Below, in pieces: positions 1 through 64,000 of a stretch of DNA of 64,000 nucleotides; position 1 is the first letter of the stretch; every line of letters starts with the position of its first letter. This DNA comes from Acuticoccus sp. MNP-M23. Lineage in GTDB: Bacteria; Pseudomonadota; Alphaproteobacteria; Rhizobiales; Amorphaceae. The DNA lies in NCBI RefSeq assembly GCF_031195445.1, contig NZ_CP133480.1, forward strand, positions 3,526,501 to 3,590,500. The letters are read 5' to 3'. The notes beneath the pieces are model-generated. The model saw only the letters and a program-made list of their open reading frames with translations. It was not told the DNA's origin and did not search any database. The position numbers and the translations under genes are program-made.

Positions 1-1148
1 AGGCAGACCCGGAAGCTGCCGCCATTTTGTACCCCGGCGGCGCGGTGCCGGTGGCCGGGTCGCGGCTCCCCATGCCGGCCCTTGCACAAAGCCTGAGGCG
101 CATTGCCGAAGACGGCCCCGCAGGCTTTTACGAAGGCCCCACCGCGGCAGCCATCGTGAAGACCGTGGCCGACAGGGGCGGCCGGATGACGCTCGACGAC
201 CTCAAGACCTACGAGGCCATGGTGCGGGAGCCGGCGCGCGGCACCTTCAAGGACTACGAGATTGCCTCCATGCCGCCGCCCAGCTCCGGCGGCGTGCATC
301 TGGTGCAGATGCTGAAGATCATCGAGGACGCGCCGTTCGGCACCTACGGCCTCAACAGCGCCGCCATGATCCACCTGATGGCGGAGGCCGCGAAACATGC
401 CTACGCCGACCGTGCGCTCTACCTCGGCGACCCGGATTTTGTGGATATTCCGGTCGCAAAGCTCCTGTCCGAAGCCTATGCTGAGTCCATCCGCGCCAAA
501 ATCTCCATGGAGACGACGACGCCCAGCAGCGAGATCATGGCCGATCCCGCAAACCTGCCGCACGAGAGCAACGAGACGACGCATTATTCGGTGATGGATG
601 CAGCGGGCAATGCGGTGGCCAACACCTACACGCTCAATTTCTCGTTCGGCGTTGGGTTTGCAGCCGAAGGGACGGGCATCCTTCTCAACAACGAACTGGA
701 CGATTTTTCCGCAAAGCCCGGCGTCCCCAACGCCTATGGCCTCATTGGCGGGGAGGCCAACGCGGTGGGGCCGCGCAAACGGCCGCTCTCCTCGATGACG
801 CCGACCATCGTTTTGAAGGATGGTGCACCGCTCATCGTCACCGGCTCGCCGGGCGGCAGCCGCATCATCACCACGGTGATGCAGGTGATCCTCAACGCCA
901 CCGTCCACGAGCGCGACATCATGACCGCGACGGCAGCGCCGCGCGTCCACCACCAGTGGCTGCCGGACTATATCCGCATTGAGGAAGGCATCTCCCACGA
1001 CACCATCCGCCTTCTGGAAGAGAAGGGCCACGATGTGCGCATTCAGTCGTCCATGGGCGCCGCGCAATCGATCATGCGCGGGCCGGACGGGTTGCTTTAC
1101 GGGGCCAGCGACCCGCGCCGTCCCGGCGGGCTTGCCGCGGGTAACTGA
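1..1148 (+). CDS. ggt: Gamma-glutamyltransferase, C-terminal part (truncated by window start)
   Basis: This is the 3' part of a gamma-glutamyltransferase, the periplasmic or extracellular enzyme that removes or transfers the gamma-glutamyl group of glutathione. The reading frame is already open at base 3, so the gene starts upstream of the window and about 380 residues are visible. The autoprocessing site is seen as N-E-T-T-H-Y-S. By analogy with E. coli GGT, the first Thr of TTH (codon at 576-578) is the nucleophile and the new N-terminus of the small subunit. Downstream the small-subunit signatures TYTLNFSFG, LNNELDDF, PLSSMTPT and GSPGGSRI are all present, so the visible half looks intact. 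The proenzyme identity is secure from these motifs. Its physiological substrate cannot be told from sequence. Confidence 0.95.
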   Translation, partial: ADPEAAAILYPGGAVPVAGSRLPMPALAQSLRRIAEDGPAGFYEGPTAAAIVKTVADRGGRMTLDDLKTYEAMVREPARGTFKDYEIASMPPPSSGGVHLVQMLKIIEDAPFGTYGLNSAAMIHLMAEAAKHAYADRALYLGDPDFVDIPVAKLLSEAYAESIRAKISMETTTPSSEIMADPANLPHESNETTHYSVMDAAGNAVANTYTLNFSFGVGFAAEGTGILLNNELDDFSAKPGVPNAYGLIGGEANAVGPRKRPLSSMTPTIVLKDGAPLIVTGSPGGSRIITTVMQVILNATVHERDIMTATAAPRVHHQWLPDYIRIEEGISHDTIRLLEEKGHDVRIQSSMGAAQSIMRGPDGLLYGASDPRRPGGLAAGN

Positions 1149-1242
1149 GCGGGCTTGACGCGGCGACCCAAAGCGCCGGACACAGGCGGCGAACGGCGAC
1201 CCGATGACACGGGCCGCCGATTGAGGCGACGGAACCCCATCC

Positions 1243-1959
1243 ATGAGAACGCGGCGCAGCAAGACCCCGGCGGCCACCGCACGGCGTTTCGAACGGCGTG
1301 CCCGCTGGGCCGGTGAGCTTGCCACCCCCGGCGACCGGCGGGCCGCATGGTTCAGCCTGATGCTGGTCGACCACGGCTTCCTGCGCCTCGTTCATTCCAA
1401 CCGCTTCAAGGTGACGGACAATCTGTGGCGCTCCTCGCAGCCTGCCCCGGCGGACATCCGCTTTGCAAAGCGCGCCGGGATCAGGACCGTCATTTCGCTG
1501 CGCAAGGAAACGTTCGGCGGCGATCCGCTGGAGCGCGAAGCGTGCGCCAAGGCAGGCCTCCACTTCGAGCGGATCATCATGCGCTCGCGGGAGGCACCGG
1601 CGCCCGCCATGCTGCGCGAGGCGATTGCGCGCTTTCCCCTGCTGCCGCGCCCCGTCCTCTTCCACTGCAAGTCAGGGGCGGACCGGGCGGGCCTTGCGAC
1701 CGCGCTCTATCTCATCATCGTGGAGGGCGCGTCCGCCGCCACCGCAGCCGAGGCGCTGTCGCTGCGCTACGGGCACTTCAGCCGCGGCAAGACCGGCATT
1801 CTGGATGCCTTCATCGGAGCATACGCCACCACGGGGGAGGCGGCGGGCCTGAGCTTTTCCGAGTGGGTGGAGACCGTCTACGATCCCGAGGCGCTGCTGG
1901 CCGGCTTTCGCACCAGCCGCACGGCCGACCGCTTTCTGGATGCGATCGGCCGCGAATAG
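1243..1959 (+). CDS. Tyrosine/dual-specificity phosphatase-like protein
   Basis: The 238-residue protein carries the cysteine-phosphatase P-loop HCKSGADRAG (fits HCxxGxxR) near the middle. It is preceded by the region LWRSSQPAPADIRFAKRAGIRTVISLRKE-like, typical of bacterial dual-specificity phosphatases that act on phosphotyrosine or other phospho-substrates. The catalytic Cys and Arg are both present, so activity is plausible. There is no signal peptide, so it should be cytoplasmic. Its first 35 residues are rich in Arg and Ala and may include extra N-terminal sequence. The gene stands alone between ggt and a convergent ABC exporter whose stop is only 3 bases away. The substrate is unknown. 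Confidence 0.8.
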   Translation: MRTRRSKTPAATARRFERRARWAGELATPGDRRAAWFSLMLVDHGFLRLVHSNRFKVTDNLWRSSQPAPADIRFAKRAGIRTVISLRKETFGGDPLEREACAKAGLHFERIIMRSREAPAPAMLREAIARFPLLPRPVLFHCKSGADRAGLATALYLIIVEGASAATAAEALSLRYGHFSRGKTGILDAFIGAYATTGEAAGLSFSEWVETVYDPEALLAGFRTSRTADRFLDAIGRE

Positions 1960-1962
1960 GCC

Positions 1963-3774
1963 TCAGTCGTCCGAGAGCTGGATGCGGTGGAGGTGGGCAT
2001 AAAGCCCGCCTGCGGCCACAAGCTCCTTGTGGGTGCCGACCTCGGCCACCTTGCCCTGATCCATCACGATGATCCGGTCCGCTGCGCGCACTGTGGAGAG
2101 GCGATGCGCAATCACCAGCGTCGTGCGCCCGGTGGAAAGCCGCGCCAGTGCGTCGCGCACGGCAGCTTCGGTTTCGGCATCCAGCGCGCTGGTCGCTTCA
2201 TCCAGAAGGAGCACCGGCGCGTCCTTCAAAAAGGCGCGGGCGAGGGCGATGCGCTGCCGCTCACCGCCCGAAAAATTGCCGCCCCGCACCCCGACGGGCG
2301 CGTCGAACGCGTCCGGATGGCGCGCAATGAAGGCGCTCGCCCCCGCAGCTTCGGCCGCGGCGCGGATCTCGGCCGTTGTCGCACCGGCGCGGCCGAGCGC
2401 GATGTTGGCGCCCACCGTGTCGTCGAACAGAAGAACGTCCTGGCTGACCACGGCAATCCGGTCGCGCAGGGAGGCCAATGTCAGCGCGTCCAGATCTTCG
2501 CCGCCAATGCGGATGGTGCCGCTGGACGGGTCGTAAAGCCGGGCGATGAGGTTGAAGACAGTGGATTTGCCCGCCCCGCTCCGGCCGACGATCGCGGTGG
2601 TTCCGCCCGCCACGGCCTCGAACGAGATGCCGTGCAGCGCTGGCGCATCCGACCCGCCATAGGAGAAGGACACGTCGTCGAATTTCAGAGCATCGGCGCC
2701 GAAGGTGGCGGGCACTGCGTCAGGCGCCTCGCGGACCGTGGCCGGGGCGTCCAGCGTGGCGTAGTAGCGCGAGAGGGCAGCCAGCCCCTCCTGCACCACT
2801 GCGTTGAGGTTGCCGAGCGCCCGCAGCGGCTGGGACGCGATGAGCAGCGCACCGAGAAAACCGGTAAACTCGCCGATGGTGCTGTCGCCGGACAGGATCC
2901 GCCAGCCGATCACAACCAGAATGGCCGCGACCGCCGCCCCGCCCAGCGCCTCGGTCACGGGCTCCATCAAGGCGCGCTGGAGCGCAGCCCTGCGGCGCAG
3001 GCTCCGGAGCGTCTCGAACACGGTATCGGCCTTGGCGGTGAGGTAGCTCTCCAGCCGGAAGGTCTTCACCACGCGCGCAGCCCCGAAGGTTTCGGAGGTG
3101 AGGGCGGCCATCCCGCCGGCCTCTTCCTGGGTGCGGCGGGCCACCGTGCGGATCCGCTTGCCGATCTGCGAGATGGGGATCAGCGCCAGCGGCAGGATCA
3201 CCAGCGCAATCAGCGAGAGGACCGGATCGAGGTAGATCATGGTGGCCAGAAGGGCGACCATGGTCAGCCCGTCGCGCACCAGAACGCCGATCAGCCGGGT
3301 CAGCGCCTGTCGCACATAATCGACGTCGGTGGTGAAGCGCTGCGTCCAGGTGGCGGGGTTGTGGGCGCCGATCTGGGCAAGGTCGGCCGCAACGAGGTGG
3401 CGGTAGAGCCTGCGCTGCATGTCGGTCTCGACGCGGGTTACAATGGTCTGCGTCAGCGCGACCTGCCCGTAGAGCGAGCCCCCCTTCAGCACGGCCGTGA
3501 ACAGGATGAGAAATGGCAGTGTGTTGACCGCCCAGACGGACTTGTCGGCAAACGCCTCGAAGGCCCAGTTGATGATCAGCGGATAAAGGCTGGTGGAGGC
3601 AGCGACGATCACGATGGCCACCAGCACCAGCACGAAGGTGCGGCGGTGCGACTTGAGGTGATCGTGCCAGAAGCGGCGGGCGAGGGGCATCAGCCGTTCC
3701 GTCGCCACCTTGGGGGCGCCGGAGCGGGTGCGGGCCACCGCGGCGGTTTCGGCTTTGGAGGGGGATGCGCTCAC
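1963..3774 (-). CDS. ABC transporter, fused membrane and ATPase domains (MsbA/ABCB type exporter)
   Basis: A 603-residue half-transporter that should dimerise to export a lipid, peptide or drug-like substrate across the inner membrane. The membrane domain spans roughly residues 45-330 with several hydrophobic helices. The ATPase domain has Walker A GRSGAGKST (397-405), the Q-loop Gln near 445, signature FSGGERQ (501-507), Walker B VLLLDE (521-526) and the switch His near 557. All catalytic residues are present. The start is a GTG overlapping the TGA of the upstream thiolase gene (GTGA), which indicates translational coupling. The N-terminal 30 residues are polar and probably cytosolic. No dedicated partner gene is visible. 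The exporter assignment comes from the TMD-NBD order, and the substrate cannot be inferred. Confidence 0.9.
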   Translation of the reverse strand: MSASPSKAETAAVARTRSGAPKVATERLMPLARRFWHDHLKSHRRTFVLVLVAIVIVAASTSLYPLIINWAFEAFADKSVWAVNTLPFLILFTAVLKGGSLYGQVALTQTIVTRVETDMQRRLYRHLVAADLAQIGAHNPATWTQRFTTDVDYVRQALTRLIGVLVRDGLTMVALLATMIYLDPVLSLIALVILPLALIPISQIGKRIRTVARRTQEEAGGMAALTSETFGAARVVKTFRLESYLTAKADTVFETLRSLRRRAALQRALMEPVTEALGGAAVAAILVVIGWRILSGDSTIGEFTGFLGALLIASQPLRALGNLNAVVQEGLAALSRYYATLDAPATVREAPDAVPATFGADALKFDDVSFSYGGSDAPALHGISFEAVAGGTTAIVGRSGAGKSTVFNLIARLYDPSSGTIRIGGEDLDALTLASLRDRIAVVSQDVLLFDDTVGANIALGRAGATTAEIRAAAEAAGASAFIARHPDAFDAPVGVRGGNFSGGERQRIALARAFLKDAPVLLLDEATSALDAETEAAVRDALARLSTGRTTLVIAHRLSTVRAADRIIVMDQGKVAEVGTHKELVAAGGLYAHLHRIQLSDD

Positions 3775-4967
3775 GCGGCTTCAAGGCCCATGGCAATGCC
3801 CTGGCCAACGCCAATGCACATGGTGGCCAGCGCCCGGCTGCCGCGCCCGGCGGCAAGTTCCATGGCCGCCGTGCCCACAAGCCGCGCGCCGGACATGCCA
3901 AGCGGATGGCCGAGCGCGATGGCCCCGCCATGGCGGTTCACATGGGCCGCATCGTCCGCCAGTCCCAACGCGCGCAGTGAGGCAAGCGCCTGTGCGGCAA
4001 AAGCCTCGTTGAGTTCGATCACGTCATAGTCGCCGATGGTCGTGCCGGTCAGCGCCATCAGCTTGGCCGTCGCAGGCACCGGACCGATCCCCATGATGCG
4101 CGGCGCAACGCCCGCCGTGGCGCAAGCCACCACCTTTGCCAGCGGCGTCAGCCCGTATTTCCGCACCGCTTCCTCGGAGGCCAGCAGCAGCGCAGCCGCC
4201 CCGTCATTGACGCCGGACGCGTTGCCCGCCGTCACCGTGCCGCCAGCCCGGAACGGGGTTTTGAGCGCGGCGAGTTTTTCGAGGGTTGTTTCGCGGGGGT
4301 GCTCGTCGGTGTCGACCACCAGCGGATCGCCCCGCCGCTGGCTGATCTCGACAGGGGTGATCTCTTCGGCCAGCCGGTCGCGGGCGCCAAGGGCCCGCTG
4401 CTGGCTGCGCAGTGCGAACGCGTCCTGGTCGGCGCGGGAAATATCGTAGTCCTCGGCCACGTTCTCGCCGGTCTCCGGCATCGAATCGATGCCGTGAAGC
4501 GCCTTCATCTGCGGGTGGACGAAACGCCAGCCGATGGTGGTGTCGTAGATTTCGGCGTTGCGCGAAAACGCCGTCTCCGCCTTCGGCATCACGAATGGTG
4601 CGCGCGACATCGATTCCGATCCGCCCGCCACGATCAGCTCCGCCTCGCCGGTCTTGATGGCGCGGGCGCCCATGGCCACGGCGTCCATGCCGGAGCCGCA
4701 GAGCCGGTTGATGGTCGTGCCGGTGACCGCCGTGGGGAGTCCCGCCAGCAGCGCCGCCATCCGGGCAAGGTTGCGGTTGTCCTCGCCCGCCTGGTTGGCG
4801 CAGCCGAGGATAACGTCGTCCACAGCGGCGAAATCCACAGCGTCATTGCGGGCCATCAGCGCCCGGATGGGGAGGGCGGCAAGGTCGTCTGCACGCACCG
4901 AGGCGAGGGCCCCGCCAAACCGGCCGATGGGGGTGCGGATATAGTCGACGATGTAACAGTTTCGCAT
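3771..4967 (-). CDS. Thiolase (acetyl-CoA acyltransferase, PcaF-like)
   Basis: A 398-residue thiolase that condenses or cleaves acyl-CoA using three conserved catalytic residues. Cys90 lies in NRLCGSGM, His354 in GHPLGMSGAR, and Cys384 in CIGVGQG. The N-terminus (RNCYIVDYIRTPIGRFGGALA) resembles beta-ketoadipyl-CoA thiolases (PcaF) closely. No other beta-ketoadipate genes are nearby, so a general acetyl-CoA acyltransferase role is equally possible. The start at 4967 was chosen over the longer frame at 5018 because it gives the family-typical N-terminus and has an AAAGG ribosome site just upstream. The downstream ABC exporter gene overlaps its stop by 4 bp, so the two are probably co-translated, an unusual pairing. 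Confidence 0.9.
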   Translation of the reverse strand: MRNCYIVDYIRTPIGRFGGALASVRADDLAALPIRALMARNDAVDFAAVDDVILGCANQAGEDNRNLARMAALLAGLPTAVTGTTINRLCGSGMDAVAMGARAIKTGEAELIVAGGSESMSRAPFVMPKAETAFSRNAEIYDTTIGWRFVHPQMKALHGIDSMPETGENVAEDYDISRADQDAFALRSQQRALGARDRLAEEITPVEISQRRGDPLVVDTDEHPRETTLEKLAALKTPFRAGGTVTAGNASGVNDGAAALLLASEEAVRKYGLTPLAKVVACATAGVAPRIMGIGPVPATAKLMALTGTTIGDYDVIELNEAFAAQALASLRALGLADDAAHVNRHGGAIALGHPLGMSGARLVGTAAMELAAGRGSRALATMCIGVGQGIAMGLEAA

Positions 4968-5104
4968 GGCAGGCCTTTTGTTCTGCCGCTCCTGTAGCAT
5001 CGCAGGTAGCAATGCCAAACGCTTGCACAGCGCCGGGCGGCGGGTATACGCTCCCCTCTACGTCAACGAGAGTGGCGGCAAAAAACAACGTAGGAGAGAA
5101 CGCT

Positions 5105-5206
5105 ATGGGACGAGTTCGTACTCTGCTCGCGGGCGATCGGGCCGCGTTCATTACAGTCAGCGTCGCGATGGCATTCATTTTCGCCATCAGCATAGGCCTT
5201 TTGTAG
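5105..5206 (+). CDS. Small single-span membrane protein, 33 aa
   Basis: A short reading frame of 33 codons preceded by a strong ribosome site (AGGAGAG, 6-7 bases before the ATG). The predicted peptide has a basic N-terminus (MGRVRTLLAGDR) followed by about 20 hydrophobic residues ending in ISIGLL, so it would be a one-helix inner-membrane protein with a cytoplasmic N-terminus. An in-frame ATG at 5012 would give 64 residues, but it lacks an obvious ribosome site and the extra residues look non-coding. It lies alone between the divergent thiolase start and the convergent end of serB. I do not recognise a family. Small proteins of this shape are common as stress or regulatory peptides, but no function should be assigned. 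Confidence 0.6.
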   Translation: MGRVRTLLAGDRAAFITVSVAMAFIFAISIGLL

Positions 5207-5218
5207 AAGGCCGACCGT

Positions 5219-6091
5219 TCAGCCGGACACAAACTCACCGGCCTTGAACCCCATCGCATAAAGCACCGCGGTCAGGTCCGCGTGGCAGATTTCCGCATCC
5301 GCAGCGGCGGCAACGGCGGGTTTTGCCCGGTAGGCAACCCCAAGTCCGGCGGCCCCGATCATCGCCAGATCGTTCGCGCCGTCGCCCAGCGCCATGGCGT
5401 CGGGCGCCGCGATGCCGAGCGCGTCGCATTCCGCCAGAAGCCGTTCGCGCTTGGCATCGGCGCCCAAAATGGGGTCGGCCACCGCGCCGGTCAGCTTGCC
5501 GTCCGCCACAAGCAGCCGGTTCGCGAACATCGCGTCCAGCCCCAGCCGCTCGGCAACCGGCTCGGCAAACTGCGTGAAGCCGCCCGACACCAGCACCGTG
5601 CGCACCCCGTTGGCCTTCAATGTCGCGACCATGGTCGCGGCGCCGGGGGAGGGCGTGATCGTCTCGGCCAGCAGCCTTTCGATCGACGCTTCAGGAATGT
5701 CCTTCAACAGCGCAACCCGCTCCACCAGCGAGGCGGCAAAGTCCAGCTCGCCGCGCATGGCCCGCTCGGTGATGGCCGCAACCTTCGGCTTGAGGTGGTG
5801 CACGGCCGCCAGCTCGTCGATACACTCCTGGCCGATGAGGGTGGAATCCATGTCGCTGATGAGGAGGCGCTTGCGGCGGCCGGCGACCGGTTGCGCGATG
5901 ATGTCCACCGCCTCGTCGGCAAGGGCGGAGGCGGCGGCGGCGCGCAACTGGCCCGGCAGGCCGCTTGCAAATATGTCCGTGGCCTGATCGGACAGGCGCT
6001 CGGCATGATCGGCGCCGAGAGTGGAAACGACGCGCGCCACAGCACGCGGATCGAGGAGCCCGGGGGCAACGAGTGTGATGACGATGTCCAT
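5219..6091 (-). CDS. serB: Phosphoserine phosphatase SerB
   Basis: A 290-residue haloacid-dehalogenase phosphatase catalysing the last step of serine biosynthesis (phosphoserine to serine). The nucleophile motif SDMDSTLI has Asp80 and the acid/base Asp82. VSGGF provides the motif II Ser. The motif III Lys and the motif IV GDGANDLAM acidic cluster follow. The first 75 residues form the ACT-like N-terminal part seen in the longer SerB class. The start at 6091 gives MDIVITLVAP, the usual beginning of this family; the open frame runs further upstream to 6190. The start codon lies against or inside the start of the divergent miaA, so its promoter must lie within miaA coding sequence. Confidence 0.93.
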   Translation of the reverse strand: MDIVITLVAPGLLDPRAVARVVSTLGADHAERLSDQATDIFASGLPGQLRAAAASALADEAVDIIAQPVAGRRKRLLISDMDSTLIGQECIDELAAVHHLKPKVAAITERAMRGELDFAASLVERVALLKDIPEASIERLLAETITPSPGAATMVATLKANGVRTVLVSGGFTQFAEPVAERLGLDAMFANRLLVADGKLTGAVADPILGADAKRERLLAECDALGIAAPDAMALGDGANDLAMIGAAGLGVAYRAKPAVAAAADAEICHADLTAVLYAMGFKAGEFVSG

Positions 6092-6983
6092 GCCCATTCT
6101 CATCGCCGGTCCGACCGCTTCGGGCAAGTCCGCGCTGGCAATGGCGCTGGCGGCGCGGCTGGGCGGCGTGGTCATCAATGCCGATTCCATGCAGGTTTAT
6201 GGCGACCTTGCGATCCTGACCGCCCGCCCGTCCCCTGCCGATGAGGCGCGCGTGCCCCACGCGCTCTACGGCCACGTGGACGCTGCCACCGCCCACTCCG
6301 TCGCCGCTTTTCTCTCAGATGTGGCGGGGGCACTGGCCGCAGCCCGCGAGCGCGGCCAGCGCCCCGTCATCGTCGGCGGCACGGGGCTTTATCTGGCAGC
6401 ACTGACCGAGGGTCTGTCGCCCACGCCGCAGGTCCCGGCAGACGTGCGCGCGCTCTGGCGCCAGCGCCAGAAAGAGGCGCCGAGCGAGGCGCTCCATGCC
6501 GAGCTTGCCCGTCGCGATCCGCCGATGGCCGCACGCCTCAACCCCGGCGACCCTCAGCGGATCGTTCGCGCGCTGGAAGTGGTGGACGGCACCGGCCGGT
6601 CGCTGCTGGAATTTCAGGCCGAGAAAAGCCCGCCGCTGGTTGACCCCGCGGCGTCGACGAGAATCGTCCTCGCGCCCGACCGCACCGTTTTGCGCGCCCG
6701 CATCGCGGCCCGGTTCGAGGCGATGATGGCATCCGGCGCGCTGGCGGAAGCGGCAACCCTTGCGGCCCGCGGGCTGGACCCGGCGCTGCCTTCGATGAAG
6801 GCGATCGGCGTTGCGCCCCTCATCGCCCATGCCGCCGGTGCACTCACCGCCGAAGAAGTCATGGCCCGCGCCATCACCGAAAGCCGCCAGTACGCCAAGC
6901 GGCAGGACACCTGGTTCCGCAACCGCTTTCGAGACTGGCCGCGGTACGAAAGCGCCGATGCGGCCGCCGATCAGGCGATCTGA
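6084..6983 (+). CDS. miaA: tRNA dimethylallyltransferase MiaA
   Basis: A 299-residue enzyme that transfers a dimethylallyl group to N6 of A37 in tRNAs reading UNN codons. The P-loop GPTASGKS is at residues 9-16, followed by the substrate motif DADSMQVY-like (seen as NADSMQVY) and GGTGLYL. The C-terminal RQDTWFRNR is the typical tRNA-binding end. The ATG at 6084 gives MSMPILIAGP; a second ATG at 6090 is also possible. Both lie at or within a few bases of the divergent serB start at 6091. The family is usually about 300 residues, so the gene appears complete. The next gene on this strand is the ilvB leader, over 300 bases away, so this is probably a single-gene unit. Confidence 0.93.
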   Translation: MSMPILIAGPTASGKSALAMALAARLGGVVINADSMQVYGDLAILTARPSPADEARVPHALYGHVDAATAHSVAAFLSDVAGALAAARERGQRPVIVGGTGLYLAALTEGLSPTPQVPADVRALWRQRQKEAPSEALHAELARRDPPMAARLNPGDPQRIVRALEVVDGTGRSLLEFQAEKSPPLVDPAASTRIVLAPDRTVLRARIAARFEAMMASGALAEAATLAARGLDPALPSMKAIGVAPLIAHAAGALTAEEVMARAITESRQYAKRQDTWFRNRFRDWPRYESADAAADQAI

Positions 6984-7287
6984 AAAGGCCTTCAGCGCGG
7001 CTCAAGATTCTCGGAAACACGTGGCCTGATTGCGCCGCAATCTGCTGGTGCACGGCTTGGCGGGTATCGGAACCTGCGCAAAGCGGCAGCCCTGCGGCAT
7101 TACCATCGGCCAGCAAGGCGCGGGCGCAGGCGCGCGCGACTCCGAAGCCATCGGTACATTCGGGAGCAGCCGGCTATGCGCCGGCAAGGCACGCCCGCCG
7201 CTTCTGGTGGTGAAGTTGTGCCAAAAGAGGATTGCGCGGCGGGGCAGGGCATGCTAACCGCTCCTGATCAAACTGACGGGCAAGCAC
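6984..7287. other. Intergenic region upstream of the ilv leader
   Basis: No convincing coding sequence is seen. Short open frames exist on both strands, but none has family features or a ribosome site. A perfect 15-base palindrome GATTGCGCCGCAATC lies at 7028-7042. A weak promoter-like pair, TTGCGC at 7232-7237 and TAACCG at 7255-7260 with a 17-base spacer, could start the ilvB leader transcript about 20 bases before the leader ATG. The promoter call is only a guess. Confidence 0.4.
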
Positions 7288-7338
7288 ATGGCCACGAAGC
7301 TTATTATCGTAGTAAGGCGCATCATCGGGGTCTGTTGA
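7288..7338 (+). CDS. Branched-chain amino acid leader peptide of the ilv operon
   Basis: A 16-codon frame, MATKLIIVVRRIIGVC, ends in TGA 134 bases before ilvB. Eight of its 16 residues are Leu, Ile or Val, in the runs LIIVV, II and V. This is the hallmark of leader peptides that sense branched-chain aminoacyl-tRNA. Its last codons lie in the 5' arm of a stable hairpin (7328-7346) and it is followed by a terminator (7372-7393) just before ilvB. No strong ribosome site is visible, only ACGGG upstream. That a ribosome stalling at these codons would switch the downstream RNA fold is inference from the classic attenuation mechanism of ilv, leu and ilvB operons. The peptide itself would have no function beyond sensing. 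Confidence 0.85.
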   Translation: MATKLIIVVRRIIGVC

Positions 7339-7393
7339 CCAGACCCGGAAACGATGATGCGCGGAAAATTTAAGGCCCTCTGGGGCCTTTTTT
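7328..7393 (+). promoter_or_regulatory. Transcription attenuator of ilvB (pause hairpin plus terminator)
   Basis: Three RNA elements are readable. First, a 7-bp hairpin has arms GGGTCTG (7328-7334) and CAGACCC (7340-7346), with the leader stop codon in its loop. Second, a 7-bp terminator hairpin has arms AAGGCCC (7372-7378) and GGGCCTT (7383-7389), and a run of six T at 7388-7393. Third, a possible antiterminator: CCAGA at 7339-7343, mostly the 3' arm of the first hairpin, is complementary to TCTGG at 7379-7383 in the terminator loop and 3' arm. Stalling on the Ile/Val codons would free that segment. The pairing is short (5 bp), so the exact switch needs a folding calculation. Confidence 0.75.
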
Positions 7394-7472
7394 GTTGCCC
7401 GCTCTCCGACTGAACCTTGAGCGGGTCCGATGGGAACACCGCTTGGAAAATGGCGGTTCGGGAGACACCACA

Positions 7473-9254
7473 ATGGACGAGCGCAACAACGGCCGCATGA
7501 GCGGTGCGCAAATGATCATCGAGGCGCTGAAGGATCACGGCGTCGACACCATCTTCGGGTATCCGGGCGGGGCCGTCCTCCCCATCTACGACGAGATCTT
7601 CCAGCAGGACTTCGTGCGCCACATCCTGGTCCGGCACGAGCAGGGCGCCGGCCACATGGCCGAAGGCTATGCCCGCTCCACCGGCCGCCCCGGCGTCATG
7701 CTGGTCACCTCCGGTCCCGGCGCCACCAACGCCGTCACCGCGCTGACCGACGCGATGATGGATTCCATCCCGCTTGTCTGCATCACCGGCCAGGTCCCGA
7801 CCCACCTCATCGGCTCCGATGCGTTCCAGGAATGCGACACGGTCGGCATCACGCGCCCCTGCACCAAGCACAACTGGCTGGTCCGCCGGGTCGAGGACCT
7901 GCCGCGCATCCTGCATGAAGCATTCTACGTCGCGACGTCCGGCCGCCCCGGCCCCGTCGTCATCGACGTGCCGAAGGACGTGCAGATCGCAACAGGGCTC
8001 TACAACCCGCCCCGCGGCACGCGCCACAAGACCTACCAGCCCAAGATCGAGCCGGAGATGGCGGGCATCCGCCAGGCGGTTGCGCTGATGAAGGCCGCAA
8101 GCCGCCCGGTCTTCTACACCGGCGGCGGTCTCATCAACGCCGGCCCGGCAGCCTCGCACCTGCTCAGGGAGCTGGCGGACATGACGGGCTTTCCCGTCAC
8201 CTCCACGCTGATGGGCCTTGGCGCGCTGCCGGCGACCCACCCGCAGTGGCTGGGGATGCTTGGCATGCATGGCACCTACGAGGCCAACCTCGCGATGCAC
8301 GGCTGCGACCTCCTCATCAACATCGGCGCCCGCTTCGATGACCGGATCACCGGCCGCATCGACGCGTTCTCCCCCGGCAGCCGCAAGATCCACATCGACA
8401 TCGACCCCTCGTCGATCAACAAGTCGGTCAAGGTGGATCTGCCGATCATCGGCGATGCAGCCCACGCCATGGAAGACATCATCCGCGTCTGGTCCGAGAA
8501 CGGGCCGCACGACAAGGCGCGCCTCAAGCCGTGGTGGGACGACATCAACACCTGGCGGGCGAAAAAGTCTCTCGGCTACAAGACCCGGCCCGGCACCATC
8601 ATGCCGCAGGAATCGGTCGAGCGCCTTTACGAGCTGACGAAGGACAAGGACACCTACGTCACGACAGACGTGGGCCAGCACCAGATGTGGGCCGCCCAGT
8701 TCTTCGGCTTCGACAAGCCCAACCGCTGGATGACCTCCGGCGGTCTCGGCACCATGGGCTACGGCCTGCCGGCTGCCATCGGCACCCAGATTGCGCATCC
8801 GGACTCGCTGGTTCTGTGCATTGCAGGCGACGCGTCGATCCAGATGAACATCCAGGAGCTGTCGACGGCGGTTCAGTACGACCTGCCGGTGAAGGTGTTC
8901 ATCATGAACAACCAGTACATGGGCATGGTGCGCCAGTGGCAGCAGCTCAACCACGGCAACCGCCACTCGCACTCCTACTCCGAGGCGCTGCCGGACTTCG
9001 TGAAGCTGGCCGAAGCCTATGGCGTGAAGGGCATGGCGGTTTCCGACCCGGACAAGCTGGACGCTGCCATCGAGGAGATGATCGCGCACAAGGGGCCGGT
9101 GGTGATGGATTGCCGCATCGCCAACCTCACCAACTGCTTCCCGATGATCCCGTCGGGCAAGGCGCACAACGAGATCCTCCTCACCCCCGAGGACGATCTG
9201 CAGGCCGAGCAGGTGGAGAACGCGATCGACGAGGTGGGCTCGGCGCTGGTCTGA
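7473..9254 (+). CDS. ilvB: Acetolactate synthase large subunit
   Basis: A 593-residue thiamine-diphosphate enzyme that makes acetolactate and acetohydroxybutyrate, the first common step of Ile, Leu and Val synthesis. The N-terminal domain has IFGYPGGAVLPIYD and the catalytic Glu in VRHEQGAGHMAEGYAR. The FAD-type central domain covers about residues 200-340. The C-terminal TPP motif GDASIQMN runs to the NNQYMGMVRQWQ region. The start at 7473 has GGAG eight bases upstream and follows the attenuator; the open frame extends to 7392 but that part overlaps the terminator. The DUF167 gene begins 4 bases after its stop, then ilvN, so this is a three-gene operon under leader-peptide control. Confidence 0.97.
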   Translation: MDERNNGRMSGAQMIIEALKDHGVDTIFGYPGGAVLPIYDEIFQQDFVRHILVRHEQGAGHMAEGYARSTGRPGVMLVTSGPGATNAVTALTDAMMDSIPLVCITGQVPTHLIGSDAFQECDTVGITRPCTKHNWLVRRVEDLPRILHEAFYVATSGRPGPVVIDVPKDVQIATGLYNPPRGTRHKTYQPKIEPEMAGIRQAVALMKAASRPVFYTGGGLINAGPAASHLLRELADMTGFPVTSTLMGLGALPATHPQWLGMLGMHGTYEANLAMHGCDLLINIGARFDDRITGRIDAFSPGSRKIHIDIDPSSINKSVKVDLPIIGDAAHAMEDIIRVWSENGPHDKARLKPWWDDINTWRAKKSLGYKTRPGTIMPQESVERLYELTKDKDTYVTTDVGQHQMWAAQFFGFDKPNRWMTSGGLGTMGYGLPAAIGTQIAHPDSLVLCIAGDASIQMNIQELSTAVQYDLPVKVFIMNNQYMGMVRQWQQLNHGNRHSHSYSEALPDFVKLAEAYGVKGMAVSDPDKLDAAIEEMIAHKGPVVMDCRIANLTNCFPMIPSGKAHNEILLTPEDDLQAEQVENAIDEVGSALV

Positions 9255-9257
9255 GCC

Positions 9258-9578
9258 ATGACCGGCGCGGACTGGCTGCGGGTGGGCGAGGGGGAAATCA
9301 CCCTTTCCGTGCGCGTCACGCCCAATGCCAGGGCTGACGCGTTCGCCGGCATCCGCGAGGGGGCCGGCGGGCCCGCCCTCAGCCTCAAGGTGCGCGCGGT
9401 GCCCGAAGACGGCCGCGCCAACCGCGCCGTCACCGCCCTCATCGCCAAGCGCCTGAAAGTGCCGAAAAGCGACGTCACCGTTGCGTCCGGCACCACCTCC
9501 CGTCTCAAACTGATCAAGATTGCCGGCGATGCGGCCCAGTTGTGCGCCCGCGCGGCAGACCTAGGAAACGACCCATGA
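9258..9578 (+). CDS. DUF167 (YggU-like) family protein
   Basis: A 106-residue protein with the DUF167 core: VRVTPNARADAFAGI, then LKVRAVPEDGRANRAVTALIAKRLKVPKSDVTVASGTTSRLKLIKI. The family is small, widespread and of unknown biochemical function; in many alphaproteobacteria it sits near a YggT membrane protein. Here it lies between ilvB and ilvN. It starts 4 bases after the ilvB stop, and its own TGA overlaps the ilvN ATG (ATGA at 9575-9578). It must therefore be co-transcribed, and probably co-translated, with the acetolactate synthase subunits. Size and motif content are normal for the family. A role in the pathway is not implied by sequence alone. Confidence 0.9.
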   Translation: MTGADWLRVGEGEITLSVRVTPNARADAFAGIREGAGGPALSLKVRAVPEDGRANRAVTALIAKRLKVPKSDVTVASGTTSRLKLIKIAGDAAQLCARAADLGNDP

Positions 9579-10120
9579 ACCAGCCCATCGGCATCGCCCC
9601 CGCCCTTCGCCCCGAAGAGGCACAGGAGCGGCACACCCTATCGGTCCTCGTCGACAACGAGCCCGGCGTCCTTGCCCGCGTCATCGGCCTGTTTTCGGGC
9701 CGCGGCTACAACATCGATTCCCTCACCGTGTCGGAGACCGAGCACGAGCGCAGCCTGTCGCGCATCACCATCGTGACCACCGGCACGCCGATGGTGGTCG
9801 AGCAGATCAAGCATCAGCTCGCCCGTCTCGTCCCGGTCCACCGCGTCGCCGACCTCACCACCGACAGCCGCGACGCCATCGAGCGCGAGCTGGCGCTGGT
9901 AAAAGTGTCCGGCCGCGGCGAGCAGCGGCTCGAAGCGCTGCGCCTGGCGCAGGCATTCGACGCCAACACCATCGACGCGACGTTGGAAAGTTTCGTGTTC
10001 GAGGTGACCGGCGCGACGGGGGACATCGAGCGCTTCGTGCGGCTGATGGCCTCGGTCGGGATGGTCGAGGTGTCGCGCACGGGAATTGCGGCGATCACGC
10101 GGGGCAGCGAGGCGACCTGA
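9575..10120 (+). CDS. ilvN: Acetolactate synthase regulatory small subunit
   Basis: A 181-residue regulatory subunit that binds valine and activates IlvB. The N-terminal ACT domain (HTLSVLVDNEPGVLARVIGLF, then RGYNIDSLTV) spans about residues 22-95, followed by the small-subunit C-terminal domain to about 175. An ATG overlaps the stop of the preceding DUF167 gene. The start at 9575 was chosen over 9542 because it gives the usual MNQ-like beginning and the coupling overlap. Its stop codon lies inside the first copy of a 31-bp tandem repeat, and a strong terminator follows about 140 bases later, so the operon ends here. ilvC is not in the window. Confidence 0.95.
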   Translation: MNQPIGIAPALRPEEAQERHTLSVLVDNEPGVLARVIGLFSGRGYNIDSLTVSETEHERSLSRITIVTTGTPMVVEQIKHQLARLVPVHRVADLTTDSRDAIERELALVKVSGRGEQRLEALRLAQAFDANTIDATLESFVFEVTGATGDIERFVRLMASVGMVEVSRTGIAAITRGSEAT

Positions 10121-10233
10121 TCGCCTCGCCAGAAGGAAAGCGGCGACCTGATCGCCTTGCCAGAAAGGGAGCGACGACCTGATCGCTTCGCGGCCAGGGG
10201 AGTGGCGACCTGATCGGTTCGCGGGCGGGGGGT
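10111..10233 (+). repeat. 31-bp tandem repeat, four copies
   Basis: Four head-to-tail units begin at 10111, 10142, 10173 and 10204, exactly 31 bases apart (the last is 30). Each begins with G(G/A)CGACCTGATCG; copies 1 and 2 continue with CC(T)TGCCAGAA-like sequence and copies 3 and 4 drift to GC-rich forms. The first unit contains the last codons and the stop codon of ilvN, so the repeat appears to have grown from the gene end. A degenerate fifth start (GGCAGCCTG) is at 10234. No open frame with coding features runs through it. Confidence 0.85.
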
Positions 10234-10257
10234 GGCAGCCTGCGCCTTCCCCGTACG

Positions 10258-10290
10258 AGAAAAGGCGGCCCTTTCGGACCGCCTTTCCCT
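10258..10290. terminator. Bidirectional terminator between ilvN and the PRC gene
   Basis: An 8-bp stem, AAAGGCGG (10261-10268) with CCGCCTTT (10279-10286), is flanked by A-rich sequence on the left and T-rich sequence on the right. It is suited to ending both the rightward ilv transcript and the leftward PRC-barrel gene transcript. Confidence 0.75.
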
Positions 10291-10311
10291 TGTGATTGAC
10301 CGTGAGGCCGA

Positions 10312-10749
10312 TCAGTCGTCGTATTCGGGGTAGTTTTCGAGCTGTTCTTCGGTGGCCGCGATGTAGACGCGATAGTCTTCATCGGCGACGTCACGAACGA
10401 TCGTCAGCTGGTCGAGCGGCACGACGATTTCCTTCTCGCCGAGGCCGAGGAAGCCACCGATCTCAAGCTCGACATAGGTCGCGCCGCCGTTCGCGCCCGG
10501 ATATACGTCCTCGACTTCGCCGATCTCTTCGTTGGTGATCGAGGAGAAAAGCTCCGCATCGTCGAGAATGTCGCCGAGCGTGGTCGGATCGTCGTAGCTG
10601 TACGCCGAATAACCGTCGACCGTGACCGTGGGCGCCGTGAAGACGACGTCGGTCTGAGGGGCGGTGAATTCAGCGGTCTGCGCCAAGGCAGGGATCGCGA
10701 GAGTGGAAGCCAGGGCGGCCACTGCGGTCATGGTGCTGAACTTACGCAT
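10312..10749 (-). CDS. Secreted PRC-barrel-like protein (paralogue 1)
   Basis: A 145-residue protein with a Sec signal peptide (MRKFSTMTAVAALASTLAIP, probable cleavage after ALA-Q). The mature part is acidic and contains a PRC-barrel-type block: EEIGEVEDVYPG, then VELEIGGFLGLGEKEIVVPLDQL, ending TEEQLENYPEYDD. The start at 10749 has an AAGGAG ribosome site 8-9 bases upstream; the longer frame to 10962 is rejected because it would bury the signal peptide. A second copy of the same architecture lies at 12872-13345 on the same strand. PRC-barrel proteins in Rhizobiales are often periplasmic and of unknown role. The divergence between the two copies is large, so the duplication is not recent. Confidence 0.85.
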   Translation of the reverse strand: MRKFSTMTAVAALASTLAIPALAQTAEFTAPQTDVVFTAPTVTVDGYSAYSYDDPTTLGDILDDAELFSSITNEEIGEVEDVYPGANGGATYVELEIGGFLGLGEKEIVVPLDQLTIVRDVADEDYRVYIAATEEQLENYPEYDD

Positions 10750-10889
10750 AGAATGTAACTCCTTCCGGGGCCTGCTGAGTGCGGGCCCTTTCCCCATCAA
10801 CGGGGTGGGAGGGAGAAGGGTTCCGTTGGCTAAGCAAGTGTCTGAGCGTTGTTTCCGGGTGCGGGCGTAGTTGACATATTTCATAACCG

Positions 10890-11792
10890 CTATGAGTTTG
10901 CGCCCCCTATCCAGTCGTTGGCCCTTCCTGCAGCTGTTAACTCTACTAGCCGTTGCGCCCACGGTAGAGGTAGGTTGAACAAATTTAAGTTTAATTTACC
11001 TGCTGCGGGACTAGGCAATTCGCTCTCATCGACTAGTGCAACGCTATCAGAAGGCTCCAAACTGAACTCTTTCCGTAGATCTATTAGGGTATTTGCCTGC
11101 GTTTCAAATGTATTTGATCGGGTCACGGCAATGAAACCGGCAATTAGGTTAGATATTTCTAAGGCTTCATTAAATATCGCAATTGCAGATATATAAGATC
11201 CGGAAGAAGATCTCGAGTGCCGACGTTTTTTTCGTCCTGAAAGGTGATTATTACTAAGTATTTTTTCCACATCCACGGAAATATCAACCTGCGATCCGAT
11301 TTTTATCTGCACTGAATGCTTGATGTCTGGCATCGATTCGTGCTCGATGTATGATCTAATTTGCCAAAGAGTGTCATAGCATTCAAAATTTTCACGAAGT
11401 TTGTCTTTAAATTCTAGCCAACGTTTGTGTTCAATCGACTCTCGGCCAAAATCTGCAGAAATTGCTTTGGATTGCTGGTTAATAAGCGTGTAAAATGATG
11501 CTGATATATTTAGTAAAATCCTTTCGAAATCTGTTGCCATGTCAAAAACTTGTGTGCTTACTAGATTATTTTGACTAATCTGGTTTTCGGCTAACGCGAT
11601 AGCAGCGCGATGGAAGTCATCTATATTAGAATCAAGGTAATTCACGACCTTTAAAAGGTTGTACGATGCGCATACCGCTCTAGAAGATTCTTTAATTTTA
11701 ACGGATTCGTCTTGTCCATATTTTTTAAGGGCGACTATGTTAGTAACTGCGTCAGCGCCCTTTGATATACTTAAGAGGTACTGATTATTCAT
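10890..11792 (-). CDS. Hypothetical protein, AT-rich, probably horizontally acquired
   Basis: A 300-residue predicted cytosolic protein that I do not recognise. It is rich in Asn, Ser, Ile and Lys, quite unlike its GC-rich neighbours, and its codon use and base composition mark it as foreign. Alternating hydrophobic and polar stretches (residues 30-140 and 200-240) look helical. A very basic patch, GRKKRRHSRSSSG, lies near residues 190-200. There is no signal peptide or clear membrane segment. The ATG at 11792 follows an in-frame TAA and has only a poor ribosome site (AAGTGAG at a distance). The last 30 codons are more GC-rich, which may reflect fusion to host sequence at the junction. It occupies the position where a toxin gene would be expected after the antitoxin gene upstream of it. 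Confidence 0.65.
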   Translation of the reverse strand: MNNQYLLSISKGADAVTNIVALKKYGQDESVKIKESSRAVCASYNLLKVVNYLDSNIDDFHRAAIALAENQISQNNLVSTQVFDMATDFERILLNISASFYTLINQQSKAISADFGRESIEHKRWLEFKDKLRENFECYDTLWQIRSYIEHESMPDIKHSVQIKIGSQVDISVDVEKILSNNHLSGRKKRRHSRSSSGSYISAIAIFNEALEISNLIAGFIAVTRSNTFETQANTLIDLRKEFSLEPSDSVALVDESELPSPAAGKLNLNLFNLPLPWAQRLVELTAAGRANDWIGGANS

Positions 11793-11869
11793 TTTTGATT
11801 AACTCACTTTGGCTGCCGGCCTCGATCTTCTTTATCGCAAAATTGATCCAAATCGGAAGGGATCCGCTT

Positions 11870-12136
11870 TTACACCACGTGAGGACGTCGTCCCTCGCTC
11901 TTGATGTCGTCGGCGCTCGTCGTCACCAGATCGCCGGCATCGGCCTCGGCAAGGCGGGGGCTGAGCAGCGCCTTCAAGGCCGCCAGTGCCTCGGCGTCGG
12001 TCATCGTCTCCGGCGAAGGCATGTCGACCAGAGCACGGCTCAACACATAGTCCTTGATGCTGAGGCCCTTCAGCGCGGCCATCGCTTTCAGCTGGTGGTG
12101 TTCGTGGGCGCTGATGTCGATCGAAAGGCGGGGCAT
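11870..12136 (-). CDS. RHH-type antitoxin-like protein
   Basis: An 88-residue protein beginning MPRLSIDISAHEHHQLKAMA, the typical ribbon-helix-helix start of plasmid and chromosomal type II antitoxins, then LKGLSIKDYVLSRAL. The C-terminal half is acidic and variable (PSPETMTDAEALAAL onward) and would normally wrap a RelE/ParE-type toxin. The start at 12136 has AGGAG seven bases upstream and beats the longer frame at 12154. No toxin-like frame follows; the next gene downstream is the AT-rich orphan at 10890-11792. It may be a solitary transcriptional regulator or the remnant of a toxin-antitoxin pair. Its own promoter and a palindrome lie just upstream. The family call is from the N-terminal pattern only. 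Confidence 0.75.
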   Translation of the reverse strand: MPRLSIDISAHEHHQLKAMAALKGLSIKDYVLSRALVDMPSPETMTDAEALAALKALLSPRLAEADAGDLVTTSADDIKSEGRRPHVV

Positions 12137-12162
12137 GACGGACTCCTCTGGCACGTCCAGTC

Positions 12163-12203
12163 AACATAGGCGCCGGGCGCCCACATTGACAACATTTGTT
12201 GCC
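12163..12203 (-). promoter_or_regulatory. Promoter and operator-like palindrome of the antitoxin gene
   Basis: On the minus strand, TTGTCA (12192-12187), an 18-base spacer and TATGTT (12168-12163) make a good sigma-70-type promoter about 27 bases upstream of the antitoxin ATG. Overlapping the -35 box is an imperfect palindrome, arms GACAACA (12188-12194) and TGTTGCC (12197-12203), 6 of 7 matching. This is the usual placement of an autoregulatory antitoxin operator. Binding is inferred. Confidence 0.55.
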
Positions 12204-12570
12204 ATTGTGTCCGGTCGCTCGCCGCCGACACGGAAAACTTATCCCCGCCCCCCACAGCGCCCCTAAACTCCCTCCCGTCGCCTGGCTCAAGGGAGGCGTG
12301 CCGGACCGTCCGCTGCGAGAGCCAGGGGCTTCGGTTGCCGTGAGGGACGGGGCTTAACGGACCCAACAACTCGCGGTGGACCGGGTGTGCTGTCTGCCGT
12401 GCCGGGAAACCGGCCGGCCCGCGAGGCCGCGTGCGCGTCCAGTTTCCGCCGTCGCGGGCGGAGGACGAAAGCAAGGACGGGCAACAAGACGCCCGAGCCA
12501 AGGCACCGGAGGCAGCAGCCGGGAAACCGGCCGGCCGTTACCGCCACCACCCGCAAAAAGCCGAAAGGAT

Positions 12571-12623
12571 GGGACGCGGTTGCGGCTCATTTTTTAATTT
12601 CAAGCGAGCCGCAACCGCGTCCC
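12571..12623. repeat. Perfect 18-bp inverted repeat
   Basis: Arms GGGACGCGGTTGCGGCTC (12571-12588) and its exact reverse complement (12606-12623) enclose a 17-base AT-rich loop with a run of six T. After a small internal loop the stem continues with AAAGG (12564-12568) and CCTTT (12625-12629). As RNA or DNA this would be an extremely stable cruciform or hairpin. It is too large and too symmetric to be a simple terminator for an adjacent gene, though the T run lies in the loop rather than after the stem. Confidence 0.85.
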
Positions 12624-12780
12624 GCCTTTCCCAGCCCGGCCGGTAACGGCGCGGGATCGCCCCCGTGCGTCCAAAGCGTCGAGCCAAGGCAAACTCCTTG
12701 TGAAGGCACTTCGGCGCCCTTTCAGTTCCAGCCGGGTACTGGGCCGGGATCTTCCTGAGCCCATCAAGCTGGAAAACGGA

Positions 12781-12814
12781 AAAGACCCGCCCCGGTTTCC
12801 CGAGGCGGGCCTTT
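12781..12814 (-). terminator. Terminator of the PRC gene at 12872-13345
   Basis: On the minus strand, AAAGGCCCGCC (12814-12804) pairs with GGCGGGTCTTT (12791-12781), 11 bp with one G-U pair, and is followed by the T-rich tail TCCGTTTTCC. It lies about 60 bases after the stop of the PRC-barrel gene. Confidence 0.7.
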
Positions 12815-12871
12815 CCATCAAGGTTCAATTTTCTCTGGAAAATCGAACCATCACCAATCAGGCGATACAGA

Positions 12872-13345
12872 TCAGTCCCAGAAACCTTCGTCGACGCTCG
12901 GCAGCTCCTCGAGCTGCTCCTCGTTGTAGCGCGTAATGAGGCTGAAGGTCCCGTCGTCGATCGGGACGAGATCGAGGTCGCCCACGCGGATCATCACGTG
13001 CTTGTCGCCAATGTCGAGGAAACCGCCGACTTCGGCCACGACGCCGACCATCTTGCCCGAACGATCGAGAATGATGTCTTCGATTTCGCCGATCTTGTTC
13101 CAGTCAGCGCCAACGCCGTCATATTCGGACCAGCCCCAGATGGTGTCGCCGTCACGGCCCCAGGAACCTTCGTCATGGGCTTCATTGGTCGTGTAGATCG
13201 GGCCGCCCGTGATGTCGCGGGTCCGGATAAGCTGTGCGTAGTCGGCTTCCGTCATTGCCGTCGTGCTGGTCGGTGCGGCCTGCTGCGAGAGTGCCGGAGT
13301 CGCGGCAAAGATCAGCGCGGCTGCGGTGGCTGTGAGAAAGCGCAT
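12872..13345 (-). CDS. Secreted PRC-barrel-like protein (paralogue 2)
   Basis: A 157-residue protein with a signal peptide (MRFLTATAAALIFAATPALS, cleavage before QQAAP). The mature part holds IGEIEDIILDRSGKMVGVVA then EVGGFLDIGDKHVMIRVGDLDLVP, a clear PRC-barrel pattern, and ends in NEEQLEELPSVDEGFWD. The ribosome site AAGGAG lies 6-7 bases upstream of the ATG at 13345; the open frame to 13456 is not used. It matches paralogue 1 (10312-10749) in layout: signal, acidic linker, IGE(V/I)ED, GGFL-x-(L/I)G-(E/D)K, and EEQLE near the C-terminus. This copy keeps a fuller PRC core. Probable location is the periplasm; function is unknown. Confidence 0.87.
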   Translation of the reverse strand: MRFLTATAAALIFAATPALSQQAAPTSTTAMTEADYAQLIRTRDITGGPIYTTNEAHDEGSWGRDGDTIWGWSEYDGVGADWNKIGEIEDIILDRSGKMVGVVAEVGGFLDIGDKHVMIRVGDLDLVPIDDGTFSLITRYNEEQLEELPSVDEGFWD

Positions 13346-13551
13346 GTAAGCTCCTTGTTTCGTCTTCACCAAACCAACGGGATCACCGACATATCGTTCC
13401 TTGATTCTAGGACGCTGATCCCACAGCGCGCGAAAAGGACGGTGTCCGAGCGTCAACCTTGAGCGCCCGAGTCGGCCTGTTATTGAAGAGCGCTGGCGAC
13501 CATGCCGGAAAAATCTGGTCGGTCGGAGAGTGTGTGCGCATGGGATATGAA

Positions 13552-13997
13552 GCCGCCGCAGCCGGCAGCCGTCACGCAGCAGGCGCCTTCCGCGGTTTCG
13601 ATGGCGCCAGGAAGATCACCGGCCGCGAGCGCCACATTGCCGTCGACACCGACGGTGGCCTGTTGATGGTCAACCTCACCCCAGCCGATATCTCGGACAG
13701 CGCCGGCGCACAGCACATCCCCGATGCGATCCGCAAGCGGCGGCGTGGGCTAAAGCGCTTGTTCGCCGATGTCGCCGATGACAGCTGACAGAGAAGGCGG
13801 GGTTCAAGGCTTTGATCGAGATCGTGCGCCGGATTGCCGGTGATCCCGGCGTGGTCTTGCCGAGGCGTCGGGTGGCCGGCCGCACCTGAAGCTGAATGAC
13901 CCGCTGGCGTCGCCTCATCCACGATCTTGAAGAGCGCGTCGACGTCATGATTCATGTCGCGATGGGTGGCCTGCTCCTCCGATACATCAGCCACTGA
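13552..13997 (+). pseudogene. IS5-family transposase remnant
   Basis: Decayed DDE transposase. In one frame, GAFRGFDGARKITGRERHIA then VDTDGGLLMVNLTPADISDSAGAQ and LKRLFADVAD match the conserved IS5-group region around the first catalytic Asp. A frameshift near 13780 moves the homology to the next frame, with LTEKAGFKALIEIVRRIAGD, LPRRRVAGRT, two in-frame stops, then TRWRRLIHDLEERVDVMIHV and LLLRYISH to a stop at 13997. The N-terminal third is missing. No intact terminal repeats were found. It is clearly non-functional and shows that the accessory stretch beside it has received mobile DNA. Confidence 0.85.
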
Positions 13998-14120
13998 CCG
14001 CAATTCTCAATCAGCTTCCGAGAGTTCGAGCCGGCTGTTCTTTTTGCATGGCTGATAACAGCGGAACCTACGAAGCATAGTTGTCGTTATCGGGATACGT
14101 TAAATAAAAAGGTAAAATCT

Positions 14121-14510
14121 GTGCCACTCATCCGAATCGACATCCTTGAAGGCCGTAGCGACGCCGAGATCGAAACCATGCTGGATACGGTTCAATCCTG
14201 TGCCGTCGATGCATTCGAAGTTCCCGACAGCGACCGCTACCAGATCGTCACCGAGCACAAGCCGGGTCGGCTGATCGCCAAGGATACGGGATTGGGATTC
14301 GAGCGGACCGACAAGGTCACGATCGTCCATGTGTTCACCTCGCCGCGCACGCCCGAGATGAAAAAGAAATTCTACCGCCTTCTCGCCGACCGGTTAAAGA
14401 GCAACTGCGGCATCGCGCAGACCGACCTTTTCGTCGCCGTCACTCCCAACGGCGTCGGCGACTGGAGTTTCGCCAATGGTGAGGCCCAGTACATGACCGG
14501 AAGACTTTGA
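14121..14510 (+). CDS. Tautomerase family protein
   Basis: A 129-residue member of the 4-oxalocrotonate tautomerase superfamily. The start GTG is followed by Pro (MPLIRIDILEGRSD), and this Pro becomes the N-terminal catalytic base after Met removal. The fold length, with two beta-alpha-beta units, is that of the longer tautomerase subgroup. VFTSPRTPEMKKKFYRLLAD and IAQTDLFVAVTPNGVGDWSF are typical of the second half. The ribosome site is weak (AAAGGT). The gene stands alone between the transposase remnant and a convergent LysR gene. The substrate is not predictable. A hairpin terminator follows at 14524. Confidence 0.85.
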   Translation: MPLIRIDILEGRSDAEIETMLDTVQSCAVDAFEVPDSDRYQIVTEHKPGRLIAKDTGLGFERTDKVTIVHVFTSPRTPEMKKKFYRLLADRLKSNCGIAQTDLFVAVTPNGVGDWSFANGEAQYMTGRL

Positions 14511-14523
14511 TCCTACCTGCACG

Positions 14524-14551
14524 GGCCGCGACGCTGAACGACGTCGCGGCC
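14524..14551. terminator. Terminator-like hairpin after the tautomerase gene
   Basis: A perfect 10-bp stem, GGCCGCGACG (14524-14533) with CGTCGCGGCC (14542-14551), and an 8-base loop lie 14 bases after the tautomerase stop. Only a short GTTTGC tail follows, so termination efficiency is uncertain. Confidence 0.6.
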
Positions 14552-14732
14552 GTTTGCATAAGGCGGTGCTCTGGTCGTCGCTGAAGACCACCTCCATCGG
14601 CCTTGCCATGGCTTGGTCGGCGGCTCGCCGCTGGCACGGGTTCAATGCGGATCGCGCGCTTCCTGCAATTGCGAGTAGGCCCGGCCACAGCGCCGAAACC
14701 TGTTCGCGCCCGCACTGGCTCGCCCAAAAACC

Positions 14733-15647
14733 TCACGCCGCCGCAGCGTCCGGCAGAAGCGCGCGCATCGATGCGTCGGCGAGGCGCTGGACGTCGCGGT
14801 AGCGTTCGCGGCCGCGGCGTACGATGAGCTGCAACTGCCGCCCTTCGCCGGCCGGCTCCAGAAGCGCGGTGTGAAGCCCCGCCATCGCCGCGTGGTTCTC
14901 CCGCACAAACGGCTCGGGCATGATCGTCTGCCCCATGCCCGAGCGCACCAGCGACAGCAACGTCGCGAACGAGGACGGGCCGATCCGCGTCGTCAGCGCT
15001 TCGAGGTCACGGGCGCGGGCACGCCGGATTGCCTCGCTCACCACCTCGCGAAAGCAGTGCCCCTCCTGCATCAGAAGGAGCGGCCCGGTGAGGTCGTCGA
15101 CGGTGGCAGGCGAGGGCAGCGGCGCGGTGGAGACCGCCACCAGCCGCTCTTCGGCCAGCGGCAGCGCAACGAGCGATTGCACGCGCGGCAGCGTTGCGGT
15201 GATGGCAAAGTCCAGGCTGTCGCCGCCCACGGCAAGCTCCAGCGCGTCGGTCTTGTCCTCCACAAAGTCGATGTTGGAGTCTTCGTTGAGTGCGGCCAGC
15301 ATCCCGAGAAAGCGCGGCGCGAAATAGGGCGCAATGGTCGGCAGCACGCCGAAGCGCACCGGGCGGCCGAGCAGAATGCCGTCGCCGGACGTGGTGCGCT
15401 GCACGCGGTAAAACGAATCCATGATTTCGCGCGCGGCGGACAACACCTCCGAACCCTCGGCGGTGACGGTGGCCGCCCCATGGCGCCGCTCCACCAGCGT
15501 CAGTCCGAGCAGCTCCTCCATCCGCCTCAGCTGGGCCGACAGGGTGGGCTGGGAGATGCCACACGCCTCCGCCGCACGCGAAAAACTCCCATGTTCGGCA
15601 ATCGCGATAAAATACTCCAGATCGCGAAAGCGCAGCAGCTTCATCAT
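14733..15647 (-). CDS. LysR-family transcriptional regulator
   Basis: A 304-residue LysR regulator. The N-terminal winged helix is RDLEYFIAIAEHGSFSRAAE then ACGISQPTLSAQLRRMEELLG (about residues 8-65), the OxyR-like version of the motif. The C-terminal co-inducer domain starts near residue 95. The start at 15647 (MMKLLRF) has AAGGATG about 8 bases upstream. The gene is divergent from the VOC-protein gene at 15782, which is therefore the most likely target, as LysR regulators commonly control the neighbouring divergent gene. No cysteine pair diagnostic of a true peroxide sensor was confirmed, so the OxyR label is not used. Confidence 0.9.
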   Translation of the reverse strand: MMKLLRFRDLEYFIAIAEHGSFSRAAEACGISQPTLSAQLRRMEELLGLTLVERRHGAATVTAEGSEVLSAAREIMDSFYRVQRTTSGDGILLGRPVRFGVLPTIAPYFAPRFLGMLAALNEDSNIDFVEDKTDALELAVGGDSLDFAITATLPRVQSLVALPLAEERLVAVSTAPLPSPATVDDLTGPLLLMQEGHCFREVVSEAIRRARARDLEALTTRIGPSSFATLLSLVRSGMGQTIMPEPFVRENHAAMAGLHTALLEPAGEGRQLQLIVRRGRERYRDVQRLADASMRALLPDAAAA

Positions 15648-15781
15648 GGGCCGTCATCCTTGATCGATCGGGCATACATAGGTGCTTCGGCCAGAACGCT
15701 GAACCTTTCAAGGCGGCTGAATTTAAGGCAGGCTGTGTGGGAGCGGCCCGGCGCGGGGCGGCGTTTCAGGGAAACGGTCAA

Positions 15782-16162
15782 ATGAGTCACGGAACAGTGT
15801 GCTGGTCGGAGTGTGTCACGCGGGACGTTGCGGCCACCAAGGCTCACTACGGCGCCGTCTGCGGGTGGACCTTCACCGACCAGCCGATGGACGGCTTTAC
15901 CTACACCATGGCCATGCTGGGAGACGTTCCGGTCTGCGGGATCATGGACCTTGCGGCTCTGGACAGCCCCGGCGTCGAGCCGCACTGGATGACGTACCTC
16001 GCGGTGGACGACATCGAAGCCGCGGTCGCAGCGTCGGACCGGACCGGCGGGCGCACCATCCGTCCCCCGTTCGAGGTGGCCGGTGTCGGGCAGTTCGCGA
16101 TTGTGCAGGAGCCGGGCGGTGCGGTCGCTGGTCTGCTGCAACCCGCCGCCGAACTCGGCTGA
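15782..16162 (+). CDS. VOC (glyoxalase/bleomycin-resistance fold) family protein
   Basis: A 126-residue single VOC-fold protein beginning MSHGTVCWSECVTRDVAATK, in the glyoxalase/bleomycin resistance superfamily of small metal-dependent enzymes and binding proteins. The beta-alpha-beta-beta-beta pattern is readable: FYxxVxGW-like (HYGAVCGWTF), then DDIEAAVAASDRTGGRTIRP and IVQEPGGAVAGLLQP. The start at 15782 has AGGGAAAC upstream; an upstream in-frame start at 15737 is weaker. The divergent LysR gene probably regulates it. Its stop is 7 bases from the end of the convergent mgtE. The exact reaction is unknown. Confidence 0.83.
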   Translation: MSHGTVCWSECVTRDVAATKAHYGAVCGWTFTDQPMDGFTYTMAMLGDVPVCGIMDLAALDSPGVEPHWMTYLAVDDIEAAVAASDRTGGRTIRPPFEVAGVGQFAIVQEPGGAVAGLLQPAAELG

Positions 16163-16169
16163 GCGGTCG

Positions 16170-17549
16170 TCAGGCCAGCGCGAACCACCACTGCGCAATG
16201 GCGAGAAAGGCGAAGAAGCCGATCACGTCCGTCAGCGTGGTGAGGAACACCGAGGAGGCGACGGCGGGGTCGGCCCCCAGCTTGTCCAGCAGCATCGGCA
16301 GCGCGGCGCCGAACATCCCCGCGCAGATGATGTTGAAGACGATGGCAACCGCAATCACCACCCCGAGGTCGATGCTGCCGAACCACGCAAACGCGACAAT
16401 TCCGACGCAGACCGCAACGGCGGTGCCGTTCATCATCGCCACCAGAATTTCCCGGCCGATCACCTTCAGCACGTTGCGCTTGTTGATCTGCCGCTGGGAG
16501 ATGGCGCGCACGGTCACCGTCATTGCCTGAATGCCGGCGTTGCCCCCCAGCGCCGTCACCACCGGCATCAGGATCGCAAGCGCCACCATGGCCGAGATGG
16601 TGGCATCGAACAGCGCAATGACTCCCGACGCCAGGAACGCCGTGACCATGTTGATCATCAGCCACGGGATGCGGGTCCTGGCGACGTAGAAGGGGGTATC
16701 GGAAAGCTCGGCGTCACCGGCACCGGCCAGCGCGCGGATGTCCTCGTCCGCTTCCTGCTCGATGACGTCGACAATATCGTCGATGGTGAGCATGCCGACG
16801 AGGCGGTCGGCCTCGTCCACCACGGCGGCGGAGAGGAGGTTGTAGCGCTGGAAGATGCGCGCGGCCTCTTCCTGGTCCTCCTCCGCCTTGATGGTCCGCG
16901 GCTCGTCATCCATGATCTCGGTGATCTTCACCGGGCGCCGGGTGCGCAGCAGGCGGTCGAGCGCCACGGTGCCCATCAGCCGGAAGGTGGCATCGACGAC
17001 GAAGATCTGGGTGAAATTGTCGGGCAGGTCCTCTTCTTCGCGCAGCGCGTCGATCACCTGGCCCACCGTCCAGAAGGGCGGCATCGCCACAAAGTCCGTC
17101 TGCATCCGCCGGCCGGCGGTTTCCTCCGGAAAGTCGAGCGAGCGCTTGAGGCGGTGGCGCATCGCAAAGGGCAGCTGCGCCAGGATCGCCTCGGACTGCT
17201 CGTCCTCGAGATCTTCCAGAATGTAGACCGCGTCGTCCGAATCCAGCTCGGCGATACCCTCGGCGACAGCCTTGGGTTCCAGCTCCGACAGGATCTGGTT
17301 GCGCGCCGCATCTTCAAGCTCGGTGAGGGCGGTGAAGTCGAACGCATCGCCAAGGAGCCGCACGAACTCCACCCGCAGGTCGACGCCGAGGCGGGAGATG
17401 AGCTCAGCCACATCCGACTCGTGGAAGTCAGCCACGAGCGTTTTCAGCGTCTCAGCGTCGCCATTCTCGACGAGCGCGGACACTTCAGCGACGACAGCGT
17501 CGTCGATTTCATCCTCTGTCTGCTCGGCGCGGTCGGCGACGTCGGCCAT
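16170..17549 (-). CDS. mgtE: Magnesium transporter MgtE
   Basis: A 459-residue magnesium channel. The N-terminal acidic MgtE domain (about residues 30-135) is followed by two CBS domains (about 140-265, with PDNFTQIFVVDATFRLMGTV and ILDEPRTIKAE-like stretches). A five-helix membrane domain (about 290-459) contains GVIALF, VALAILMPVVTALGGNAGIQ and ends LAIAQWWFALA. The Asn-Ala-Gly sequence in the last part belongs to the channel region of the family. Length and domain order are normal. No known Mg-sensing riboswitch was recognised in the 150 bases upstream. Confidence 0.93.
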   Translation of the reverse strand: MADVADRAEQTEDEIDDAVVAEVSALVENGDAETLKTLVADFHESDVAELISRLGVDLRVEFVRLLGDAFDFTALTELEDAARNQILSELEPKAVAEGIAELDSDDAVYILEDLEDEQSEAILAQLPFAMRHRLKRSLDFPEETAGRRMQTDFVAMPPFWTVGQVIDALREEEDLPDNFTQIFVVDATFRLMGTVALDRLLRTRRPVKITEIMDDEPRTIKAEEDQEEAARIFQRYNLLSAAVVDEADRLVGMLTIDDIVDVIEQEADEDIRALAGAGDAELSDTPFYVARTRIPWLMINMVTAFLASGVIALFDATISAMVALAILMPVVTALGGNAGIQAMTVTVRAISQRQINKRNVLKVIGREILVAMMNGTAVAVCVGIVAFAWFGSIDLGVVIAVAIVFNIICAGMFGAALPMLLDKLGADPAVASSVFLTTLTDVIGFFAFLAIAQWWFALA

Positions 17550-17700
17550 CAGCGGTCCTTCCTTCGCGGCGCAACGGACGCCAGCGGGTTAACGCAAAGA
17601 GGTGAGCGGAGCGTGACGGCGCCGAACGGCAGGGCTGCGCGCGTCTTTACCATCGTTGCCGTCATGGGCAAACTAAGGCGGGCACATCATAAGGCGAGAC

Positions 17701-19098
17701 GTGGCAATGAGCTATCGCGCAACGGTCGCTGGCGAGCGGCACAATTTTGACGGTCTGGCCGCGTTGATGGCGAAGGCGACGCCCCAGCGCTCCGGCGATG
17801 CGCTGGCCGGGGTCGCGGCGGAAAGCGAGCAGCAGCGCGCCGCAGCCCAGATCGCGCTGGCCGACGTGCCCCTCGCCACGTTCCTGACGGAGGCCGTCGT
17901 CCCCTACGAAGACGACGACGTGACGCGCCTCATCATCGACACCCATGATTCCGGGGCGTTTGCGCCCGTGGCCGGCCTCACGGTGGGCGGCCTGCGCGAC
18001 CATCTCCTGTCCGACGCGGTGGACACCGCAACGCTTGCCGCGCTGGCACCGGGGCTGACGCCGGAAATGGTGGCCGCCGTGGCCAAGATCAGCCGCAATC
18101 AGGACCTCATCCTCGCCGCCAGAAAGGTGGAGGTGACCACGGCCTTCAGGGACACCATCGGCCTCAGGGGCCGGCTGTCGACCCGCATCCAGCCCAACCA
18201 CCCGAACGACGATCCGGGCGGGGTCGCAGCGTCCACGCTGGACGGGCTGATGTATGCCGGCGGCGATGCGGTGATCGGCGTCAACCCGGCGTCCGACAAC
18301 ACCGCCGCTGTCGCGGGCCTCCTCAAACTGCTCGACGAGATCATCAACACCTACGCGATTCCCACCCAGTCCTGCGTTCTGTCTCACGTCACCACCACCA
18401 TTGCTGCAATCGAGGCGGGGGCACCGGTGGATCTGGTGTTCCAGTCCATTGCCGGGACGGAGGCGGCCAACCGCAGCTTCGGGTTCGGGCTGGAGACCTT
18501 GCGCGAGGGGCGGGAGGCGGCGCTGTCGCTGAATCGCGGCACGGTGGGCAACAACGTCATGTATTTTGAAACGGGGCAGGGGTCGTGCCTGTCCGCGAAC
18601 GCGCACCACGGCGTCGACCAGCAGACGCTGGAGGCGCGGGCCTATGCGGTGGCGCGCGCCTACGATCCGCTTCTGGTCAACACCGTGGTCGGCTTCATCG
18701 GGCCGGAATATCTGTACGACGGTCGCGAGATCATCCGGGCGGGTCTTGAAGATCATTTCTGCGGCAAGATCCTCGGCGTGCCGATGGGGTGTGACGTCTG
18801 CTACACCAACCACGCCGAGGCCGACCAGAACGACATGGACACGCTGATGACCGTTCTGGGCGCTGCCGGCGTCACGTTCATCATGGGCATTCCGGGGTCG
18901 GACGACATCATGCTGAACTACCAGACCACCTCGTTCCACGATGCACTTTACCTTCGCCGCGCGCTTGGCCTGCGCCCTGCACCCGAGTTCGAGACATGGC
19001 TGGAGGAGGCGGGGATCATGCGCGGGGACGGTGCGTTCAGGCTGACGGACGGGCGCCAGGGCGCCTTTGCGCGGGCCATCGAGCAGGCGGCCGCCTGA
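17701..19098 (+). CDS. eutB: Ethanolamine ammonia-lyase large subunit
   Basis: A 465-residue large subunit of the cobalamin-dependent ethanolamine ammonia-lyase, which converts ethanolamine to acetaldehyde and ammonia. Conserved segments include RSGDALAGVAAES, VPYEDDDVTRLIIDTHD, RIQPNHPNDDPGGV, FETGQGSCLSANAHHG and MGCDVCYTNHAEADQNDMD. The start could be GTG at 17701 (AAGG six bases upstream) or ATG at 17707; they differ by two residues. eutC follows 4 bases after its stop. There are no genes for the EutA reactivase, acetaldehyde dehydrogenase or microcompartment shell nearby. It therefore looks like a free-standing lyase used for nitrogen rather than compartmentalised catabolism. Confidence 0.96.
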   Translation: MAMSYRATVAGERHNFDGLAALMAKATPQRSGDALAGVAAESEQQRAAAQIALADVPLATFLTEAVVPYEDDDVTRLIIDTHDSGAFAPVAGLTVGGLRDHLLSDAVDTATLAALAPGLTPEMVAAVAKISRNQDLILAARKVEVTTAFRDTIGLRGRLSTRIQPNHPNDDPGGVAASTLDGLMYAGGDAVIGVNPASDNTAAVAGLLKLLDEIINTYAIPTQSCVLSHVTTTIAAIEAGAPVDLVFQSIAGTEAANRSFGFGLETLREGREAALSLNRGTVGNNVMYFETGQGSCLSANAHHGVDQQTLEARAYAVARAYDPLLVNTVVGFIGPEYLYDGREIIRAGLEDHFCGKILGVPMGCDVCYTNHAEADQNDMDTLMTVLGAAGVTFIMGIPGSDDIMLNYQTTSFHDALYLRRALGLRPAPEFETWLEEAGIMRGDGAFRLTDGRQGAFARAIEQAAA

Positions 19099-19102
19099 GC
19101 CT

Positions 19103-19879
19103 ATGAGCGAGCCCGATGCCTGGCGGACCCTTCGCCGTTTCACCGCTGCACGGATCGGCCTTGGCCGCACCGGCGTGTCGCTTCCCACCGACCGGGCGCT
19201 GGAGTTCCAGGCCGCCCACGCCGCCGCCCGCACAGCGGTTCACGAGGCGCTGGATGCGGACGCATTGGCCGAGGCGCTGGCGGAGAGCTTCCCCGGCGTT
19301 GCAGCCGTGACCACCGAGGCGCCGGACCGGACCACCTACCTCAAGCGGCCGGACCTTGGCCGCAAGCTGAGCGCGGCGGGCAGGGCGAGCCTCGCCCCCG
19401 CGCCGTGCAATGTCGCGGTGGTGATCTGCGACGGCCTGTCCGCCCGCGCCGTCTCCGCGCACGCCGCGCCGCTCCTCGCCGATCTCCTGCCGCGGTTTTC
19501 GGCGGATGGCATCACGGTCGGCCCGCTCACCATCGTCACCGAGGGGCGCGTTGCGGTGGGCGATGCGGTCGGCGCGGCCTTGGGGGCGGATCTGGTGCTG
19601 ATGCTGATCGGCGAGCGGCCGGGACTTTCGGCCAGCGACAGCCTCGGCATCTACATCACTCACGGGCCGCGGCCCGGTCGCTCCGATGCGGAGCGCAATT
19701 GCATCTCCAACGTGCGGCCGGAGGGGCTCGCCTATCCACAGGCCGCCTACCGCGCGCACTATCTCGTCAGCGAGGCGCTGTCCCGCGGCCATTCGGGCGT
19801 GGCGCTGAAGGACGACACTGTATCGCCCGATGCAATCGGCGGTGGCTCCGCGGCATTTCTCCTCTCCAAGACAAGCTGA
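19103..19879 (+). CDS. eutC: Ethanolamine ammonia-lyase small subunit
   Basis: A 258-residue small subunit that, with EutB, binds adenosylcobalamin. Typical segments are RIGLGRTGVSLPTDRALEFQ, then AHAAARTAVHEALD, VVICDGLSARAV, LIGERPGLSASDSLGIYITH and the C-terminal RNCISNVRPEGLAY. It begins 4 bases after eutB, so the two form a bicistronic unit. Length is near the family norm, without the long N-terminal extension of enteric EutC. No other eut genes follow; a secreted cupredoxin gene lies next on the same strand. Confidence 0.95.
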   Translation: MSEPDAWRTLRRFTAARIGLGRTGVSLPTDRALEFQAAHAAARTAVHEALDADALAEALAESFPGVAAVTTEAPDRTTYLKRPDLGRKLSAAGRASLAPAPCNVAVVICDGLSARAVSAHAAPLLADLLPRFSADGITVGPLTIVTEGRVAVGDAVGAALGADLVLMLIGERPGLSASDSLGIYITHGPRPGRSDAERNCISNVRPEGLAYPQAAYRAHYLVSEALSRGHSGVALKDDTVSPDAIGGGSAAFLLSKTS

Positions 19880-19984
19880 TTTCGGGTCGTTGCCTCCCGG
19901 CTTCTGAATTGACCGAGGTCGGACGGAAAGTGACTGCATCCCGTGCTATCCTGCGGTGGCAATTAACAACGGGAGAACTTGAAA

Positions 19985-20311
19985 ATGCGTGCCATCATTA
20001 TTGCAGCTGTTGGAACGATGTTTGTGGGCAGTGCGGCACTTGCAGCCGATTCCCATAAAATCGTGCTCGAAGCAGGAAAAGCGTCCGTTTACAACATCGA
20101 AGCGCACGTCGGAGATACTATCGAGATCACGCACGAGGACGAAACCGACGCCAAACACGACCTCTATGCCACTGACGAAGCGCATACTTTCGATCTGACC
20201 GGAATGCAGCATGGCGACCATTACGACTTCAAGGTCGTGGAGCCGGGAACTTTCGTGATTCACTGCCACGCGATGGAAGAGATGAAAATCACGGTGAACG
20301 TACAGGAATGA
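19985..20311 (+). CDS. Small secreted cupredoxin-like protein
   Basis: A 108-residue protein with a clear signal peptide (MRAIIIAAVGTMFVGSAALA, cleavage before ADSHK). The 88-residue mature part is cupredoxin-like, with KHDLYATDEAHTF and the C-terminal copper-loop segment FVIHCHAMEEMKITVNVQE. His, Cys, His and Met are all near the end of the fold, but their spacing does not match plastocyanin (CxxHxxxxM) or amicyanin exactly; it resembles the HCH segment of multicopper oxidases. The ATG at 19985 has GGGAGA nine bases upstream; the TTG six bases earlier is less likely. It is probably a periplasmic copper or electron carrier, but its partner is not in the window. Confidence 0.75.
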   Translation: MRAIIIAAVGTMFVGSAALAADSHKIVLEAGKASVYNIEAHVGDTIEITHEDETDAKHDLYATDEAHTFDLTGMQHGDHYDFKVVEPGTFVIHCHAMEEMKITVNVQE

Positions 20312-20352
20312 ATGCACGCGTCGCTGGACAGCGGCGCGGAAGTTTGCAAACT

Positions 20353-20361
20353 GGTCTGACC
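20353..20361 (+). promoter_or_regulatory. Putative GntR-type operator
   Basis: The palindrome GGTCTGACC lies 19 bases before the GTG start of the GntR regulator gene. Sites of the form GGTC-n-GACC or GT-n-AC are typical of the FadR subgroup, so autoregulation of this operon is plausible but unproven. Confidence 0.45.
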
Positions 20362-20380
20362 TCTTGAGGGAAGGGCCTTT

Positions 20381-21103
20381 GTGGCAAGCAGAGCGTTGGG
20401 CGAGCGGGACGGCAGCATCACGGCGCTGAGGGATTTCCTCGCAGCGTCGGACCTTGCCGTCGGTGCGCAGCTCCCCGGCGAGCGGCGCCTCATGGCCGAG
20501 CTTTCCGTCGGCCGCTCTTCGCTGCGCGAGGCCATCGGGCGGCTGGCCGCGGTCGGCGTTCTCGAAGTCCGGCACGGCAGCGGGACGTACCTGCGCCGGC
20601 CGATCACCCAGCACACCCTCGTCATGCCGCTCGCCATCGAGGCAGAGCGCGACGATTTCCTGCGCCTCGTGGAAGTCCGCCGCGGGCTGGAGGCGGAGGC
20701 TGCGGCGCTGGCCTCGGAGCGGGCGAGCGCGTCCACCATCGCCGGCATCGAGGACAAGCTGACGACCATGGAAGCCGCGTTCCATGCGCAGGGGACGGCG
20801 GGGCCCGAAGACCTTGCCTTCCACCTCTCCATCTACGCGGCCAGCGGAAACCCGCTGTTCGGCCAGTTTCTGGAGCTGATGCGCGGCGCGCTGGACGAGC
20901 TTTTTGCAAAGCCGTTCAACCGCGAGGACTTTGCCCGCCGCTCCTTCCCCATGCACCGCACCCTGTTCGAGGCCATCGCAAGGCGCGATGCCGACGATGC
21001 GCGCCGCCAGACCCACCTCATCCTCGACATCGTGCGCGAGGATCTCATCGAGATGGCGCTGGTCGCCCTCCCGGACGCAAGCCGGCCGGAGGCCGCGCAA
21101 TGA
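20381..21103 (+). CDS. GntR (FadR-type) transcriptional regulator
   Basis: A 240-residue regulator. The winged helix is LAVGAQLPGERRLMAELSVG then RSSLREAIGRLAAVGVLEVR and HGSGTYL (about residues 25-75). The all-helical FCD domain that binds small-molecule ligands fills about residues 90-225. A GTG start is used, with GAGGGAAGGG upstream. Its TGA overlaps the ATG of the PLP enzyme gene (ATGA at 21100-21103), so it heads the operon and probably regulates it. A GGTCTGACC palindrome lies just upstream. The effector is likely the substrate or product of the imported compound. Confidence 0.9.
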   Translation: MASRALGERDGSITALRDFLAASDLAVGAQLPGERRLMAELSVGRSSLREAIGRLAAVGVLEVRHGSGTYLRRPITQHTLVMPLAIEAERDDFLRLVEVRRGLEAEAAALASERASASTIAGIEDKLTTMEAAFHAQGTAGPEDLAFHLSIYAASGNPLFGQFLELMRGALDELFAKPFNREDFARRSFPMHRTLFEAIARRDADDARRQTHLILDIVREDLIEMALVALPDASRPEAAQ

Positions 21104-22320
21104 ACGACATGAACCCCACCAACCCCCGCCAGACCCGGCCCAACATGGCCCGTGCGCAGGAGATCGTCGCCCACGACGACACCCACCTCGAAAATGCCGT
21201 GGTCCCGCCGCTCTTCCAGACCTCGCTGTTCACCTTCCCCAACGTCGACGCGATGATGGCGACCTACGCCGGCAAGGCGCCGCGTCCGGTCTATTCGCGC
21301 GGGATGAACCCCACGGTGCGCGCCTTTGAAGAAAAGATCGCGGCGCTGGAGGGAGCGGAGGACGCGCTGGCGGCGGCGAGTGGCATGGCGGCGATCTCGT
21401 CCGCCGTCCTCTCCATCGTGCGGCCGGGGGACCGGCTCGTCAGCGTCACCCACGTCTACCCGGACGCCTACCGCTTCTTCGAGACGTTTCTCGACAATTT
21501 CGGCGTCAGCGTTTCGTACGTGGACGGGCGGGACGAGGGGGCCGTGGCCGAGGCCGTCCACGGCGCCAAGGTGCTTTACCTTGAAAGCCCCAACAGCTGG
21601 ATGATGGAAACCCACGACCTTGCCCGCCTTGCCGACATCGCAAGGGCGGCGGGTGCCGTGACCATCGCCGACAATTCGTGGGCAACCCCGGTGTTCCAGC
21701 GTCCGCTGGACCTAGGCGTCGACATGGTGGTCCACTCCGCCTCCAAATACATCTCCGGCCACAGCGATACGGTTGCGGGCGTCATTGCCGGGCCGACCGC
21801 GCGCATCAACAAGGTGCGCGGCGAGATCCTGCCTTATCTCGGCGCCAAGCTCGGACCGTTCGAGGCGTGGCTGCTCCTGCGCGGCCTGCGCACGCTGCCG
21901 ACCCGCCTTGCCGAGCATGAGCGCGCCGCCCTCACCATCGCGGAGCGGCTGGCAGCGCACCCTGCGGTCAGCCGTGTGCACCACCCGCGTCTGGCCGGGC
22001 CGCTGTCGCCGGGGCTGGAAGGCACATCCGGGCTCTTCTCCATCGAGCTGGAGGAGACCGTGGACATCAAGGCGTTCTGCGACGGGTTGCGGCTCTTCAA
22101 GCTCGGCGTGTCGTGGGGCGGGCACGAGAGCCTTGTGTGTCCGGCGCTTGTCACCCGCGTTCAGGTGGGCGGGCCGAACCCGACATTCGCCTTCGGCGTG
22201 CCGGAGCGGATGGTGCGCCTGCACATCGGCCTCGAAGGCACGGATGCGCTTTGGGCCGACCTGTCGCAGGCGCTCGAAGGCGCGACCATCACCCAATCAA
22301 CAAAAGGGGAGAGATCATGA
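21100..22320 (+). CDS. PLP-dependent trans-sulfuration enzyme family protein
   Basis: A 406-residue member of the Cys/Met metabolism PLP family (cystathionine gamma-synthase, beta-lyase, methionine gamma-lyase group). The PLP Lys216 is in SASKYISGHSD; Asp191 of the pyridine-nitrogen contact is in IADNSWATP; the N-terminal YSRGMNPTV loop and GMAAISSAV are also typical. All catalytic residues are present. The gene sits between a GntR regulator and the solute-binding protein of a sugar-type ABC importer, with 4-bp overlaps at both ends. It probably acts on the imported compound or a derivative; which reaction it performs cannot be told from the family alone. Confidence 0.9.
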   Translation: MNDMNPTNPRQTRPNMARAQEIVAHDDTHLENAVVPPLFQTSLFTFPNVDAMMATYAGKAPRPVYSRGMNPTVRAFEEKIAALEGAEDALAAASGMAAISSAVLSIVRPGDRLVSVTHVYPDAYRFFETFLDNFGVSVSYVDGRDEGAVAEAVHGAKVLYLESPNSWMMETHDLARLADIARAAGAVTIADNSWATPVFQRPLDLGVDMVVHSASKYISGHSDTVAGVIAGPTARINKVRGEILPYLGAKLGPFEAWLLLRGLRTLPTRLAEHERAALTIAERLAAHPAVSRVHHPRLAGPLSPGLEGTSGLFSIELEETVDIKAFCDGLRLFKLGVSWGGHESLVCPALVTRVQVGGPNPTFAFGVPERMVRLHIGLEGTDALWADLSQALEGATITQSTKGERS

Positions 22321-23582
22321 AATTTCTGACGCTTACCGCCGCAGCAGCGCTTGCGCTGGGCGCCGGCACCGCCGCAGTTTCGGCGCAGACGCTGGAGCTG
22401 GTGGAAGTCATCACCAGCCCGCAGCGCACCGAGACGCTGCAGACGATGGTGGACGAGTTCGAGGCAGCCAACCCCGGCGTGACGGTGGAAATCACCTCGC
22501 TGCCATGGGGCCAGGCGTTCGAGAAGTTCGCCACGATGGTGTCCGCCGGGCAGACCCCCGACGTGGTGGAAATGCCCGACCGCTGGCTCTCCCTTTACGC
22601 CAGCAACAACGCGCTGGAGAGCCTCGAACCCTACATCAAGGATTGGGACGCCGCCTCCGGCCTTAACGACCGGGCGCTTGAGTTCGCCCGCGCCTACGAC
22701 GACACCGCGTACATGCTGCCCTACGGCTTCTATCTGCGCGCAATGTTCTACAACAAGGAGCTGTTCGCGGAGGCCGGCGTCGACGGTCCGCCCAAGACGC
22801 TGGAAGAATTCCGCGCCGCCGCCGAGAAGGTTTCCGCACTCGATGGCAAGTACGGCTACTGCCTGCGCGGTGGCCCCGGCGGTCTTAACGGCTGGATGAT
22901 GTTCGGCGCCACCATGAACGGCGCGGACAACTACTTTGCCGAGGACGGCACCTCCAACCTCGACAGCGAGGGCTGGGTGAAGGGCATGAGTTTCCTGGCC
23001 GACCTCTACAAGGACAAGCTCGCCCCTGAGGATTCCATCAACTGGGGCTTCAACGAGATCGTCGGCGGCTTCTATTCCGGCACCTGCGCGATGCTGGACC
23101 AGGACCCCGATGCGCTGATCGCCATTGCCGAGCGGATGGACGGCGATGCCTTCGGTGTCGCGCCGTTCCCCAAGGGGCCGGACGGCAAGGCGTTCCCGAC
23201 CATCGGTTACGCCGGCTGGTCGATGTTCGCCGACAGCGAGGAAAAGGACCTCGCCTGGAAGCTGATCCAGCACCTTGAGAGCGAAGAGGCCAACATCACC
23301 TGGAACAAGCGGATCGGCGCGCTGCCGATCTACACGGCCGCCGAGAGCGACGAGTTCTATTCCGGCCCGCAGTTCGCCGGCTGGTTCGAGGAGCTGTCCG
23401 ACCCCGACGTCAGCCCGACCTCCATGCCCACCTACCTGCCGGAGTTCGCGTTCTTTGCCGACTCCATCGTACCGCGCACCAGCCAGGAGGCTCTGCTTGG
23501 CCGCCGCACGGTCGAGGACATGGCGAAGGAGTGGGCCGAGACGCTCACCAAGTCGCAGCAGCAGTACCAGTCGTCGAAGTAA
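22317..23582 (+). CDS. ABC transporter solute-binding protein, sugar type
   Basis: A 421-residue periplasmic binding protein with a signal peptide (MKFLTLTAAAALALGAGTAA, cleavage before QTLELVE). It belongs to the MalE/UgpB-like extracellular solute-binding family: EFEAANPGVTVEITSLPWGQ, VVEMPDRWL, LPYGFYLRAMFYNKELF, and WKLIQHLESEEANITW. The ATG overlaps the TGA of the PLP enzyme gene. It delivers substrate to the two permeases and the ATPase encoded next. Carbohydrates or related polyols are the usual ligands of the family; nothing in the sequence fixes the ligand. Confidence 0.92.
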   Translation: MKFLTLTAAAALALGAGTAAVSAQTLELVEVITSPQRTETLQTMVDEFEAANPGVTVEITSLPWGQAFEKFATMVSAGQTPDVVEMPDRWLSLYASNNALESLEPYIKDWDAASGLNDRALEFARAYDDTAYMLPYGFYLRAMFYNKELFAEAGVDGPPKTLEEFRAAAEKVSALDGKYGYCLRGGPGGLNGWMMFGATMNGADNYFAEDGTSNLDSEGWVKGMSFLADLYKDKLAPEDSINWGFNEIVGGFYSGTCAMLDQDPDALIAIAERMDGDAFGVAPFPKGPDGKAFPTIGYAGWSMFADSEEKDLAWKLIQHLESEEANITWNKRIGALPIYTAAESDEFYSGPQFAGWFEELSDPDVSPTSMPTYLPEFAFFADSIVPRTSQEALLGRRTVEDMAKEWAETLTKSQQQYQSSK

Positions 23583-23619
23583 GGACTGACATGACCATCG
23601 CCACGATGAGGCGGCGGCG

Positions 23620-24546
23620 TTGACCGCCGCCGCCAATGCCGCGCCGCTGCCACGTCGGCGGCGCGGGGTGTTCACCCGGCTGGAGGCGTATTTCTATACG
23701 GCGCCTGCAGTCATCCTCATCGTGGCGGTTATGCTGGTGCCCCTTGCGGTGGGCGTCTCCTACGCTTTCCGCAACATCGAACTTCTCAACCCGTTTTCCG
23801 GCGGCTACGTCGGCCTTGAAAACTTCCGCGAGCTTGCCGGGGACGCCAACTTCGGCCGGGCCCTCGTCAACACCGTGTGGTGGACGTTCGGCTCGGTGTT
23901 CATCCAGTTCCTGATGGGCCTTGGCCTTGCGCTCCTGCTGCGCGACGCGTTTCCGGGCCGCAAGATCGTCCAGGCGCTGGTGTTCCTGCCCTGGGCGGTG
24001 CCGACATTCCTCACCGGCCTCGACTGGGCGTGGCTGTTCAACCCCGTTGTCGGCCCGCTGCCGCACTGGATGGCAGCACTCGGCATCCTCGACACGCCGC
24101 GCAACATCCTTGCGGACCCCGACCTTGCCATGTGGGGGCCGATCACCGCCAACGTCTGGTACGGCGTGCCGTTTTTTGCGATCACGCTCTTGGCCGCCCT
24201 CCAGTCGATCCCGGACGAGCTTTACGAGGCCGCCGCCATCGACGGGGCAGGCGCCTGGCGCCGCTTCACCGACCTCACGCTGCCGTTCCTGGCGCCCACC
24301 ATCGCCATCACCGTGATGCTGCGCACCATCTGGATCGCCAATTTCGCCGACCTCATTGTCGTGATGACCGGCGGCGGGCCGGCGGACACCACGCAGATCG
24401 TCGCGAGCTACATCTTCACGCAGGCCTACCGGCGGCTCGACTTCGGCTATGCGTCGGCCATCGCGCTGGTGCTCCTCGTCCTCCTGATGCTTTACGCGCT
24501 GGCGATCATCACCTTGCGCCGGATGATGCTGAGGGAGCCGTCATGA
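23620..24546 (+). CDS. ABC transporter permease 1 (MalF-like)
   Basis: A 308-residue inner-membrane permease with six hydrophobic helices. The EAA loop is seen as ELYEAAAIDGAGAWRRFTDLTLPFLAP, the coupling motif that contacts the ATPase. The start is TTG at 23620; the nearest ATG with a good ribosome site (AAGGA at 23581-23585) is at 23591, but that frame stops after 10 codons, with its TGA overlapping the TTG (TTGA). Either a minicistron couples translation or a frameshift has altered the N-terminus. The helices and EAA loop are intact, so the protein itself looks functional. It overlaps the next permease by 4 bp. Confidence 0.9.
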   Translation: MTAAANAAPLPRRRRGVFTRLEAYFYTAPAVILIVAVMLVPLAVGVSYAFRNIELLNPFSGGYVGLENFRELAGDANFGRALVNTVWWTFGSVFIQFLMGLGLALLLRDAFPGRKIVQALVFLPWAVPTFLTGLDWAWLFNPVVGPLPHWMAALGILDTPRNILADPDLAMWGPITANVWYGVPFFAITLLAALQSIPDELYEAAAIDGAGAWRRFTDLTLPFLAPTIAITVMLRTIWIANFADLIVVMTGGGPADTTQIVASYIFTQAYRRLDFGYASAIALVLLVLLMLYALAIITLRRMMLREPS

Positions 24547-25394
24547 TCGGAGGACGCCGCTCACTGCCCGGCCGGGTGCTGTTCTGGTCGCTGAAATACA
24601 CCGCGATCGCGTTCTATCTCGGCTTTGCGCTGTTTCCGCTGTTCTGGCTCCTGAAAGTGTCGGTCACGCCCAACGATCTCCTTTATTCGGAGGGGATCCG
24701 CATGTGGCCGTCGGCAACCACCTGGGCCAACTACGTCTTCGTGCTGACAAAAAGCGATTTTCCGCTGTTCTTCCTGAACTCGGTGATCGTGTCGGGCTCC
24801 ACGGCGCTGATCGTCACCGTTGTGGCGGCGGCGGCGGGCTATGCGTTCTCGCGCTTCCGCTTCCGCGGCAAGCTCATCATCACCGCGCTGATGCTGATGA
24901 CGCAGATGTTCCCCATCGTCATGCTGATCGCACCGATGTTCCGCCTGATGCAGCCGCTCGGGCTCACCGACACGCTCACCGGTCTCATCATCGTCTACGT
25001 GGCGTTCAACGTACCATTCGCGACCTTCCTGATGCAGTCCTTCTTCGACGGCATCCCCAAGGACCTCGAAGAAGCTGCGATGATTGACGGCGACACCCGC
25101 TTCGGCGCGTTCCGCCGCATCGTCCTGCCGCTGACCCTGCCGGGGATCGCGGCAACCTTGGGCTTCGTTTTCACCGCGGCATGGTCGGAGCTTTTGTTCG
25201 CGCTGATGCTGATCAACTCCACCGACACGATGACCTTCCCCGTGGGGCTCCTCTCGTTCGTGTCAAAATTCTCGGTCGATTTCGGGCAGATGATGGCGGC
25301 GGGCGTGCTGGCGCTGATCCCGGCGTGTCTCTTTTTCGCATTCATCCAGCGCTACCTGGTGCAGGGCCTGACGGCCGGCGCCGTGAAGGGATAG
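24543..25394 (+). CDS. ABC transporter permease 2 (MalG-like)
   Basis: A 283-residue permease with six helices and the EAA loop [27 protein letters not shown]. It starts with ATG overlapping the stop of permease 1 (ATGA at 24543-24546). Its N-terminus ([20 protein letters not shown]) lacks a long extra domain, as usual for the MalG type. A much longer open frame beginning at 23877 in the same phase is only a reading-through artefact. The ATPase gene follows 5 bases after its stop. Confidence 0.92.
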
Positions 25395-25398
25395 ATCC

Positions 25399-26460
25399 AT
25401 GGCAACCATCGCAATCGAAGGCGCGCGCAAGCGCTACGGCAACGTCGATGTGCTCCATGGCGTCGACCTTGATGTGGCGGACGGGGAGTTCATCGTGCTG
25501 GTCGGCCCGTCCGGCTGCGGCAAGTCCACGCTTTTGCGGATGATCGCGGGGCTCGAGGAGATTTCCGCCGGCACCATCCGCATCGGCGAGCGCATCGTGA
25601 ACGACCTGGCGCCGCGCGAGCGGGACATCGCCATGGTCTTCCAGTCCTACGCGCTCTACCCGCACATGAATGTCGCCGATAACATGAGCTATTCGCTGCG
25701 CCTCAAGCGCGCCGCGAAGGAGACCATCGAGACGGCGGTGGCCGGCGCATCCCGCATTCTGGGGCTGAACGCCTATCTGGCGCGGCGGCCGAAGGCACTG
25801 TCGGGCGGGCAGCGGCAGCGCGTCGCCATGGGCCGCGCCATCGTGCGCGAACCCTCCGCCTTTTTGTTCGACGAGCCGCTCTCCAACCTCGATGCGCGGC
25901 TGCGTGAAGAGATGCGCGCGGAGATCCGCCAGCTCCACAAGCGGCTCGGCGCCACCTCCATCTACGTGACGCACGACCAGATCGAGGCGATGACCATGGC
26001 GGACCGGATCGTCGCGATGCACGACGGGATCGTCCAGCAGGTCGGCACGCCGCTGGAGCTGTACGACCGGCCGGCAAACACCTTCGTGGCGGGCTTCATC
26101 GGCGCACCGATGATGAATTTCATCGGCGGGACGGTCGAGGGTAAAACGCTGAGGCTGGCTTCCGGCACAGTGCTGACCCTGGCGGAAGCGCTCCCCGCTG
26201 CAAAAACTGTGACGGTAGGCGTGCGGCCGGAGGACGTGACCCTCGCCGAGCCGGGCGCAGACGGCGTCATCGCCGCAACGGCCACGCTGGTGGAGCACAC
26301 CGGGCTCACCAGCCTCGTCCACGGCGAGGCGAATGGGGTGCGGGTCACTGCGCTGACGCTGGATCGTCCCGACTTTGCCGAAGGGGCTGACGTGGGGTTC
26401 GCGTTCGACCCCGCCAAGCTGCACCTGTTCGATGCCGAAAGCGGCGCGCGGCTGAACTAG
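25399..26460 (+). CDS. ABC transporter ATPase (MalK/UgpC-like)
   Basis: A 353-residue ATPase energising the importer. Walker [10 protein letters not shown] is near residues 36-44, the Q-loop is [13 protein letters not shown], the signature [14 protein letters not shown], Walker [14 protein letters not shown] and the switch His VTHDQ. The C-terminal OB-type regulatory domain (about 235-353), with [10 protein letters not shown], is characteristic of the MalK class. It completes a canonical operon of binding protein, two permeases and ATPase. Two hairpins follow in the gap before the convergent SDR gene. Confidence 0.95.
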
Positions 26461-26542
26461 GGACGGGCGGCGCGTTGCGCCGGCTTTTGTTACTTGCCGG
26501 TGCGAGGGGTTCCCCCTCGCGCTCCTCCCGTTCGCCACGTGG

Positions 26543-26676
26543 CAGGGGTCAGATCAGACGGGCGCTTCGCGACCGGCTGTTCTGATCCCCTGGGGCGAGC
26601 TTTGGCCGGTGCGCGGGCGCGTCAAGGGTGAAGGCTGCGCCCGCCTGCGGCGCCCTTGACCCGCCCGCCCACCGGC
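26543..26676. repeat. Two consecutive inverted repeats between convergent genes
   Basis: The first, 26543-26592, has arms CAGGGGTCAGATCAG and CTGTTCTGATCCCCTG (14 pairs, one bulge, one mismatch). The second has 24-base arms at 26605-26628 and 26653-26676 that match at 22 of 24 positions, around a 24-base GC-rich centre. They separate the ABC ATPase gene from the SDR gene. They could be back-to-back terminators for the two converging transcripts or a REP-like element; neither has a proper T run. Confidence 0.7.
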
Positions 26677-26694
26677 GGCCGTGCCGGACGGTGC

Positions 26695-27486
26695 TCAGTC
26701 GGGCAGGACAACGCCGAGCTTGGCGAGGAGGCCGCCGTCGACCTTGTAGTCGGCGCCACTGCAGAAGCTTGCTTTGTCGCTGAGGAGGAAGGCAATCATT
26801 TCGGCCACTTCGTCGGGGCGGCCGGGGCGGCCGAGCGGCTGGGCCGCACCCCAATGGGCGACCAGCGCGTCCTGGTCTTCGGGGGCGGCGTTCTGGGAGG
26901 CGCTGTAGCGGGTCATCGGCGCGTCGATGCAGCCTGGGGAGACGGCGTTGACGCGGATGTTGTCCGGCGCATGGTCCACCGCCATGGCGCGGACGAGACC
27001 GAGGATGGCGGCCTTGGAGGTGGAGTAGGCGGCAATGCGGGCCTGCGTTGCCGTTGCCTGTACGGAAGCCAGATGGACGATGGCGCCGCCGCCGGCCGCG
27101 CGCATCCGCGGCACGGCAAGGTGGGAGGCGAGATAGGCGCCGTTGAGGTTGATGGACTGGACCCTGTCCCATTCGGCCGGCGCCATGGCCTCCACGGTGC
27201 CGAAGGGCTGGATTGCGGCGCTGCAGACCATCATCCGCAAGGGGCCGGCCCTGGCGTCCAGCGTCTGGAAGGCTTCTGTCATCGAGGCCTCGTCGGACAC
27301 GTCGGCGACGAGGGCGATGGCGTCGAGGCCTTCGCCGGCCAGCGTCTTGCGTGCGGCGTCAAGGTCGCTTTCCTGATGGTTGATGAGCGCCACCGTTGCG
27401 CCGCCGCGTGCCAGAAGCCGTGCGGTAGCAAGGCCGATGCCCGTGGCGCCGCCGGTGATCAGCGCTGTCCTGCCCGAAAACTCCAC
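26695..27486 (-). CDS. Short-chain dehydrogenase/reductase
   Basis: A 263-residue classical SDR using NAD(P). The cofactor motif is TGGATGIG (11-18), the structural NNAG is replaced by CSAAIQ, and the catalytic Ser141, Tyr154 and Lys158 lie in HLASVQ and AAYSTSKAA. The GTG start at 27486 was chosen because it gives the usual MEFSGRTALITGG beginning and has GGGAGGA seven bases upstream; the open frame extends to 27537. It lies on the strand opposite to the ABC operon and convergent to it, but next to a PfkB kinase gene that it diverges from. It may oxidise the imported sugar or polyol. The substrate is not defined. Confidence 0.9.
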   Translation of the reverse strand: MEFSGRTALITGGATGIGLATARLLARGGATVALINHQESDLDAARKTLAGEGLDAIALVADVSDEASMTEAFQTLDARAGPLRMMVCSAAIQPFGTVEAMAPAEWDRVQSINLNGAYLASHLAVPRMRAAGGGAIVHLASVQATATQARIAAYSTSKAAILGLVRAMAVDHAPDNIRVNAVSPGCIDAPMTRYSASQNAAPEDQDALVAHWGAAQPLGRPGRPDEVAEMIAFLLSDKASFCSGADYKVDGGLLAKLGVVLPD

Positions 27487-27607
27487 TGCGAAATCCTCCC
27501 GTTCGTGTTTGGGCGGACGGTGCGACAGCGGCGGCAAGGTTTCAACCGGCTTGCGCCGGGCCGAGAATCCGGCTCACCCTTCGGGCCGATGACAAGCGGG
27601 GGCGGGG

Positions 27608-28546
27608 ATGACAATCCTGGTGTGCGGCGAGGCGCTATACGACGTTTTCTTTGATGGCGAGCGGCCGGAGGGGTTCACCCTCGATGCGCGGATCGGCGGC
27701 TCCTGCTTCAACGTGGCGGTGGGCGTTGCGCGGCTTGGTGCGCGCGTTGGCCTTCTGACCGGCATGTCCCGCGACCGGCTTGGAGAGAAGCTGGTGTCGA
27801 CCCTCGACGCCGAGGGCGTGGACACCGGATTTCTGGCGCGCAAGGACGCCACCACCACGCTGGCCATGGTTTCGCTGCAGGCGGACGGGTCCGCGCAGTA
27901 CCAGTTCTATGGCGAAGGCGCAGCCGACCGAGCGGTGACGCTGGCCGATCTTCCGCCGGTGAACGTGTTCGACGTGGCGGTGTTCGGCTGCTTCTCGCTG
28001 CTGACGGTGCCGACGGGGGACAGTTTTCTGACATTGGCGGGCCGGGCGGCGGAGGCCGGCAAGCTGGTGGCGCTGGACCCCAATGTGCGGCCGACCGTGG
28101 AGCCGGATGCAGACGTATGGCGCAGCCGCGTGGATGCCTTCGCGCAGCACGCCGACATCATCAAGGTGAGTGCGGAGGATCTGGCGTTTCTGTATCCGGG
28201 GGAGACGGTGGAGGCGCGGGCCGCGGCCTGGCGGGACGGCGGCACTGCCGTTGTGGTGGTGACGAACGGCGGAGACGGTGTCCGGCTCTTTGCTGCCGGC
28301 GTGGATGTAACCGTTGCCGCCGACAAGGTTGCCGTGGTGGACACGGTGGGCGCCGGCGACAGTTTTCTGGCCGCGCTTCTGGTGCATCTGGTCGATGCCG
28401 GCAAGGCGAACAGCGCGGCTCTTGGTGCGCTCACCGCAGATGACGCGCGTGAGGCGCTGGCCTTTGCGACCCATGCCGCGGCGGTGACCTGCGGGCGGCG
28501 TGGCGCGGACCTTCCCCGGCGCTCTGACCTCTCTTCTGTGATTTAA
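27608..28546 (+). CDS. PfkB-family carbohydrate kinase (fructokinase-like)
   Basis: A 312-residue kinase of the ribokinase/PfkB superfamily. The N-terminal GGSCFNVAVGVARLG is the sugar-binding signature, and the C-terminal DTVGAGDSF carries the catalytic Asp251 and anion hole. DPNVRPTVEPD lies in the middle. This layout, without extra domains, fits fructokinase and related sugar kinases. It is divergent from the SDR gene and close to the sugar-type ABC importer, so a shared catabolic role is likely but not shown. Its promoter region overlaps that of the SDR. Confidence 0.92.
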   Translation: MTILVCGEALYDVFFDGERPEGFTLDARIGGSCFNVAVGVARLGARVGLLTGMSRDRLGEKLVSTLDAEGVDTGFLARKDATTTLAMVSLQADGSAQYQFYGEGAADRAVTLADLPPVNVFDVAVFGCFSLLTVPTGDSFLTLAGRAAEAGKLVALDPNVRPTVEPDADVWRSRVDAFAQHADIIKVSAEDLAFLYPGETVEARAAAWRDGGTAVVVVTNGGDGVRLFAAGVDVTVAADKVAVVDTVGAGDSFLAALLVHLVDAGKANSAALGALTADDAREALAFATHAAAVTCGRRGADLPRRSDLSSVI

Positions 28547-28672
28547 TCGACGTTTAAGCTGTGAACGGCGGCGCTTTTGGCCTGTTACAAGGGCGGTTTG
28601 CCGGACCCGGATGATACCATCGTGTGTGTTGAGGATGATTCGCGGCCCTGAGTGGCCGGGGGGAGACATGCG

Positions 28673-29653
28673 ATGGACGACCTCTTGGCATCGATCCGCA
28701 AGATCATCGCAGATGATTTCGGCGAAAAGCCGCAGCCGGAGCGTGCCGGTTCAGAGACCCGAACGCCGCCGCGTCACAGGCCGGTGTACAGTGAACTCGA
28801 CGCTGACGCGGAAATGGACGCGCAGGTGTCCGGCGCTGTCGCCAGGGCGTTCGACTCGGTTGCGCAAGGGGCGGTGGAGCCCGATCCCGGCCCGTACGAC
28901 TATGGCGAGTATGAGCCGGTGAGCGACGACGACACCGACCCGCCGGCTGACGGCCTGGACGAGGACGACACGGACCACAACGAAATCATGCGCTCCATCG
29001 CCAGTGCGATTGCAGCGCAGCGCAGCGTTGCGAACTCGCTGAGCGAACCGCCTGAAGCGAGCTGGTCGCCAGTTGTCCTGACCGAACCGGGGCTTGATGC
29101 GCCCGCGCGCCAGCCCCGTGCCGCGTCCCCCGAGGTTGCCGTTGCCGGCAATTCGCCGCTGGAACGGCTGGCGGCGCTGAAACAACGGCTGTCGTCGGAC
29201 GGTGTCATTGATCCCGGCCGCGAGGCTGCTGCGACCAAACCTCCGGAAAAGACCGCACCATCGGCCGTGACGGCCGAATCGCTGCCATCAAACGTCTACC
29301 GCCTGGACCCTGATCAAAGGACCACCGAAATGAGCGAGACCGTCGCAGACGCGCAGGTTCATGCCGATGCACAGGGCAACGCGTTCCGCCGTGCGCCCGC
29401 ACCGCAGCCTCAGGCCGTCCGGCCCGAAGCGGCTGACGAGGGGCTGACCAGCCAGAAAACGCGCGCCAACGTGAATCAGGCGTTCGACAGCCTCTCCCGC
29501 ACCGTCCTCACCAACAATCCGCGCACCGTGGAAGATCTGGTGCGCGACATGGTGCGGCCGCTCCTGCGCGAATGGCTGGAGGCCAATCTCGGCGAAATCG
29601 TCGAGCGGCAGGTTCGCCAGGAAATCGAGCGCGTGAGCACGCGCGGACGCTGA
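28673..29653 (+). CDS. PopZ-like polar organising protein (DUF2497)
   Basis: A 326-residue protein with the PopZ layout. A short conserved N-terminal helix, MDDLLASIRKIIADD, is followed by a long acidic, Pro-rich, low-complexity middle (about residues 20-250). A conserved C-terminal helical block then contains VNQAFDSLSRTVLTNNPRTV and RDMVRPLLREWLEANLGEIV. In Caulobacter and Rhizobiales PopZ gathers at cell poles and anchors the origin and signalling proteins; that role here is by family analogy. The start at 28673 has GGGGGAGA upstream and beats the open-frame start at 28652. A second copy of the N-terminal helix motif, EIMRSIASAIAAQ, lies near residue 100. Confidence 0.85.
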   Translation: MDDLLASIRKIIADDFGEKPQPERAGSETRTPPRHRPVYSELDADAEMDAQVSGAVARAFDSVAQGAVEPDPGPYDYGEYEPVSDDDTDPPADGLDEDDTDHNEIMRSIASAIAAQRSVANSLSEPPEASWSPVVLTEPGLDAPARQPRAASPEVAVAGNSPLERLAALKQRLSSDGVIDPGREAAATKPPEKTAPSAVTAESLPSNVYRLDPDQRTTEMSETVADAQVHADAQGNAFRRAPAPQPQAVRPEAADEGLTSQKTRANVNQAFDSLSRTVLTNNPRTVEDLVRDMVRPLLREWLEANLGEIVERQVRQEIERVSTRGR

Positions 29654-29876
29654 ACGGCTTGCGGGCTGCGCTGTTGAGCCGCGCCGGCCGAGCGGTCAAA
29701 CTCTTGCGCTGCTGTGCCATGGGGCGCAGTTAGAAACCCAATGGACAAGCCGCGGCTGTTACAGTGGCGCGGGAATTGTTTTTGGGGGCGAGATGGCGTC
29801 GAGGGATGCGATGGTTTGCGGCCGGATTGGCGGGGTCCGTCAGGACCGTGCCGCGCAAAGTTGAACGCTGCACGCC

Positions 29877-31055
29877 ATGATCTTGTGGATTGCACTTGCC
29901 GTTCTGGCCACGCTCACCGTCGTTGCACTGCTGCGGCCCCTTCTGGCACGCAACGTTGAGGTTGGCGGCGGCGATGACCGCGAGGTCTACGCCGCCCAGC
30001 TGACCGAACTCGAGGCTGATGTCGAGCGCGGCCTGATTGCCGACAAGGAAGCTGCCGCCGCGCGCACCGAAATTGCGCGCCGCCTCCTGCGCTCGCGCGA
30101 TGCGCGCGGGTCTGGCCCGTCGCGCGGCCGGCTCACGGCAGTGGCACTGGCCGTTGCCCTGTTCGTGCCGGTGTTTTCGGTTGGTGCATATGTCTGGCTG
30201 GGGACGCCGCAATATGGCGACCAGCCGCTTGCCGCCCGCCTCGCGCCCATTGACGATGACACCTTGCAGGAGATGCTGGCGAAGGCCGAGCAAAGACTTG
30301 CAACCGAGCCTGATGACGCCGAGGGGTGGCTTGCCATTGCGCCGGTCTATCAACGGCTCGGGCGCTTTGCCGACAGTGCCAAGGCTTACGGCAAGGTCAA
30401 CGATCTGCTGGGCGAGCGGACCGAATGGCTGACCGCGGAGGGCGAGAACCTCGCCTTTGCGCAAGGCGGTGAAGTGTCCGCCGAGGGGGCAGCGCTGTTC
30501 GAGCGGGCGCTGGCACTGGACCCGCAGGCGCTGCGGCCGGCAATCTTCCTTGCCATCGCCGCGCGTCAGGCGGGCGACTTCATGGAAGCGGGCGAGCGCT
30601 GGCGCCACATTCTGGCCCGCAGCGATGGCACGGAGCCCTGGCTTCAGATCGCCAATGCGGAATTCATGCGCATTGCAGAGGCAAGCGGCGCGCCGACCTC
30701 GGTGGACGCCGGTCCGCGCATCAACGCGCCTGCACCGCAGGGCGGCCCGCGCATCGGCACTGCGCCACCAACGCAGGCGACGCCCTCCGGCGCCGGAACT
30801 GCTGCTGCGCCGAGCGGGACTTTTCCGGGCGGTGCGCCGCCGCCGGCTGTGGTGGCGATGGTTGAGGGCCTTGCCGCGCGGCTTGCCGCGAGCGGCGGCA
30901 CGGTGGACGAGTGGACGCGGCTCGTGCGCTCGCTCAACGTTCTCGGCCGTACGGACGAGGCACAGCAGGCTGTGCGCGACGGTCTGGCCGCGCTCGATGG
31001 CTCGGATCGCGCAGCATTCGCTGCATCGCCAGAGGTGAAGGAGACCGCGCAATGA
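29877..31055 (+). CDS. ccmI: Cytochrome c biogenesis protein CcmI (CycH)
   Basis: A 392-residue membrane protein of the cytochrome c maturation system, which chaperones apocytochrome c to the haem ligation complex. An N-terminal helix (MILWIALAVLATLTVVALLR) and a second helix at about residues 85-105 anchor it. The periplasmic part carries tetratricopeptide-like helices from about residue 130 and ends in a low-complexity Ala/Pro-rich linker and a final helical region. It is the first of four coupled genes (ccmI, ccmE, ccmF, ccmH), the rhizobial cycHJKL order. Its TGA overlaps the ATG of ccmE. Confidence 0.92.
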   Translation: MILWIALAVLATLTVVALLRPLLARNVEVGGGDDREVYAAQLTELEADVERGLIADKEAAAARTEIARRLLRSRDARGSGPSRGRLTAVALAVALFVPVFSVGAYVWLGTPQYGDQPLAARLAPIDDDTLQEMLAKAEQRLATEPDDAEGWLAIAPVYQRLGRFADSAKAYGKVNDLLGERTEWLTAEGENLAFAQGGEVSAEGAALFERALALDPQALRPAIFLAIAARQAGDFMEAGERWRHILARSDGTEPWLQIANAEFMRIAEASGAPTSVDAGPRINAPAPQGGPRIGTAPPTQATPSGAGTAAAPSGTFPGGAPPPAVVAMVEGLAARLAASGGTVDEWTRLVRSLNVLGRTDEAQQAVRDGLAALDGSDRAAFAASPEVKETAQ

Positions 31056-31531
31056 CGTCGCCCCATCGCCGCGCGCGCAAGACGCGCCGCCTGTCGCTGA
31101 TCGCTCTGGCCGGCGTTGCTCTCGGCGGGGCGGCAGCGCTGGTGTTTTATGCGCTCAGCGACCGGATCACCTATGCGCCGACACCCACCGAGCTTGCATC
31201 CGGCAGCCATGCCGTCGGCACACGGGTGCGTCTTGGCGGCCTGGTGGAAGTTGGTTCGCTGCAGCGGGGCGCGGACGGGCTGGTGTCGTTTGCGGTGACG
31301 GACACGGCCAACCGCATTCCGGTCACCTACGTCGGCCTTCTGCCGGATCTCTTTCGCGAGGGGCAGGGCGTTGTGACCGAGGGCGTGATGACGGCCGGCG
31401 GCGTGCTCGACGCCGACACGGTGCTTGCCAAGCACGACGAACGCTACATGCCCAAGGAAGTGGTCAACAGCCTGAAGGCGCAGGGCCGCTGGAAAGATGG
31501 ACAGATGACGGAGGCCGGCCATGCTGAATGA
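31052..31531 (+). CDS. ccmE: Cytochrome c maturation haem chaperone CcmE
   Basis: A 159-residue periplasmic, membrane-anchored haem chaperone. The covalent haem-binding His is in LAKHDERYMP near residue 132. One anchor helix, RLSLIALAGVALGGAAALVF, follows a basic N-terminus, and the OB-fold core (RVRLGGLVEVGSL, then DTANRIPVTYVGLLPDLFRE) fills the middle. The ATG overlaps the ccmI stop, and ccmF begins 11 bases before its end, so translation is coupled along the operon. Confidence 0.95.
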   Translation: MTSPHRRARKTRRLSLIALAGVALGGAAALVFYALSDRITYAPTPTELASGSHAVGTRVRLGGLVEVGSLQRGADGLVSFAVTDTANRIPVTYVGLLPDLFREGQGVVTEGVMTAGGVLDADTVLAKHDERYMPKEVVNSLKAQGRWKDGQMTEAGHAE

Positions 31532-33512
31532 GCTGGGCCATTATGCCCTGGTGCTGGCGCTGGGCGTTTCGCTCATACAGTCCACCCTGCCGATTGCCGG
31601 CGCCAAGCTGCGCGACGCGCGCTTGATGGCGCTGGCCGCCCCGGCCGCCTTGATGGTGTTCGTGCTCATTGCGCTGTCTTTTGCAGCGCTGACTGCGGCC
31701 TATGTCCGGTCTGATTTCTCGGTCCTCAACGTGTTCGAGAACTCGCACTCGGCCAAGCCGATGATCTACCGGATCTCCGGCGTCTGGGGGAACCACGAGG
31801 GGTCGATGCTCCTGTGGGTGCTGATCCTCTCGGTCTTCGGCATGCTGGTGGCGACCTTCGGGCGCAACATTGCCGCCAGCCTCAGGGCAACCACCGTTGC
31901 CGTGCAGGGCTGGGTGGCGAGCGCGTTCCTCCTCTTCATCATCCTCACGTCCAACCCGTTTGCGCGCGTGTTGCCGGCGCCCATCGAGGGCAGGGACCTC
32001 AACCCGCTCCTGCAGGACGTGGGTCTCGCGATCCATCCGCCGCTGCTTTATTTCGGCTACGTCGGGTTCTCCATCGTGTTCGCGTTTGCGGTGGCGGCGC
32101 TGATCGAGGGGCGGATCGACGCGGCCTGGGCGCGCTGGGTCCGGCCGTGGACGTTGATCTCCTGGATCTTCCTGACGCTCGGCATCGCGATGGGGAGCTA
32201 CTGGGCCTATTATGAGCTGGGCTGGGGCGGCTGGTGGTTCTGGGACCCGGTGGAGAACGCCTCGTTCATGCCGTGGCTGGCAGGCACCGCACTCCTTCAC
32301 TCCGCCGCGGTGATGGAGAAGCGCGATGCGCTAAAGGTGTGGACGGTGCTTCTGGCGCTGATCACATTTTCGCTGTCGCTGCTCGGCACGTTCCTTGTGC
32401 GCTCCGGCGTGCTGACCTCCGTCCACGCCTTTGCCTCCGACCCAACGCGCGGGCTCTTCATTCTCGCGATCCTGTCGATCTTCATCGGCGGCGCGTTCAC
32501 GTTGTTTGCGATGCGGGCCGGTTCCCTGAAGGCGGGCGGCGCGTTTGCGCCCATCAGCCGCGAGGGGGCGCTGGTCTTCAACAATGTGTTCCTTACCACC
32601 TCCTGCGTCACGGTGCTGGTGGGAACGCTCTACCCGCTGGTGCTGGAGACGCTGACCAGCGAGAAGATCTCCGTCGGCCCGCCCTACTTCAACCTCACCT
32701 TCATTCCTCTGACCGTTCCGCTGCTCCTTGCCATTCCCTTCGGCTCTCTTCTGGCCTGGAAGCGGGGTGACATTGCCGCCGCGGCCGAGCGTCTGGTGGC
32801 CGTTGGGGTGGTGGCAATCTTTGCCGGCGGGCTCGGGGCATGGCTGGCCGGAGAGGAAACGCGGCTGACGGCAACATTTGGCCTCGCACTCTCGGTCTGG
32901 CTCATTGTCGGCGCCTTTGCGGAGATTGCGCTGCGCACGGCATCGGCAAAAACGGTCTCCGGACGCATCCGGCGGGCGGCCGGGTTGCCGCGCTCCATGT
33001 GGGGGAGTGCCTTCGGGCACCTTGGCGTCGGCCTGACGGCGCTGGGGATCGTCTCTCTCACCGCCTTCGAGACCGAACGGATTGCCGACATGAAGCCCGG
33101 CGATGCCATCGAGATTGCAGGCTACACCGTAACATTCGACAGCGCGGCGGAAGCCGAGGGGCCGAACTACAACGACGCCATCGCCAACTTCACGGTGACG
33201 GTGGACGGCAAGGTGGTCACCACCTTGTCGCCGGCGCGGCGCTTTTACCCCGCCCGGCAGATGCCCACCACCGAAGCCGCCATCTACACAACCGGCATGA
33301 CGCAGCTTTACGTCACGCTGGGCGCGGTCGAAAACGGCGGCATTGTGGTGCGCATGTTCCACAAGCCGCTGGTGCTTCTGATCTGGCTCGGGGCCGTGAT
33401 TGCGTCCTTCGGCGGGCTGCTGTCGCTGCTCGACCGGCGGTTGCGGATCGGGCTGCCGGCGCCGGCCCGGCGGTCCCCGCCGCAAGGTCTGGTTCCGGAG
33501 CCGGGCGAATGA
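31521..33512 (+). CDS. ccmF: Cytochrome c haem lyase subunit CcmF
   Basis: A 663-residue polytopic membrane protein that attaches haem to apocytochrome c. The tryptophan-rich haem-handling motif WGGWWFWDPVEN lies near residue 235. Many hydrophobic helices and the family segments VWGNHEGSMLLWV, IHPPLLYFGYVG and FLVRSGVLTSVHAFA are present. It overlaps ccmE by 11 bases and ccmH by 4, so all three are translated together. Length fits the family (about 650 residues). No frameshift is seen. Confidence 0.95.
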   Translation: MLNELGHYALVLALGVSLIQSTLPIAGAKLRDARLMALAAPAALMVFVLIALSFAALTAAYVRSDFSVLNVFENSHSAKPMIYRISGVWGNHEGSMLLWVLILSVFGMLVATFGRNIAASLRATTVAVQGWVASAFLLFIILTSNPFARVLPAPIEGRDLNPLLQDVGLAIHPPLLYFGYVGFSIVFAFAVAALIEGRIDAAWARWVRPWTLISWIFLTLGIAMGSYWAYYELGWGGWWFWDPVENASFMPWLAGTALLHSAAVMEKRDALKVWTVLLALITFSLSLLGTFLVRSGVLTSVHAFASDPTRGLFILAILSIFIGGAFTLFAMRAGSLKAGGAFAPISREGALVFNNVFLTTSCVTVLVGTLYPLVLETLTSEKISVGPPYFNLTFIPLTVPLLLAIPFGSLLAWKRGDIAAAAERLVAVGVVAIFAGGLGAWLAGEETRLTATFGLALSVWLIVGAFAEIALRTASAKTVSGRIRRAAGLPRSMWGSAFGHLGVGLTALGIVSLTAFETERIADMKPGDAIEIAGYTVTFDSAAEAEGPNYNDAIANFTVTVDGKVVTTLSPARRFYPARQMPTTEAAIYTTGMTQLYVTLGAVENGGIVVRMFHKPLVLLIWLGAVIASFGGLLSLLDRRLRIGLPAPARRSPPQGLVPEPGE

Positions 33513-33985
33513 GGCGCGTTGTTGCAGCGCTCCTCACGCTGGGGCTTCTTGTGGGCGGTGCGGCGCTGGCGGCCAACCCCAGCGAGCAGCTGGCCGATCC
33601 GGCGCTGGAGGCGCGGGCGCGGGCGCTGGGGCAGGAGCTGCGTTGTCTCGTCTGCCAGAACCAGTCCATCGACGCGTCTGACGCCGAACTTGCCAAGGAC
33701 CTGCGCCTGCTGGTCCGCGAACGCATTTCGGCCGGCGACAGCGACGAGGCGGTGCTTTCCTATCTGACAGACCGCTACGGCGCCTTCGTGCGCCTGCGCC
33801 CGCCCATGAATGCTGCAACCATTGCCCTGTGGGCGGCACCCTTGGTGGTGGTGCTGATTGCGGGGATCGGGGCCGCGGTCTACCTGCGCGGTCGGCGGCG
33901 CCTTGTGGCCGACACCCCCGCGCTTTCGGCCGACGAGGAAAAGGCGCTGGCTGCGATGCTGGATGCGCGCAAACGCCAGAGCTGA
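33509..33985 (+). CDS. ccmH: Cytochrome c biogenesis thiol-reductase CcmH (CycL)
   Basis: A 158-residue protein with a signal-anchor N-terminus (MRRVVAALLTLGLLVGGAAL) and the redox motif LRCLVCQNQSIDAS (CxxC, near residues 46-49), used to keep apocytochrome c thiols reduced. A C-terminal helix (about 101-124) holds it in the membrane. Its ATG overlaps the ccmF stop (ATGA). CcmG is not encoded here; in rhizobia it usually sits with ccmABC elsewhere. Confidence 0.95.
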   Translation: MRRVVAALLTLGLLVGGAALAANPSEQLADPALEARARALGQELRCLVCQNQSIDASDAELAKDLRLLVRERISAGDSDEAVLSYLTDRYGAFVRLRPPMNAATIALWAAPLVVVLIAGIGAAVYLRGRRRLVADTPALSADEEKALAAMLDARKRQS

Positions 33986-34039
33986 CGCGAAGCGACGCTG
34001 CCCGGCACGGGGCTGTGGACGTCCGGCGAGCTTACCAAA

Positions 34040-34075
34040 TTGTCACACCGCAGAAAGCGCAACGTAATGTGACGG
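34040..34075 (+). promoter_or_regulatory. Candidate promoter of the DegP gene
   Basis: TTGTCA (34040-34045), a 17-base spacer and CGTAAT (34063-34068) make a plausible sigma-70-type promoter. Arms GTCACA (34042-34047) and TGTGAC (34068-34073) form an inverted repeat that overlaps both promoter boxes and could be a regulator site. The start of the DegP coding sequence is 55-60 bases further on. Confidence 0.4.
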
Positions 34076-34128
34076 CTCCTATCTTGGCATTCGAGGCCTT
34101 TGAACGGCCACTGCCAACAGGAGTAATC

Positions 34129-35649
34129 ATGGCACTCACGCTGAAGAAGTCGCGCGGACGGGCAGCGGTCCTCCTCGTGGGCACGTTCCTTGCCGGCGCG
34201 GTTGGCGCCAATTTCCTCGACGGACGCACGGTGACCCCGGCTTACGCGCAGAACCTGTCCGATCAGGTGCCCGCTGCCGCAAGCCAGAACGCACCGGGTT
34301 TCGCCGACATTGTGGATCGTGTCTCTCCCGCCGTCGTCTCGATCCAGGTCAAGAGCCGGGCACGCAAGCAGCTCTCCAGCATGGAGGGGATGCGCGGCTC
34401 TCCCTTCGAGCAGTTCTTTGACGATTTTGCCGAACGCTTCGGCCAGAACGACGAGCCCCGCCAGCGCACCCCCAACCGTCGCAACTTCTCCATGGGTCAG
34501 GGGTCCGGCTTCCTGATCTCCGATGACGGCTACATCGTCACCAACGGCCATGTGGTCGACGGTGCCGAGGAAGTCACCGTGGTGATGGGTGACGGCGAAA
34601 CGCTGGACGCCGAAGTGATCGGCGTCGACGACAAGACCGACCTTGCTCTGGTGAAGGTCGAGCACGGCAAGAAATTCCCGTTCGTCACGTTCGCCAGCAG
34701 GGAAACCCGCGTCGGTGACTGGGTGATGGCTGTCGGCAACCCGTTCGGCCTCGGCGGTTCGGTCACCGCGGGCATCGTCTCGGCACGCGGCCGCGAAATC
34801 GGTGCTGGCCCCTACGACGATTTCCTCCAGATCGACGCGCCCATCAACCGTGGCAATTCCGGCGGCCCGACGTTCAACCTCAACGGCAACGTGGTCGGCG
34901 TGAACACCGCCATCTACTCGCCGTCGGGCGGCTCGGTGGGCATCGGCTTTGCCATTCCGGCCTCCATCGCGCAGGACGTGATCGAGGACCTGAAGGATGA
35001 CGGCAACGTCACCCGCGGCTGGCTTGGCGTTCAGATCCAGCCGATCACGCCGGAAATTGCCGAAAGCCTTGGCCGCGACAACATTGTCGGTGCTCTGGTG
35101 ACCGATCCGCAGAGCGACAGCCCTGCCGACAAGGCCGGCGTGAAGGCGGGCGATGCCATCATCTCCGTGGACGGCGAAGATGTCGACGGCCCGCGCGATC
35201 TGGCGCGCACCATCTCCACCCGTGCACCCGGCGAAGAGGTCACCCTCCAGGTCTGGCGCGACGGCAAGGCGATGGACGTGAAGGTGGAGCTCGGCAAGCT
35301 GACCGACACTGCGGCCGCCAGCAGCACGCGGGGCAACGAGGAAGAACCCGCCAAGCAGGACTCGACCGAAACGCTGGGCATGACCCTCGCTCCCGCCGGC
35401 GAAGTCGGCATCGAGGGTGACGGTCTGGCCGTGGTCGAGGTTGACCCCGATGGCGCTGCGGCCAGGAGCGGCATCCGCGTCGGCGACGTGATCCTGCAGG
35501 CCTCGGGCATGGACGTTGCCTCGGCCGGCGACCTGAAGACCGGCGTGGACACGGCCACCGGCGAAGGGCGCAAGAACGTGCTCCTGAAGCTGCAGTCCGG
35601 CGAGAACACCCGGTTCGTCGCGCTGCCGGTTGAAGAAGACCGCGGCTGA
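34129..35649 (+). CDS. degP: DegP/HtrA-family periplasmic serine protease
   Basis: A 506-residue Do-like protease and chaperone of the periplasm. A signal peptide ends near AYA-Q (residue 40). The catalytic triad is His141 (TNGHVVDG), Asp171 (KTDLAL) and Ser244 (GNSGGP), followed by two PDZ domains (about 285-370 and 400-500, second with VVEVDPDGAAARSGIRVGDV). A short Gln-rich loop precedes the protease domain. The start at 34129 has AGGAG upstream; the long open frame from 33829 is discarded. Its place after ccmIEFH and before the FeuPQ-like pair matches rhizobial gene order. A terminator follows at 35668. Confidence 0.95.
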   Translation: MALTLKKSRGRAAVLLVGTFLAGAVGANFLDGRTVTPAYAQNLSDQVPAAASQNAPGFADIVDRVSPAVVSIQVKSRARKQLSSMEGMRGSPFEQFFDDFAERFGQNDEPRQRTPNRRNFSMGQGSGFLISDDGYIVTNGHVVDGAEEVTVVMGDGETLDAEVIGVDDKTDLALVKVEHGKKFPFVTFASRETRVGDWVMAVGNPFGLGGSVTAGIVSARGREIGAGPYDDFLQIDAPINRGNSGGPTFNLNGNVVGVNTAIYSPSGGSVGIGFAIPASIAQDVIEDLKDDGNVTRGWLGVQIQPITPEIAESLGRDNIVGALVTDPQSDSPADKAGVKAGDAIISVDGEDVDGPRDLARTISTRAPGEEVTLQVWRDGKAMDVKVELGKLTDTAAASSTRGNEEEPAKQDSTETLGMTLAPAGEVGIEGDGLAVVEVDPDGAAARSGIRVGDVILQASGMDVASAGDLKTGVDTATGEGRKNVLLKLQSGENTRFVALPVEEDRG

Positions 35650-35667
35650 TCCACCGATCGGACGCGG

Positions 35668-35706
35668 GAGAGGGGGCCGGGCGTGACCGTCCGGCCCTCT
35701 TTCTTT
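35668..35706 (+). terminator. Terminator of degP
   Basis: A GC-rich hairpin has outer arms AGAGGG and CCCTCT, an inner CCGG/CCGG stem and the loop TGAC, followed by TTTCTTTCC. It separates degP from the two-component genes. Confidence 0.75.
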
Positions 35707-35774
35707 CCGGCACTGTCAGTTGCAGTGAACCGCTTTGATTTGATACAGAATTTGCATGACTGGTGGATTGCCCG

Positions 35775-36455
35775 ATGAAAGTCCTGATCGTTGAAGATGA
35801 TGTGGATGCAGCCGCCTACCTTTCACGGGGTCTGGGCGAAGCCGGCCACAGCGCCGACGTTGCGGGTGACGGGGAAACCGGCCACGACTACGCCGCCAGC
35901 AACGACTACGATGTCCTGATCATCGACCGGATGCTGCCCAAGAAGGACGGCCTCACCCTCATCAACGAGCTGCGCAATGCAGGCAAGCAGGTGCCCATCA
36001 TGGTCCTGTCCGCTCTCAGCCAGGTGGACGACCGGGTGAAGGGCCTTCGTGCGGGCGGGGACGACTATCTCACCAAGCCTTACGCCTTCACCGAGCTTCT
36101 GGCCCGTGTCGAGGCGCTGGGGCGGCGCAAGCAGACCGCCGAATTCGAGGCCATCTACAGGGTCGGCGACCTTGTGCTCGACCGGCTCAGCCACACGGTG
36201 ACCCGCAACGACGAGAAGGTGCTTCTTCAGCCGCGCGAATTCCGCCTGCTGGAATATCTGATGCGCCACGCCGGTCAGGTCGTGACCCGGACCATGCTGC
36301 TTGAAAACGTGTGGGACTACCACTTCGACCCGCAGACCAACGTGATCGACGTGCACATCTCCCGTCTGCGCGGCAAGATCGACAAGAGCTTTGACAAACC
36401 GCTGCTGCACACGGTGCGCGGCGCGGGTTATGTGATCCGTGCCGACGCCGACTAG
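35775..36455 (+). CDS. OmpR-family response regulator (FeuP-like)
   Basis: A 226-residue response regulator. The receiver domain has acidic residues in VEDDVDA, the phosphorylation Asp51 in LIIDRMLPKKDG, and the conserved Lys in LTKPYAF. The winged-helix DNA-binding domain (about 130-225) has REFRLLEYLMRHAGQVVTRT and HISRLRGKID. The start at 35775 avoids four extra residues of a weak frame. It overlaps the kinase gene by 17 bases. FeuP-type regulators in Sinorhizobium control envelope and osmotic genes; the name here rests on neighbourhood as much as sequence. Confidence 0.93.
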   Translation: MKVLIVEDDVDAAAYLSRGLGEAGHSADVAGDGETGHDYAASNDYDVLIIDRMLPKKDGLTLINELRNAGKQVPIMVLSALSQVDDRVKGLRAGGDDYLTKPYAFTELLARVEALGRRKQTAEFEAIYRVGDLVLDRLSHTVTRNDEKVLLQPREFRLLEYLMRHAGQVVTRTMLLENVWDYHFDPQTNVIDVHISRLRGKIDKSFDKPLLHTVRGAGYVIRADAD

Positions 36456-37833
36456 GCTCTTCCGCACCACGGCATTCAAGCTCTCTCTCGCCTACCTGTG
36501 CGTGATCGTCGTCCTGTCACTGGGCCTGATCGCGTACATCTCATCGACCACGGCTAGGTTGTTCGACCGGCAGCTCGAAACAGCGATCGACCGCGAAATT
36601 GCCGAACTCAACGCCGAGTATGAGGCGTCCAGCCTCTTCAAGGTAATGCGGACCATTGGCCGCCGTGCCATGCAGCCGGACGCCAGCGTCTACCTCGTGA
36701 CCGATTTTTCCGGCAACCCGCTGGCGGGCAACGTGTCGGAGCTGATGTACGACCCGGCGGTGGTGAGCGAGAATGTGGCCTTTCCAGTGCGCTACATGCG
36801 CTTCAAGCCCGGAGAGGGGGAGAACAACGAGGAGGCGCACCGCGCGCTGGTGAAGCTCTCGGTGCTGGGCGGCGGCTACCGGCTGCTGGTCGGCCGGGAC
36901 GTTGAGGACAGGATCGAGTTCGCCACCATCATCCGCCGCTCCATCCGCGGTGCGATCATTGTGGTGGTGGGGCTGGGGCTTTTGTCCTGGATCTTCCTGT
37001 CGCGCTCTGTCCTGCGCAAGGTCGATGCGGTGGCGGCAAGTTCGCAGAAGATCATTGGCGGCGACCTTGCCCGGCGCTTGCCGGTGGACGGTTCGGGCGA
37101 CGAGTTCGACCGGCTGGCCCACAGCGTCAACGCCATGCTGGACGAGATCAACCGCCTGCATTCCGGCTTGCAGGAAGTCTCCCAGAACATCGCCCACGAC
37201 CTGAAGACACCGCTGACGCGGCTGCGCAACCGCCTGGACGAGGCGATGCGCAGCCCGCCTGCCGCGAGCCGGGCGCCCGAAATATTGGGGCCGGCCATCG
37301 AGGAATGCGACCATCTCATTCGCACCTTCGAGGCTCTCCTCACCATTGCGCGTGTGGAAAGCAATGCCGCCGGTGTGGCGCTGGCGCGGACCGACCTTTC
37401 GGCGCTGCTCGAGGATATTGCCGAGTTTTACGATCCGGCGGCGGAAGATGCCGGGATGAGTCTTGTCGCAAAGATCGCGCCGGGGGTTGTCATTGACGGC
37501 GAGCCGACGCTTCTACGCACCATGATGGCAAATCTACTCGACAACGCGCTCAAATATGGCGCTTCGCCGACCGGCCAGGTGGACCTGGTGCTGGAGCGGA
37601 CCGATGCGGAGGCGACGATTGTGGTGCGCGACTTCGGCACCGGCGTCGCAAACGAAGACCTTCCCCGGCTGACGGACCGGTTCGTGCGGATGGATGCCGC
37701 CCGCACCAAGCCTGGCGCTGGCCTCGGCCTTGCGATGGTCAAGGCAGTGGTCGGCCACCACGGCGGCCGCCTGACGCTCGATGACGCAGGCCCCGGCTTC
37801 CGCGTGTCAATCGCCCTGCCGCTGCCGGCATGA
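36439..37833 (+). CDS. Sensor histidine kinase (FeuQ-like)
   Basis: A 464-residue membrane sensor kinase. Two helices (about residues 14-34 and 170-190) enclose a periplasmic domain, followed by a HAMP region (about 188-245). The phospho-acceptor His253 lies in QNIAHDLKTPLTRLRNRL, and the ATPase domain has the N, G1 and G2 boxes (NLLDNALKYG, FGTGVANEDL, GAGLGLAMVKAVV). The start is a GTG inside the regulator gene, giving a 17-base overlap. Its stop overlaps the ATG of glnE. The pair would sense an envelope condition; the signal is not known. Confidence 0.92.
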   Translation: MPTPTRLFRTTAFKLSLAYLCVIVVLSLGLIAYISSTTARLFDRQLETAIDREIAELNAEYEASSLFKVMRTIGRRAMQPDASVYLVTDFSGNPLAGNVSELMYDPAVVSENVAFPVRYMRFKPGEGENNEEAHRALVKLSVLGGGYRLLVGRDVEDRIEFATIIRRSIRGAIIVVVGLGLLSWIFLSRSVLRKVDAVAASSQKIIGGDLARRLPVDGSGDEFDRLAHSVNAMLDEINRLHSGLQEVSQNIAHDLKTPLTRLRNRLDEAMRSPPAASRAPEILGPAIEECDHLIRTFEALLTIARVESNAAGVALARTDLSALLEDIAEFYDPAAEDAGMSLVAKIAPGVVIDGEPTLLRTMMANLLDNALKYGASPTGQVDLVLERTDAEATIVVRDFGTGVANEDLPRLTDRFVRMDAARTKPGAGLGLAMVKAVVGHHGGRLTLDDAGPGFRVSIALPLPA

Positions 37834-40646
37834 GCGCGCTGGCTGAAAATTTCACGCCGCTTCCCATCGCCCCCGACACGGCGTTTGCCGAAAAGATGGC
37901 AGATGCCCGCGCGGAGGCCGGGGTTGCCCCCTTGCCGGAGCCGGTTGCGGAGGCGCTCGGCACGGTCGCAGCGGTATCTCCGTTCCTGGCCGACCTGATG
38001 CTGGGCGATCCGGCAATGCTGGACGCTGTGCTTGCCGCGTCTCTGAATGACAGTGTGGCCGCCGCCGCCGTGACCGGGGATGACGTTGCAGCAAGCCTTC
38101 GGCGCGGCAAGCAACGGGTGGCGCTGGCTGTGGGGCTCGCCGATCTTCTGGGCAACGCAACGGTCAAGGCCGTCACCAACGCATTGTCGGATTTTGCGGA
38201 TGCGGCCATCGCAGCTTCCCTCAACGCCGCCTTCGCAGAGCTTTGCGAAAAGGGGCAGGTGTCCACCGACGATCCGTCGCAAGCAGGCCTCTTCGTCCTT
38301 GCCATGGGCAAGCTTGGCGGGCGGGAGCTGAATTATTCCAGCGATGTCGATCTCGTCATCCTGTTTGACCCGGTGCGGGCGCAAAATGTCGGGCTGGCCA
38401 GGGATACGGCCGTCCGGCTGGTGCGCCGCTTTGTGCAGCTGATGCAGGATCGCACGGCGGACGGCTATGTTTTCCGCGTGGATCTGCGGCTGCGGCCGGA
38501 CCCTGGCGCCACTGCGCTTGCGGTCTCCACGCCGGCTGCCATCAAATATTATCAGTCGCGCGCCCGGCCGTGGGAGCGGCAGGCGATGATCAAGGCCCGC
38601 GCTGTGGCCGGCGACGAGACGGCGGCGGCCGCCTACATGGATGCGGTGGAGCCCTCCATCTGGCGTGTCGGCTACGATTTTGCCGCTATCGACGAAACGG
38701 TGGCGCTGCGCGAGCAGATTGCCGCGGTGAAGGGGGCTGGCGCCATCACCGTGCCCGGCCACAACGTGAAGGTGGGCCGCGGCGGAATTCGCGAAATCGA
38801 GTTTTTTGCGCAGAGCCTGCAGCGGGTTGCGGGCGGGCGCGACCTCGCGCTGCGCGGCCACGCGACCGTGCCGATGCTGGCTGCCTTGTGTGAGCGGGGC
38901 TGGGTGAGCGAGACCGACTGCGCGGTCCTGACCGATGCGTACGAGACGCTGCGCAAGGTGGAGCACAGGCTGCAGATGGTGCGCGACGACCATGTGCACA
39001 CCATGCCCGATGCCGCCGGGGTACAGCGCATTGCCGTGATGATGCGTGACGAGGCGCTCACCCAGACGCTGGAGGCAACGCTGCGTGCGGTCCATGCGCG
39101 CTTCATGGCGCTGGCCGACGGGCCGATGCCGGAAAATCCGATGCTGCGCGCCTTGCAGGCCGACCGGCCGGAACTGAGTACAGTGCTGGCCGAAGCGTTT
39201 GATGAGCGGCGGGACGCCTGGCAGGCAGGCTGCTATAGCTGCTTGCGCACAGAACAGGCGCGCACGCTGCTGGCGCGGCTGGAGCCGGCCATCCGCACCG
39301 CCATCGCGTCCTCGCCCGACAGTGCTGTGGCGCTGGAGCGGTTCGACGCATTTCTCGCGACGGTGACCCGCGGCGTCGATTTCCTTGCCCGGCTCGACCG
39401 CCATCCGGACCTTGTGGGGGTGATTGTCCTGATTGCGGCGTCCTCGCCGCGGCTTGCCGAGCAGCTTGCCCGGCGCGGGCGGCTCCTCGACGTGCTCATC
39501 GACCCCACCTTCTACGGCAGAGCGCATGACGACGCTGCGCTGGAGGCATCGCTCGGCGCCGCGCTGGAGGCAGCGCAGGACTACGAGGAGCGGCTCGACG
39601 CGCTGCGGGTGGTGGGTCAGGAGCAGATGCTGCTGATAGAGGTGCGCATTCTGACCGGCTCGCTGCTCAGCGCAGAGGCGGGGGTGGAAATCACCACGCT
39701 GGCGGAGCGGCTTGCCGGCTGCGCGCTGTCGATTGCGCGCGATGCCTTTGCCGAACGGCACGGCCATGTGGAGGGTGGCGGCGTGGCGCTTCTGGCGCTC
39801 GGCTCCTTCGGCAGCCGCGAAATGACGCCGTCCAGCGACCTCGATATTGTGTTCATCTACGATGCGGCCGACGAATCGAACGGCTCCGACGGCGCCAAAT
39901 CGCTGACACCCGGCCACTATTTTGCGCGGCTGGCGCAACGCTTCATCGCCGCGTTGAGCGCACCGACCGCGCGGGGACGGCTGTTTGAGGTGGATCTGCG
40001 GCTGCGGCCGACCGGGCGGGCCGGGCCGCTGGCCACGCACATCCGGTCCTTCGAGCGCTATCAGGCGGAAAGCGCGTGGGTGTGGGAACAGATGGCGCTT
40101 ACGCGGGCGCGCGTTGTGGCGGGCGATGAGGCGGTGGGCGCCCGTGCCATGGCCGCGATCGACCGTTCGCTCGCCGCATGCCAGGGGTCGGATGCGCTGG
40201 CGGGCGAAGTGCTGGCCATGCGCCGCAAGCTGGACGGGCTGTCCCGGCAGGATGCCAAGCACGCGCCGGGCGGTCTGGTGGACATTGAGTTCATCGTGCA
40301 GTTTCTGCGGCTGAAATCGGGCCTAGAAACGCGCACCACAATGACGCGCAAGCTCCTCAACGAGCTGGCCGCAGCGGGAATGCTGGATGATGCGGCGCGA
40401 GAGCTTCTGGTGGACAGCCACCGGCTCCTGCGCAAGTTGATGCTTCTGTTTTCTGCTGCGGGCGTTCCGGCCCGTCCCGCAGAGGCGCCGGCTGCGTTGA
40501 AGCCGCTCCTGCTGCGCGCCGCCGATGCACCGGACATGGATTTTCTTGAGGCCGATCTTGCAGAGCGTCGCACCGCGGTGCGCGCGTTGTTCGAGAAGAT
40601 CGTCGGTCCGCTGAACCCGCCGGACGACGGCAATCCTCAAGGCTGA
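37830..40646 (+). CDS. glnE: Bifunctional glutamine synthetase adenylyltransferase/deadenylylase
   Basis: A 938-residue enzyme that adds or removes AMP on glutamine synthetase in response to PII. Two nucleotidyltransferase domains are visible: the first with GKLGGRELNYSSDVDLVILFD (about residues 162-182) and the second with GSFGSREMTPSSDLDIVFIY (about 656-676). The aspartates of both GS(x)xDxD motifs are intact, so both activities are expected. The two halves share RxVDLRLRP motifs as in the family. The ATG overlaps the FeuQ-like kinase stop. A perfect 16-bp hairpin follows its stop. Confidence 0.96.
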   Translation: MSALAENFTPLPIAPDTAFAEKMADARAEAGVAPLPEPVAEALGTVAAVSPFLADLMLGDPAMLDAVLAASLNDSVAAAAVTGDDVAASLRRGKQRVALAVGLADLLGNATVKAVTNALSDFADAAIAASLNAAFAELCEKGQVSTDDPSQAGLFVLAMGKLGGRELNYSSDVDLVILFDPVRAQNVGLARDTAVRLVRRFVQLMQDRTADGYVFRVDLRLRPDPGATALAVSTPAAIKYYQSRARPWERQAMIKARAVAGDETAAAAYMDAVEPSIWRVGYDFAAIDETVALREQIAAVKGAGAITVPGHNVKVGRGGIREIEFFAQSLQRVAGGRDLALRGHATVPMLAALCERGWVSETDCAVLTDAYETLRKVEHRLQMVRDDHVHTMPDAAGVQRIAVMMRDEALTQTLEATLRAVHARFMALADGPMPENPMLRALQADRPELSTVLAEAFDERRDAWQAGCYSCLRTEQARTLLARLEPAIRTAIASSPDSAVALERFDAFLATVTRGVDFLARLDRHPDLVGVIVLIAASSPRLAEQLARRGRLLDVLIDPTFYGRAHDDAALEASLGAALEAAQDYEERLDALRVVGQEQMLLIEVRILTGSLLSAEAGVEITTLAERLAGCALSIARDAFAERHGHVEGGGVALLALGSFGSREMTPSSDLDIVFIYDAADESNGSDGAKSLTPGHYFARLAQRFIAALSAPTARGRLFEVDLRLRPTGRAGPLATHIRSFERYQAESAWVWEQMALTRARVVAGDEAVGARAMAAIDRSLAACQGSDALAGEVLAMRRKLDGLSRQDAKHAPGGLVDIEFIVQFLRLKSGLETRTTMTRKLLNELAAAGMLDDAARELLVDSHRLLRKLMLLFSAAGVPARPAEAPAALKPLLLRAADAPDMDFLEADLAERRTAVRALFEKIVGPLNPPDDGNPQG

Positions 40647-40653
40647 GATTGGC

Positions 40654-40690
40654 CCTGAGTGCGGCGGTGACAGACACCGCCGCACTCAGG
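40654..40690. repeat. Perfect 16-bp inverted repeat after glnE
   Basis: Arms CCTGAGTGCGGCGGTG (40654-40669) and its exact complement (40675-40690) have a 5-base loop, ACAGA. It starts 8 bases after the glnE stop and could form a very stable stem, but no T run follows on either strand. It may stabilise the mRNA 3' end or be a palindromic element rather than a classical terminator. Confidence 0.8.
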
Positions 40691-40864
40691 CAGAGCGCAA
40701 ATTCGATCGCGGGGAGATGACGCAGAACCGTGGAATCTCCCCGGCGATCAGCAATTCGTTTCTGGATAGCTTGAAATAGAGATCCGCCGTCGCAGCCGAT
40801 GTGACCGGGATCACAAAAGCGGTGATTGGCGGGCGCAGGATGCCAGCGGGGCGGCTGGTGACGA

Positions 40865-43300
40865 TCAGCCCTCGCGGGGGAGGCGCACCGTCACCGTCGT
40901 GCCCTGACCGACTTCGGACTGGATTTCCATCTTGCCGCGGTGCAGCTCGGTGAGCGAGCGGGCGATGGCAAGGCCGAGGCCGGAGCCCTGGTGCGTCTTG
41001 GTGAACTGGTTTTCCACCTGCACGAACGGCTGGCCGAGACGGTCGAGCTCCCGCTTGGGAATGCCGATGCCGTTGTCCTCCACGCCGACGACGACCCAGT
41101 CCCGCTCCAGCCAGGCACGCGTGGTGACGCAGCCGTCGTTGGGCGTGAACTTCACCGCGTTGGACATGAGGTTGAGGAGGATCTGCTTCATCGCGCGGCG
41201 GTCGACCTGGATGCGCATGTCCTTGGAGATGGCGGACGCCAGCGTGATGTTCTTCTCCGCCGAGGTCGGCGTCATGATCCGCAGCGCCTCGGAGAACAGC
41301 TCGGCAAGGTCGACGGTCTCGACCGAGAGGTCCACCTGGCCAGCCTCGATGCGGGACATGTCCAGAATGTCGTTGATGACGCCGAGGAGATAGCTGCCAG
41401 AGTGGTGGATGTCGCCGCAATATTCTTCGTATTTCGGCGCGCCGAGGGGGCCGAACATCTGGCTCTTCATGATCTCGGAGAAGCCGATGATGGCGTTCAG
41501 CGGTGTTCTGAGCTCGTGCGAGATGTTGGCGAGGAATTCGGATTTTGCGCGGTTGGCATCCTCGGCGCGGGTCTTTTCCTCGGCGTGCTTCTTGGCAAGC
41601 TCCGAAAGCTGGTTGGCCTGATTTTCTGCCGTGCGGCGGGCGCGCGACAGTTCCACCACGTTGGCCTTGAGGCTGCGCTCCTTGTCCATGAGCTGTTCCT
41701 CATGGTTTTTCAGCGCGGTGATGTCGGTGCCGACGGAGACGAAGCCGCCGTCCTTGGTGCGGCGTTCGTTGATCTGCAGCCAGCGGCCACCGGCAAGCTC
41801 GGCTTCGTAGGAGCGCTCGTGCTCGTTCTGCCGGCCCTTGATGATGGCGCGGGTGGAAACGACCGGCTGGAGCGCTGCGCTGATGACCTCGTGGTAGGGC
41901 ATCCCCGGCTGGACCGCGTCGTCCGGCAGGTTGTGCATCTCCTGGTATTTGGTGTTGCACATGATGAGGCGGTTTTGCGCATCCCACAGGACGAACGCTT
42001 CGGACACGGTCTCGATGGCGTCGCGCAGGCGCATGTCGGCGGTGGCGGAGAGTTCGGCAAGGCGCTTCTGCTCCGTGGTGTCGAGGGCGACGCCGATGAG
42101 GTGCGGGCGGCCGGACTCCTCGTGGTTCACCAGCTCGGCGCGCATGGAGAGCCAGATCCAGCGGCCATCCGCATGGCGCATGCGGAGCGTGCGGTCGAGC
42201 ACCTTGGCGCCGGAGCGGAGCTGGCGTTCGGCCACTTCGTAAAGGTCGCCATCGTCGGGGTGGACCAGCGCCGAGACTTCGCGAAAGCCCATCAGCTCGT
42301 CGCGCGGTGGCATTCCCAAAACCTCGAACATCGAGCCCGTCCAGAACATCCGGCCGCGGGCAACGTCCCAGTCGAACAGGCCGCAGCGGCCTCTGGCGAG
42401 GGCGGTTTCGATCCGGGTCTGGGTCGAGGTGTAGATTGTGTCGGCGGATCTGGCGCGGGCGGACTGGGCGTAGAACGCGTAGACCACCACGATGATGACG
42501 CCGGCCGTGCACATGAACAGGACGGCGGACGTGGACAGCATCTCGCGCCACTTGGACAGGATCGACGCGATGGGCTGAGTGACGGCCACCATCGCGTCCG
42601 TCCCCTCTATGTGGTGGACGGTGGCAAGACGCGCCACGTCTCCGACGGTCAGCTCCATCACGCCGGCACGCTTGCCGAATGTGGTGAGCGGCTGATTCTG
42701 GCCGAGCAGTCTTGACGGGGCCTCGCGCACCAGGTCGCCCCGGAACGGGAATGTGGCGGTGATGGTGTCGCCCTCGATGAGGGCGACCTGCCTGCCATTC
42801 TGGGTGGCGTTGTCGGGAAGGACTTCGCCCAGGATCGCGCCGAGCGAAGCGCCGCTGTCGGACGCGATGCGCGCACTTTCGGCGGACATGGCGGTGGCGA
42901 GGAGCGTCATCTCGCTGCGTGCGGCATCCAGCGTATCGGCCCGCTGGTCGACCGTGATGGCAATGCGGTAGGCGCCGATTACCAGAATGAAGATGATGGT
43001 GAGAAACGGGATGGCGCGGCGCAGGATCGGCTCGCGCGCCAGAAGCTGGCCGTAGCCGGGGGCGGCCAAGAGGCGGACGTGGCCGTTCATCTCGTTCTGC
43101 TTGCGCGGAGTGCGGTCGTGGTCGCTCCGGGCGGCGGCGCGCTTGGTGTCGGGCGCGCGGCGCGGTTCGGGTCGCGCGGGTCGCTGGCGGACAGGTCGCA
43201 CGGGCGGCGGCGCTGGCGCTGCGTCCGGGCGTACGGGTCCCTGCGCAGCCCCCGCCGCGGCACGCTCCAGCTGCGCTGCGCTCAATGTTCCGGACGCCAA
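40865..43300 (-). CDS. PAS-domain sensor histidine kinase (PleC-like)
   Basis: An 811-residue membrane kinase. Two helices (about residues 97-117 and 258-277) enclose an extracytoplasmic domain of about 140 residues. Two PAS domains (about 298-412 and 425-530) and a coiled coil (about 535-585) precede the phospho-acceptor His595 in HELRTPLNAIIGFSEIMKSQ. The ATPase domain (N, G1, G2 boxes) runs to the end. This layout and sequence match PleC/PdhS-type kinases of the alphaproteobacterial cell-cycle network; the exact orthologue is not certain. The start is taken as TTG at 43300, which gives a Pro/Arg/Ala-rich N-terminal tail of about 70 residues with coding-like composition; an ATG at 43090 is an alternative. 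Confidence 0.88.
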   Translation of the reverse strand: MASGTLSAAQLERAAAGAAQGPVRPDAAPAPPPVRPVRQRPARPEPRRAPDTKRAAARSDHDRTPRKQNEMNGHVRLLAAPGYGQLLAREPILRRAIPFLTIIFILVIGAYRIAITVDQRADTLDAARSEMTLLATAMSAESARIASDSGASLGAILGEVLPDNATQNGRQVALIEGDTITATFPFRGDLVREAPSRLLGQNQPLTTFGKRAGVMELTVGDVARLATVHHIEGTDAMVAVTQPIASILSKWREMLSTSAVLFMCTAGVIIVVVYAFYAQSARARSADTIYTSTQTRIETALARGRCGLFDWDVARGRMFWTGSMFEVLGMPPRDELMGFREVSALVHPDDGDLYEVAERQLRSGAKVLDRTLRMRHADGRWIWLSMRAELVNHEESGRPHLIGVALDTTEQKRLAELSATADMRLRDAIETVSEAFVLWDAQNRLIMCNTKYQEMHNLPDDAVQPGMPYHEVISAALQPVVSTRAIIKGRQNEHERSYEAELAGGRWLQINERRTKDGGFVSVGTDITALKNHEEQLMDKERSLKANVVELSRARRTAENQANQLSELAKKHAEEKTRAEDANRAKSEFLANISHELRTPLNAIIGFSEIMKSQMFGPLGAPKYEEYCGDIHHSGSYLLGVINDILDMSRIEAGQVDLSVETVDLAELFSEALRIMTPTSAEKNITLASAISKDMRIQVDRRAMKQILLNLMSNAVKFTPNDGCVTTRAWLERDWVVVGVEDNGIGIPKRELDRLGQPFVQVENQFTKTHQGSGLGLAIARSLTELHRGKMEIQSEVGQGTTVTVRLPREG

Positions 43301-43444
43301 GGTGCTGCCCCGCCTTCGATTCGCACGCCAGTATGCGCCTGCGATCTACCTCAGCCAACCAAGGTTAATGAGAGGTAAATATTGCCCCCGGAAAATGCGG
43401 GTTTCCGGGAGCGTCAGCGTGATGCGTGGTGGCGGCGCAGTCTC

Positions 43445-46024
43445 TCAGTTGGCGGACAGGAGCCGGCGCACGATGTCCGCCACATCGGAGGATTTTACCT
43501 TGGCGAAGGTTGCTTCCAGCGCCGCCTTGGCCGCGCTGCGGCGTGCCGGATCGAACCGGCGCACATCGCCGAAGGCGGTGAGGAGGCGTGCGGCCACCTG
43601 CGGGTTCTGCGCGTCGAGCTTGGCGGCGGTTTCTGCCAGAAAGCGGTAGCCCGATCCGTCTGCGGCATGGAATGCGGCCACGTTCTGGGAGAAGGCGCCA
43701 ATGAGGCTGCGGGTGCGGTTGGGGTTGGAGAGGCTGAATGCGGGATGCGCCATCAGGCCCTCGACGCGGGCTTTGGGGTCGCCATCGCCGCGCAGGGCCT
43801 GCAGCGCGAAATATTTGTCCAGAACCAGCGCCTCGTGGCTGAACGCATCGTGGAAGGTCTCCAGCGCTGCGTCGGTTTCGTCAGCTCGGGCGCCGGCGAG
43901 GGCGCCAAGGGCCGCGAGCCGGTCTGTCATGTTGCCGGCCTCGTCCGCCTGCTTGGCGGCGCGGGCGGTGTCGCCAGCAGCGGCGAGCAGCGTGAGGGCG
44001 CAGTTGCGCAGGGCGCGGGCGCCGGCTGCGCCTGCGGACACATCGTCCGCAGCGGGGGCGGGCGCGTCATGCAGCGCGGTCAGCGCGGGCTGCATGGCTT
44101 TTCCCAGTGCGGTGCTGACGGTGCGGTGGGCGGCATCCACCTTGTCCGCGTCCACATCCGTGCCGATCGCCTCGATGAGGGTGAAGCGGGACGGGACCTC
44201 CAGAAGAAGGGCGCGGAGGGCCGCTTCGTGGGCGTCGTCAGTCACCACGGCGCTGAGGGCTTCGCCGGTGGCGGCAAGGTCCGGCTCGTCCCCGGCGTAG
44301 GCGGAGAGCAACGCGCCGATCAGAAGGCGCTGGGCCGCATCCCAGATGCTGAACGGGTCGCTCTCGCGGGTCAGGAGTGCAATGTCGCGTGCCGGCGCGT
44401 CGGCGCGCTCCAGGATGACCGGCGCCGAGAACGCGCGCAGGACCGACACGATGGGCGCCGCGCCCTGGTCGCGCAGCGTCAGGCTGGCGGTTTCGCCCTT
44501 GAGAACCAGAAGGTCGCCGTCAAGCTCGGCGCCTTTCACTTTGGCAGCGGACAGATCCAGCTGACCACTGTCACCGAACGCTGCAATGCGGATCGGCACC
44601 GGCTTGACGGTGGCGCTCGGTGCCGGATGCTGGGTGAGGGTGATGGTGGCAACCCCGTCTGCAAAATCTTCCTCGACGGCAACTTTCGGCGTGCCGGGCT
44701 CCTGATACCAGGCCATGAAGGCGTTCACGTCGAGCGGGGCGAAACAGGACAGGAAGTCCTCCACCGTGGCGGCGGTGCCGTCGAACCTGTCGAAGTAGGT
44801 GTCCATGCTCTTGCGGAAGGCCGCTTCGCCGATGAGCGTGTGGATCATCCGCACCAGCTCGGCGCCCTTCTCGTAAACGGTGGCGGTGTAGAGGTTGGAG
44901 ATCTCGTCATAGGTGGACGGGCGGACGGGGTGGCGCAGCGGCGAGGCGTCCTCGCGGAACTGGGCCAGGCGCAGGCGCTTGGCGTCCTGCACGCGCTTCA
45001 CGCCGCGCGAGCGCACGTCTGCGGTGAACTCCTGATCGCGGAAGACGGTGAGGCCTTCCTTGAGGCAGAGCTGGAACCAGTCGCGACAGGTGATGCGGTT
45101 GCCGGTCCAGTTGTGGAAATACTCGTGTGCGATGACCGCTTCGATGCCGGCATAGTCGAGGTCGGTGGCGACGGCGGGGTCGGCCAGCACATAGCGGTCG
45201 TTGAAGACGTTGAGGCCCTTGTTCTCCATGGCGCCCATGTTGAAGTCGGACACGGCGACGATGTTGAAGACATCGAGATCGTACTCGCGGCCGAAGCGCT
45301 CCTCGTCCCACGCCATGGAGCGCTTGAGCGCATCCATCGCGTAGCCGGCGCGGGCTTCCTTGCCCGGTTCCACGTAGATGGCGAGCGCAACGCGGCGGCC
45401 TGAGGCGGTGACAAAGGTGTCACGCACCGCGCCGAGCGCACCGGCCACCAGCGCAAACAGATACGTGGGCTTGGGGAAGGGGTCGTGCCACTGCGCATAG
45501 GCCCGGCCGTCCTGTTGGCCTTCCGCAACGAGATTGCCGTTGGACAGGAGCACCTGCTCTCCGGGCCCGTCGGCCAGCATCCAGACATCGTAGGTGGAGA
45601 GAACGTCCGGCCGGTCGTAGGCGTAGGTGATCCGGCGGAAGCCTTCGGCCTCGCACTGGGTGCAGTAGATGCCGCTGGAGCGGTAAAGGCCCATCAGCTC
45701 GGTGTTGTCCTCCGGCGCGACGATGGTGGTCAGCGTCAGCTCGAAGGGTTTTTTCGGCGGGTTCTTCAGGACGAAGCGGTCGGGCGATGCCTCATAGGCG
45801 CGGGGGTCGAGCGGGGCGCCGTTGAGGTCGGCAGCCACGAGGTTGAGGCCGTCGCCTTCCAGCACCAGCGGGTCGTCCACCACACCGCGGGGTGCATAGT
45901 CGGTCGAGTTGCGCACGACGGTCGCCTTGGGGTGGAGCGAGATCATCAAGGTGACGTGCTTGGCGTCGAAAAGCGTTGGCGCGTAGTCCTCCAGGCGGAC
46001 GGTGGTGCCGGTGTCGGTTCGCAT
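43445..46024 (-). CDS. pepN: Aminopeptidase N
   Basis: An 859-residue M1 zinc metallopeptidase that trims N-terminal residues from peptides in the cytosol. The exopeptidase motif GAMENKG is near residues 264-270. The zinc site is HEYFHNWTGN (His300, Glu301, His304) and Glu323 in LKEGLTVFRDQEFTAD. The full four-domain length of the bacterial PepN class is present, ending in the helical C-terminal domain. The start at 46024 (MRTDTGTTVRLEDY) matches the family beginning and has AAGG upstream; an ATG at 46063 would add 13 residues. It diverges from the FkbM methyltransferase gene. Confidence 0.95.
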   Translation of the reverse strand: MRTDTGTTVRLEDYAPTLFDAKHVTLMISLHPKATVVRNSTDYAPRGVVDDPLVLEGDGLNLVAADLNGAPLDPRAYEASPDRFVLKNPPKKPFELTLTTIVAPEDNTELMGLYRSSGIYCTQCEAEGFRRITYAYDRPDVLSTYDVWMLADGPGEQVLLSNGNLVAEGQQDGRAYAQWHDPFPKPTYLFALVAGALGAVRDTFVTASGRRVALAIYVEPGKEARAGYAMDALKRSMAWDEERFGREYDLDVFNIVAVSDFNMGAMENKGLNVFNDRYVLADPAVATDLDYAGIEAVIAHEYFHNWTGNRITCRDWFQLCLKEGLTVFRDQEFTADVRSRGVKRVQDAKRLRLAQFREDASPLRHPVRPSTYDEISNLYTATVYEKGAELVRMIHTLIGEAAFRKSMDTYFDRFDGTAATVEDFLSCFAPLDVNAFMAWYQEPGTPKVAVEEDFADGVATITLTQHPAPSATVKPVPIRIAAFGDSGQLDLSAAKVKGAELDGDLLVLKGETASLTLRDQGAAPIVSVLRAFSAPVILERADAPARDIALLTRESDPFSIWDAAQRLLIGALLSAYAGDEPDLAATGEALSAVVTDDAHEAALRALLLEVPSRFTLIEAIGTDVDADKVDAAHRTVSTALGKAMQPALTALHDAPAPAADDVSAGAAGARALRNCALTLLAAAGDTARAAKQADEAGNMTDRLAALGALAGARADETDAALETFHDAFSHEALVLDKYFALQALRGDGDPKARVEGLMAHPAFSLSNPNRTRSLIGAFSQNVAAFHAADGSGYRFLAETAAKLDAQNPQVAARLLTAFGDVRRFDPARRSAAKAALEATFAKVKSSDVADIVRRLLSAN

Positions 46025-46250
46025 GGGGGCGCCTTGAAATGGAATTTGGGGCAGGCCGGACATCGACCTGTTTCTCCGGCAGGTTGACCCGCGCCGCGCA
46101 ACGGCGCAAGCGCCCGGCTCGAATGGCAGCCAGTTTGATCAGACTTGTCGCGCCATCCCCGCGCCGAGACGGGAGTGGCGGCGACACGGAACGCCGATTG
46201 CCGGGCATGACCTGCTATGAGACGTTCGACCCGACCAGCGAGAGATCTCA

Positions 46251-47045
46251 TTGTCTTCCGAGCCGCAGCCGCATCAGAACAACCGCGCTCAGCGGATGAA
46301 ATTCACCAGATGGCAGATTGTCAAAGGGCGATGGATGCTGCGCGCGGAAACGGCCTGGAGCGCGCTTCTGCTCCGCGGGCGGGGCCCCTACGAGATCGAC
46401 GGGATGGTTTTCGAGGCGCCGGATGGGGCCTCGCCGCGCTTTCACCGCCGGCTGCAAAGCGGCAAATATGAGCTGAGCGAGCGCGGTCTCGTCACCCGTC
46501 ATGTTCCGAAGGGTGCCAGGGTGCTGGAACTTGGCGGGTGCATCGGCGTGGTGGCCTGCAAGCTCAACCGACACCTCGACGACCCGGGCCAGCACGTGGT
46601 GCTGGAGCTGGACCCCGATGTTGCGACGGTCCTGGCAGCCAACGGCAGGCGCAACAATGCGGGCTTCCACGTTGTCGCGGGGGCGGTGTCCAGGCGCAGG
46701 AACGCGCGGGTAAAACGCCTTCCCAGCGTCGTCAGCACCCGGATTGTCCACGGCAAGGAAGGCGAGGCGGTTGCCGCGCACACCATTGACGGGCTGGAAA
46801 AGCGGTTCGGCGTGGCGTTCGACACGCTGGTGATGGACATCGAGGGCGGCGAGGTGAACTTCGTGCGCGATTTCGGCGACGCGCTCAAACGGTTCGATAC
46901 GGTGATGGTCGAGGTCCACTGGTGGATCGGCCCCGACAACCTGGCAGAGGTGGAAGGCGCCTTCAGCGCGGCCGGGCTCACCCGTGTCGACAGTGCCGGG
47001 GCGGTACAGATCTGGAAGCGGCAATCGGCGCCAGCTGCCGGATAG
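46251..47045 (+). CDS. FkbM-family methyltransferase
   Basis: A 264-residue SAM-dependent methyltransferase of the FkbM family. The SAM-binding segment VLELGGCIGVVACKLN (about residues 90-105), the acidic residue in VVLELDPD, and the C-terminal FDTLVMDIEGGEVNF and FDTVMVEVHWW segments are typical. The start is TTG at 46251 with a weak GAGAG site; ATG at 46296 is an alternative, and the first 15 residues look disordered. It is a single gene divergent from pepN, without polysaccharide or polyketide genes nearby. The substrate is unknown. Confidence 0.8.
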   Translation: MSSEPQPHQNNRAQRMKFTRWQIVKGRWMLRAETAWSALLLRGRGPYEIDGMVFEAPDGASPRFHRRLQSGKYELSERGLVTRHVPKGARVLELGGCIGVVACKLNRHLDDPGQHVVLELDPDVATVLAANGRRNNAGFHVVAGAVSRRRNARVKRLPSVVSTRIVHGKEGEAVAAHTIDGLEKRFGVAFDTLVMDIEGGEVNFVRDFGDALKRFDTVMVEVHWWIGPDNLAEVEGAFSAAGLTRVDSAGAVQIWKRQSAPAAG

Positions 47046-47117
47046 GGCAGGCACTTTGCTCTCACGGAGCGGTCGCGCTATCTTTGAGGTGTAAAACATC
47101 TCGAAGTGGGAGTGGGC

Positions 47118-48335
47118 ATGTCGGTTGCCGCTGAACTGCACAACGTCAAGGACAAGAAAGTGGCCTTCCAGTGGGACGATCCGTTCCGGCTGGACGACCA
47201 GTTGAGCGAAGACGAGCGGATGATCCGCGACACTGCGCACGACTATGCACAGGAGAAGCTGCAGCCCCGCGTCCTGGAGGCCTGGCGCAACGAGACCACC
47301 GACCGCTCGATCTTCAACGAGATGGGCGAGCTGGGGCTTCTCGGGATCACCGTGCCGGAAGAGTACGGCGGCGTTGGCGCCAGCTACGTGTCTTACGGGC
47401 TGGTTGCGCGGGAAGTGGAGCGGGTCGATTCGGGCTATCGTTCGATGATGAGTGTCCAGTCCTCGCTGGTGATGTACCCGATCTACGCCTACGGCGACGA
47501 GGCGCAGCGCAAAAAGTGGCTGCCAAAGCTTGCGACCGGCGAGTTCATCGGCTGCTTCGGCCTCACCGAGCCCGATGCCGGTTCCGACCCCGGCGGCATG
47601 AAGACCCGCGCCGTGAAGGTGGACGGCGGCTACATGGTGTCTGGCTCCAAGACGTGGATCTCCAACGCGCCGATCGCGGACGTGTTTGTGGTCTGGGCCA
47701 AGAGCGAGGCGCACGACGGGGCGATCCGCGGTTTCGTGCTGGAAAAGGGGATGAAGGGGCTGGATGCACCGAAGATCGACGGCAAGATCTCGCTGCGCTC
47801 GTCCATCACCGGCATGATCATGATGGACGAGGTGTTCGTGCCGGAGGAAAACCTCCTGCCGAATGTTTCGGGCCTCAAGGGGCCGTTCGGCTGCCTCAAC
47901 CGGGCACGCTACGGCATTTCGTGGGGTGCGATGGGCGCGGCCGAATTCTGCTGGCACGCCGCGCGCCAGTACACGCTGGACCGCAAGCAGTTCGGCAAGC
48001 CGCTGGCCGCGACGCAGCTGGTGCAGAAGAAGCTCGCCGACATGCAGACCGAAATCGCGCTCGGCCTCCAGGGGTCGCTGCGTGTCGGACGCCTGTTCGA
48101 CGATGGCGAGATGGCGCCGGAGATGATCTCTCTCGTCAAGCGCAACAATTGCGGCAAGGCGCTGGATATTGCCCGTGTGAGCCGCGACATGCACGGCGGC
48201 AATGGTATCTCCGAGGAATACCATGTGATGCGCCACATGGTGAACCTCGAGACCGTAAACACCTACGAGGGAACGCACGACGTTCATGCGCTGATTTTGG
48301 GACGGGCCCAGACCGGCATTCAGGCGTTCTTCTGA
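47118..48335 (+). CDS. gcdH: Glutaryl-CoA dehydrogenase
   Basis: A 405-residue flavin-dependent acyl-CoA dehydrogenase that oxidises and decarboxylates glutaryl-CoA to crotonyl-CoA in lysine, tryptophan and glutarate degradation. The N-terminal beginning [20 protein letters not shown] is the GcdH type. [17 protein letters not shown] and the segment [20 protein letters not shown] are typical, and the catalytic Glu384 is in [13 protein letters not shown]. The start at 47118 is preceded by GGGAGTGGG; an in-frame ATG 12 bases earlier is weaker. A strong terminator follows, so it is a single-gene unit. Confidence 0.93.
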
Positions 48336-48379
48336 TCGCTCTGAAAGGATGCTGAAGCAGCGCTGGTAAAATGATGAGT

Positions 48380-48408
48380 CGCTCCGGTCCGCCGGAGCGG
48401 CTTTTTTT
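48380..48408 (+). terminator. Terminator of gcdH
   Basis: An 8-bp stem, CGCTCCGG (48380-48387) with CCGGAGCG (48392-48399), the tetraloop TCCG and a seven-T tail at 48402-48408. A textbook intrinsic terminator 45 bases after the gcdH stop. Confidence 0.9.
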
Positions 48409-48776
48409 CATTTTCGAGGTCAGTGGCGCGCAAACAGGTCACGACTGACGAAAATATGTCACGCAATTGCTGGTATCAGAGCTGGCCGAGGCGAACGGTG
48501 GCTTCGGGGTCTCCAGTCAGCATAGTGTGACGTTATTCCTGTTCCCGGCAGGTGTGAAAGGACCACGGGTCGGCTCCGACTTTGGTGACGAAAGAGCGTC
48601 TTTCGCTTTTCCTTCCGTCAAGTGCACTTGACGCGGGTGGCCAACATCTCGTCCGATGGGCTCTGACAATTGGTCTGTCCGTGGCGCCGCGTTCCGTGGA
48701 CCTTTCGCGTTGTGGTTATGAACGAAACATGCAATCAGCAGAAGAGCTTGGCACCATCCAGGACAGCAGGAGACGA
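48409..48776. other. Intergenic control region of the peptide ABC operon
   Basis: No gene is supported. The stretch contains an inverted repeat CGAAAG-AGCGT-CTTTCG at 48589-48605 and a perfect 18-bp palindrome at 48616-48633 (listed separately). An open frame from 48582 in phase with the ATPase gene is not used, because a strong ribosome site marks the start at 48777. Confidence 0.5.
48616..48633. promoter_or_regulatory. Perfect 18-bp palindrome, putative operator
   Basis: CGTCAAGTGCACTTGACG is fully symmetric and lies about 145 bases before the first gene of the peptide importer operon. Its length and symmetry are those of a dimeric repressor site. It also contains TTGACG, usable as a -35 box, so a bound regulator could block transcription. 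The regulator is not identified. Confidence 0.55.
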
Positions 48777-50630
48777 ATGAACGTCGTCAGCGTCGAAAAT
48801 CTGGTGGTCGAATATCATGCCGAAGGCGTTACTCGCGCCGTCGACGGTATTTCGTTCGATGTGCCAAAGGGCAAGACTGTTGCGGTCGTGGGCGAGTCCG
48901 GTTCCGGCAAGTCCACCATCAGTCAGGCCGTCATGGGCTTGTTGCCGGAAGCCGCCAAGGTTGCCGATGGGCGGATAATCTTCCGCGATCCGGCCGACGG
49001 CCTGGAAACCGACCTTGCATCGCTGAAGCGTGACAGCAAGGCCATGCGGCGCATTCGCGGCAACCGCATTGCAATGATCTTTCAGGAGCCGATGACGAGC
49101 CTGTCGCCGCTCCACACGATCGGCGATCAGATTGGCGAATCGGGCCGCCTGCACAGCGGGATGAGCAAGGAAGAGGCGCGCGAAGCGACCATCGAGATGC
49201 TGCGGCTCGTCCATTTTCCCGATCCGGCGCGGGCGGTGGACCAGTTCCCGTTCGAGCTGTCGGGAGGGCTGCGCCAGCGCGCGATGATCGCCATGGCGAT
49301 GATGTGCAAGCCTGCGCTTCTCATTGCCGACGAGCCGACCACCGCGCTCGATGTGACCATCCAGGCGGAAATCCTGAAGCTCCTGCGCGAGGTTCAGCAG
49401 GAACTGGGGATGAGCATCCTGCTGATCACCCATGATTTCGGCGTTGTGGCCAACGTGGCGGATGAGGTGGTGGTGATCTACCAGGGGCGGGTGATGGAGC
49501 GCGGCTCCTCGTCACATATCTTCCGGCATCCCGAGCATCCCTACCTCAAGGCGCTGCTGCATGCCGTGCCAACCTTCGACATGAGCGAGCGGCTGGAGCC
49601 GATCCGGCCCATCGAGCCGCAGCTCTCGGCCTTCGGCGCGCCTTGTGATGTTGCGCGCGGCGAGCCGCTCCTGCGGATCGACAACCTCACCAAGAGCTTC
49701 CGCCTGAAGAAAGGCGGCCTCCTCGGCAAGCCCAACATGCTGACCGCGGTGGATCAGGTGAGCCTCACCCTCAATGCAGGCGAGTGCCTCGGCCTTGTGG
49801 GCGAATCGGGATCCGGCAAGTCCACCGTGTCCTTGATGGCGATGCGCGCCTATCCCCCCACCACGGGCCAGGTGGAAATCCGCCAGGGCAACGAATGGCG
49901 CAATATTGCCGAGCTTGAGGGCGATGACCTGATGGCCTACCGGCGGCGCATCCAGCTCGTCTTCCAGGACCCGTTCTCGTCCCTCAATCCGCGCATGTCG
50001 GTGAACCAGATCGTGCGGGAGCCGCTGGTGATCCACAAGATCGGCACGACGGAAAGCCGGGATGCACAGGTGCGCGACCTGATGGGGCTCGTCGGCCTCG
50101 ACCCCAAGATGCTGCGCCGCTTTCCCCATTCGCTGTCCGGCGGACAGCGCCAGCGCGTCGGCATTGCGCGGGCGCTGGCGCTCAAACCCGATATTCTGGT
50201 GTGCGACGAGCCGGTCTCGGCGCTCGACGTTTCGGTGCAGGCGCAGGTGCTCAACCTGTTGCGGGACCTGCAGGACAAGCTGGGGCTGACCTATCTGTTT
50301 GTCAGCCACAACCTTGCCGTGGTCGACTACCTTGCCGACCGGATTGCGGTGATGTGCAAGGGGCGGCTGGTGGAACTCGGCACCACGCGTGAGGTGATCG
50401 ACAACGCGCAGCATCCCTACACCAAGGCGCTTCTGGCGGCGGTGCCGGATGCCAACCTCGACCGGCCGCTGGATTTTGCCAGATTGGCCGAAGGGCGTGC
50501 GTCGACGCCGACCGCCTGGCCTGAGCCGTACCGGCTCGAACCGGGCGCCATTCCAACAATGATAGAGGTCTCGCAGGGGCATTTCGTGTGTGCGCCCGGT
50601 GAAGGCACGAGTTCGAAGGAAGCTGCCTGA
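48777..50630 (+). CDS. Peptide ABC importer, duplicated ATPase (DppD-DppF fusion type)
   Basis: A 617-residue protein with two complete ATPase domains in tandem, as in YejF-like importers. The first Walker A is GESGSGKST (39-47) with signature LSGGLRQRAMIAMA; the second Walker A is near 341-349 with [14 protein letters not shown]. Both Walker B segments (LLIADEPTTALD and ILVCDEPVSALD) and switch His are intact, so both sites should hydrolyse ATP. The start at 48777 has AGGAG five to six bases upstream. The gene comes first in its operon; the binding-protein gene starts at its stop (TGATG). Confidence 0.95.
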   Translation: MNVVSVENLVVEYHAEGVTRAVDGISFDVPKGKTVAVVGESGSGKSTISQAVMGLLPEAAKVADGRIIFRDPADGLETDLASLKRDSKAMRRIRGNRIAMIFQEPMTSLSPLHTIGDQIGESGRLHSGMSKEEAREATIEMLRLVHFPDPARAVDQFPFELSGGLRQRAMIAMAMMCKPALLIADEPTTALDVTIQAEILKLLREVQQELGMSILLITHDFGVVANVADEVVVIYQGRVMERGSSSHIFRHPEHPYLKALLHAVPTFDMSERLEPIRPIEPQLSAFGAPCDVARGEPLLRIDNLTKSFRLKKGGLLGKPNMLTAVDQVSLTLNAGECLGLVGESGSGKSTVSLMAMRAYPPTTGQVEIRQGNEWRNIAELEGDDLMAYRRRIQLVFQDPFSSLNPRMSVNQIVREPLVIHKIGTTESRDAQVRDLMGLVGLDPKMLRRFPHSLSGGQRQRVGIARALALKPDILVCDEPVSALDVSVQAQVLNLLRDLQDKLGLTYLFVSHNLAVVDYLADRIAVMCKGRLVELGTTREVIDNAQHPYTKALLAAVPDANLDRPLDFARLAEGRASTPTAWPEPYRLEPGAIPTMIEVSQGHFVCAPGEGTSSKEAA

Positions 50631-52531
50631 TGATCCGCACAGCCCTTGTTGCCCTGATTGCGATGGCGGGGGTTTCGTCGGCCTTTGCGCAGTCCGGCGA
50701 CGTCCCGCAGATGCAGGAAATCCCGACACTTGCGAACACCCACGAAGGGTTGCCGCCGGTCGCCGAGCGGATTCCGCTGCAGCCGCTGGTGGTGGACCTT
50801 GCCGCAGAGGGGCGCAGCGAAGGCGTTTACGGCGGCGATCTGCGCACGATGATCGGGCGATCCAAGGACGTGCGCCTCATCAACGTGTGGGGCTACGCCC
50901 GCCTTGTCGGCTTCGACAAGGAATTCATGCTGGTGCCGGACATTCTCGAAGATGTCGAGGAGGAGGATGGCCGCGTCTTCACGTTCCATCTGCGCGAGGG
51001 CCACAAATGGTCTGACGGGGCGCCGTTCACCGCTGAAGACTTCCGCTATTATTTCGACGAGGTTGCCACCAACACCGAGCTGTCGCCAACACCGCCGCCA
51101 TTTCTGCTCAGCGGCAACATGTTGCCGGACTTTGAGGTGCTGGACGAGGTAACGGTGCGCTACACGTTTGCCGAGCCGAACCCGCGGTTCCTGCCGACGC
51201 TGGCGCAGGCCTCGCCGCCGTTCATCTATCGCCCGTCCCACTATCTGAAGCAGTTCAATCCCAAGTACGGCGATGAGGCGAAGATTGCTGCGATGGTGGA
51301 AGAGGCGCGGGTGCGCTCCTGGGCGCCACTGCACAATCTCAAGGACGAGATGTACGACGCCACCAACCCGGACCTGCCTTCGCTGCAGCCGTGGGTGGCG
51401 ACGCAAAATGCCACCGATCGCCGGTTCGTGATGGCCCGCAATCCCTACTTTCACCGTGTGACCAGCACCGGCCACCAGCTTCCCTACATCGACCGGGTGA
51501 TCATGAGCGTCGTCGACGGCTCGCTGATTGCCACCAAGGTGCAGGCCGGCGACGCGGACCTTCAGGCACGCGGGCTTGTGTTCGGCGATCTGCCGGTGCT
51601 GAAGCGCGGAGAAAAGAAGCGGCATTATTCGGTGCGGTTGTGGCCGCAGGCCAATGCTGCCGCGATCGCGCTTTACCCGAACCTCACCGTCAACGATCCC
51701 GAGCTGCGCAAGCTGTTCCGCGACAGGCGGTTCCGGCAGGCCATGTCTCTGGCCGTGGACCGCAAACTCCTGAACAAGGTGCTTTATTTCGGACTGGGGC
51801 AGCCTTCAGCCAACCTGGTTCTGCCGGAAAGCCCGCTTTCGGAGAGTTTTGAGAACACGGTCATGCCGTTCGACATTGCCAAGGCCAACGCGCTGCTGGA
51901 CGAGATGGGACTGACCGAGCGCAATTCCGACGGCATCCGTCTCATGCCCGACGGGCGGCCGCTGGAGCTGATTGCGGAAACCGCAGGCGAGCGGGCGATC
52001 GAGATTGATGCGCTGGAGCTGATCAAGGACACCTGGAACGAGATCGGCATCGACCTTTACCCGCGCCCGTCGCAGCGCGATGTGCTGCGCAACCGTGCCT
52101 TCTCCGGCGATCTGGCGCTCAGCGTCTGGGCCGGTTACGACAACGGTCTGCCTTCGGCCAACATGCCGCCTGACGAACGCGTCCCGGTGTCGACCATGTT
52201 CTTCACCGGGCCGGCCTGGGGCGCCTGGTCGATGAGCGGCGGTGACAGCGGCGAACAGCCGGACTATCCGCCTGCGGTAGAGCTGATGCAGCTGTTTGAC
52301 GACTGGATGCACACGGCGACCGCGGAAGAGCGGGGGGCGATCTGGGAGAAAATTCTCAAGGTCCATGCCGATGAGGTCTTGACCATCGGCACCGTGCAGG
52401 GCGTTGTTCAGCCTGTTGTTGTGGGTGATACGCTGAAGAACGTGCCGGAAGAGGCTGTGTACGGCTGGGATCCGGGTGCGCAGTTCGGCCTTTACCATCC
52501 CGATGAGTTCTACTTCGAAGCCGGCCAGTAG
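50630..52531 (+). CDS. Peptide ABC importer, solute-binding protein
   Basis: A 633-residue periplasmic binding protein (family 5, peptide/nickel type). It has a signal peptide (MIRTALVALIAMAGVSSAFA, cleavage before QSGDV). The family segments GHKWSDGAPFTAEDFRYYFD, FRQAMSLAVDRKLLNKVLYF and ALLDEMGLTERNSDGIRLMP are present. Its length is at the upper end for the family, nearer the YejA-like and long oligopeptide binders. The ATG overlaps the stop of the ATPase gene. Its ligand is unknown. Confidence 0.93.
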   Translation: MIRTALVALIAMAGVSSAFAQSGDVPQMQEIPTLANTHEGLPPVAERIPLQPLVVDLAAEGRSEGVYGGDLRTMIGRSKDVRLINVWGYARLVGFDKEFMLVPDILEDVEEEDGRVFTFHLREGHKWSDGAPFTAEDFRYYFDEVATNTELSPTPPPFLLSGNMLPDFEVLDEVTVRYTFAEPNPRFLPTLAQASPPFIYRPSHYLKQFNPKYGDEAKIAAMVEEARVRSWAPLHNLKDEMYDATNPDLPSLQPWVATQNATDRRFVMARNPYFHRVTSTGHQLPYIDRVIMSVVDGSLIATKVQAGDADLQARGLVFGDLPVLKRGEKKRHYSVRLWPQANAAAIALYPNLTVNDPELRKLFRDRRFRQAMSLAVDRKLLNKVLYFGLGQPSANLVLPESPLSESFENTVMPFDIAKANALLDEMGLTERNSDGIRLMPDGRPLELIAETAGERAIEIDALELIKDTWNEIGIDLYPRPSQRDVLRNRAFSGDLALSVWAGYDNGLPSANMPPDERVPVSTMFFTGPAWGAWSMSGGDSGEQPDYPPAVELMQLFDDWMHTATAEERGAIWEKILKVHADEVLTIGTVQGVVQPVVVGDTLKNVPEEAVYGWDPGAQFGLYHPDEFYFEAGQ

Positions 52532-52572
52532 GGCAGGGGCGGCGCCATGAGCGGACAAGGGTTGGGCGAGCG

Positions 52573-53598
52573 ATGATCACCTATGTATTGCGTCGGACCG
52601 TCGGGATGATCCCGACGCTTCTGGTGATATCGTTCCTGATCTTCCTGATCATCGAGCTGCCGCCGGGGGACTATCTGTCCAACCAGATGGAGCAGCTGCG
52701 CGCTCAGGGCGAAACCGCCTCAATCGCGAAGCTGGAGTTCATGCGCCGCGAGTTCGCGTTGGATCGCCCGCTCCTGGAGCGTTATGCGATCTGGCTCGGG
52801 GCCTATCCGGGCCCCAACGGCTTCAACGGCATCCTGCAGGGCTATTGGGGGTGGTCGTTCGAGTTCCAGAAGCCGGTGGGCGACGTGGTGTCCGGCTCGC
52901 TGCTTCTCACCGTGGTTCTCAACTTCGCGACCATTCTGTTTGTCTACATCGTGTCGTTTCCCATCGGGATCTACTCGGCCACACGGCAATATTCGTGGGG
53001 GGACTACGGTTTCACCTTCCTTGGCTACATTGGCCTTGCCGTGCCGAACTTCCTGCTCGGCCTCGTGATGCTGTTTCTGATGAACGAGTATTTCGGCGTT
53101 TCGGTGGGCGGATTGATGGCGCCGCAATTCATCGACGCGCCGATGAGCGTGGACAAGTTCCTGTCGATCCTGTCCCACCTCATCGTGCCGACCGTTGTGA
53201 TCGGCACGGCGGGCACTGCCTCGATGATCCGCCGCCTGCGCGCCAACCTTCTGGACGAACTTCACCGCCAGTACGTGACGACGGCGCGGGCCAAGGGGCT
53301 GAAGGAGCGGCGGGTGGTGCTGAAATATCCGCTGCGGATGGCACTCAACCCGTTCATCGCCGACATCGGCAACCTCATCCCGTCGCTGGTCTCGGGTTCG
53401 GTCATCGTGTCGGTCGTGCTCAACCTGCCGACTGTGGGGCCGATCCTCCTGTCGGCGCTCCAGTCGCAGGACCAGTATCTGGCCGGGTTCATCCTGCTGT
53501 TCGTCGCCGTACTCACTCTGTTTGGTATGCTGGTGTCCGACCTTCTTCTTGCCCTGCTCGATCCGCGGATCAGGCTCGGCAAGCAGGCTGCGGGCTGA
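52573..53598 (+). CDS. Peptide ABC importer, permease 1
   Basis: A 341-residue DppB/OppB-like permease with an N-terminal helix (MITYVLRRTVGMIPTLLVIS) and the long extracytoplasmic loop usual for this class. The EAA-type segment ARAKGLKERRVVLKYPLRMA binds the ATPase. It follows the binding protein by 41 bases and precedes permease 2 by 10 bases. Length is close to family norm. Confidence 0.93.
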   Translation: MITYVLRRTVGMIPTLLVISFLIFLIIELPPGDYLSNQMEQLRAQGETASIAKLEFMRREFALDRPLLERYAIWLGAYPGPNGFNGILQGYWGWSFEFQKPVGDVVSGSLLLTVVLNFATILFVYIVSFPIGIYSATRQYSWGDYGFTFLGYIGLAVPNFLLGLVMLFLMNEYFGVSVGGLMAPQFIDAPMSVDKFLSILSHLIVPTVVIGTAGTASMIRRLRANLLDELHRQYVTTARAKGLKERRVVLKYPLRMALNPFIADIGNLIPSLVSGSVIVSVVLNLPTVGPILLSALQSQDQYLAGFILLFVAVLTLFGMLVSDLLLALLDPRIRLGKQAAG

Positions 53599-53608
53599 GG
53601 AGGGCACC

Positions 53609-54820
53609 ATGAACGAGAGAACCCGCACCGACCCCGCCCGCGAGCCCGGCGCCACCAACGCCAACATCACCGGCGAAGACCACTATATCGACAACGCGCC
53701 GTTCGATCCTAGCGAGGCCGAACGGCTGACGCCCGAGCAGGAACGATATTTCCAGGCGTCGCAGTGGCAGATCATCTGGTGGCGCTTCCGCCGGCACAAG
53801 CTGGCGCTGTGGTCCGGGGTGATCCTGATCCTGTTTTACCTCTGCGTTCCGTTCGCGGAGGTGATTGCGCCCTACGACCCCAACGCCCGCCATTCGGACC
53901 ATCTTTATGCCCCGCCGCAGATGGTGCACATCTTCCACGAGGGCAGCCTCCGGGCGCCGTTCGTCTATGGCAGCCGCGCCGAGATCAACCTTGACACCTT
54001 GCAGTGGGAGTATGTGACCGACAGGGATGAGGTGCAGACGCTGCGCTTCTTCTGCCTTGGCGACGGATACGACTTCTGGGGCCTCATTCCGGGGCGCTTC
54101 CATCTGGTATGTCCCGCACAGGATGGCACGCTGTTCCTCGCCGGCACCGACCGGCTCGGCCGCGACCAGCTGTCCGGCCTGATTTATGGCGCGCGAATTT
54201 CGCTGACGGTGGGGCTGGTGGGCGTCACCATCTCGATCTTGCTCGGCATGTTCTTCGGCGGCATTGCGGGCTACGTGGGCGGGCTGGTGGACGGCGCAAT
54301 CATGCGGCTGATCGAGATCCTGCGCTCGCTGCCGGAGCTTCCGTTGTGGATGGCGCTTTCGGCGGCGCTGCCGGTCACCTGGTCGCCGTTGTGGATCTAT
54401 TTCGGCATCACGGTGATTCTCGGCCTCCTGGACTGGCCGGGGCTTGCGCGCGCGGTACGCTCCAAGCTCCTCTCGCTTCGCGAAGAGGATTATGCACGCG
54501 CCGCCGTCCTGATGGGGGCGCCGCCGCGGCGGATCATCGTCAAACATCTCCTGCCGGGCTTTTCCAGCCACATCATCGCGTCCGCAACATTGTCCATTCC
54601 TTCGATGATCCTGGGCGAAACGGCGCTGTCGTTCCTCAACCTCGGGCTTCAACGGCCTGCGATCTCATGGGGCGTGCTTCTCAACGAGGCGCAGAACATC
54701 ACGGTGGTGACGATCTATCCGTGGCTGATGGCGCCTGTTGTGCCGATCGTGATCGTGGTTCTGGCGTTCAACTTCCTGGGCGACGGGCTGCGCGACGCTG
54801 CGGACCCCTACAAGAACTGA
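53609..54820 (+). CDS. Peptide ABC importer, permease 2
   Basis: A 403-residue DppC/OppC-like permease. An N-terminal polar extension of about 60 residues precedes the first helix (HKLALWSGVILILFYLCVPF). A long loop (about 90-180), with the distinctive TDRLGRDQLSGLIYGARISL at its end, leads to the transport core; the EAA loop is ARAAVLMGAPPRRIIVKHLL. The extended loop between helices 1 and 2 is longer than in typical DppC and marks a subgroup. The start at 53609 has AGGAGGG upstream. Confidence 0.93.
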   Translation: MNERTRTDPAREPGATNANITGEDHYIDNAPFDPSEAERLTPEQERYFQASQWQIIWWRFRRHKLALWSGVILILFYLCVPFAEVIAPYDPNARHSDHLYAPPQMVHIFHEGSLRAPFVYGSRAEINLDTLQWEYVTDRDEVQTLRFFCLGDGYDFWGLIPGRFHLVCPAQDGTLFLAGTDRLGRDQLSGLIYGARISLTVGLVGVTISILLGMFFGGIAGYVGGLVDGAIMRLIEILRSLPELPLWMALSAALPVTWSPLWIYFGITVILGLLDWPGLARAVRSKLLSLREEDYARAAVLMGAPPRRIIVKHLLPGFSSHIIASATLSIPSMILGETALSFLNLGLQRPAISWGVLLNEAQNITVVTIYPWLMAPVVPIVIVVLAFNFLGDGLRDAADPYKN

Positions 54821-54910
54821 CGCCGGATTGTCCCGCCTGAGGCCAACAGCGTTGCGCAGATGGCGGCGGCGATGCTAGGCGGGCGACATCCGATTGGAGC
54901 GATCTAGCCA

Positions 54911-55198
54911 ATGTCTGTCGATATCGACACGGTGCGCCGCGTGGCGCACCTTGCCCGCATCAAGGTGGGTGAGGGGGAGGCCGAACGCCTCGCCAATGAG
55001 CTGAACGGGATTCTGGCCTTCGTCGAGCAACTCGACGAGGTGAACGTCGACGGCGTTGCGCCGATGACGTCGGCAGTGGAAACCGCACTGCGCCAGCGCG
55101 AGGACGTCGTGACCGACGGCGGCGTGCCGGCGAAGGTGCTGTCCAATGCGCCCGAATCCGACGATGGCTTCTTCGTGGTGCCGAAGGTGGTGGAATGA
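54911..55198 (+). CDS. gatC: Aspartyl/glutamyl-tRNA amidotransferase subunit C
   Basis: A 95-residue subunit that stabilises the GatCAB complex, which turns mischarged Glu-tRNAGln and Asp-tRNAAsn into the correct Gln or Asn forms. [36 protein letters not shown] and the C-terminal FFVVPKVVE are typical. Its stop overlaps the gatA ATG. The third subunit gene, gatB, is not in the window. Confidence 0.95.
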
Positions 55199-56640
55199 GC
55201 GCGCTGACCGATCTCACGGTTGCCGAGACGCGCGACCGGATCGCCGCCAAGGACGTCACCGCCCTTGAGGTGACCGACGCCTATCTTGCGGCCATCGAGG
55301 CCTCCAGCCTCAACGCCTACATCACCGTGACGCCGGACAAGGCGCGCGACATGGCGCGCGCTGCGGATGACGCGGTTGCTGCGGGCACGGCGGGTCCGCT
55401 CGCCGGTGTGCCGCTCGGCATCAAGGATCTGTTCTGCACCGATGGCGTGCGCACCACGGCGGGATCGAAGATCCTCGGCAACTTCGTGCCGCCCTACGAA
55501 TCCACCGTCACGGCCAATTTGTGGGCGGCGGGCGCAGTGCTGCTCGGCAAGCTCAACCTCGACGAATTTGCCATGGGCTCATCCAACGAGACCAGCGCCT
55601 ACGGCCCGGTGACAAACCCCTGGGGCGAGAAGCTGGTGCCGGGCGGGTCGTCCGGTGGATCGGCTGCGGCGGTGGCTGCACGGCTTTGCGCAGCGGCAAC
55701 CGGCACCGATACAGGCGGTTCCATTCGCCAGCCGGCAGCACTGACCGGCACGGTCGGTCTGAAGCCCACCTACGGGCGTTGCTCGCGCTGGGGCACGGTG
55801 GCGTTCGCATCCTCGCTGGATCAGGCGGGGCCGATCACCCGCACGGTGCGCGATGCCGCGATCATGCTGCGGCACATGGCGTCGGTCGATTTGAAGGATT
55901 CCACCTCGGTGGACCTTCCGGTGGCCGACTATGAGGCAGCGCTTGAGGGCGGTGTCGCCGGCAAGCGCATCGGCATTCCGAAGGAATACAGCGTCGACCC
56001 GATGCCGGAAGCCGTGGCCAAGCTCTGGCAGCAGGGCGAGGCTTGGCTGAAGGCGGCGGGAGCAGAGATCGTGCCGGTGTCTCTGCCGCACACCCAGTAC
56101 GCGCTGCCCGCCTACTACATTGTGGCGCCTGCGGAGGCATCGTCCAACCTTGCCCGCTACGACGGCGTTCGCTACGGGCTGCGGGTGCCGGCCGAGGATA
56201 TTGCGGGGCTTTACGAGGAATCGCGGGCGGCCGGCTTTGGCGACGAGGTGAAGCGGCGCATCCTCATCGGCACATACGTGCTCTCCGCCGGCTACTACGA
56301 TGCGTACTATCTGAGAGCGCAAAAAGTACGCACTCTCATCAAGCGCGACTTTGAAACCGTGTTTGCAGATGGCATTGATGCGTTGCTGACGCCGACGACG
56401 CCGGGTCCGGCGTTCGGCCTCGGTGCCAATCTCGACCCGGTGGAAATGTACCTCAACGACATCTTCACGGTGCCGATCAACATGGCCGGTTTGCCGGGCA
56501 TTTCGGTACCGGCGGGCCTGTCGGACACGGGCTTGCCGCTGGGGCTTCAGCTGATCGGCCGCCCGTTCGACGAAGCGGGGCTGATGCCGCTGGCACGGGC
56601 TCTGGAAGACGCTGCAGGCGCACTCGTTCCGCCCCGCTGA
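55195..56640 (+). CDS. gatA: Aspartyl/glutamyl-tRNA amidotransferase subunit A
   Basis: A 481-residue amidase of the Ser-cisSer-Lys class that releases ammonia from glutamine for tRNA amidation. The catalytic residues are Lys77 (GIKDLF), cis-Ser152 (GGSSGGSAA) and the nucleophile Ser176 ([11 protein letters not shown]). [11 protein letters not shown] and [20 protein letters not shown] are GatA signatures. It is coupled to gatC by a 4-bp overlap. A GC-rich hairpin without a T run (56668-56686) follows. Confidence 0.97.
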
Positions 56641-56753
56641 AGGCAAGGCGCCGACGCACAAAACTTGCGCGGGGCTGGCCCCCGCGGATCCCGCTGCCTT
56701 ATGCGCGGTCCGTGAAATTGGTAATCTCCGGACAAGTTGTACTGGAGTTCGCA

Positions 56754-57617
56754 ATGCCAGAGGACACGTTCGCCACCCCGCCGTGCGCCAGAGATCCGGA
56801 CGCAGGACACGCCGGGCTTCGCTTCTCGTTCGCATTCCAGCCGATCTTCGACATCAAGGCCGGGACCCCTTTTGCCTACGAGGCTCTGGTGCGCGGGGCC
56901 TACGGTGAGCCGGCCATCAGCGTCCTGTCCAAGGTTGATCCGGTGGACCGCTCGGCGTTCGACCAGGCCTTGCGGATCCGCGCGGTGGAGCTTGCGGCAT
57001 CGCTGATGCCGGGTGAGGCGGGGCCGGCGCTCGCCATCAACTTCATGCCCGATGCGGTCAAAGACCCGGTGCGCGGCCTGCGCTCGACTCTGGAAACCGC
57101 ACGGCATATGAATTTCGGCCACAAGCGGCTTTTGCTGGAAGCATCGGGCTACGACCGGGTGGCCGAGCCTGCACGCTTTGCGCACACGATGAGCCACTAC
57201 GCAGCGGTCGGCTTCACCACCGCCATTGACGATTTCGGTGTCGGCGACGCCAATCTGGCCACCCTTGTGGACGTTGCCCCCCACATGCTGAAGCTCGACC
57301 GCCATCTGGTCCGCGACATCGACACCGACCATCGGCGCCGGGCTATTGTGGCAAGCATTGCCCGAATGGCGCGCGAGCTCGACATCGAGCTGGTGGGGCA
57401 GGGCGTTGACAGCGTGCCGGTGTTCAAGGCGCTGGCGGGCTTCGGGGTCCGCCTCTTTCAGGGCGACCTGTTTGCCAAGCCAGCATTTGAGGCACTGCCG
57501 TCGATCAACGCCAAGGCGCTGACTGCGGTGCGTGACCACGAGGCCCAGCAGGCCTGCGCCAAGATCATTCCGCTGCGCCGCATCAACGGCACCCACACGC
57601 CAAACTCCGCCGCCTGA
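56754..57617 (+). CDS. EAL-domain protein, catalytically degenerate
   Basis: A 287-residue protein made up of one EAL (cyclic-di-GMP phosphodiesterase type) domain. It keeps Glu43 (YEALVRG), Asn96 (INFMP), Glu129, the Asp159-Asp160 pair (IDDFGVGDANL), Lys180 (LKLD) and Gln236 (FQGD). But the conserved EGVE motif reads QGVD, so a metal/catalytic Glu is replaced by Gln216. It may therefore be an inactive receptor or a weakened enzyme. There is no GGDEF, PAS or membrane region. The ATG at 56754 (TGGAG upstream) is preferred over GTG at 56712. It is convergent with the MoxR ATPase gene. Confidence 0.8.
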   Translation: MPEDTFATPPCARDPDAGHAGLRFSFAFQPIFDIKAGTPFAYEALVRGAYGEPAISVLSKVDPVDRSAFDQALRIRAVELAASLMPGEAGPALAINFMPDAVKDPVRGLRSTLETARHMNFGHKRLLLEASGYDRVAEPARFAHTMSHYAAVGFTTAIDDFGVGDANLATLVDVAPHMLKLDRHLVRDIDTDHRRRAIVASIARMARELDIELVGQGVDSVPVFKALAGFGVRLFQGDLFAKPAFEALPSINAKALTAVRDHEAQQACAKIIPLRRINGTHTPNSAA

Positions 57618-57660
57618 TTGCGGCGGGGCAAAATGCGCGCCTGACGCGAACGCCGCGCCG

Positions 57661-58554
57661 CTACATGGGCGGGCGGCGGTTGCGGATCTCGTCGATCATC
57701 CGCTGCACGGTCGAGCCGCGAACCTTTGCAATATCGTCCTGATACTTGAGAAGGACGCCGAGGGTGTCGTCCGCAGTGCCGGGCTCCAGCACCATCTGGT
57801 CCAGCTCCACCAGCGCCTGTGCCCAGTCCAGCGTCTCGGCAACGCCGGGGGGCTTGAAGAGGTCGCCACTGCGCAGCTCCTGCACGAAGGCGACAATCTC
57901 GTCGGCCAACCGCTCACCGACGCCCGGCGCCTTGCGGCGGACGATCTCGCGTTCCCGCGCCATGGAGGGGTAGTCCACCCAATGATAGAGGCAGCGGCGC
58001 TTGAGCGCGTCGTGAATTTCGCGCGTCCGGTTTGTGGTGATGATGACGATGGGCGGTTCGGCGGCCTTGATGGGGCCAAGCTCCGGGATCGTCACCTGAA
58101 AGTCCGAGAGCACCTCCAGCAAGAAGGCCTCGAAGGCCTCGTCGGCGCGGTCCAGCTCGTCGATCAGCAGGATGGGGGCGCCTTCGGGCGGGGTGTCGAG
58201 CGCTTCCAGAATGGGGCGGCGGATGAGGAAACGGGGGTCGAAGACGTCGGCCGCCGTGCTGCCGGCTTCGGCCTGGCGGATGGCGAGCATCTGCGCCGGG
58301 TAGTTCCACTCATAAAGGGCGGACGCGGTGTCGAGGCCCTCGTAGCATTGCATCCGGATCAGCCTGCGGCCCAGCGCCGTGGACAGGACCTTGGCAATCT
58401 CGGTCTTGCCGACGCCGGCCTCACCTTCCAGAAAGAGCGGGCGCTTGAGGCGCATGGCCAGAAAGAGGACGGTTGCGAGCGAGCGGTCGGCCACATAGTC
58501 GGCCTCGGCCAGCATGGTTTCGGTCGCGTCGATGGATTGGGGAAGGTCGGTCAC
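57661..58554 (-). CDS. MoxR-family AAA ATPase
   Basis: A 297-residue AAA+ ATPase of the MoxR group, which act as chaperones in assembling cofactor enzymes. Walker A GEAGVGKT (44-51), Walker B ILLIDELDRADE, sensor 1 (IVIITTNRTRE) and the arginine finger segment KRRCLYHW are present. The GTG start at 58554 has AAGG eight bases upstream; a TTG at 58584 would extend it by ten residues. MoxR proteins usually pair with a von Willebrand A-domain gene directly downstream; here the next gene is a convergent EAL protein, so the partner is missing or elsewhere. It diverges from a GNAT gene. Confidence 0.9.
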   Translation of the reverse strand: MTDLPQSIDATETMLAEADYVADRSLATVLFLAMRLKRPLFLEGEAGVGKTEIAKVLSTALGRRLIRMQCYEGLDTASALYEWNYPAQMLAIRQAEAGSTAADVFDPRFLIRRPILEALDTPPEGAPILLIDELDRADEAFEAFLLEVLSDFQVTIPELGPIKAAEPPIVIITTNRTREIHDALKRRCLYHWVDYPSMAREREIVRRKAPGVGERLADEIVAFVQELRSGDLFKPPGVAETLDWAQALVELDQMVLEPGTADDTLGVLLKYQDDIAKVRGSTVQRMIDEIRNRRPPM

Positions 58555-58603
58555 GCGAGGGCCTTGGGTGGGAAGCGGTTGCAAGGAGACCTAGCGTAGA
58601 GTG

Positions 58604-59098
58604 ATGCCAAAGGACAATGCGGCGATCGCGCCGGAGGGCCCCGGTGACGAAGACGCCATCAGGGCAGTGGTGACAGAGGCGTTCGGCGGTTCGGCCGAGG
58701 CGGACCTGGTGGATGCCCTGCGCGCCGATGGTGACCTTGCGCTCTCGCTGGTCGCGCGGGCCGACGGCCGGGTCATCGGGCATGTGGCAATTTCCCCGAT
58801 GACGGGAGGATTTTGCGCGCTGGCGCCCGTTGCCGTCGACGCGGCGTGGCGCAGTCGCGGCATTGGCGCAGCTCTGGTGCGCGCGGCAATTGCGGGGGCG
58901 GCGGAGGCAGGGTTTGCCGGCCTCTTCATCCTTGGCGATCCTGATTATTATGCGCGGTTCGGGCTTTCGGCAGCGGCGGCCGCGCCGTTTTCCTCCCCCT
59001 ATGAGGGGCCGTATTTTCTGGCGCTGGCGTTGCGGCCCGAGGGGCTTGCCGGCGGCGGACAGGTTGCCCACGCCCCGGCGTTCTCATCGCTGGGATGA
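58604..59098 (+). CDS. GNAT-family N-acetyltransferase (YhbS-like)
   Basis: A 164-residue acetyltransferase. The acetyl-CoA binding motif is LAPVAVDAAWRSRGIGAALV followed by RAAIAGAAEAG (about residues 75-105), with VIGHVAISPM before it and GDPDYYARFGLSAA after it, a signature of the YhbS-like group. The start ATG at 58604 sits directly after a GTG at 58601; either could be used. It is divergent from the MoxR gene with about 50 bases between. The substrate is unknown. Confidence 0.85.
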   Translation: MPKDNAAIAPEGPGDEDAIRAVVTEAFGGSAEADLVDALRADGDLALSLVARADGRVIGHVAISPMTGGFCALAPVAVDAAWRSRGIGAALVRAAIAGAAEAGFAGLFILGDPDYYARFGLSAAAAAPFSSPYEGPYFLALALRPEGLAGGGQVAHAPAFSSLG

Positions 59099-59138
59099 TG
59101 GGTTAGGCTGGCGCACCGCAACACTGGAACTCACCTCG

Positions 59139-61220
59139 ATGAACGCGCCGGTCCGCCACCGCTCTGCCTGCCCGCACGATTGCCCCTCCACCTGCGCCCT
59201 TGAGATTGAGGTGGCAGATGGGCGGATCGGGCGCGTGCGCGGGTCCGCCGCCAACGATTATACCGCCGGCGTCATCTGCGCGAAGGTGGCGCGCTATGCC
59301 GAACGGGTGAACAATCCGGACCGGCTCCTGACGCCGCTATTGCGCACCGGCCCCAAGGGCGGCAACGATTTCCGCCAGATCGGCTGGGACGAGGCGCTGG
59401 ACCGGATTGCCGAGGCGCTGCTGGCGGCCGAAGCGAGCCATGGCGCCGAAGCCGTCTGGCCCTACCACTACGCCGGCACGATGGGGCTTGTGCAGCGCGA
59501 TGGCATCCACCGCCTGCGCCACGCCAAGGGCTATTCGCGGCAGTACGACACCATCTGCACCAACATGGCCTGGGCGGGCTTCGTTGCCGGCACGGGCAAG
59601 CTGGCCGGTGTCGATCCGCGCGAGATGCGGGTGACGGATTGCCTCGTGATCTGGGGCACCAATGCGGTGGCCACGCAGGTCAACGTGATGACCCACGCGA
59701 TTGCCGCCCGCAAGAACCGCAGCGCGAAGATTGTGGTGGTGGACGTCTACCACAACGACACGACGCGGCAGGCCGACATGGCGTTGATCCTGCGGCCGGG
59801 CACCGACGCGGCACTGGCCTGCGCGGTGATGCACATTGCCTTCCGCGATGGCTATGCCGACCGCGCCTATATGGACAGGTTCACCGACGATCCGGCTGGG
59901 CTTGAGGCGCACCTGGTCAGTCGGACGCCTGAATGGGCGGCGGGGATCACCGGGCTGGGGGTGGACGAGATCGAGGCCTTTGCGGCGCTGGTGGGTCGCA
60001 CGGCGCGCACGTATTTTCGCCTCGGTTACGGGTTCACCCGGTCCCGCAACGGGACCACGGCAATGCACGCGGCGCTTTCGATCCCCACGGTGCTGGGGAG
60101 CTGGCAGCACGAGGGCGGCGGCGCCTTCCACAACAACGGCGCGATCTACAAGCTCGACAAGAGCATGATCGAGGGGCAGGACATGCGCGACCCGGCCGTG
60201 CGCCAGCTCGACCAGTCGCGCATTGGTGCGGTCCTGTGCGGGGATGCCGACGCGCTGGCGGGCGGGCCGCCGGTGAAGGCGCTGTGGGTTCAGAACACCA
60301 ACCCCATGGTGGTGGCGCCGGAACAGGCACGCGTTCGCGAGGGCTTTGCGCGCGACGACCTGTTTGTTGCCGTGCACGAGCAGGTGATGACCGAAACGGC
60401 GCGGATGGCTGACATCGTCTTGCCGGCGACGATGTTTGTGGAGCACGATGATATCTACCGCGGCGGTGGGCACCAGCATGTGCTGATCGGCCCGAAGCTG
60501 GTCGAGGCGCCGGGCGAGTGCCGGGAGAACCACTGGGTCAACACCGAGATTGCGCGGCGGGTGGGCGCGACCCATCCGGGCTTCGAGATGAGCGCACGCG
60601 AGCATGTGGACTGGCTGGTGGACGCTTCAGGTCTGGACGGGGAGGCGCTGTGGCTCGAAGGGTTCGTCGACCTGCAGCCGCCTTTTGCCGAAGCGCATTT
60701 TCTGGACGGGTTCGGTTATGCGGACGGGCGTTTTCGCTTCAGTCCGGACTGGGGGGCGGTGCCGACGGGGGGCAGCGTTGCCATGGGGCCGGTTGCAGCG
60801 ATGCCGCGTTTTCCGGACCAGTGGGACGTGACCGAAGGGGCGAGTGCTGCCGAGCCCTACCGGCTGGTGACGGCACCGGCCCGCTCCTTCCTCAATTCGA
60901 GCTTCAACGAGACCGAGGGTTCGCGCAGGAAAGAGGGGGCGCCGCTTGTGCTGGTCCACCCAGAAGACGCCGCGGCCGAAGGTATCGACGATGGCATGGC
61001 CGTGACGCTGGCCAACCACCGGGGCGCGGTAACGCTGACCGCGCGGCTGTTTGACGGTGTGCAGCGCGGCACGGTGGTTTCAGAAGGCCTGTTCCAGAAT
61101 GCCGACTTTGCGGGCGGGAAGGGGATCAACACGCTGATCGGGGCGGACCCTGTTGCGCCGCACGGCGGGGCCGCATTTCACGACAGCCGCGTCAGCCTTC
61201 GTCCGGCAGTGGCGGGCTGA
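59139..61220 (+). CDS. Molybdopterin-containing oxidoreductase
   Basis: A 693-residue oxidoreductase of the DMSO reductase superfamily. The N-terminal [4Fe-4S] motif is CPHDCPSTC (Cys11, 15, 19) with the fourth Cys47 in GVICAK. The molybdenum domain has the probable Mo-ligating Cys in YDTICTNMAW, the pterin-binding stretches VIWGTNAVATQVNVMTH and QNTNPMVVAPEQ, and the C-terminal cap with LVTAPARSFLNSSF and NHRGAVTLTARL. No signal peptide or Tat motif is seen, so it is probably cytoplasmic. The partner electron-transfer subunits are not encoded nearby. Its 3' end overlaps the convergent purN by 29 bases. Confidence 0.9.
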   Translation: MNAPVRHRSACPHDCPSTCALEIEVADGRIGRVRGSAANDYTAGVICAKVARYAERVNNPDRLLTPLLRTGPKGGNDFRQIGWDEALDRIAEALLAAEASHGAEAVWPYHYAGTMGLVQRDGIHRLRHAKGYSRQYDTICTNMAWAGFVAGTGKLAGVDPREMRVTDCLVIWGTNAVATQVNVMTHAIAARKNRSAKIVVVDVYHNDTTRQADMALILRPGTDAALACAVMHIAFRDGYADRAYMDRFTDDPAGLEAHLVSRTPEWAAGITGLGVDEIEAFAALVGRTARTYFRLGYGFTRSRNGTTAMHAALSIPTVLGSWQHEGGGAFHNNGAIYKLDKSMIEGQDMRDPAVRQLDQSRIGAVLCGDADALAGGPPVKALWVQNTNPMVVAPEQARVREGFARDDLFVAVHEQVMTETARMADIVLPATMFVEHDDIYRGGGHQHVLIGPKLVEAPGECRENHWVNTEIARRVGATHPGFEMSAREHVDWLVDASGLDGEALWLEGFVDLQPPFAEAHFLDGFGYADGRFRFSPDWGAVPTGGSVAMGPVAAMPRFPDQWDVTEGASAAEPYRLVTAPARSFLNSSFNETEGSRRKEGAPLVLVHPEDAAAEGIDDGMAVTLANHRGAVTLTARLFDGVQRGTVVSEGLFQNADFAGGKGINTLIGADPVAPHGGAAFHDSRVSLRPAVAG

Positions 61221-61821
61221 ACAGGGTTTTGCCGTAGTCGGTTGCCTCGCGCGGCATCAGGTGCTGGGCGAGCGCGGCGGGGTAGAGCCTGTGTTCGGCG
61301 GCAAGCGTCCGCGCGGCGAGGGTTTCGGGCGTGTCGTCGGGCCGCACGGCGACAGCGGCCTGGGCGAGGATCGGGCCGTCGTCCAGCTCTTCGGTCACGA
61401 TGTGGACGGTAATTCCGGCAATCTTGGCACCGGCGGCAAGCGCGCGGGCGTGGGTGTCGAGCCCCCGGAATGCTGGCAGCAGCGACGGGTGAATGTTGAG
61501 AATGGCGTCCACCCAGGCAGCGACGAAGGTGCCCGACAGGATGCGCATGAAGCCGGCGAGACAGATAAGCTCGGCGCCTGACGCGCGGACCGCCTTGTCG
61601 AGCGCGGCCTCGAAGGTGGCACGGTCGCCATAGGCCTTGCGGTCGACCACCGCCACGGGGATGCCGGCATTGGCGGCATGGGCAAGGCCGCCGGCCTCCG
61701 GCTTGTCGGTGGCGGCAAGGACGATGGTGGCCGGAAAGTCCGGCGCGGCACAGGCGTCGATCAGCGATTTGAGATTGCTGCCGCGACCCGAAAAGAGCAC
61801 GGCGATGGGTGTCTTCATCAT
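61192..61821 (-). CDS. purN: Phosphoribosylglycinamide formyltransferase PurN
   Basis: A 209-residue GAR transformylase using 10-formyl-THF in purine synthesis. VLFSGRGSNLKSLIDA, the catalytic Asn/His segment LNIHPSLLPAFRGLDTH, and EELDDGPILAQ are the family signatures. The ATG at 61821 overlaps the purM stop. A second Met at 61818 is an alternative. The stop lies 29 bases inside the 3' end of the convergent molybdopterin gene. Confidence 0.96.
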   Translation of the reverse strand: MMKTPIAVLFSGRGSNLKSLIDACAAPDFPATIVLAATDKPEAGGLAHAANAGIPVAVVDRKAYGDRATFEAALDKAVRASGAELICLAGFMRILSGTFVAAWVDAILNIHPSLLPAFRGLDTHARALAAGAKIAGITVHIVTEELDDGPILAQAAVAVRPDDTPETLAARTLAAEHRLYPAALAQHLMPREATDYGKTLFSPPLPDEG

Positions 61822-62864
61822 CCGATCTGGCAACGCTCTGCCCCGTCCTCGCACCCAATCAGCGTGCCGATGATGGCAGGCCACTCGCCCTCGTCCTGCA
61901 AGGTCAGCGCAATGGCGGCAGCGTCCGCCTCTGCCACGGCAATCACGAGGCCGACGCCGCAGTTGAACGTGGCTTCCATGGTTGCATCCGACAGGCTGGC
62001 GCTCTTTTGCAGGAACGCCATGACGGGGTTGGCGGGAAGGGCGCGGCGATCGATTTTTGCGGCAAGCCCGTCCGGCAGGATGCGGGGGATATTGCCGGTG
62101 AGGCCGCCGCCGGTGATGTGCGCAACGGCCTTGATGGATGCGCCGTGGGACTTGAGCGCCGCCAGCACCGGGCGAACATAGATGCGGGTGGGCGCAAGGA
62201 GCGCTTCGCCGAGCGTTCCGCCCTCGAAGGGCGCGGCCATATCCCATCCGTTGTCGGCGGCCAGCTTGCGGATGAGGGAATAACCGTTGGAGTGGGCGCC
62301 GCTGGACGCCAGGCCGATCAGAACGTCGCCCTCCGCCAGAGTGTCGCGGGGGAGGACTTCGTCCCGTTTGACGGCGCCGACGGAGAAGCCGGCAAGATCG
62401 TAATCGCCCTTGGCATAATGGCCGGGCATTTCCGCCGTTTCGCCGCCGATGAGGGCGCAGCCGGCGTCCTTGCAGCCGGCGGCTATGCTCTCGACCACGG
62501 TGGCCGCGGCGGCAACGTCCAGCGCGCCGGTGGCGTAATAGTCGAGGAAGAAGAGCGGTTCGGCGCCCTGTGCGAGAATGTCGTTGACGCACATGGCCAC
62601 AAGGTCGATGCCGATGCCCTCATGGCGGCCAAGGTCGGTGGCAAGGCGCAGCTTGGTGCCGACCCCGTCCGTTGACGCAATGAGGAGCGAGCCTTCGTGC
62701 CCGGCTGCACCAAGGTCGAACGCAGCGCCGAAGCCGCCGAGGGCGGGCAGGGCGCCGGCGCGCTGGGTGGCCGCGGCGGCGGGCGTGATGCGATCGACAA
62801 GCCTGTCACCGGCGGCAACGTCGACACCGGCCTCGGCGTAGGCCTTGAGGGGATCTTGAGACAT
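61818..62864 (-). CDS. purM: Phosphoribosylformylglycinamidine cyclo-ligase PurM
   Basis: A 348-residue AIR synthetase, an ATP-dependent enzyme that closes the imidazole ring in purine synthesis. GVGTKLRLATDLGRHEGIGI, then FLDYYATGALDV, ETAEMPGHYAKGDYDLAGFS and GLTGNIPRILPDG are the typical motifs. It is coupled to purN by a 4-bp overlap, the usual purMN order. It is divergent from hdaA, with a 177-base gap. Confidence 0.96.
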   Translation of the reverse strand: MSQDPLKAYAEAGVDVAAGDRLVDRITPAAAATQRAGALPALGGFGAAFDLGAAGHEGSLLIASTDGVGTKLRLATDLGRHEGIGIDLVAMCVNDILAQGAEPLFFLDYYATGALDVAAAATVVESIAAGCKDAGCALIGGETAEMPGHYAKGDYDLAGFSVGAVKRDEVLPRDTLAEGDVLIGLASSGAHSNGYSLIRKLAADNGWDMAAPFEGGTLGEALLAPTRIYVRPVLAALKSHGASIKAVAHITGGGLTGNIPRILPDGLAAKIDRRALPANPVMAFLQKSASLSDATMEATFNCGVGLVIAVAEADAAAIALTLQDEGEWPAIIGTLIGCEDGAERCQIG

Positions 62865-63041
62865 AATTGTTCCTGCGGATTGTCACTCCCTTGCCAGTTT
62901 GGGGCGCGCTTTGGAAGCGCTGTCCACAGGCGATCCCGTGTTGAGGTGGGTAAAGCGGGTGTCACCGCAATGCGATGCGCACGCCTTGGCAGCGCGCTCT
63001 ATGGTCAGCTGGTCGCGCCCCGGCGGTGAGCGGAGAGTTTG

Positions 63042-63707
63042 ATGGAACAGCTTGTGCTGGATCTCGGCATGGTGGATGCGCCGCCGCACACGGTGGTGTC
63101 GCAGTCCAACGAGGCCGCGTATTCGCTGCTGTCGAAGTGGCCGAGCTGGCCCAACCCCATCGTTCTGGTGACGGGGCCGGACGGGTCCGGCAAGAGCCAT
63201 CTCGCCCGCCGCTTTGCTGAAACTGCCGACGTTGCCGTGGTGAATGGCGCGGCACTATGCGCCGACGATGCGCTGACGCTGGCCGAGGCCACCGTAGTGG
63301 TGGACGATGCGGACGTTGCGGCAGACCGGGCGCTGTTCCACCTCATCAATGCGGTGCGCAATGCGGGCGGGACGATGCTGCTGACGGCCTCGCGCCGCCC
63401 GGTGGGGGGCTTGCGCGATCTCGACTCCCGCCTGCGCGCCTTCCCGGAGGTGGCGCTTGAGCCGCCGGACGATGCGCTGATCCGCCGGGTCATGATCGAT
63501 GCGTTCCAGCGCCGCCAGTTGCCGGCGGAAAGTGCCGTCCTCGATTTCCTGATGGCGCGGATGGAGCGGACGCTTCACGATGCGATGCACTGGGTGGATG
63601 CGCTGGACAAGAAAGGGCTTGCGGAAAAGCGCGGGCTGACCCGGCCGCTGGCAGCGAGGCTTTTGCAGTCGGCTGGCGGTTCCGCTGCGGATGAGAGTGT
63701 GCCATAG
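63042..63707 (+). CDS. DnaA regulatory inactivator HdaA-like protein
   Basis: A 221-residue AAA+ protein of the DnaA/Hda family. The N-terminal MEQLVLDLG matches the sliding-clamp-binding motif of Hda/HdaA. A P-loop GPDGSGKS (45-52) and Walker B VVVDDAD follow, then the sensor and lid regions. The family inactivates DnaA-ATP after initiation with the clamp; in Caulobacter this is essential for replication control. The start ATG at 63042 has GGAGAG upstream. Its position next to ppk is conserved in Rhizobiales. Walker B and clamp motif support an active form. Confidence 0.88.
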   Translation: MEQLVLDLGMVDAPPHTVVSQSNEAAYSLLSKWPSWPNPIVLVTGPDGSGKSHLARRFAETADVAVVNGAALCADDALTLAEATVVVDDADVAADRALFHLINAVRNAGGTMLLTASRRPVGGLRDLDSRLRAFPEVALEPPDDALIRRVMIDAFQRRQLPAESAVLDFLMARMERTLHDAMHWVDALDKKGLAEKRGLTRPLAARLLQSAGGSAADESVP

Positions 63708-63746
63708 GCCCGGACGACCGCCGCCGAGAGAGGGATTCTGAAGGCA

Positions 63747-64000
63747 ATGGCCGCCGATTCCGTGAAGACCGATGCGTCCGCGCATTCGACCGAAGCGAAT
63801 GAGGGGCTGCGCACCAGTCCCGAGCGTTTCATCAACCGCGAGCTTTCCTGGCTCTCCTTCAACGAACGGGTTCTGGAGGAGGCGGCGAATCCGCACCACC
63901 CGCTTCTGGAGCGGCTGCGTTTCCTCTCGATTTCCGCCAACAATCTTGATGAATTTCTGATGGTCCGCGTTGCCGGCCTGATTGCGCAGCAGCGCGCCAG
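63747..64000 (+). CDS. ppk: Polyphosphate kinase, N-terminal part (cut by window end)
   Basis: The first 84 codons of a polyphosphate kinase (Ppk1). [20 protein letters not shown], then [20 protein letters not shown] and [11 protein letters not shown] are the highly conserved N-terminal domain of the family. The start ATG at 63747 has AAGG upstream. The reading frame stays open to the end of the window. The predicted adjacency to hdaA fits known Rhizobiales synteny. Confidence 0.93.

Follow-up and report, generated by a model that had tools for sequence, protein, structure and literature searches.

An ilvB-DUF167-ilvN gene cluster with a compact leader lies near the start of the 64,000-nucleotide stretch of Acuticoccus sp. 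MNP-M23 DNA analyzed here (hereafter, the window). The features discussed below are as follows.

7232-7257, + strand: promoter-like boxes TTGCGC (7232-7237) and TGCTAA (7252-7257), a putative assignment from a genus alignment read by eye
7284-7403, + strand: match to Rfam family RF02502 (Atu_C8), 50.3 bits against a gathering cut-off of 50, covering all 122 model positions
7288-7338, + strand: leader peptide ORF, MATKLIIVVRRIIGVC* (ORF translation; leaders like it precede ilvB in 99 of 177 regions scanned)
7300-7314, + strand: control codons CTT ATT ATC GTA GTA (L I I V V), from the sequence and from GTA/CTT/ATT enrichment in 45 homologs
7317-7362, + strand: S1:S2 hairpin of 18 bp, stop codon in the apical loop at 7335-7339 (RNAfold; swap test z -18.7)
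7372-7393, + strand: intrinsic terminator AAGGCCC-TCTG-GGGCCTT plus T tract (terminator scan; T5:T3 swap test z -9.7)
7473-9254, + strand: ilvB, acetolactate synthase large subunit (PF02776, PF00205, PF02775)
9258-9578, + strand: gene of the DUF167 (YggU) family, flanked by ilvB and ilvN (PF02594, 81.3 bits)
9575-10120, + strand: ilvN/ilvH, small subunit of acetolactate synthase, sharing 4 nt with the DUF167 gene (PF10369, PF22629)

A preliminary description of this DNA had read from its letters a 16-residue leader peptide with eight Leu, Ile or Val residues, a hairpin holding the leader's stop codon, and a terminator with a T tract. Each of these parts is present. Translation of the ORF gives the 16 residues of MATKLIIVVRRIIGVC, eight of them L, I or V. 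RNAfold of 7317-7364 places an outer stem (7317-7327 with 7352-7362) below an inner one (7328-7334 with 7340-7346), and the stop codon, 7336-7338, falls inside the apical loop. The predicted stability of this hairpin, -31.2 kcal/mol, corresponds to z -6.7 and was equaled in none of 200 shuffles. The terminator stem occupies 7372-7389 and is followed by a six-T tract at 7388-7393; on its own it is unremarkable, since the single terminator-like site in 6900-7600 compares with 0.9 in shuffles. A consensus scan of 6900-7600 returned no sigma-70 match. By eye, TTGC[GA]C followed by TGNTA stands ahead of the ATG in seven of eight aligned genus sequences, which suggests a candidate promoter. The control codons of the window are also able to fold as a 7-bp hairpin of their own (7300-7316, CTTATTA-TCG-TAGTAAG; RNAfold).

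The arrangement as a whole is not a product of chance. We defined it as a terminator together with an ORF containing at least 4 L, I or V residues in 5 codons, with its stop codon 25-85 nt before the T tract. Dinucleotide shuffling of the region upstream of ilvB in the window never produced it (0 of 5000), shuffling of 177 ilvB upstream regions did so 5 times in 3540, and none of the 177 reverse strands carried it; a chance origin in the window is excluded. A second scan with tighter lengths recovered similar leaders in 99 of these 177 regions, some of which come from the same species present in two collections. Dropping 5 duplicates left 94 unique homologs, and in all 94 of them 8 or more base pairs close around the stop codon. 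The leader frame is thus conserved in relatives; its absence from them had been named in the preliminary description as grounds for giving up the attenuator.

The same element is already known under another name. At 50.3 bits and full length, the covariance-model score lies just above the cut-off of 50, so the window's leader counts as a member of RF02502. A search of 61 genomes, that of the window plus 60 relatives, gave matches to this model in 32, spread over 23 of 52 families of the order; matches exceed the cut-off in 10 of the 61. An IlvB homolog lies directly downstream of the match in every one of the 30 loci fetched, among them that of the window, and 28 of these 30 carry a leader (at least 4 Leu, Ile or Val in 5 codons) plus terminator by a scan independent of Rfam. 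Among 10 named ilvB loci, one per genus, a match stands just upstream of ilvB in 6, and the score is below the cut-off in 4. In the loci seen here, the RF02502 family, typed by Rfam as an sRNA gene of Rhizobiales, is the ilvB operon leader, and we read the RNA itself as its terminated form, which may still also act as an sRNA. One genome (G031) has two copies (C1049 and C1559), each preceding an ilvB-type gene whose products are 60% and 70% identical to the window's IlvB.

Beyond the Rfam matches, leader and terminator stand upstream of ilvB in 63 of 80 named ilvB loci; these were the top-ranking 80 of at least 592 by IlvB, mostly Rhizobiales/Hyphomicrobiales, and are therefore biased toward relatives of the window's IlvB. 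The count falls to 7 of 27 additional ilvB loci from within the order (of which G037 and G044 have RF02502 matches and G061 lay outside the RF02502 search) and to 1 of 40 ilvB loci from other orders, where two upstream pieces were merely 49 and 70 nt long. By this criterion 20 of the 27 loci within the order are without the element, indicating that the operon can manage without an attenuator.

The gene between ilvB and ilvN has a narrower distribution. Within the genus, 7 of 8 genomes carry a DUF167 match about 2 kb downstream of the RF02502 match on the same strand, and the gene lies elsewhere than the ilv operon in two sister-genus genomes. With tblastn at E 1e-4, DUF167 had no match in the 80 named ilvB loci (the best 80 of at least 592). 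As far as sampled, DUF167 joins the ilv operon only in the window's genus, so that the earlier placement of this gene in the operon holds for the window and its genus and does not extend to the 80 ilvB loci of other taxa. Judged by its position, the DUF167 gene would share whatever control the leader exerts.

Codon choice sets the control run apart from the gene that follows. In the 45 homologs for which ilvB sequence was in hand, GTA encodes 52 of 78 Val residues of the control part (67%), against 2.3% of 1799 Val codons in ilvB. CTT likewise accounts for 33 of 65 Leu codons (7.6% of 1750 in ilvB) and ATT for 40 of 68 Ile codons (16.9% of 1609 in ilvB). Fisher p-values are about 8e-56 for GTA, 7e-19 for CTT and 4e-14 for ATT, with ilvB counts rebuilt from percentages, and they overstate independence because the homologs share ancestry. 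The preference is not simply A+T richness, since GTT (3%) and CTA (5%) are not favored in the control part and GTA drops to 3 of 31 after the run. The 42 tRNA genes found in the window's genome include one each of tRNA-Val UAC, CAC and GAC and one tRNA-Leu GAG; tRNA-Ile was absent among these 42. The choice of control codons is a subject of selective-charging theory (PMC1183508), and the available account of the Corynebacterium glutamicum ilvBNC leader, from another phylum, lists the same rare control codons, CUU and GUA (PMC11857589). Unlike the Rhizobiales leaders, ilvL, ivbL and leuL of E. coli contain no GTA: Val codons in ilvL and ivbL are GTG or GTC, while ilvL has CTT twice and ATT four times.

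The locus combines a conserved LIIVV leader run, an intrinsic terminator before the first gene, and cognate ilvB and ilvN genes downstream. Taken with the chance controls and the coevolving helices described below, the conservation of leader and terminator bears out the earlier proposal of a branched-chain attenuator before ilvB. We conclude, from comparative sequence analysis, that this is very probably a ribosome-mediated transcription attenuator of the ilvB-DUF167-ilvN operon that permits read-through when Leu, Ile or Val is short. While charged Leu, Ile and Val tRNAs are plentiful, the ribosome would reach the stop codon and leave, and transcription would terminate at the T tract. The leader RNA so released, roughly 120 nt long, would correspond to the RNA named Atu_C8 by Rfam. 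When one of the three amino acids is short, the ribosome would instead halt on the control codons and RNA polymerase would read through into ilvB.

Such control has precedent in this class of bacteria. The ilvBN operon of Caulobacter crescentus, likewise an alphaproteobacterium, is reported to be controlled by attenuation through a leader that places tandem Ile and Val codons ahead of a Rho-independent terminator, a design that resembles the present one as described (Tarleton et al. 1994, in PMC4117421). Predicted attenuators include, by their descriptions, an "ilvB leader peptide" in alphaproteobacteria, a feature shared with the window (Vitreschak et al. 2004, cited in PMC1273637), and an "ilvIH cis regulatory" element in Sinorhizobium meliloti (Vitreschak et al. 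2004, cited in PMC2573895). E. coli ilvL and ivbL have in common with the window a leader peptide, Leu/Ile/Val control codons and a terminator before AHAS genes. ilvB attenuation is therefore already known in alphaproteobacteria; it is the communication between its parts that looks unusual here.

How a halted ribosome would lead to read-through is the step on which two readings differ; as both concern that step only, the confidence placed in them does not sum to one with that in the attenuator itself. The first, a doubtful but possible one in our estimation, is the textbook arrangement, in which the ribosome masks S1 and S2 pairs with T5, the 5' arm of the terminator. It includes the variant put forward in the preliminary description, where CCAGA and TCTGG couple the two hairpins. 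Those letters are indeed present (7339-7343 and 7379-7383), but the coupling is unsupported. The 5-bp complement occurs in the window only, in 0 of 7 congeners; no pair in it has changed on both sides; and the S2:T5 duplex in the window (the stop-to-terminator segment with the terminator 5' arm) amounts to just -2.1 kcal/mol. Given its absence from the congeners and the lack of a pair changed on both sides, it is not the switch. Across the genus alignment 83.9% of scored cells of this link pair, many by G-U, with 9 gap cells set aside. The same alignment contains three outer-stem pairs of S1:S2 changed on both sides, a count that does not rise above shuffles (100 of 500 reach 3), whereas its covariation score does (0 of 500 reach it); both the pair count and the score include the CCAGA/TCTGG link.

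For pairing across the wider family we relied on a swap test, in which the pairing of a segment with its native partner is compared with its pairing to partners drawn from the remaining homologs, applied to 51 divergent sequences left from the 94 after thinning by similarity. Two helices are plainly detected, S1:S2 (z -18.7) and T5:T3 (z -9.7). In contrast, S2:T5 antiterminator pairing gave no signal in the same 51 sequences (z +0.6) or in three subsets of them (z +0.4, -0.5 and +1.0). In the 51 homologs S1:T5 was likewise silent (z +0.7), as was T5 paired against the 40 nt upstream of the start codon (z +0.7). The S2 end gave no signal with the U tract and the bases after it either (z +1.3). 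The window's S1:T5 duplex, at -11.1 kcal/mol, is close to the -10.8 kcal/mol that swapped partners average. Moreover, the 18 nt before T5, which form the S2 end, pair with T5 less well than do swapped partners (z +3.4, 2000 of 2000 permutations). As a positive control, gammaproteobacterial his leaders yielded an S2:T5 signal (z -2.5, 8/2000) with just 9 sequences, a sample in which S1:S2 itself was not significant (z -1.4). These derive from 20 of 21 matches over the cut-off that were fetched, of which 17 of 20 regions were used and then 9 of the 17. Strong S2:T5 duplexes do exist in some members of the family, with 7 of 51 at -10.0 kcal/mol or beyond, in keeping with the textbook reading.

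Folding as a function of ribosome position bears on the same question. The equilibrium probability of the terminator was rejected as a test, having displayed no clear switch in 6 of 7 E. coli attenuators (in ivbL it dips to just 0.69). Being blind to most E. coli attenuators, it was replaced by a nascent-transcript measure: the transcript is folded just before the 3' arm of the terminator emerges, with the ribosome covering 12 nt from the start of the A-site codon, and the share of T5 held by upstream RNA is recorded for each ribosome position. In E. coli thr, leu, trp, his, ilvL, ivbL and phe, sequestration of T5 is 0.47-0.90 with the ribosome in the control run and 0.00-0.07 with it at the stop codon, except for his (0.68). 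ilvL and ivbL span 0.47-0.77 in their control runs and do not exceed 0.07 at the stop, unlike the window, where sequestration is 0.09-0.31 along the control run and 0.31 with the ribosome at the stop. In the 94 homologs mean sequestration is 0.11-0.23 while the ribosome is on any of the four codons leading up to the final control codon, 0.39 on that codon, and 0.46-0.53 beyond. The nascent-RNA profile of the ilvB leaders is thus unlike that of the seven E. coli attenuators, on a measure that is imperfect in being high also when no ribosome is present (ilvL 0.75, ivbL 0.56, family mean 0.46). In the window, the pairing of S2 with T5 that marks a 2:3 antiterminator was not found with the ribosome on the control codons.

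The climb from 0.11-0.18 to 0.39-0.53 once the ribosome arrives at the last control codon and moves beyond it would fit S2:T5 pairing. However, sequestration is low on the control codons, precisely where the seven E. coli attenuators are high, and with the ribosome at the stop codon it is as high as past the last control codon. A classical 2:3 antiterminator of E. coli type is thus not visible in our tests, although competition between the helices may be kinetic and so could escape them.

We speculate, with somewhat less confidence still, that the Rhizobiales ilvB attenuator belongs to a class without an RNA antiterminator, in which a ribosome halted on rare GTA, CTT or ATT codons, at the foot of S1:S2, blocks the folding of T5 directly. 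If true, this would account for S2:T5 pairing being both absent and disfavored. The low sequestration of T5 while the ribosome is on the control codons is consistent with it, as are the short spacers. From control run to S1 these measure 4.5 +/- 2.5 nt in 51 homologs (2 nt in the window) and from S2 to T5 4.0 +/- 1.9 nt (9 nt in the window), while the stop codon lies a median of 31 nt from T5 (range 22-44, 94 homologs). Folding out S1:S2 would take about 49 nt off the path and leave a halted ribosome some 9 nt of single strand short of the terminator (an average; 11 nt in the window), as against about 31 nt for one at the stop.

Distances of this order matter for termination in E. coli. The pyrBI terminator is suppressed by a moving ribosome. 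Measurements summarized in one account put the efficiency of a terminator 17 bp from the stop codon at only about 0.12 in one series, and that of terminators beyond 30 bp at about 0.9 in both series; the same source describes direct suppression of the pyrBI terminator by a nearby ribosome, the precedent for the occlusion envisaged here (PMC4824070). Coupled ribosomes and intrinsic terminators are also the subject of a review (PMC7858274). The likeness has its bounds: the pyrBI terminator is described as lying inside the leader gene (PMC4824070), whereas here the halted ribosome would be upstream with a hairpin in between, and that hairpin might prevent the blocking. A halted ribosome would also cover a few S1 bases, opening the foot of the hairpin. 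Finally, the folded path is not clearly constant across homologs. It averages 36.4 +/- 3.0 nt, compared with 85.4 +/- 3.7 for the linear one, and its correlation with hairpin length is -0.58. By a different route again, the C. glutamicum ilvBNC leader is modeled, in the description available, with terminator, antiterminator and anti-antiterminator hairpins, unlike the window (PMC11857589).

It is also conceivable, but very unlikely, that the terminated leader RNA or its peptide acts in trans and that attenuation in cis is minor. Rfam's typing of RF02502 as an sRNA gene would agree with this, and in S. meliloti both the RNA and the peptide of the trp attenuator are reported to work in trans (PMC7298713, PMC10117765); the linkage to ilvB in 30 of 30 loci, the control codons and the terminator are nevertheless all explained by control in cis. 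The idea of a chance ORF beside an ordinary terminator is contradicted by the shuffle and strand controls, the conservation and the coevolution, and deserves practically no credence.

The bases that follow the T tract (7394-7401, RTTGCCYG) are conserved in the 51 divergent homologs and the consensus is missing from 12 other terminators in these loci. Two candidate pairing partners were rejected: S1, for which z values of -3.4 and -2.6 among 12 comparisons were accompanied by no position that held up, and a downstream hairpin, with z -2.5 in one of three windows and 21 of 47 sequences paired. As the E. coli leu and his attenuator terminators have similar bases, we left RTTGCCYG as terminator context. 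In the genus, the post-terminator bases begin a further hairpin (7396-7427, CCCGCTC...GAGCGGG) that is not general in the family.

Among the openly available papers listed in literature searches, titles and the opening lines of abstracts contain no mention of a link between Atu_C8 and the ilvB leader, of a missing antiterminator, or of codon choice in Rhizobiales ilv leaders. The present analysis connects the ilvB leader with a family filed by Rfam as an "sRNA" and finds the textbook antiterminator invisible in homologs where the other two helices plainly show. With Val as GTA, Leu as CTT and Ile as ATT strongly preferred, and GTT and CTA not, these leaders form a natural data set for control-codon theory. 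If the ribosome does block the terminator directly, pairing between S2 and the terminator would be selected against, and the hairpin that encloses the stop codon would serve as a path-shortener, not as a protector.
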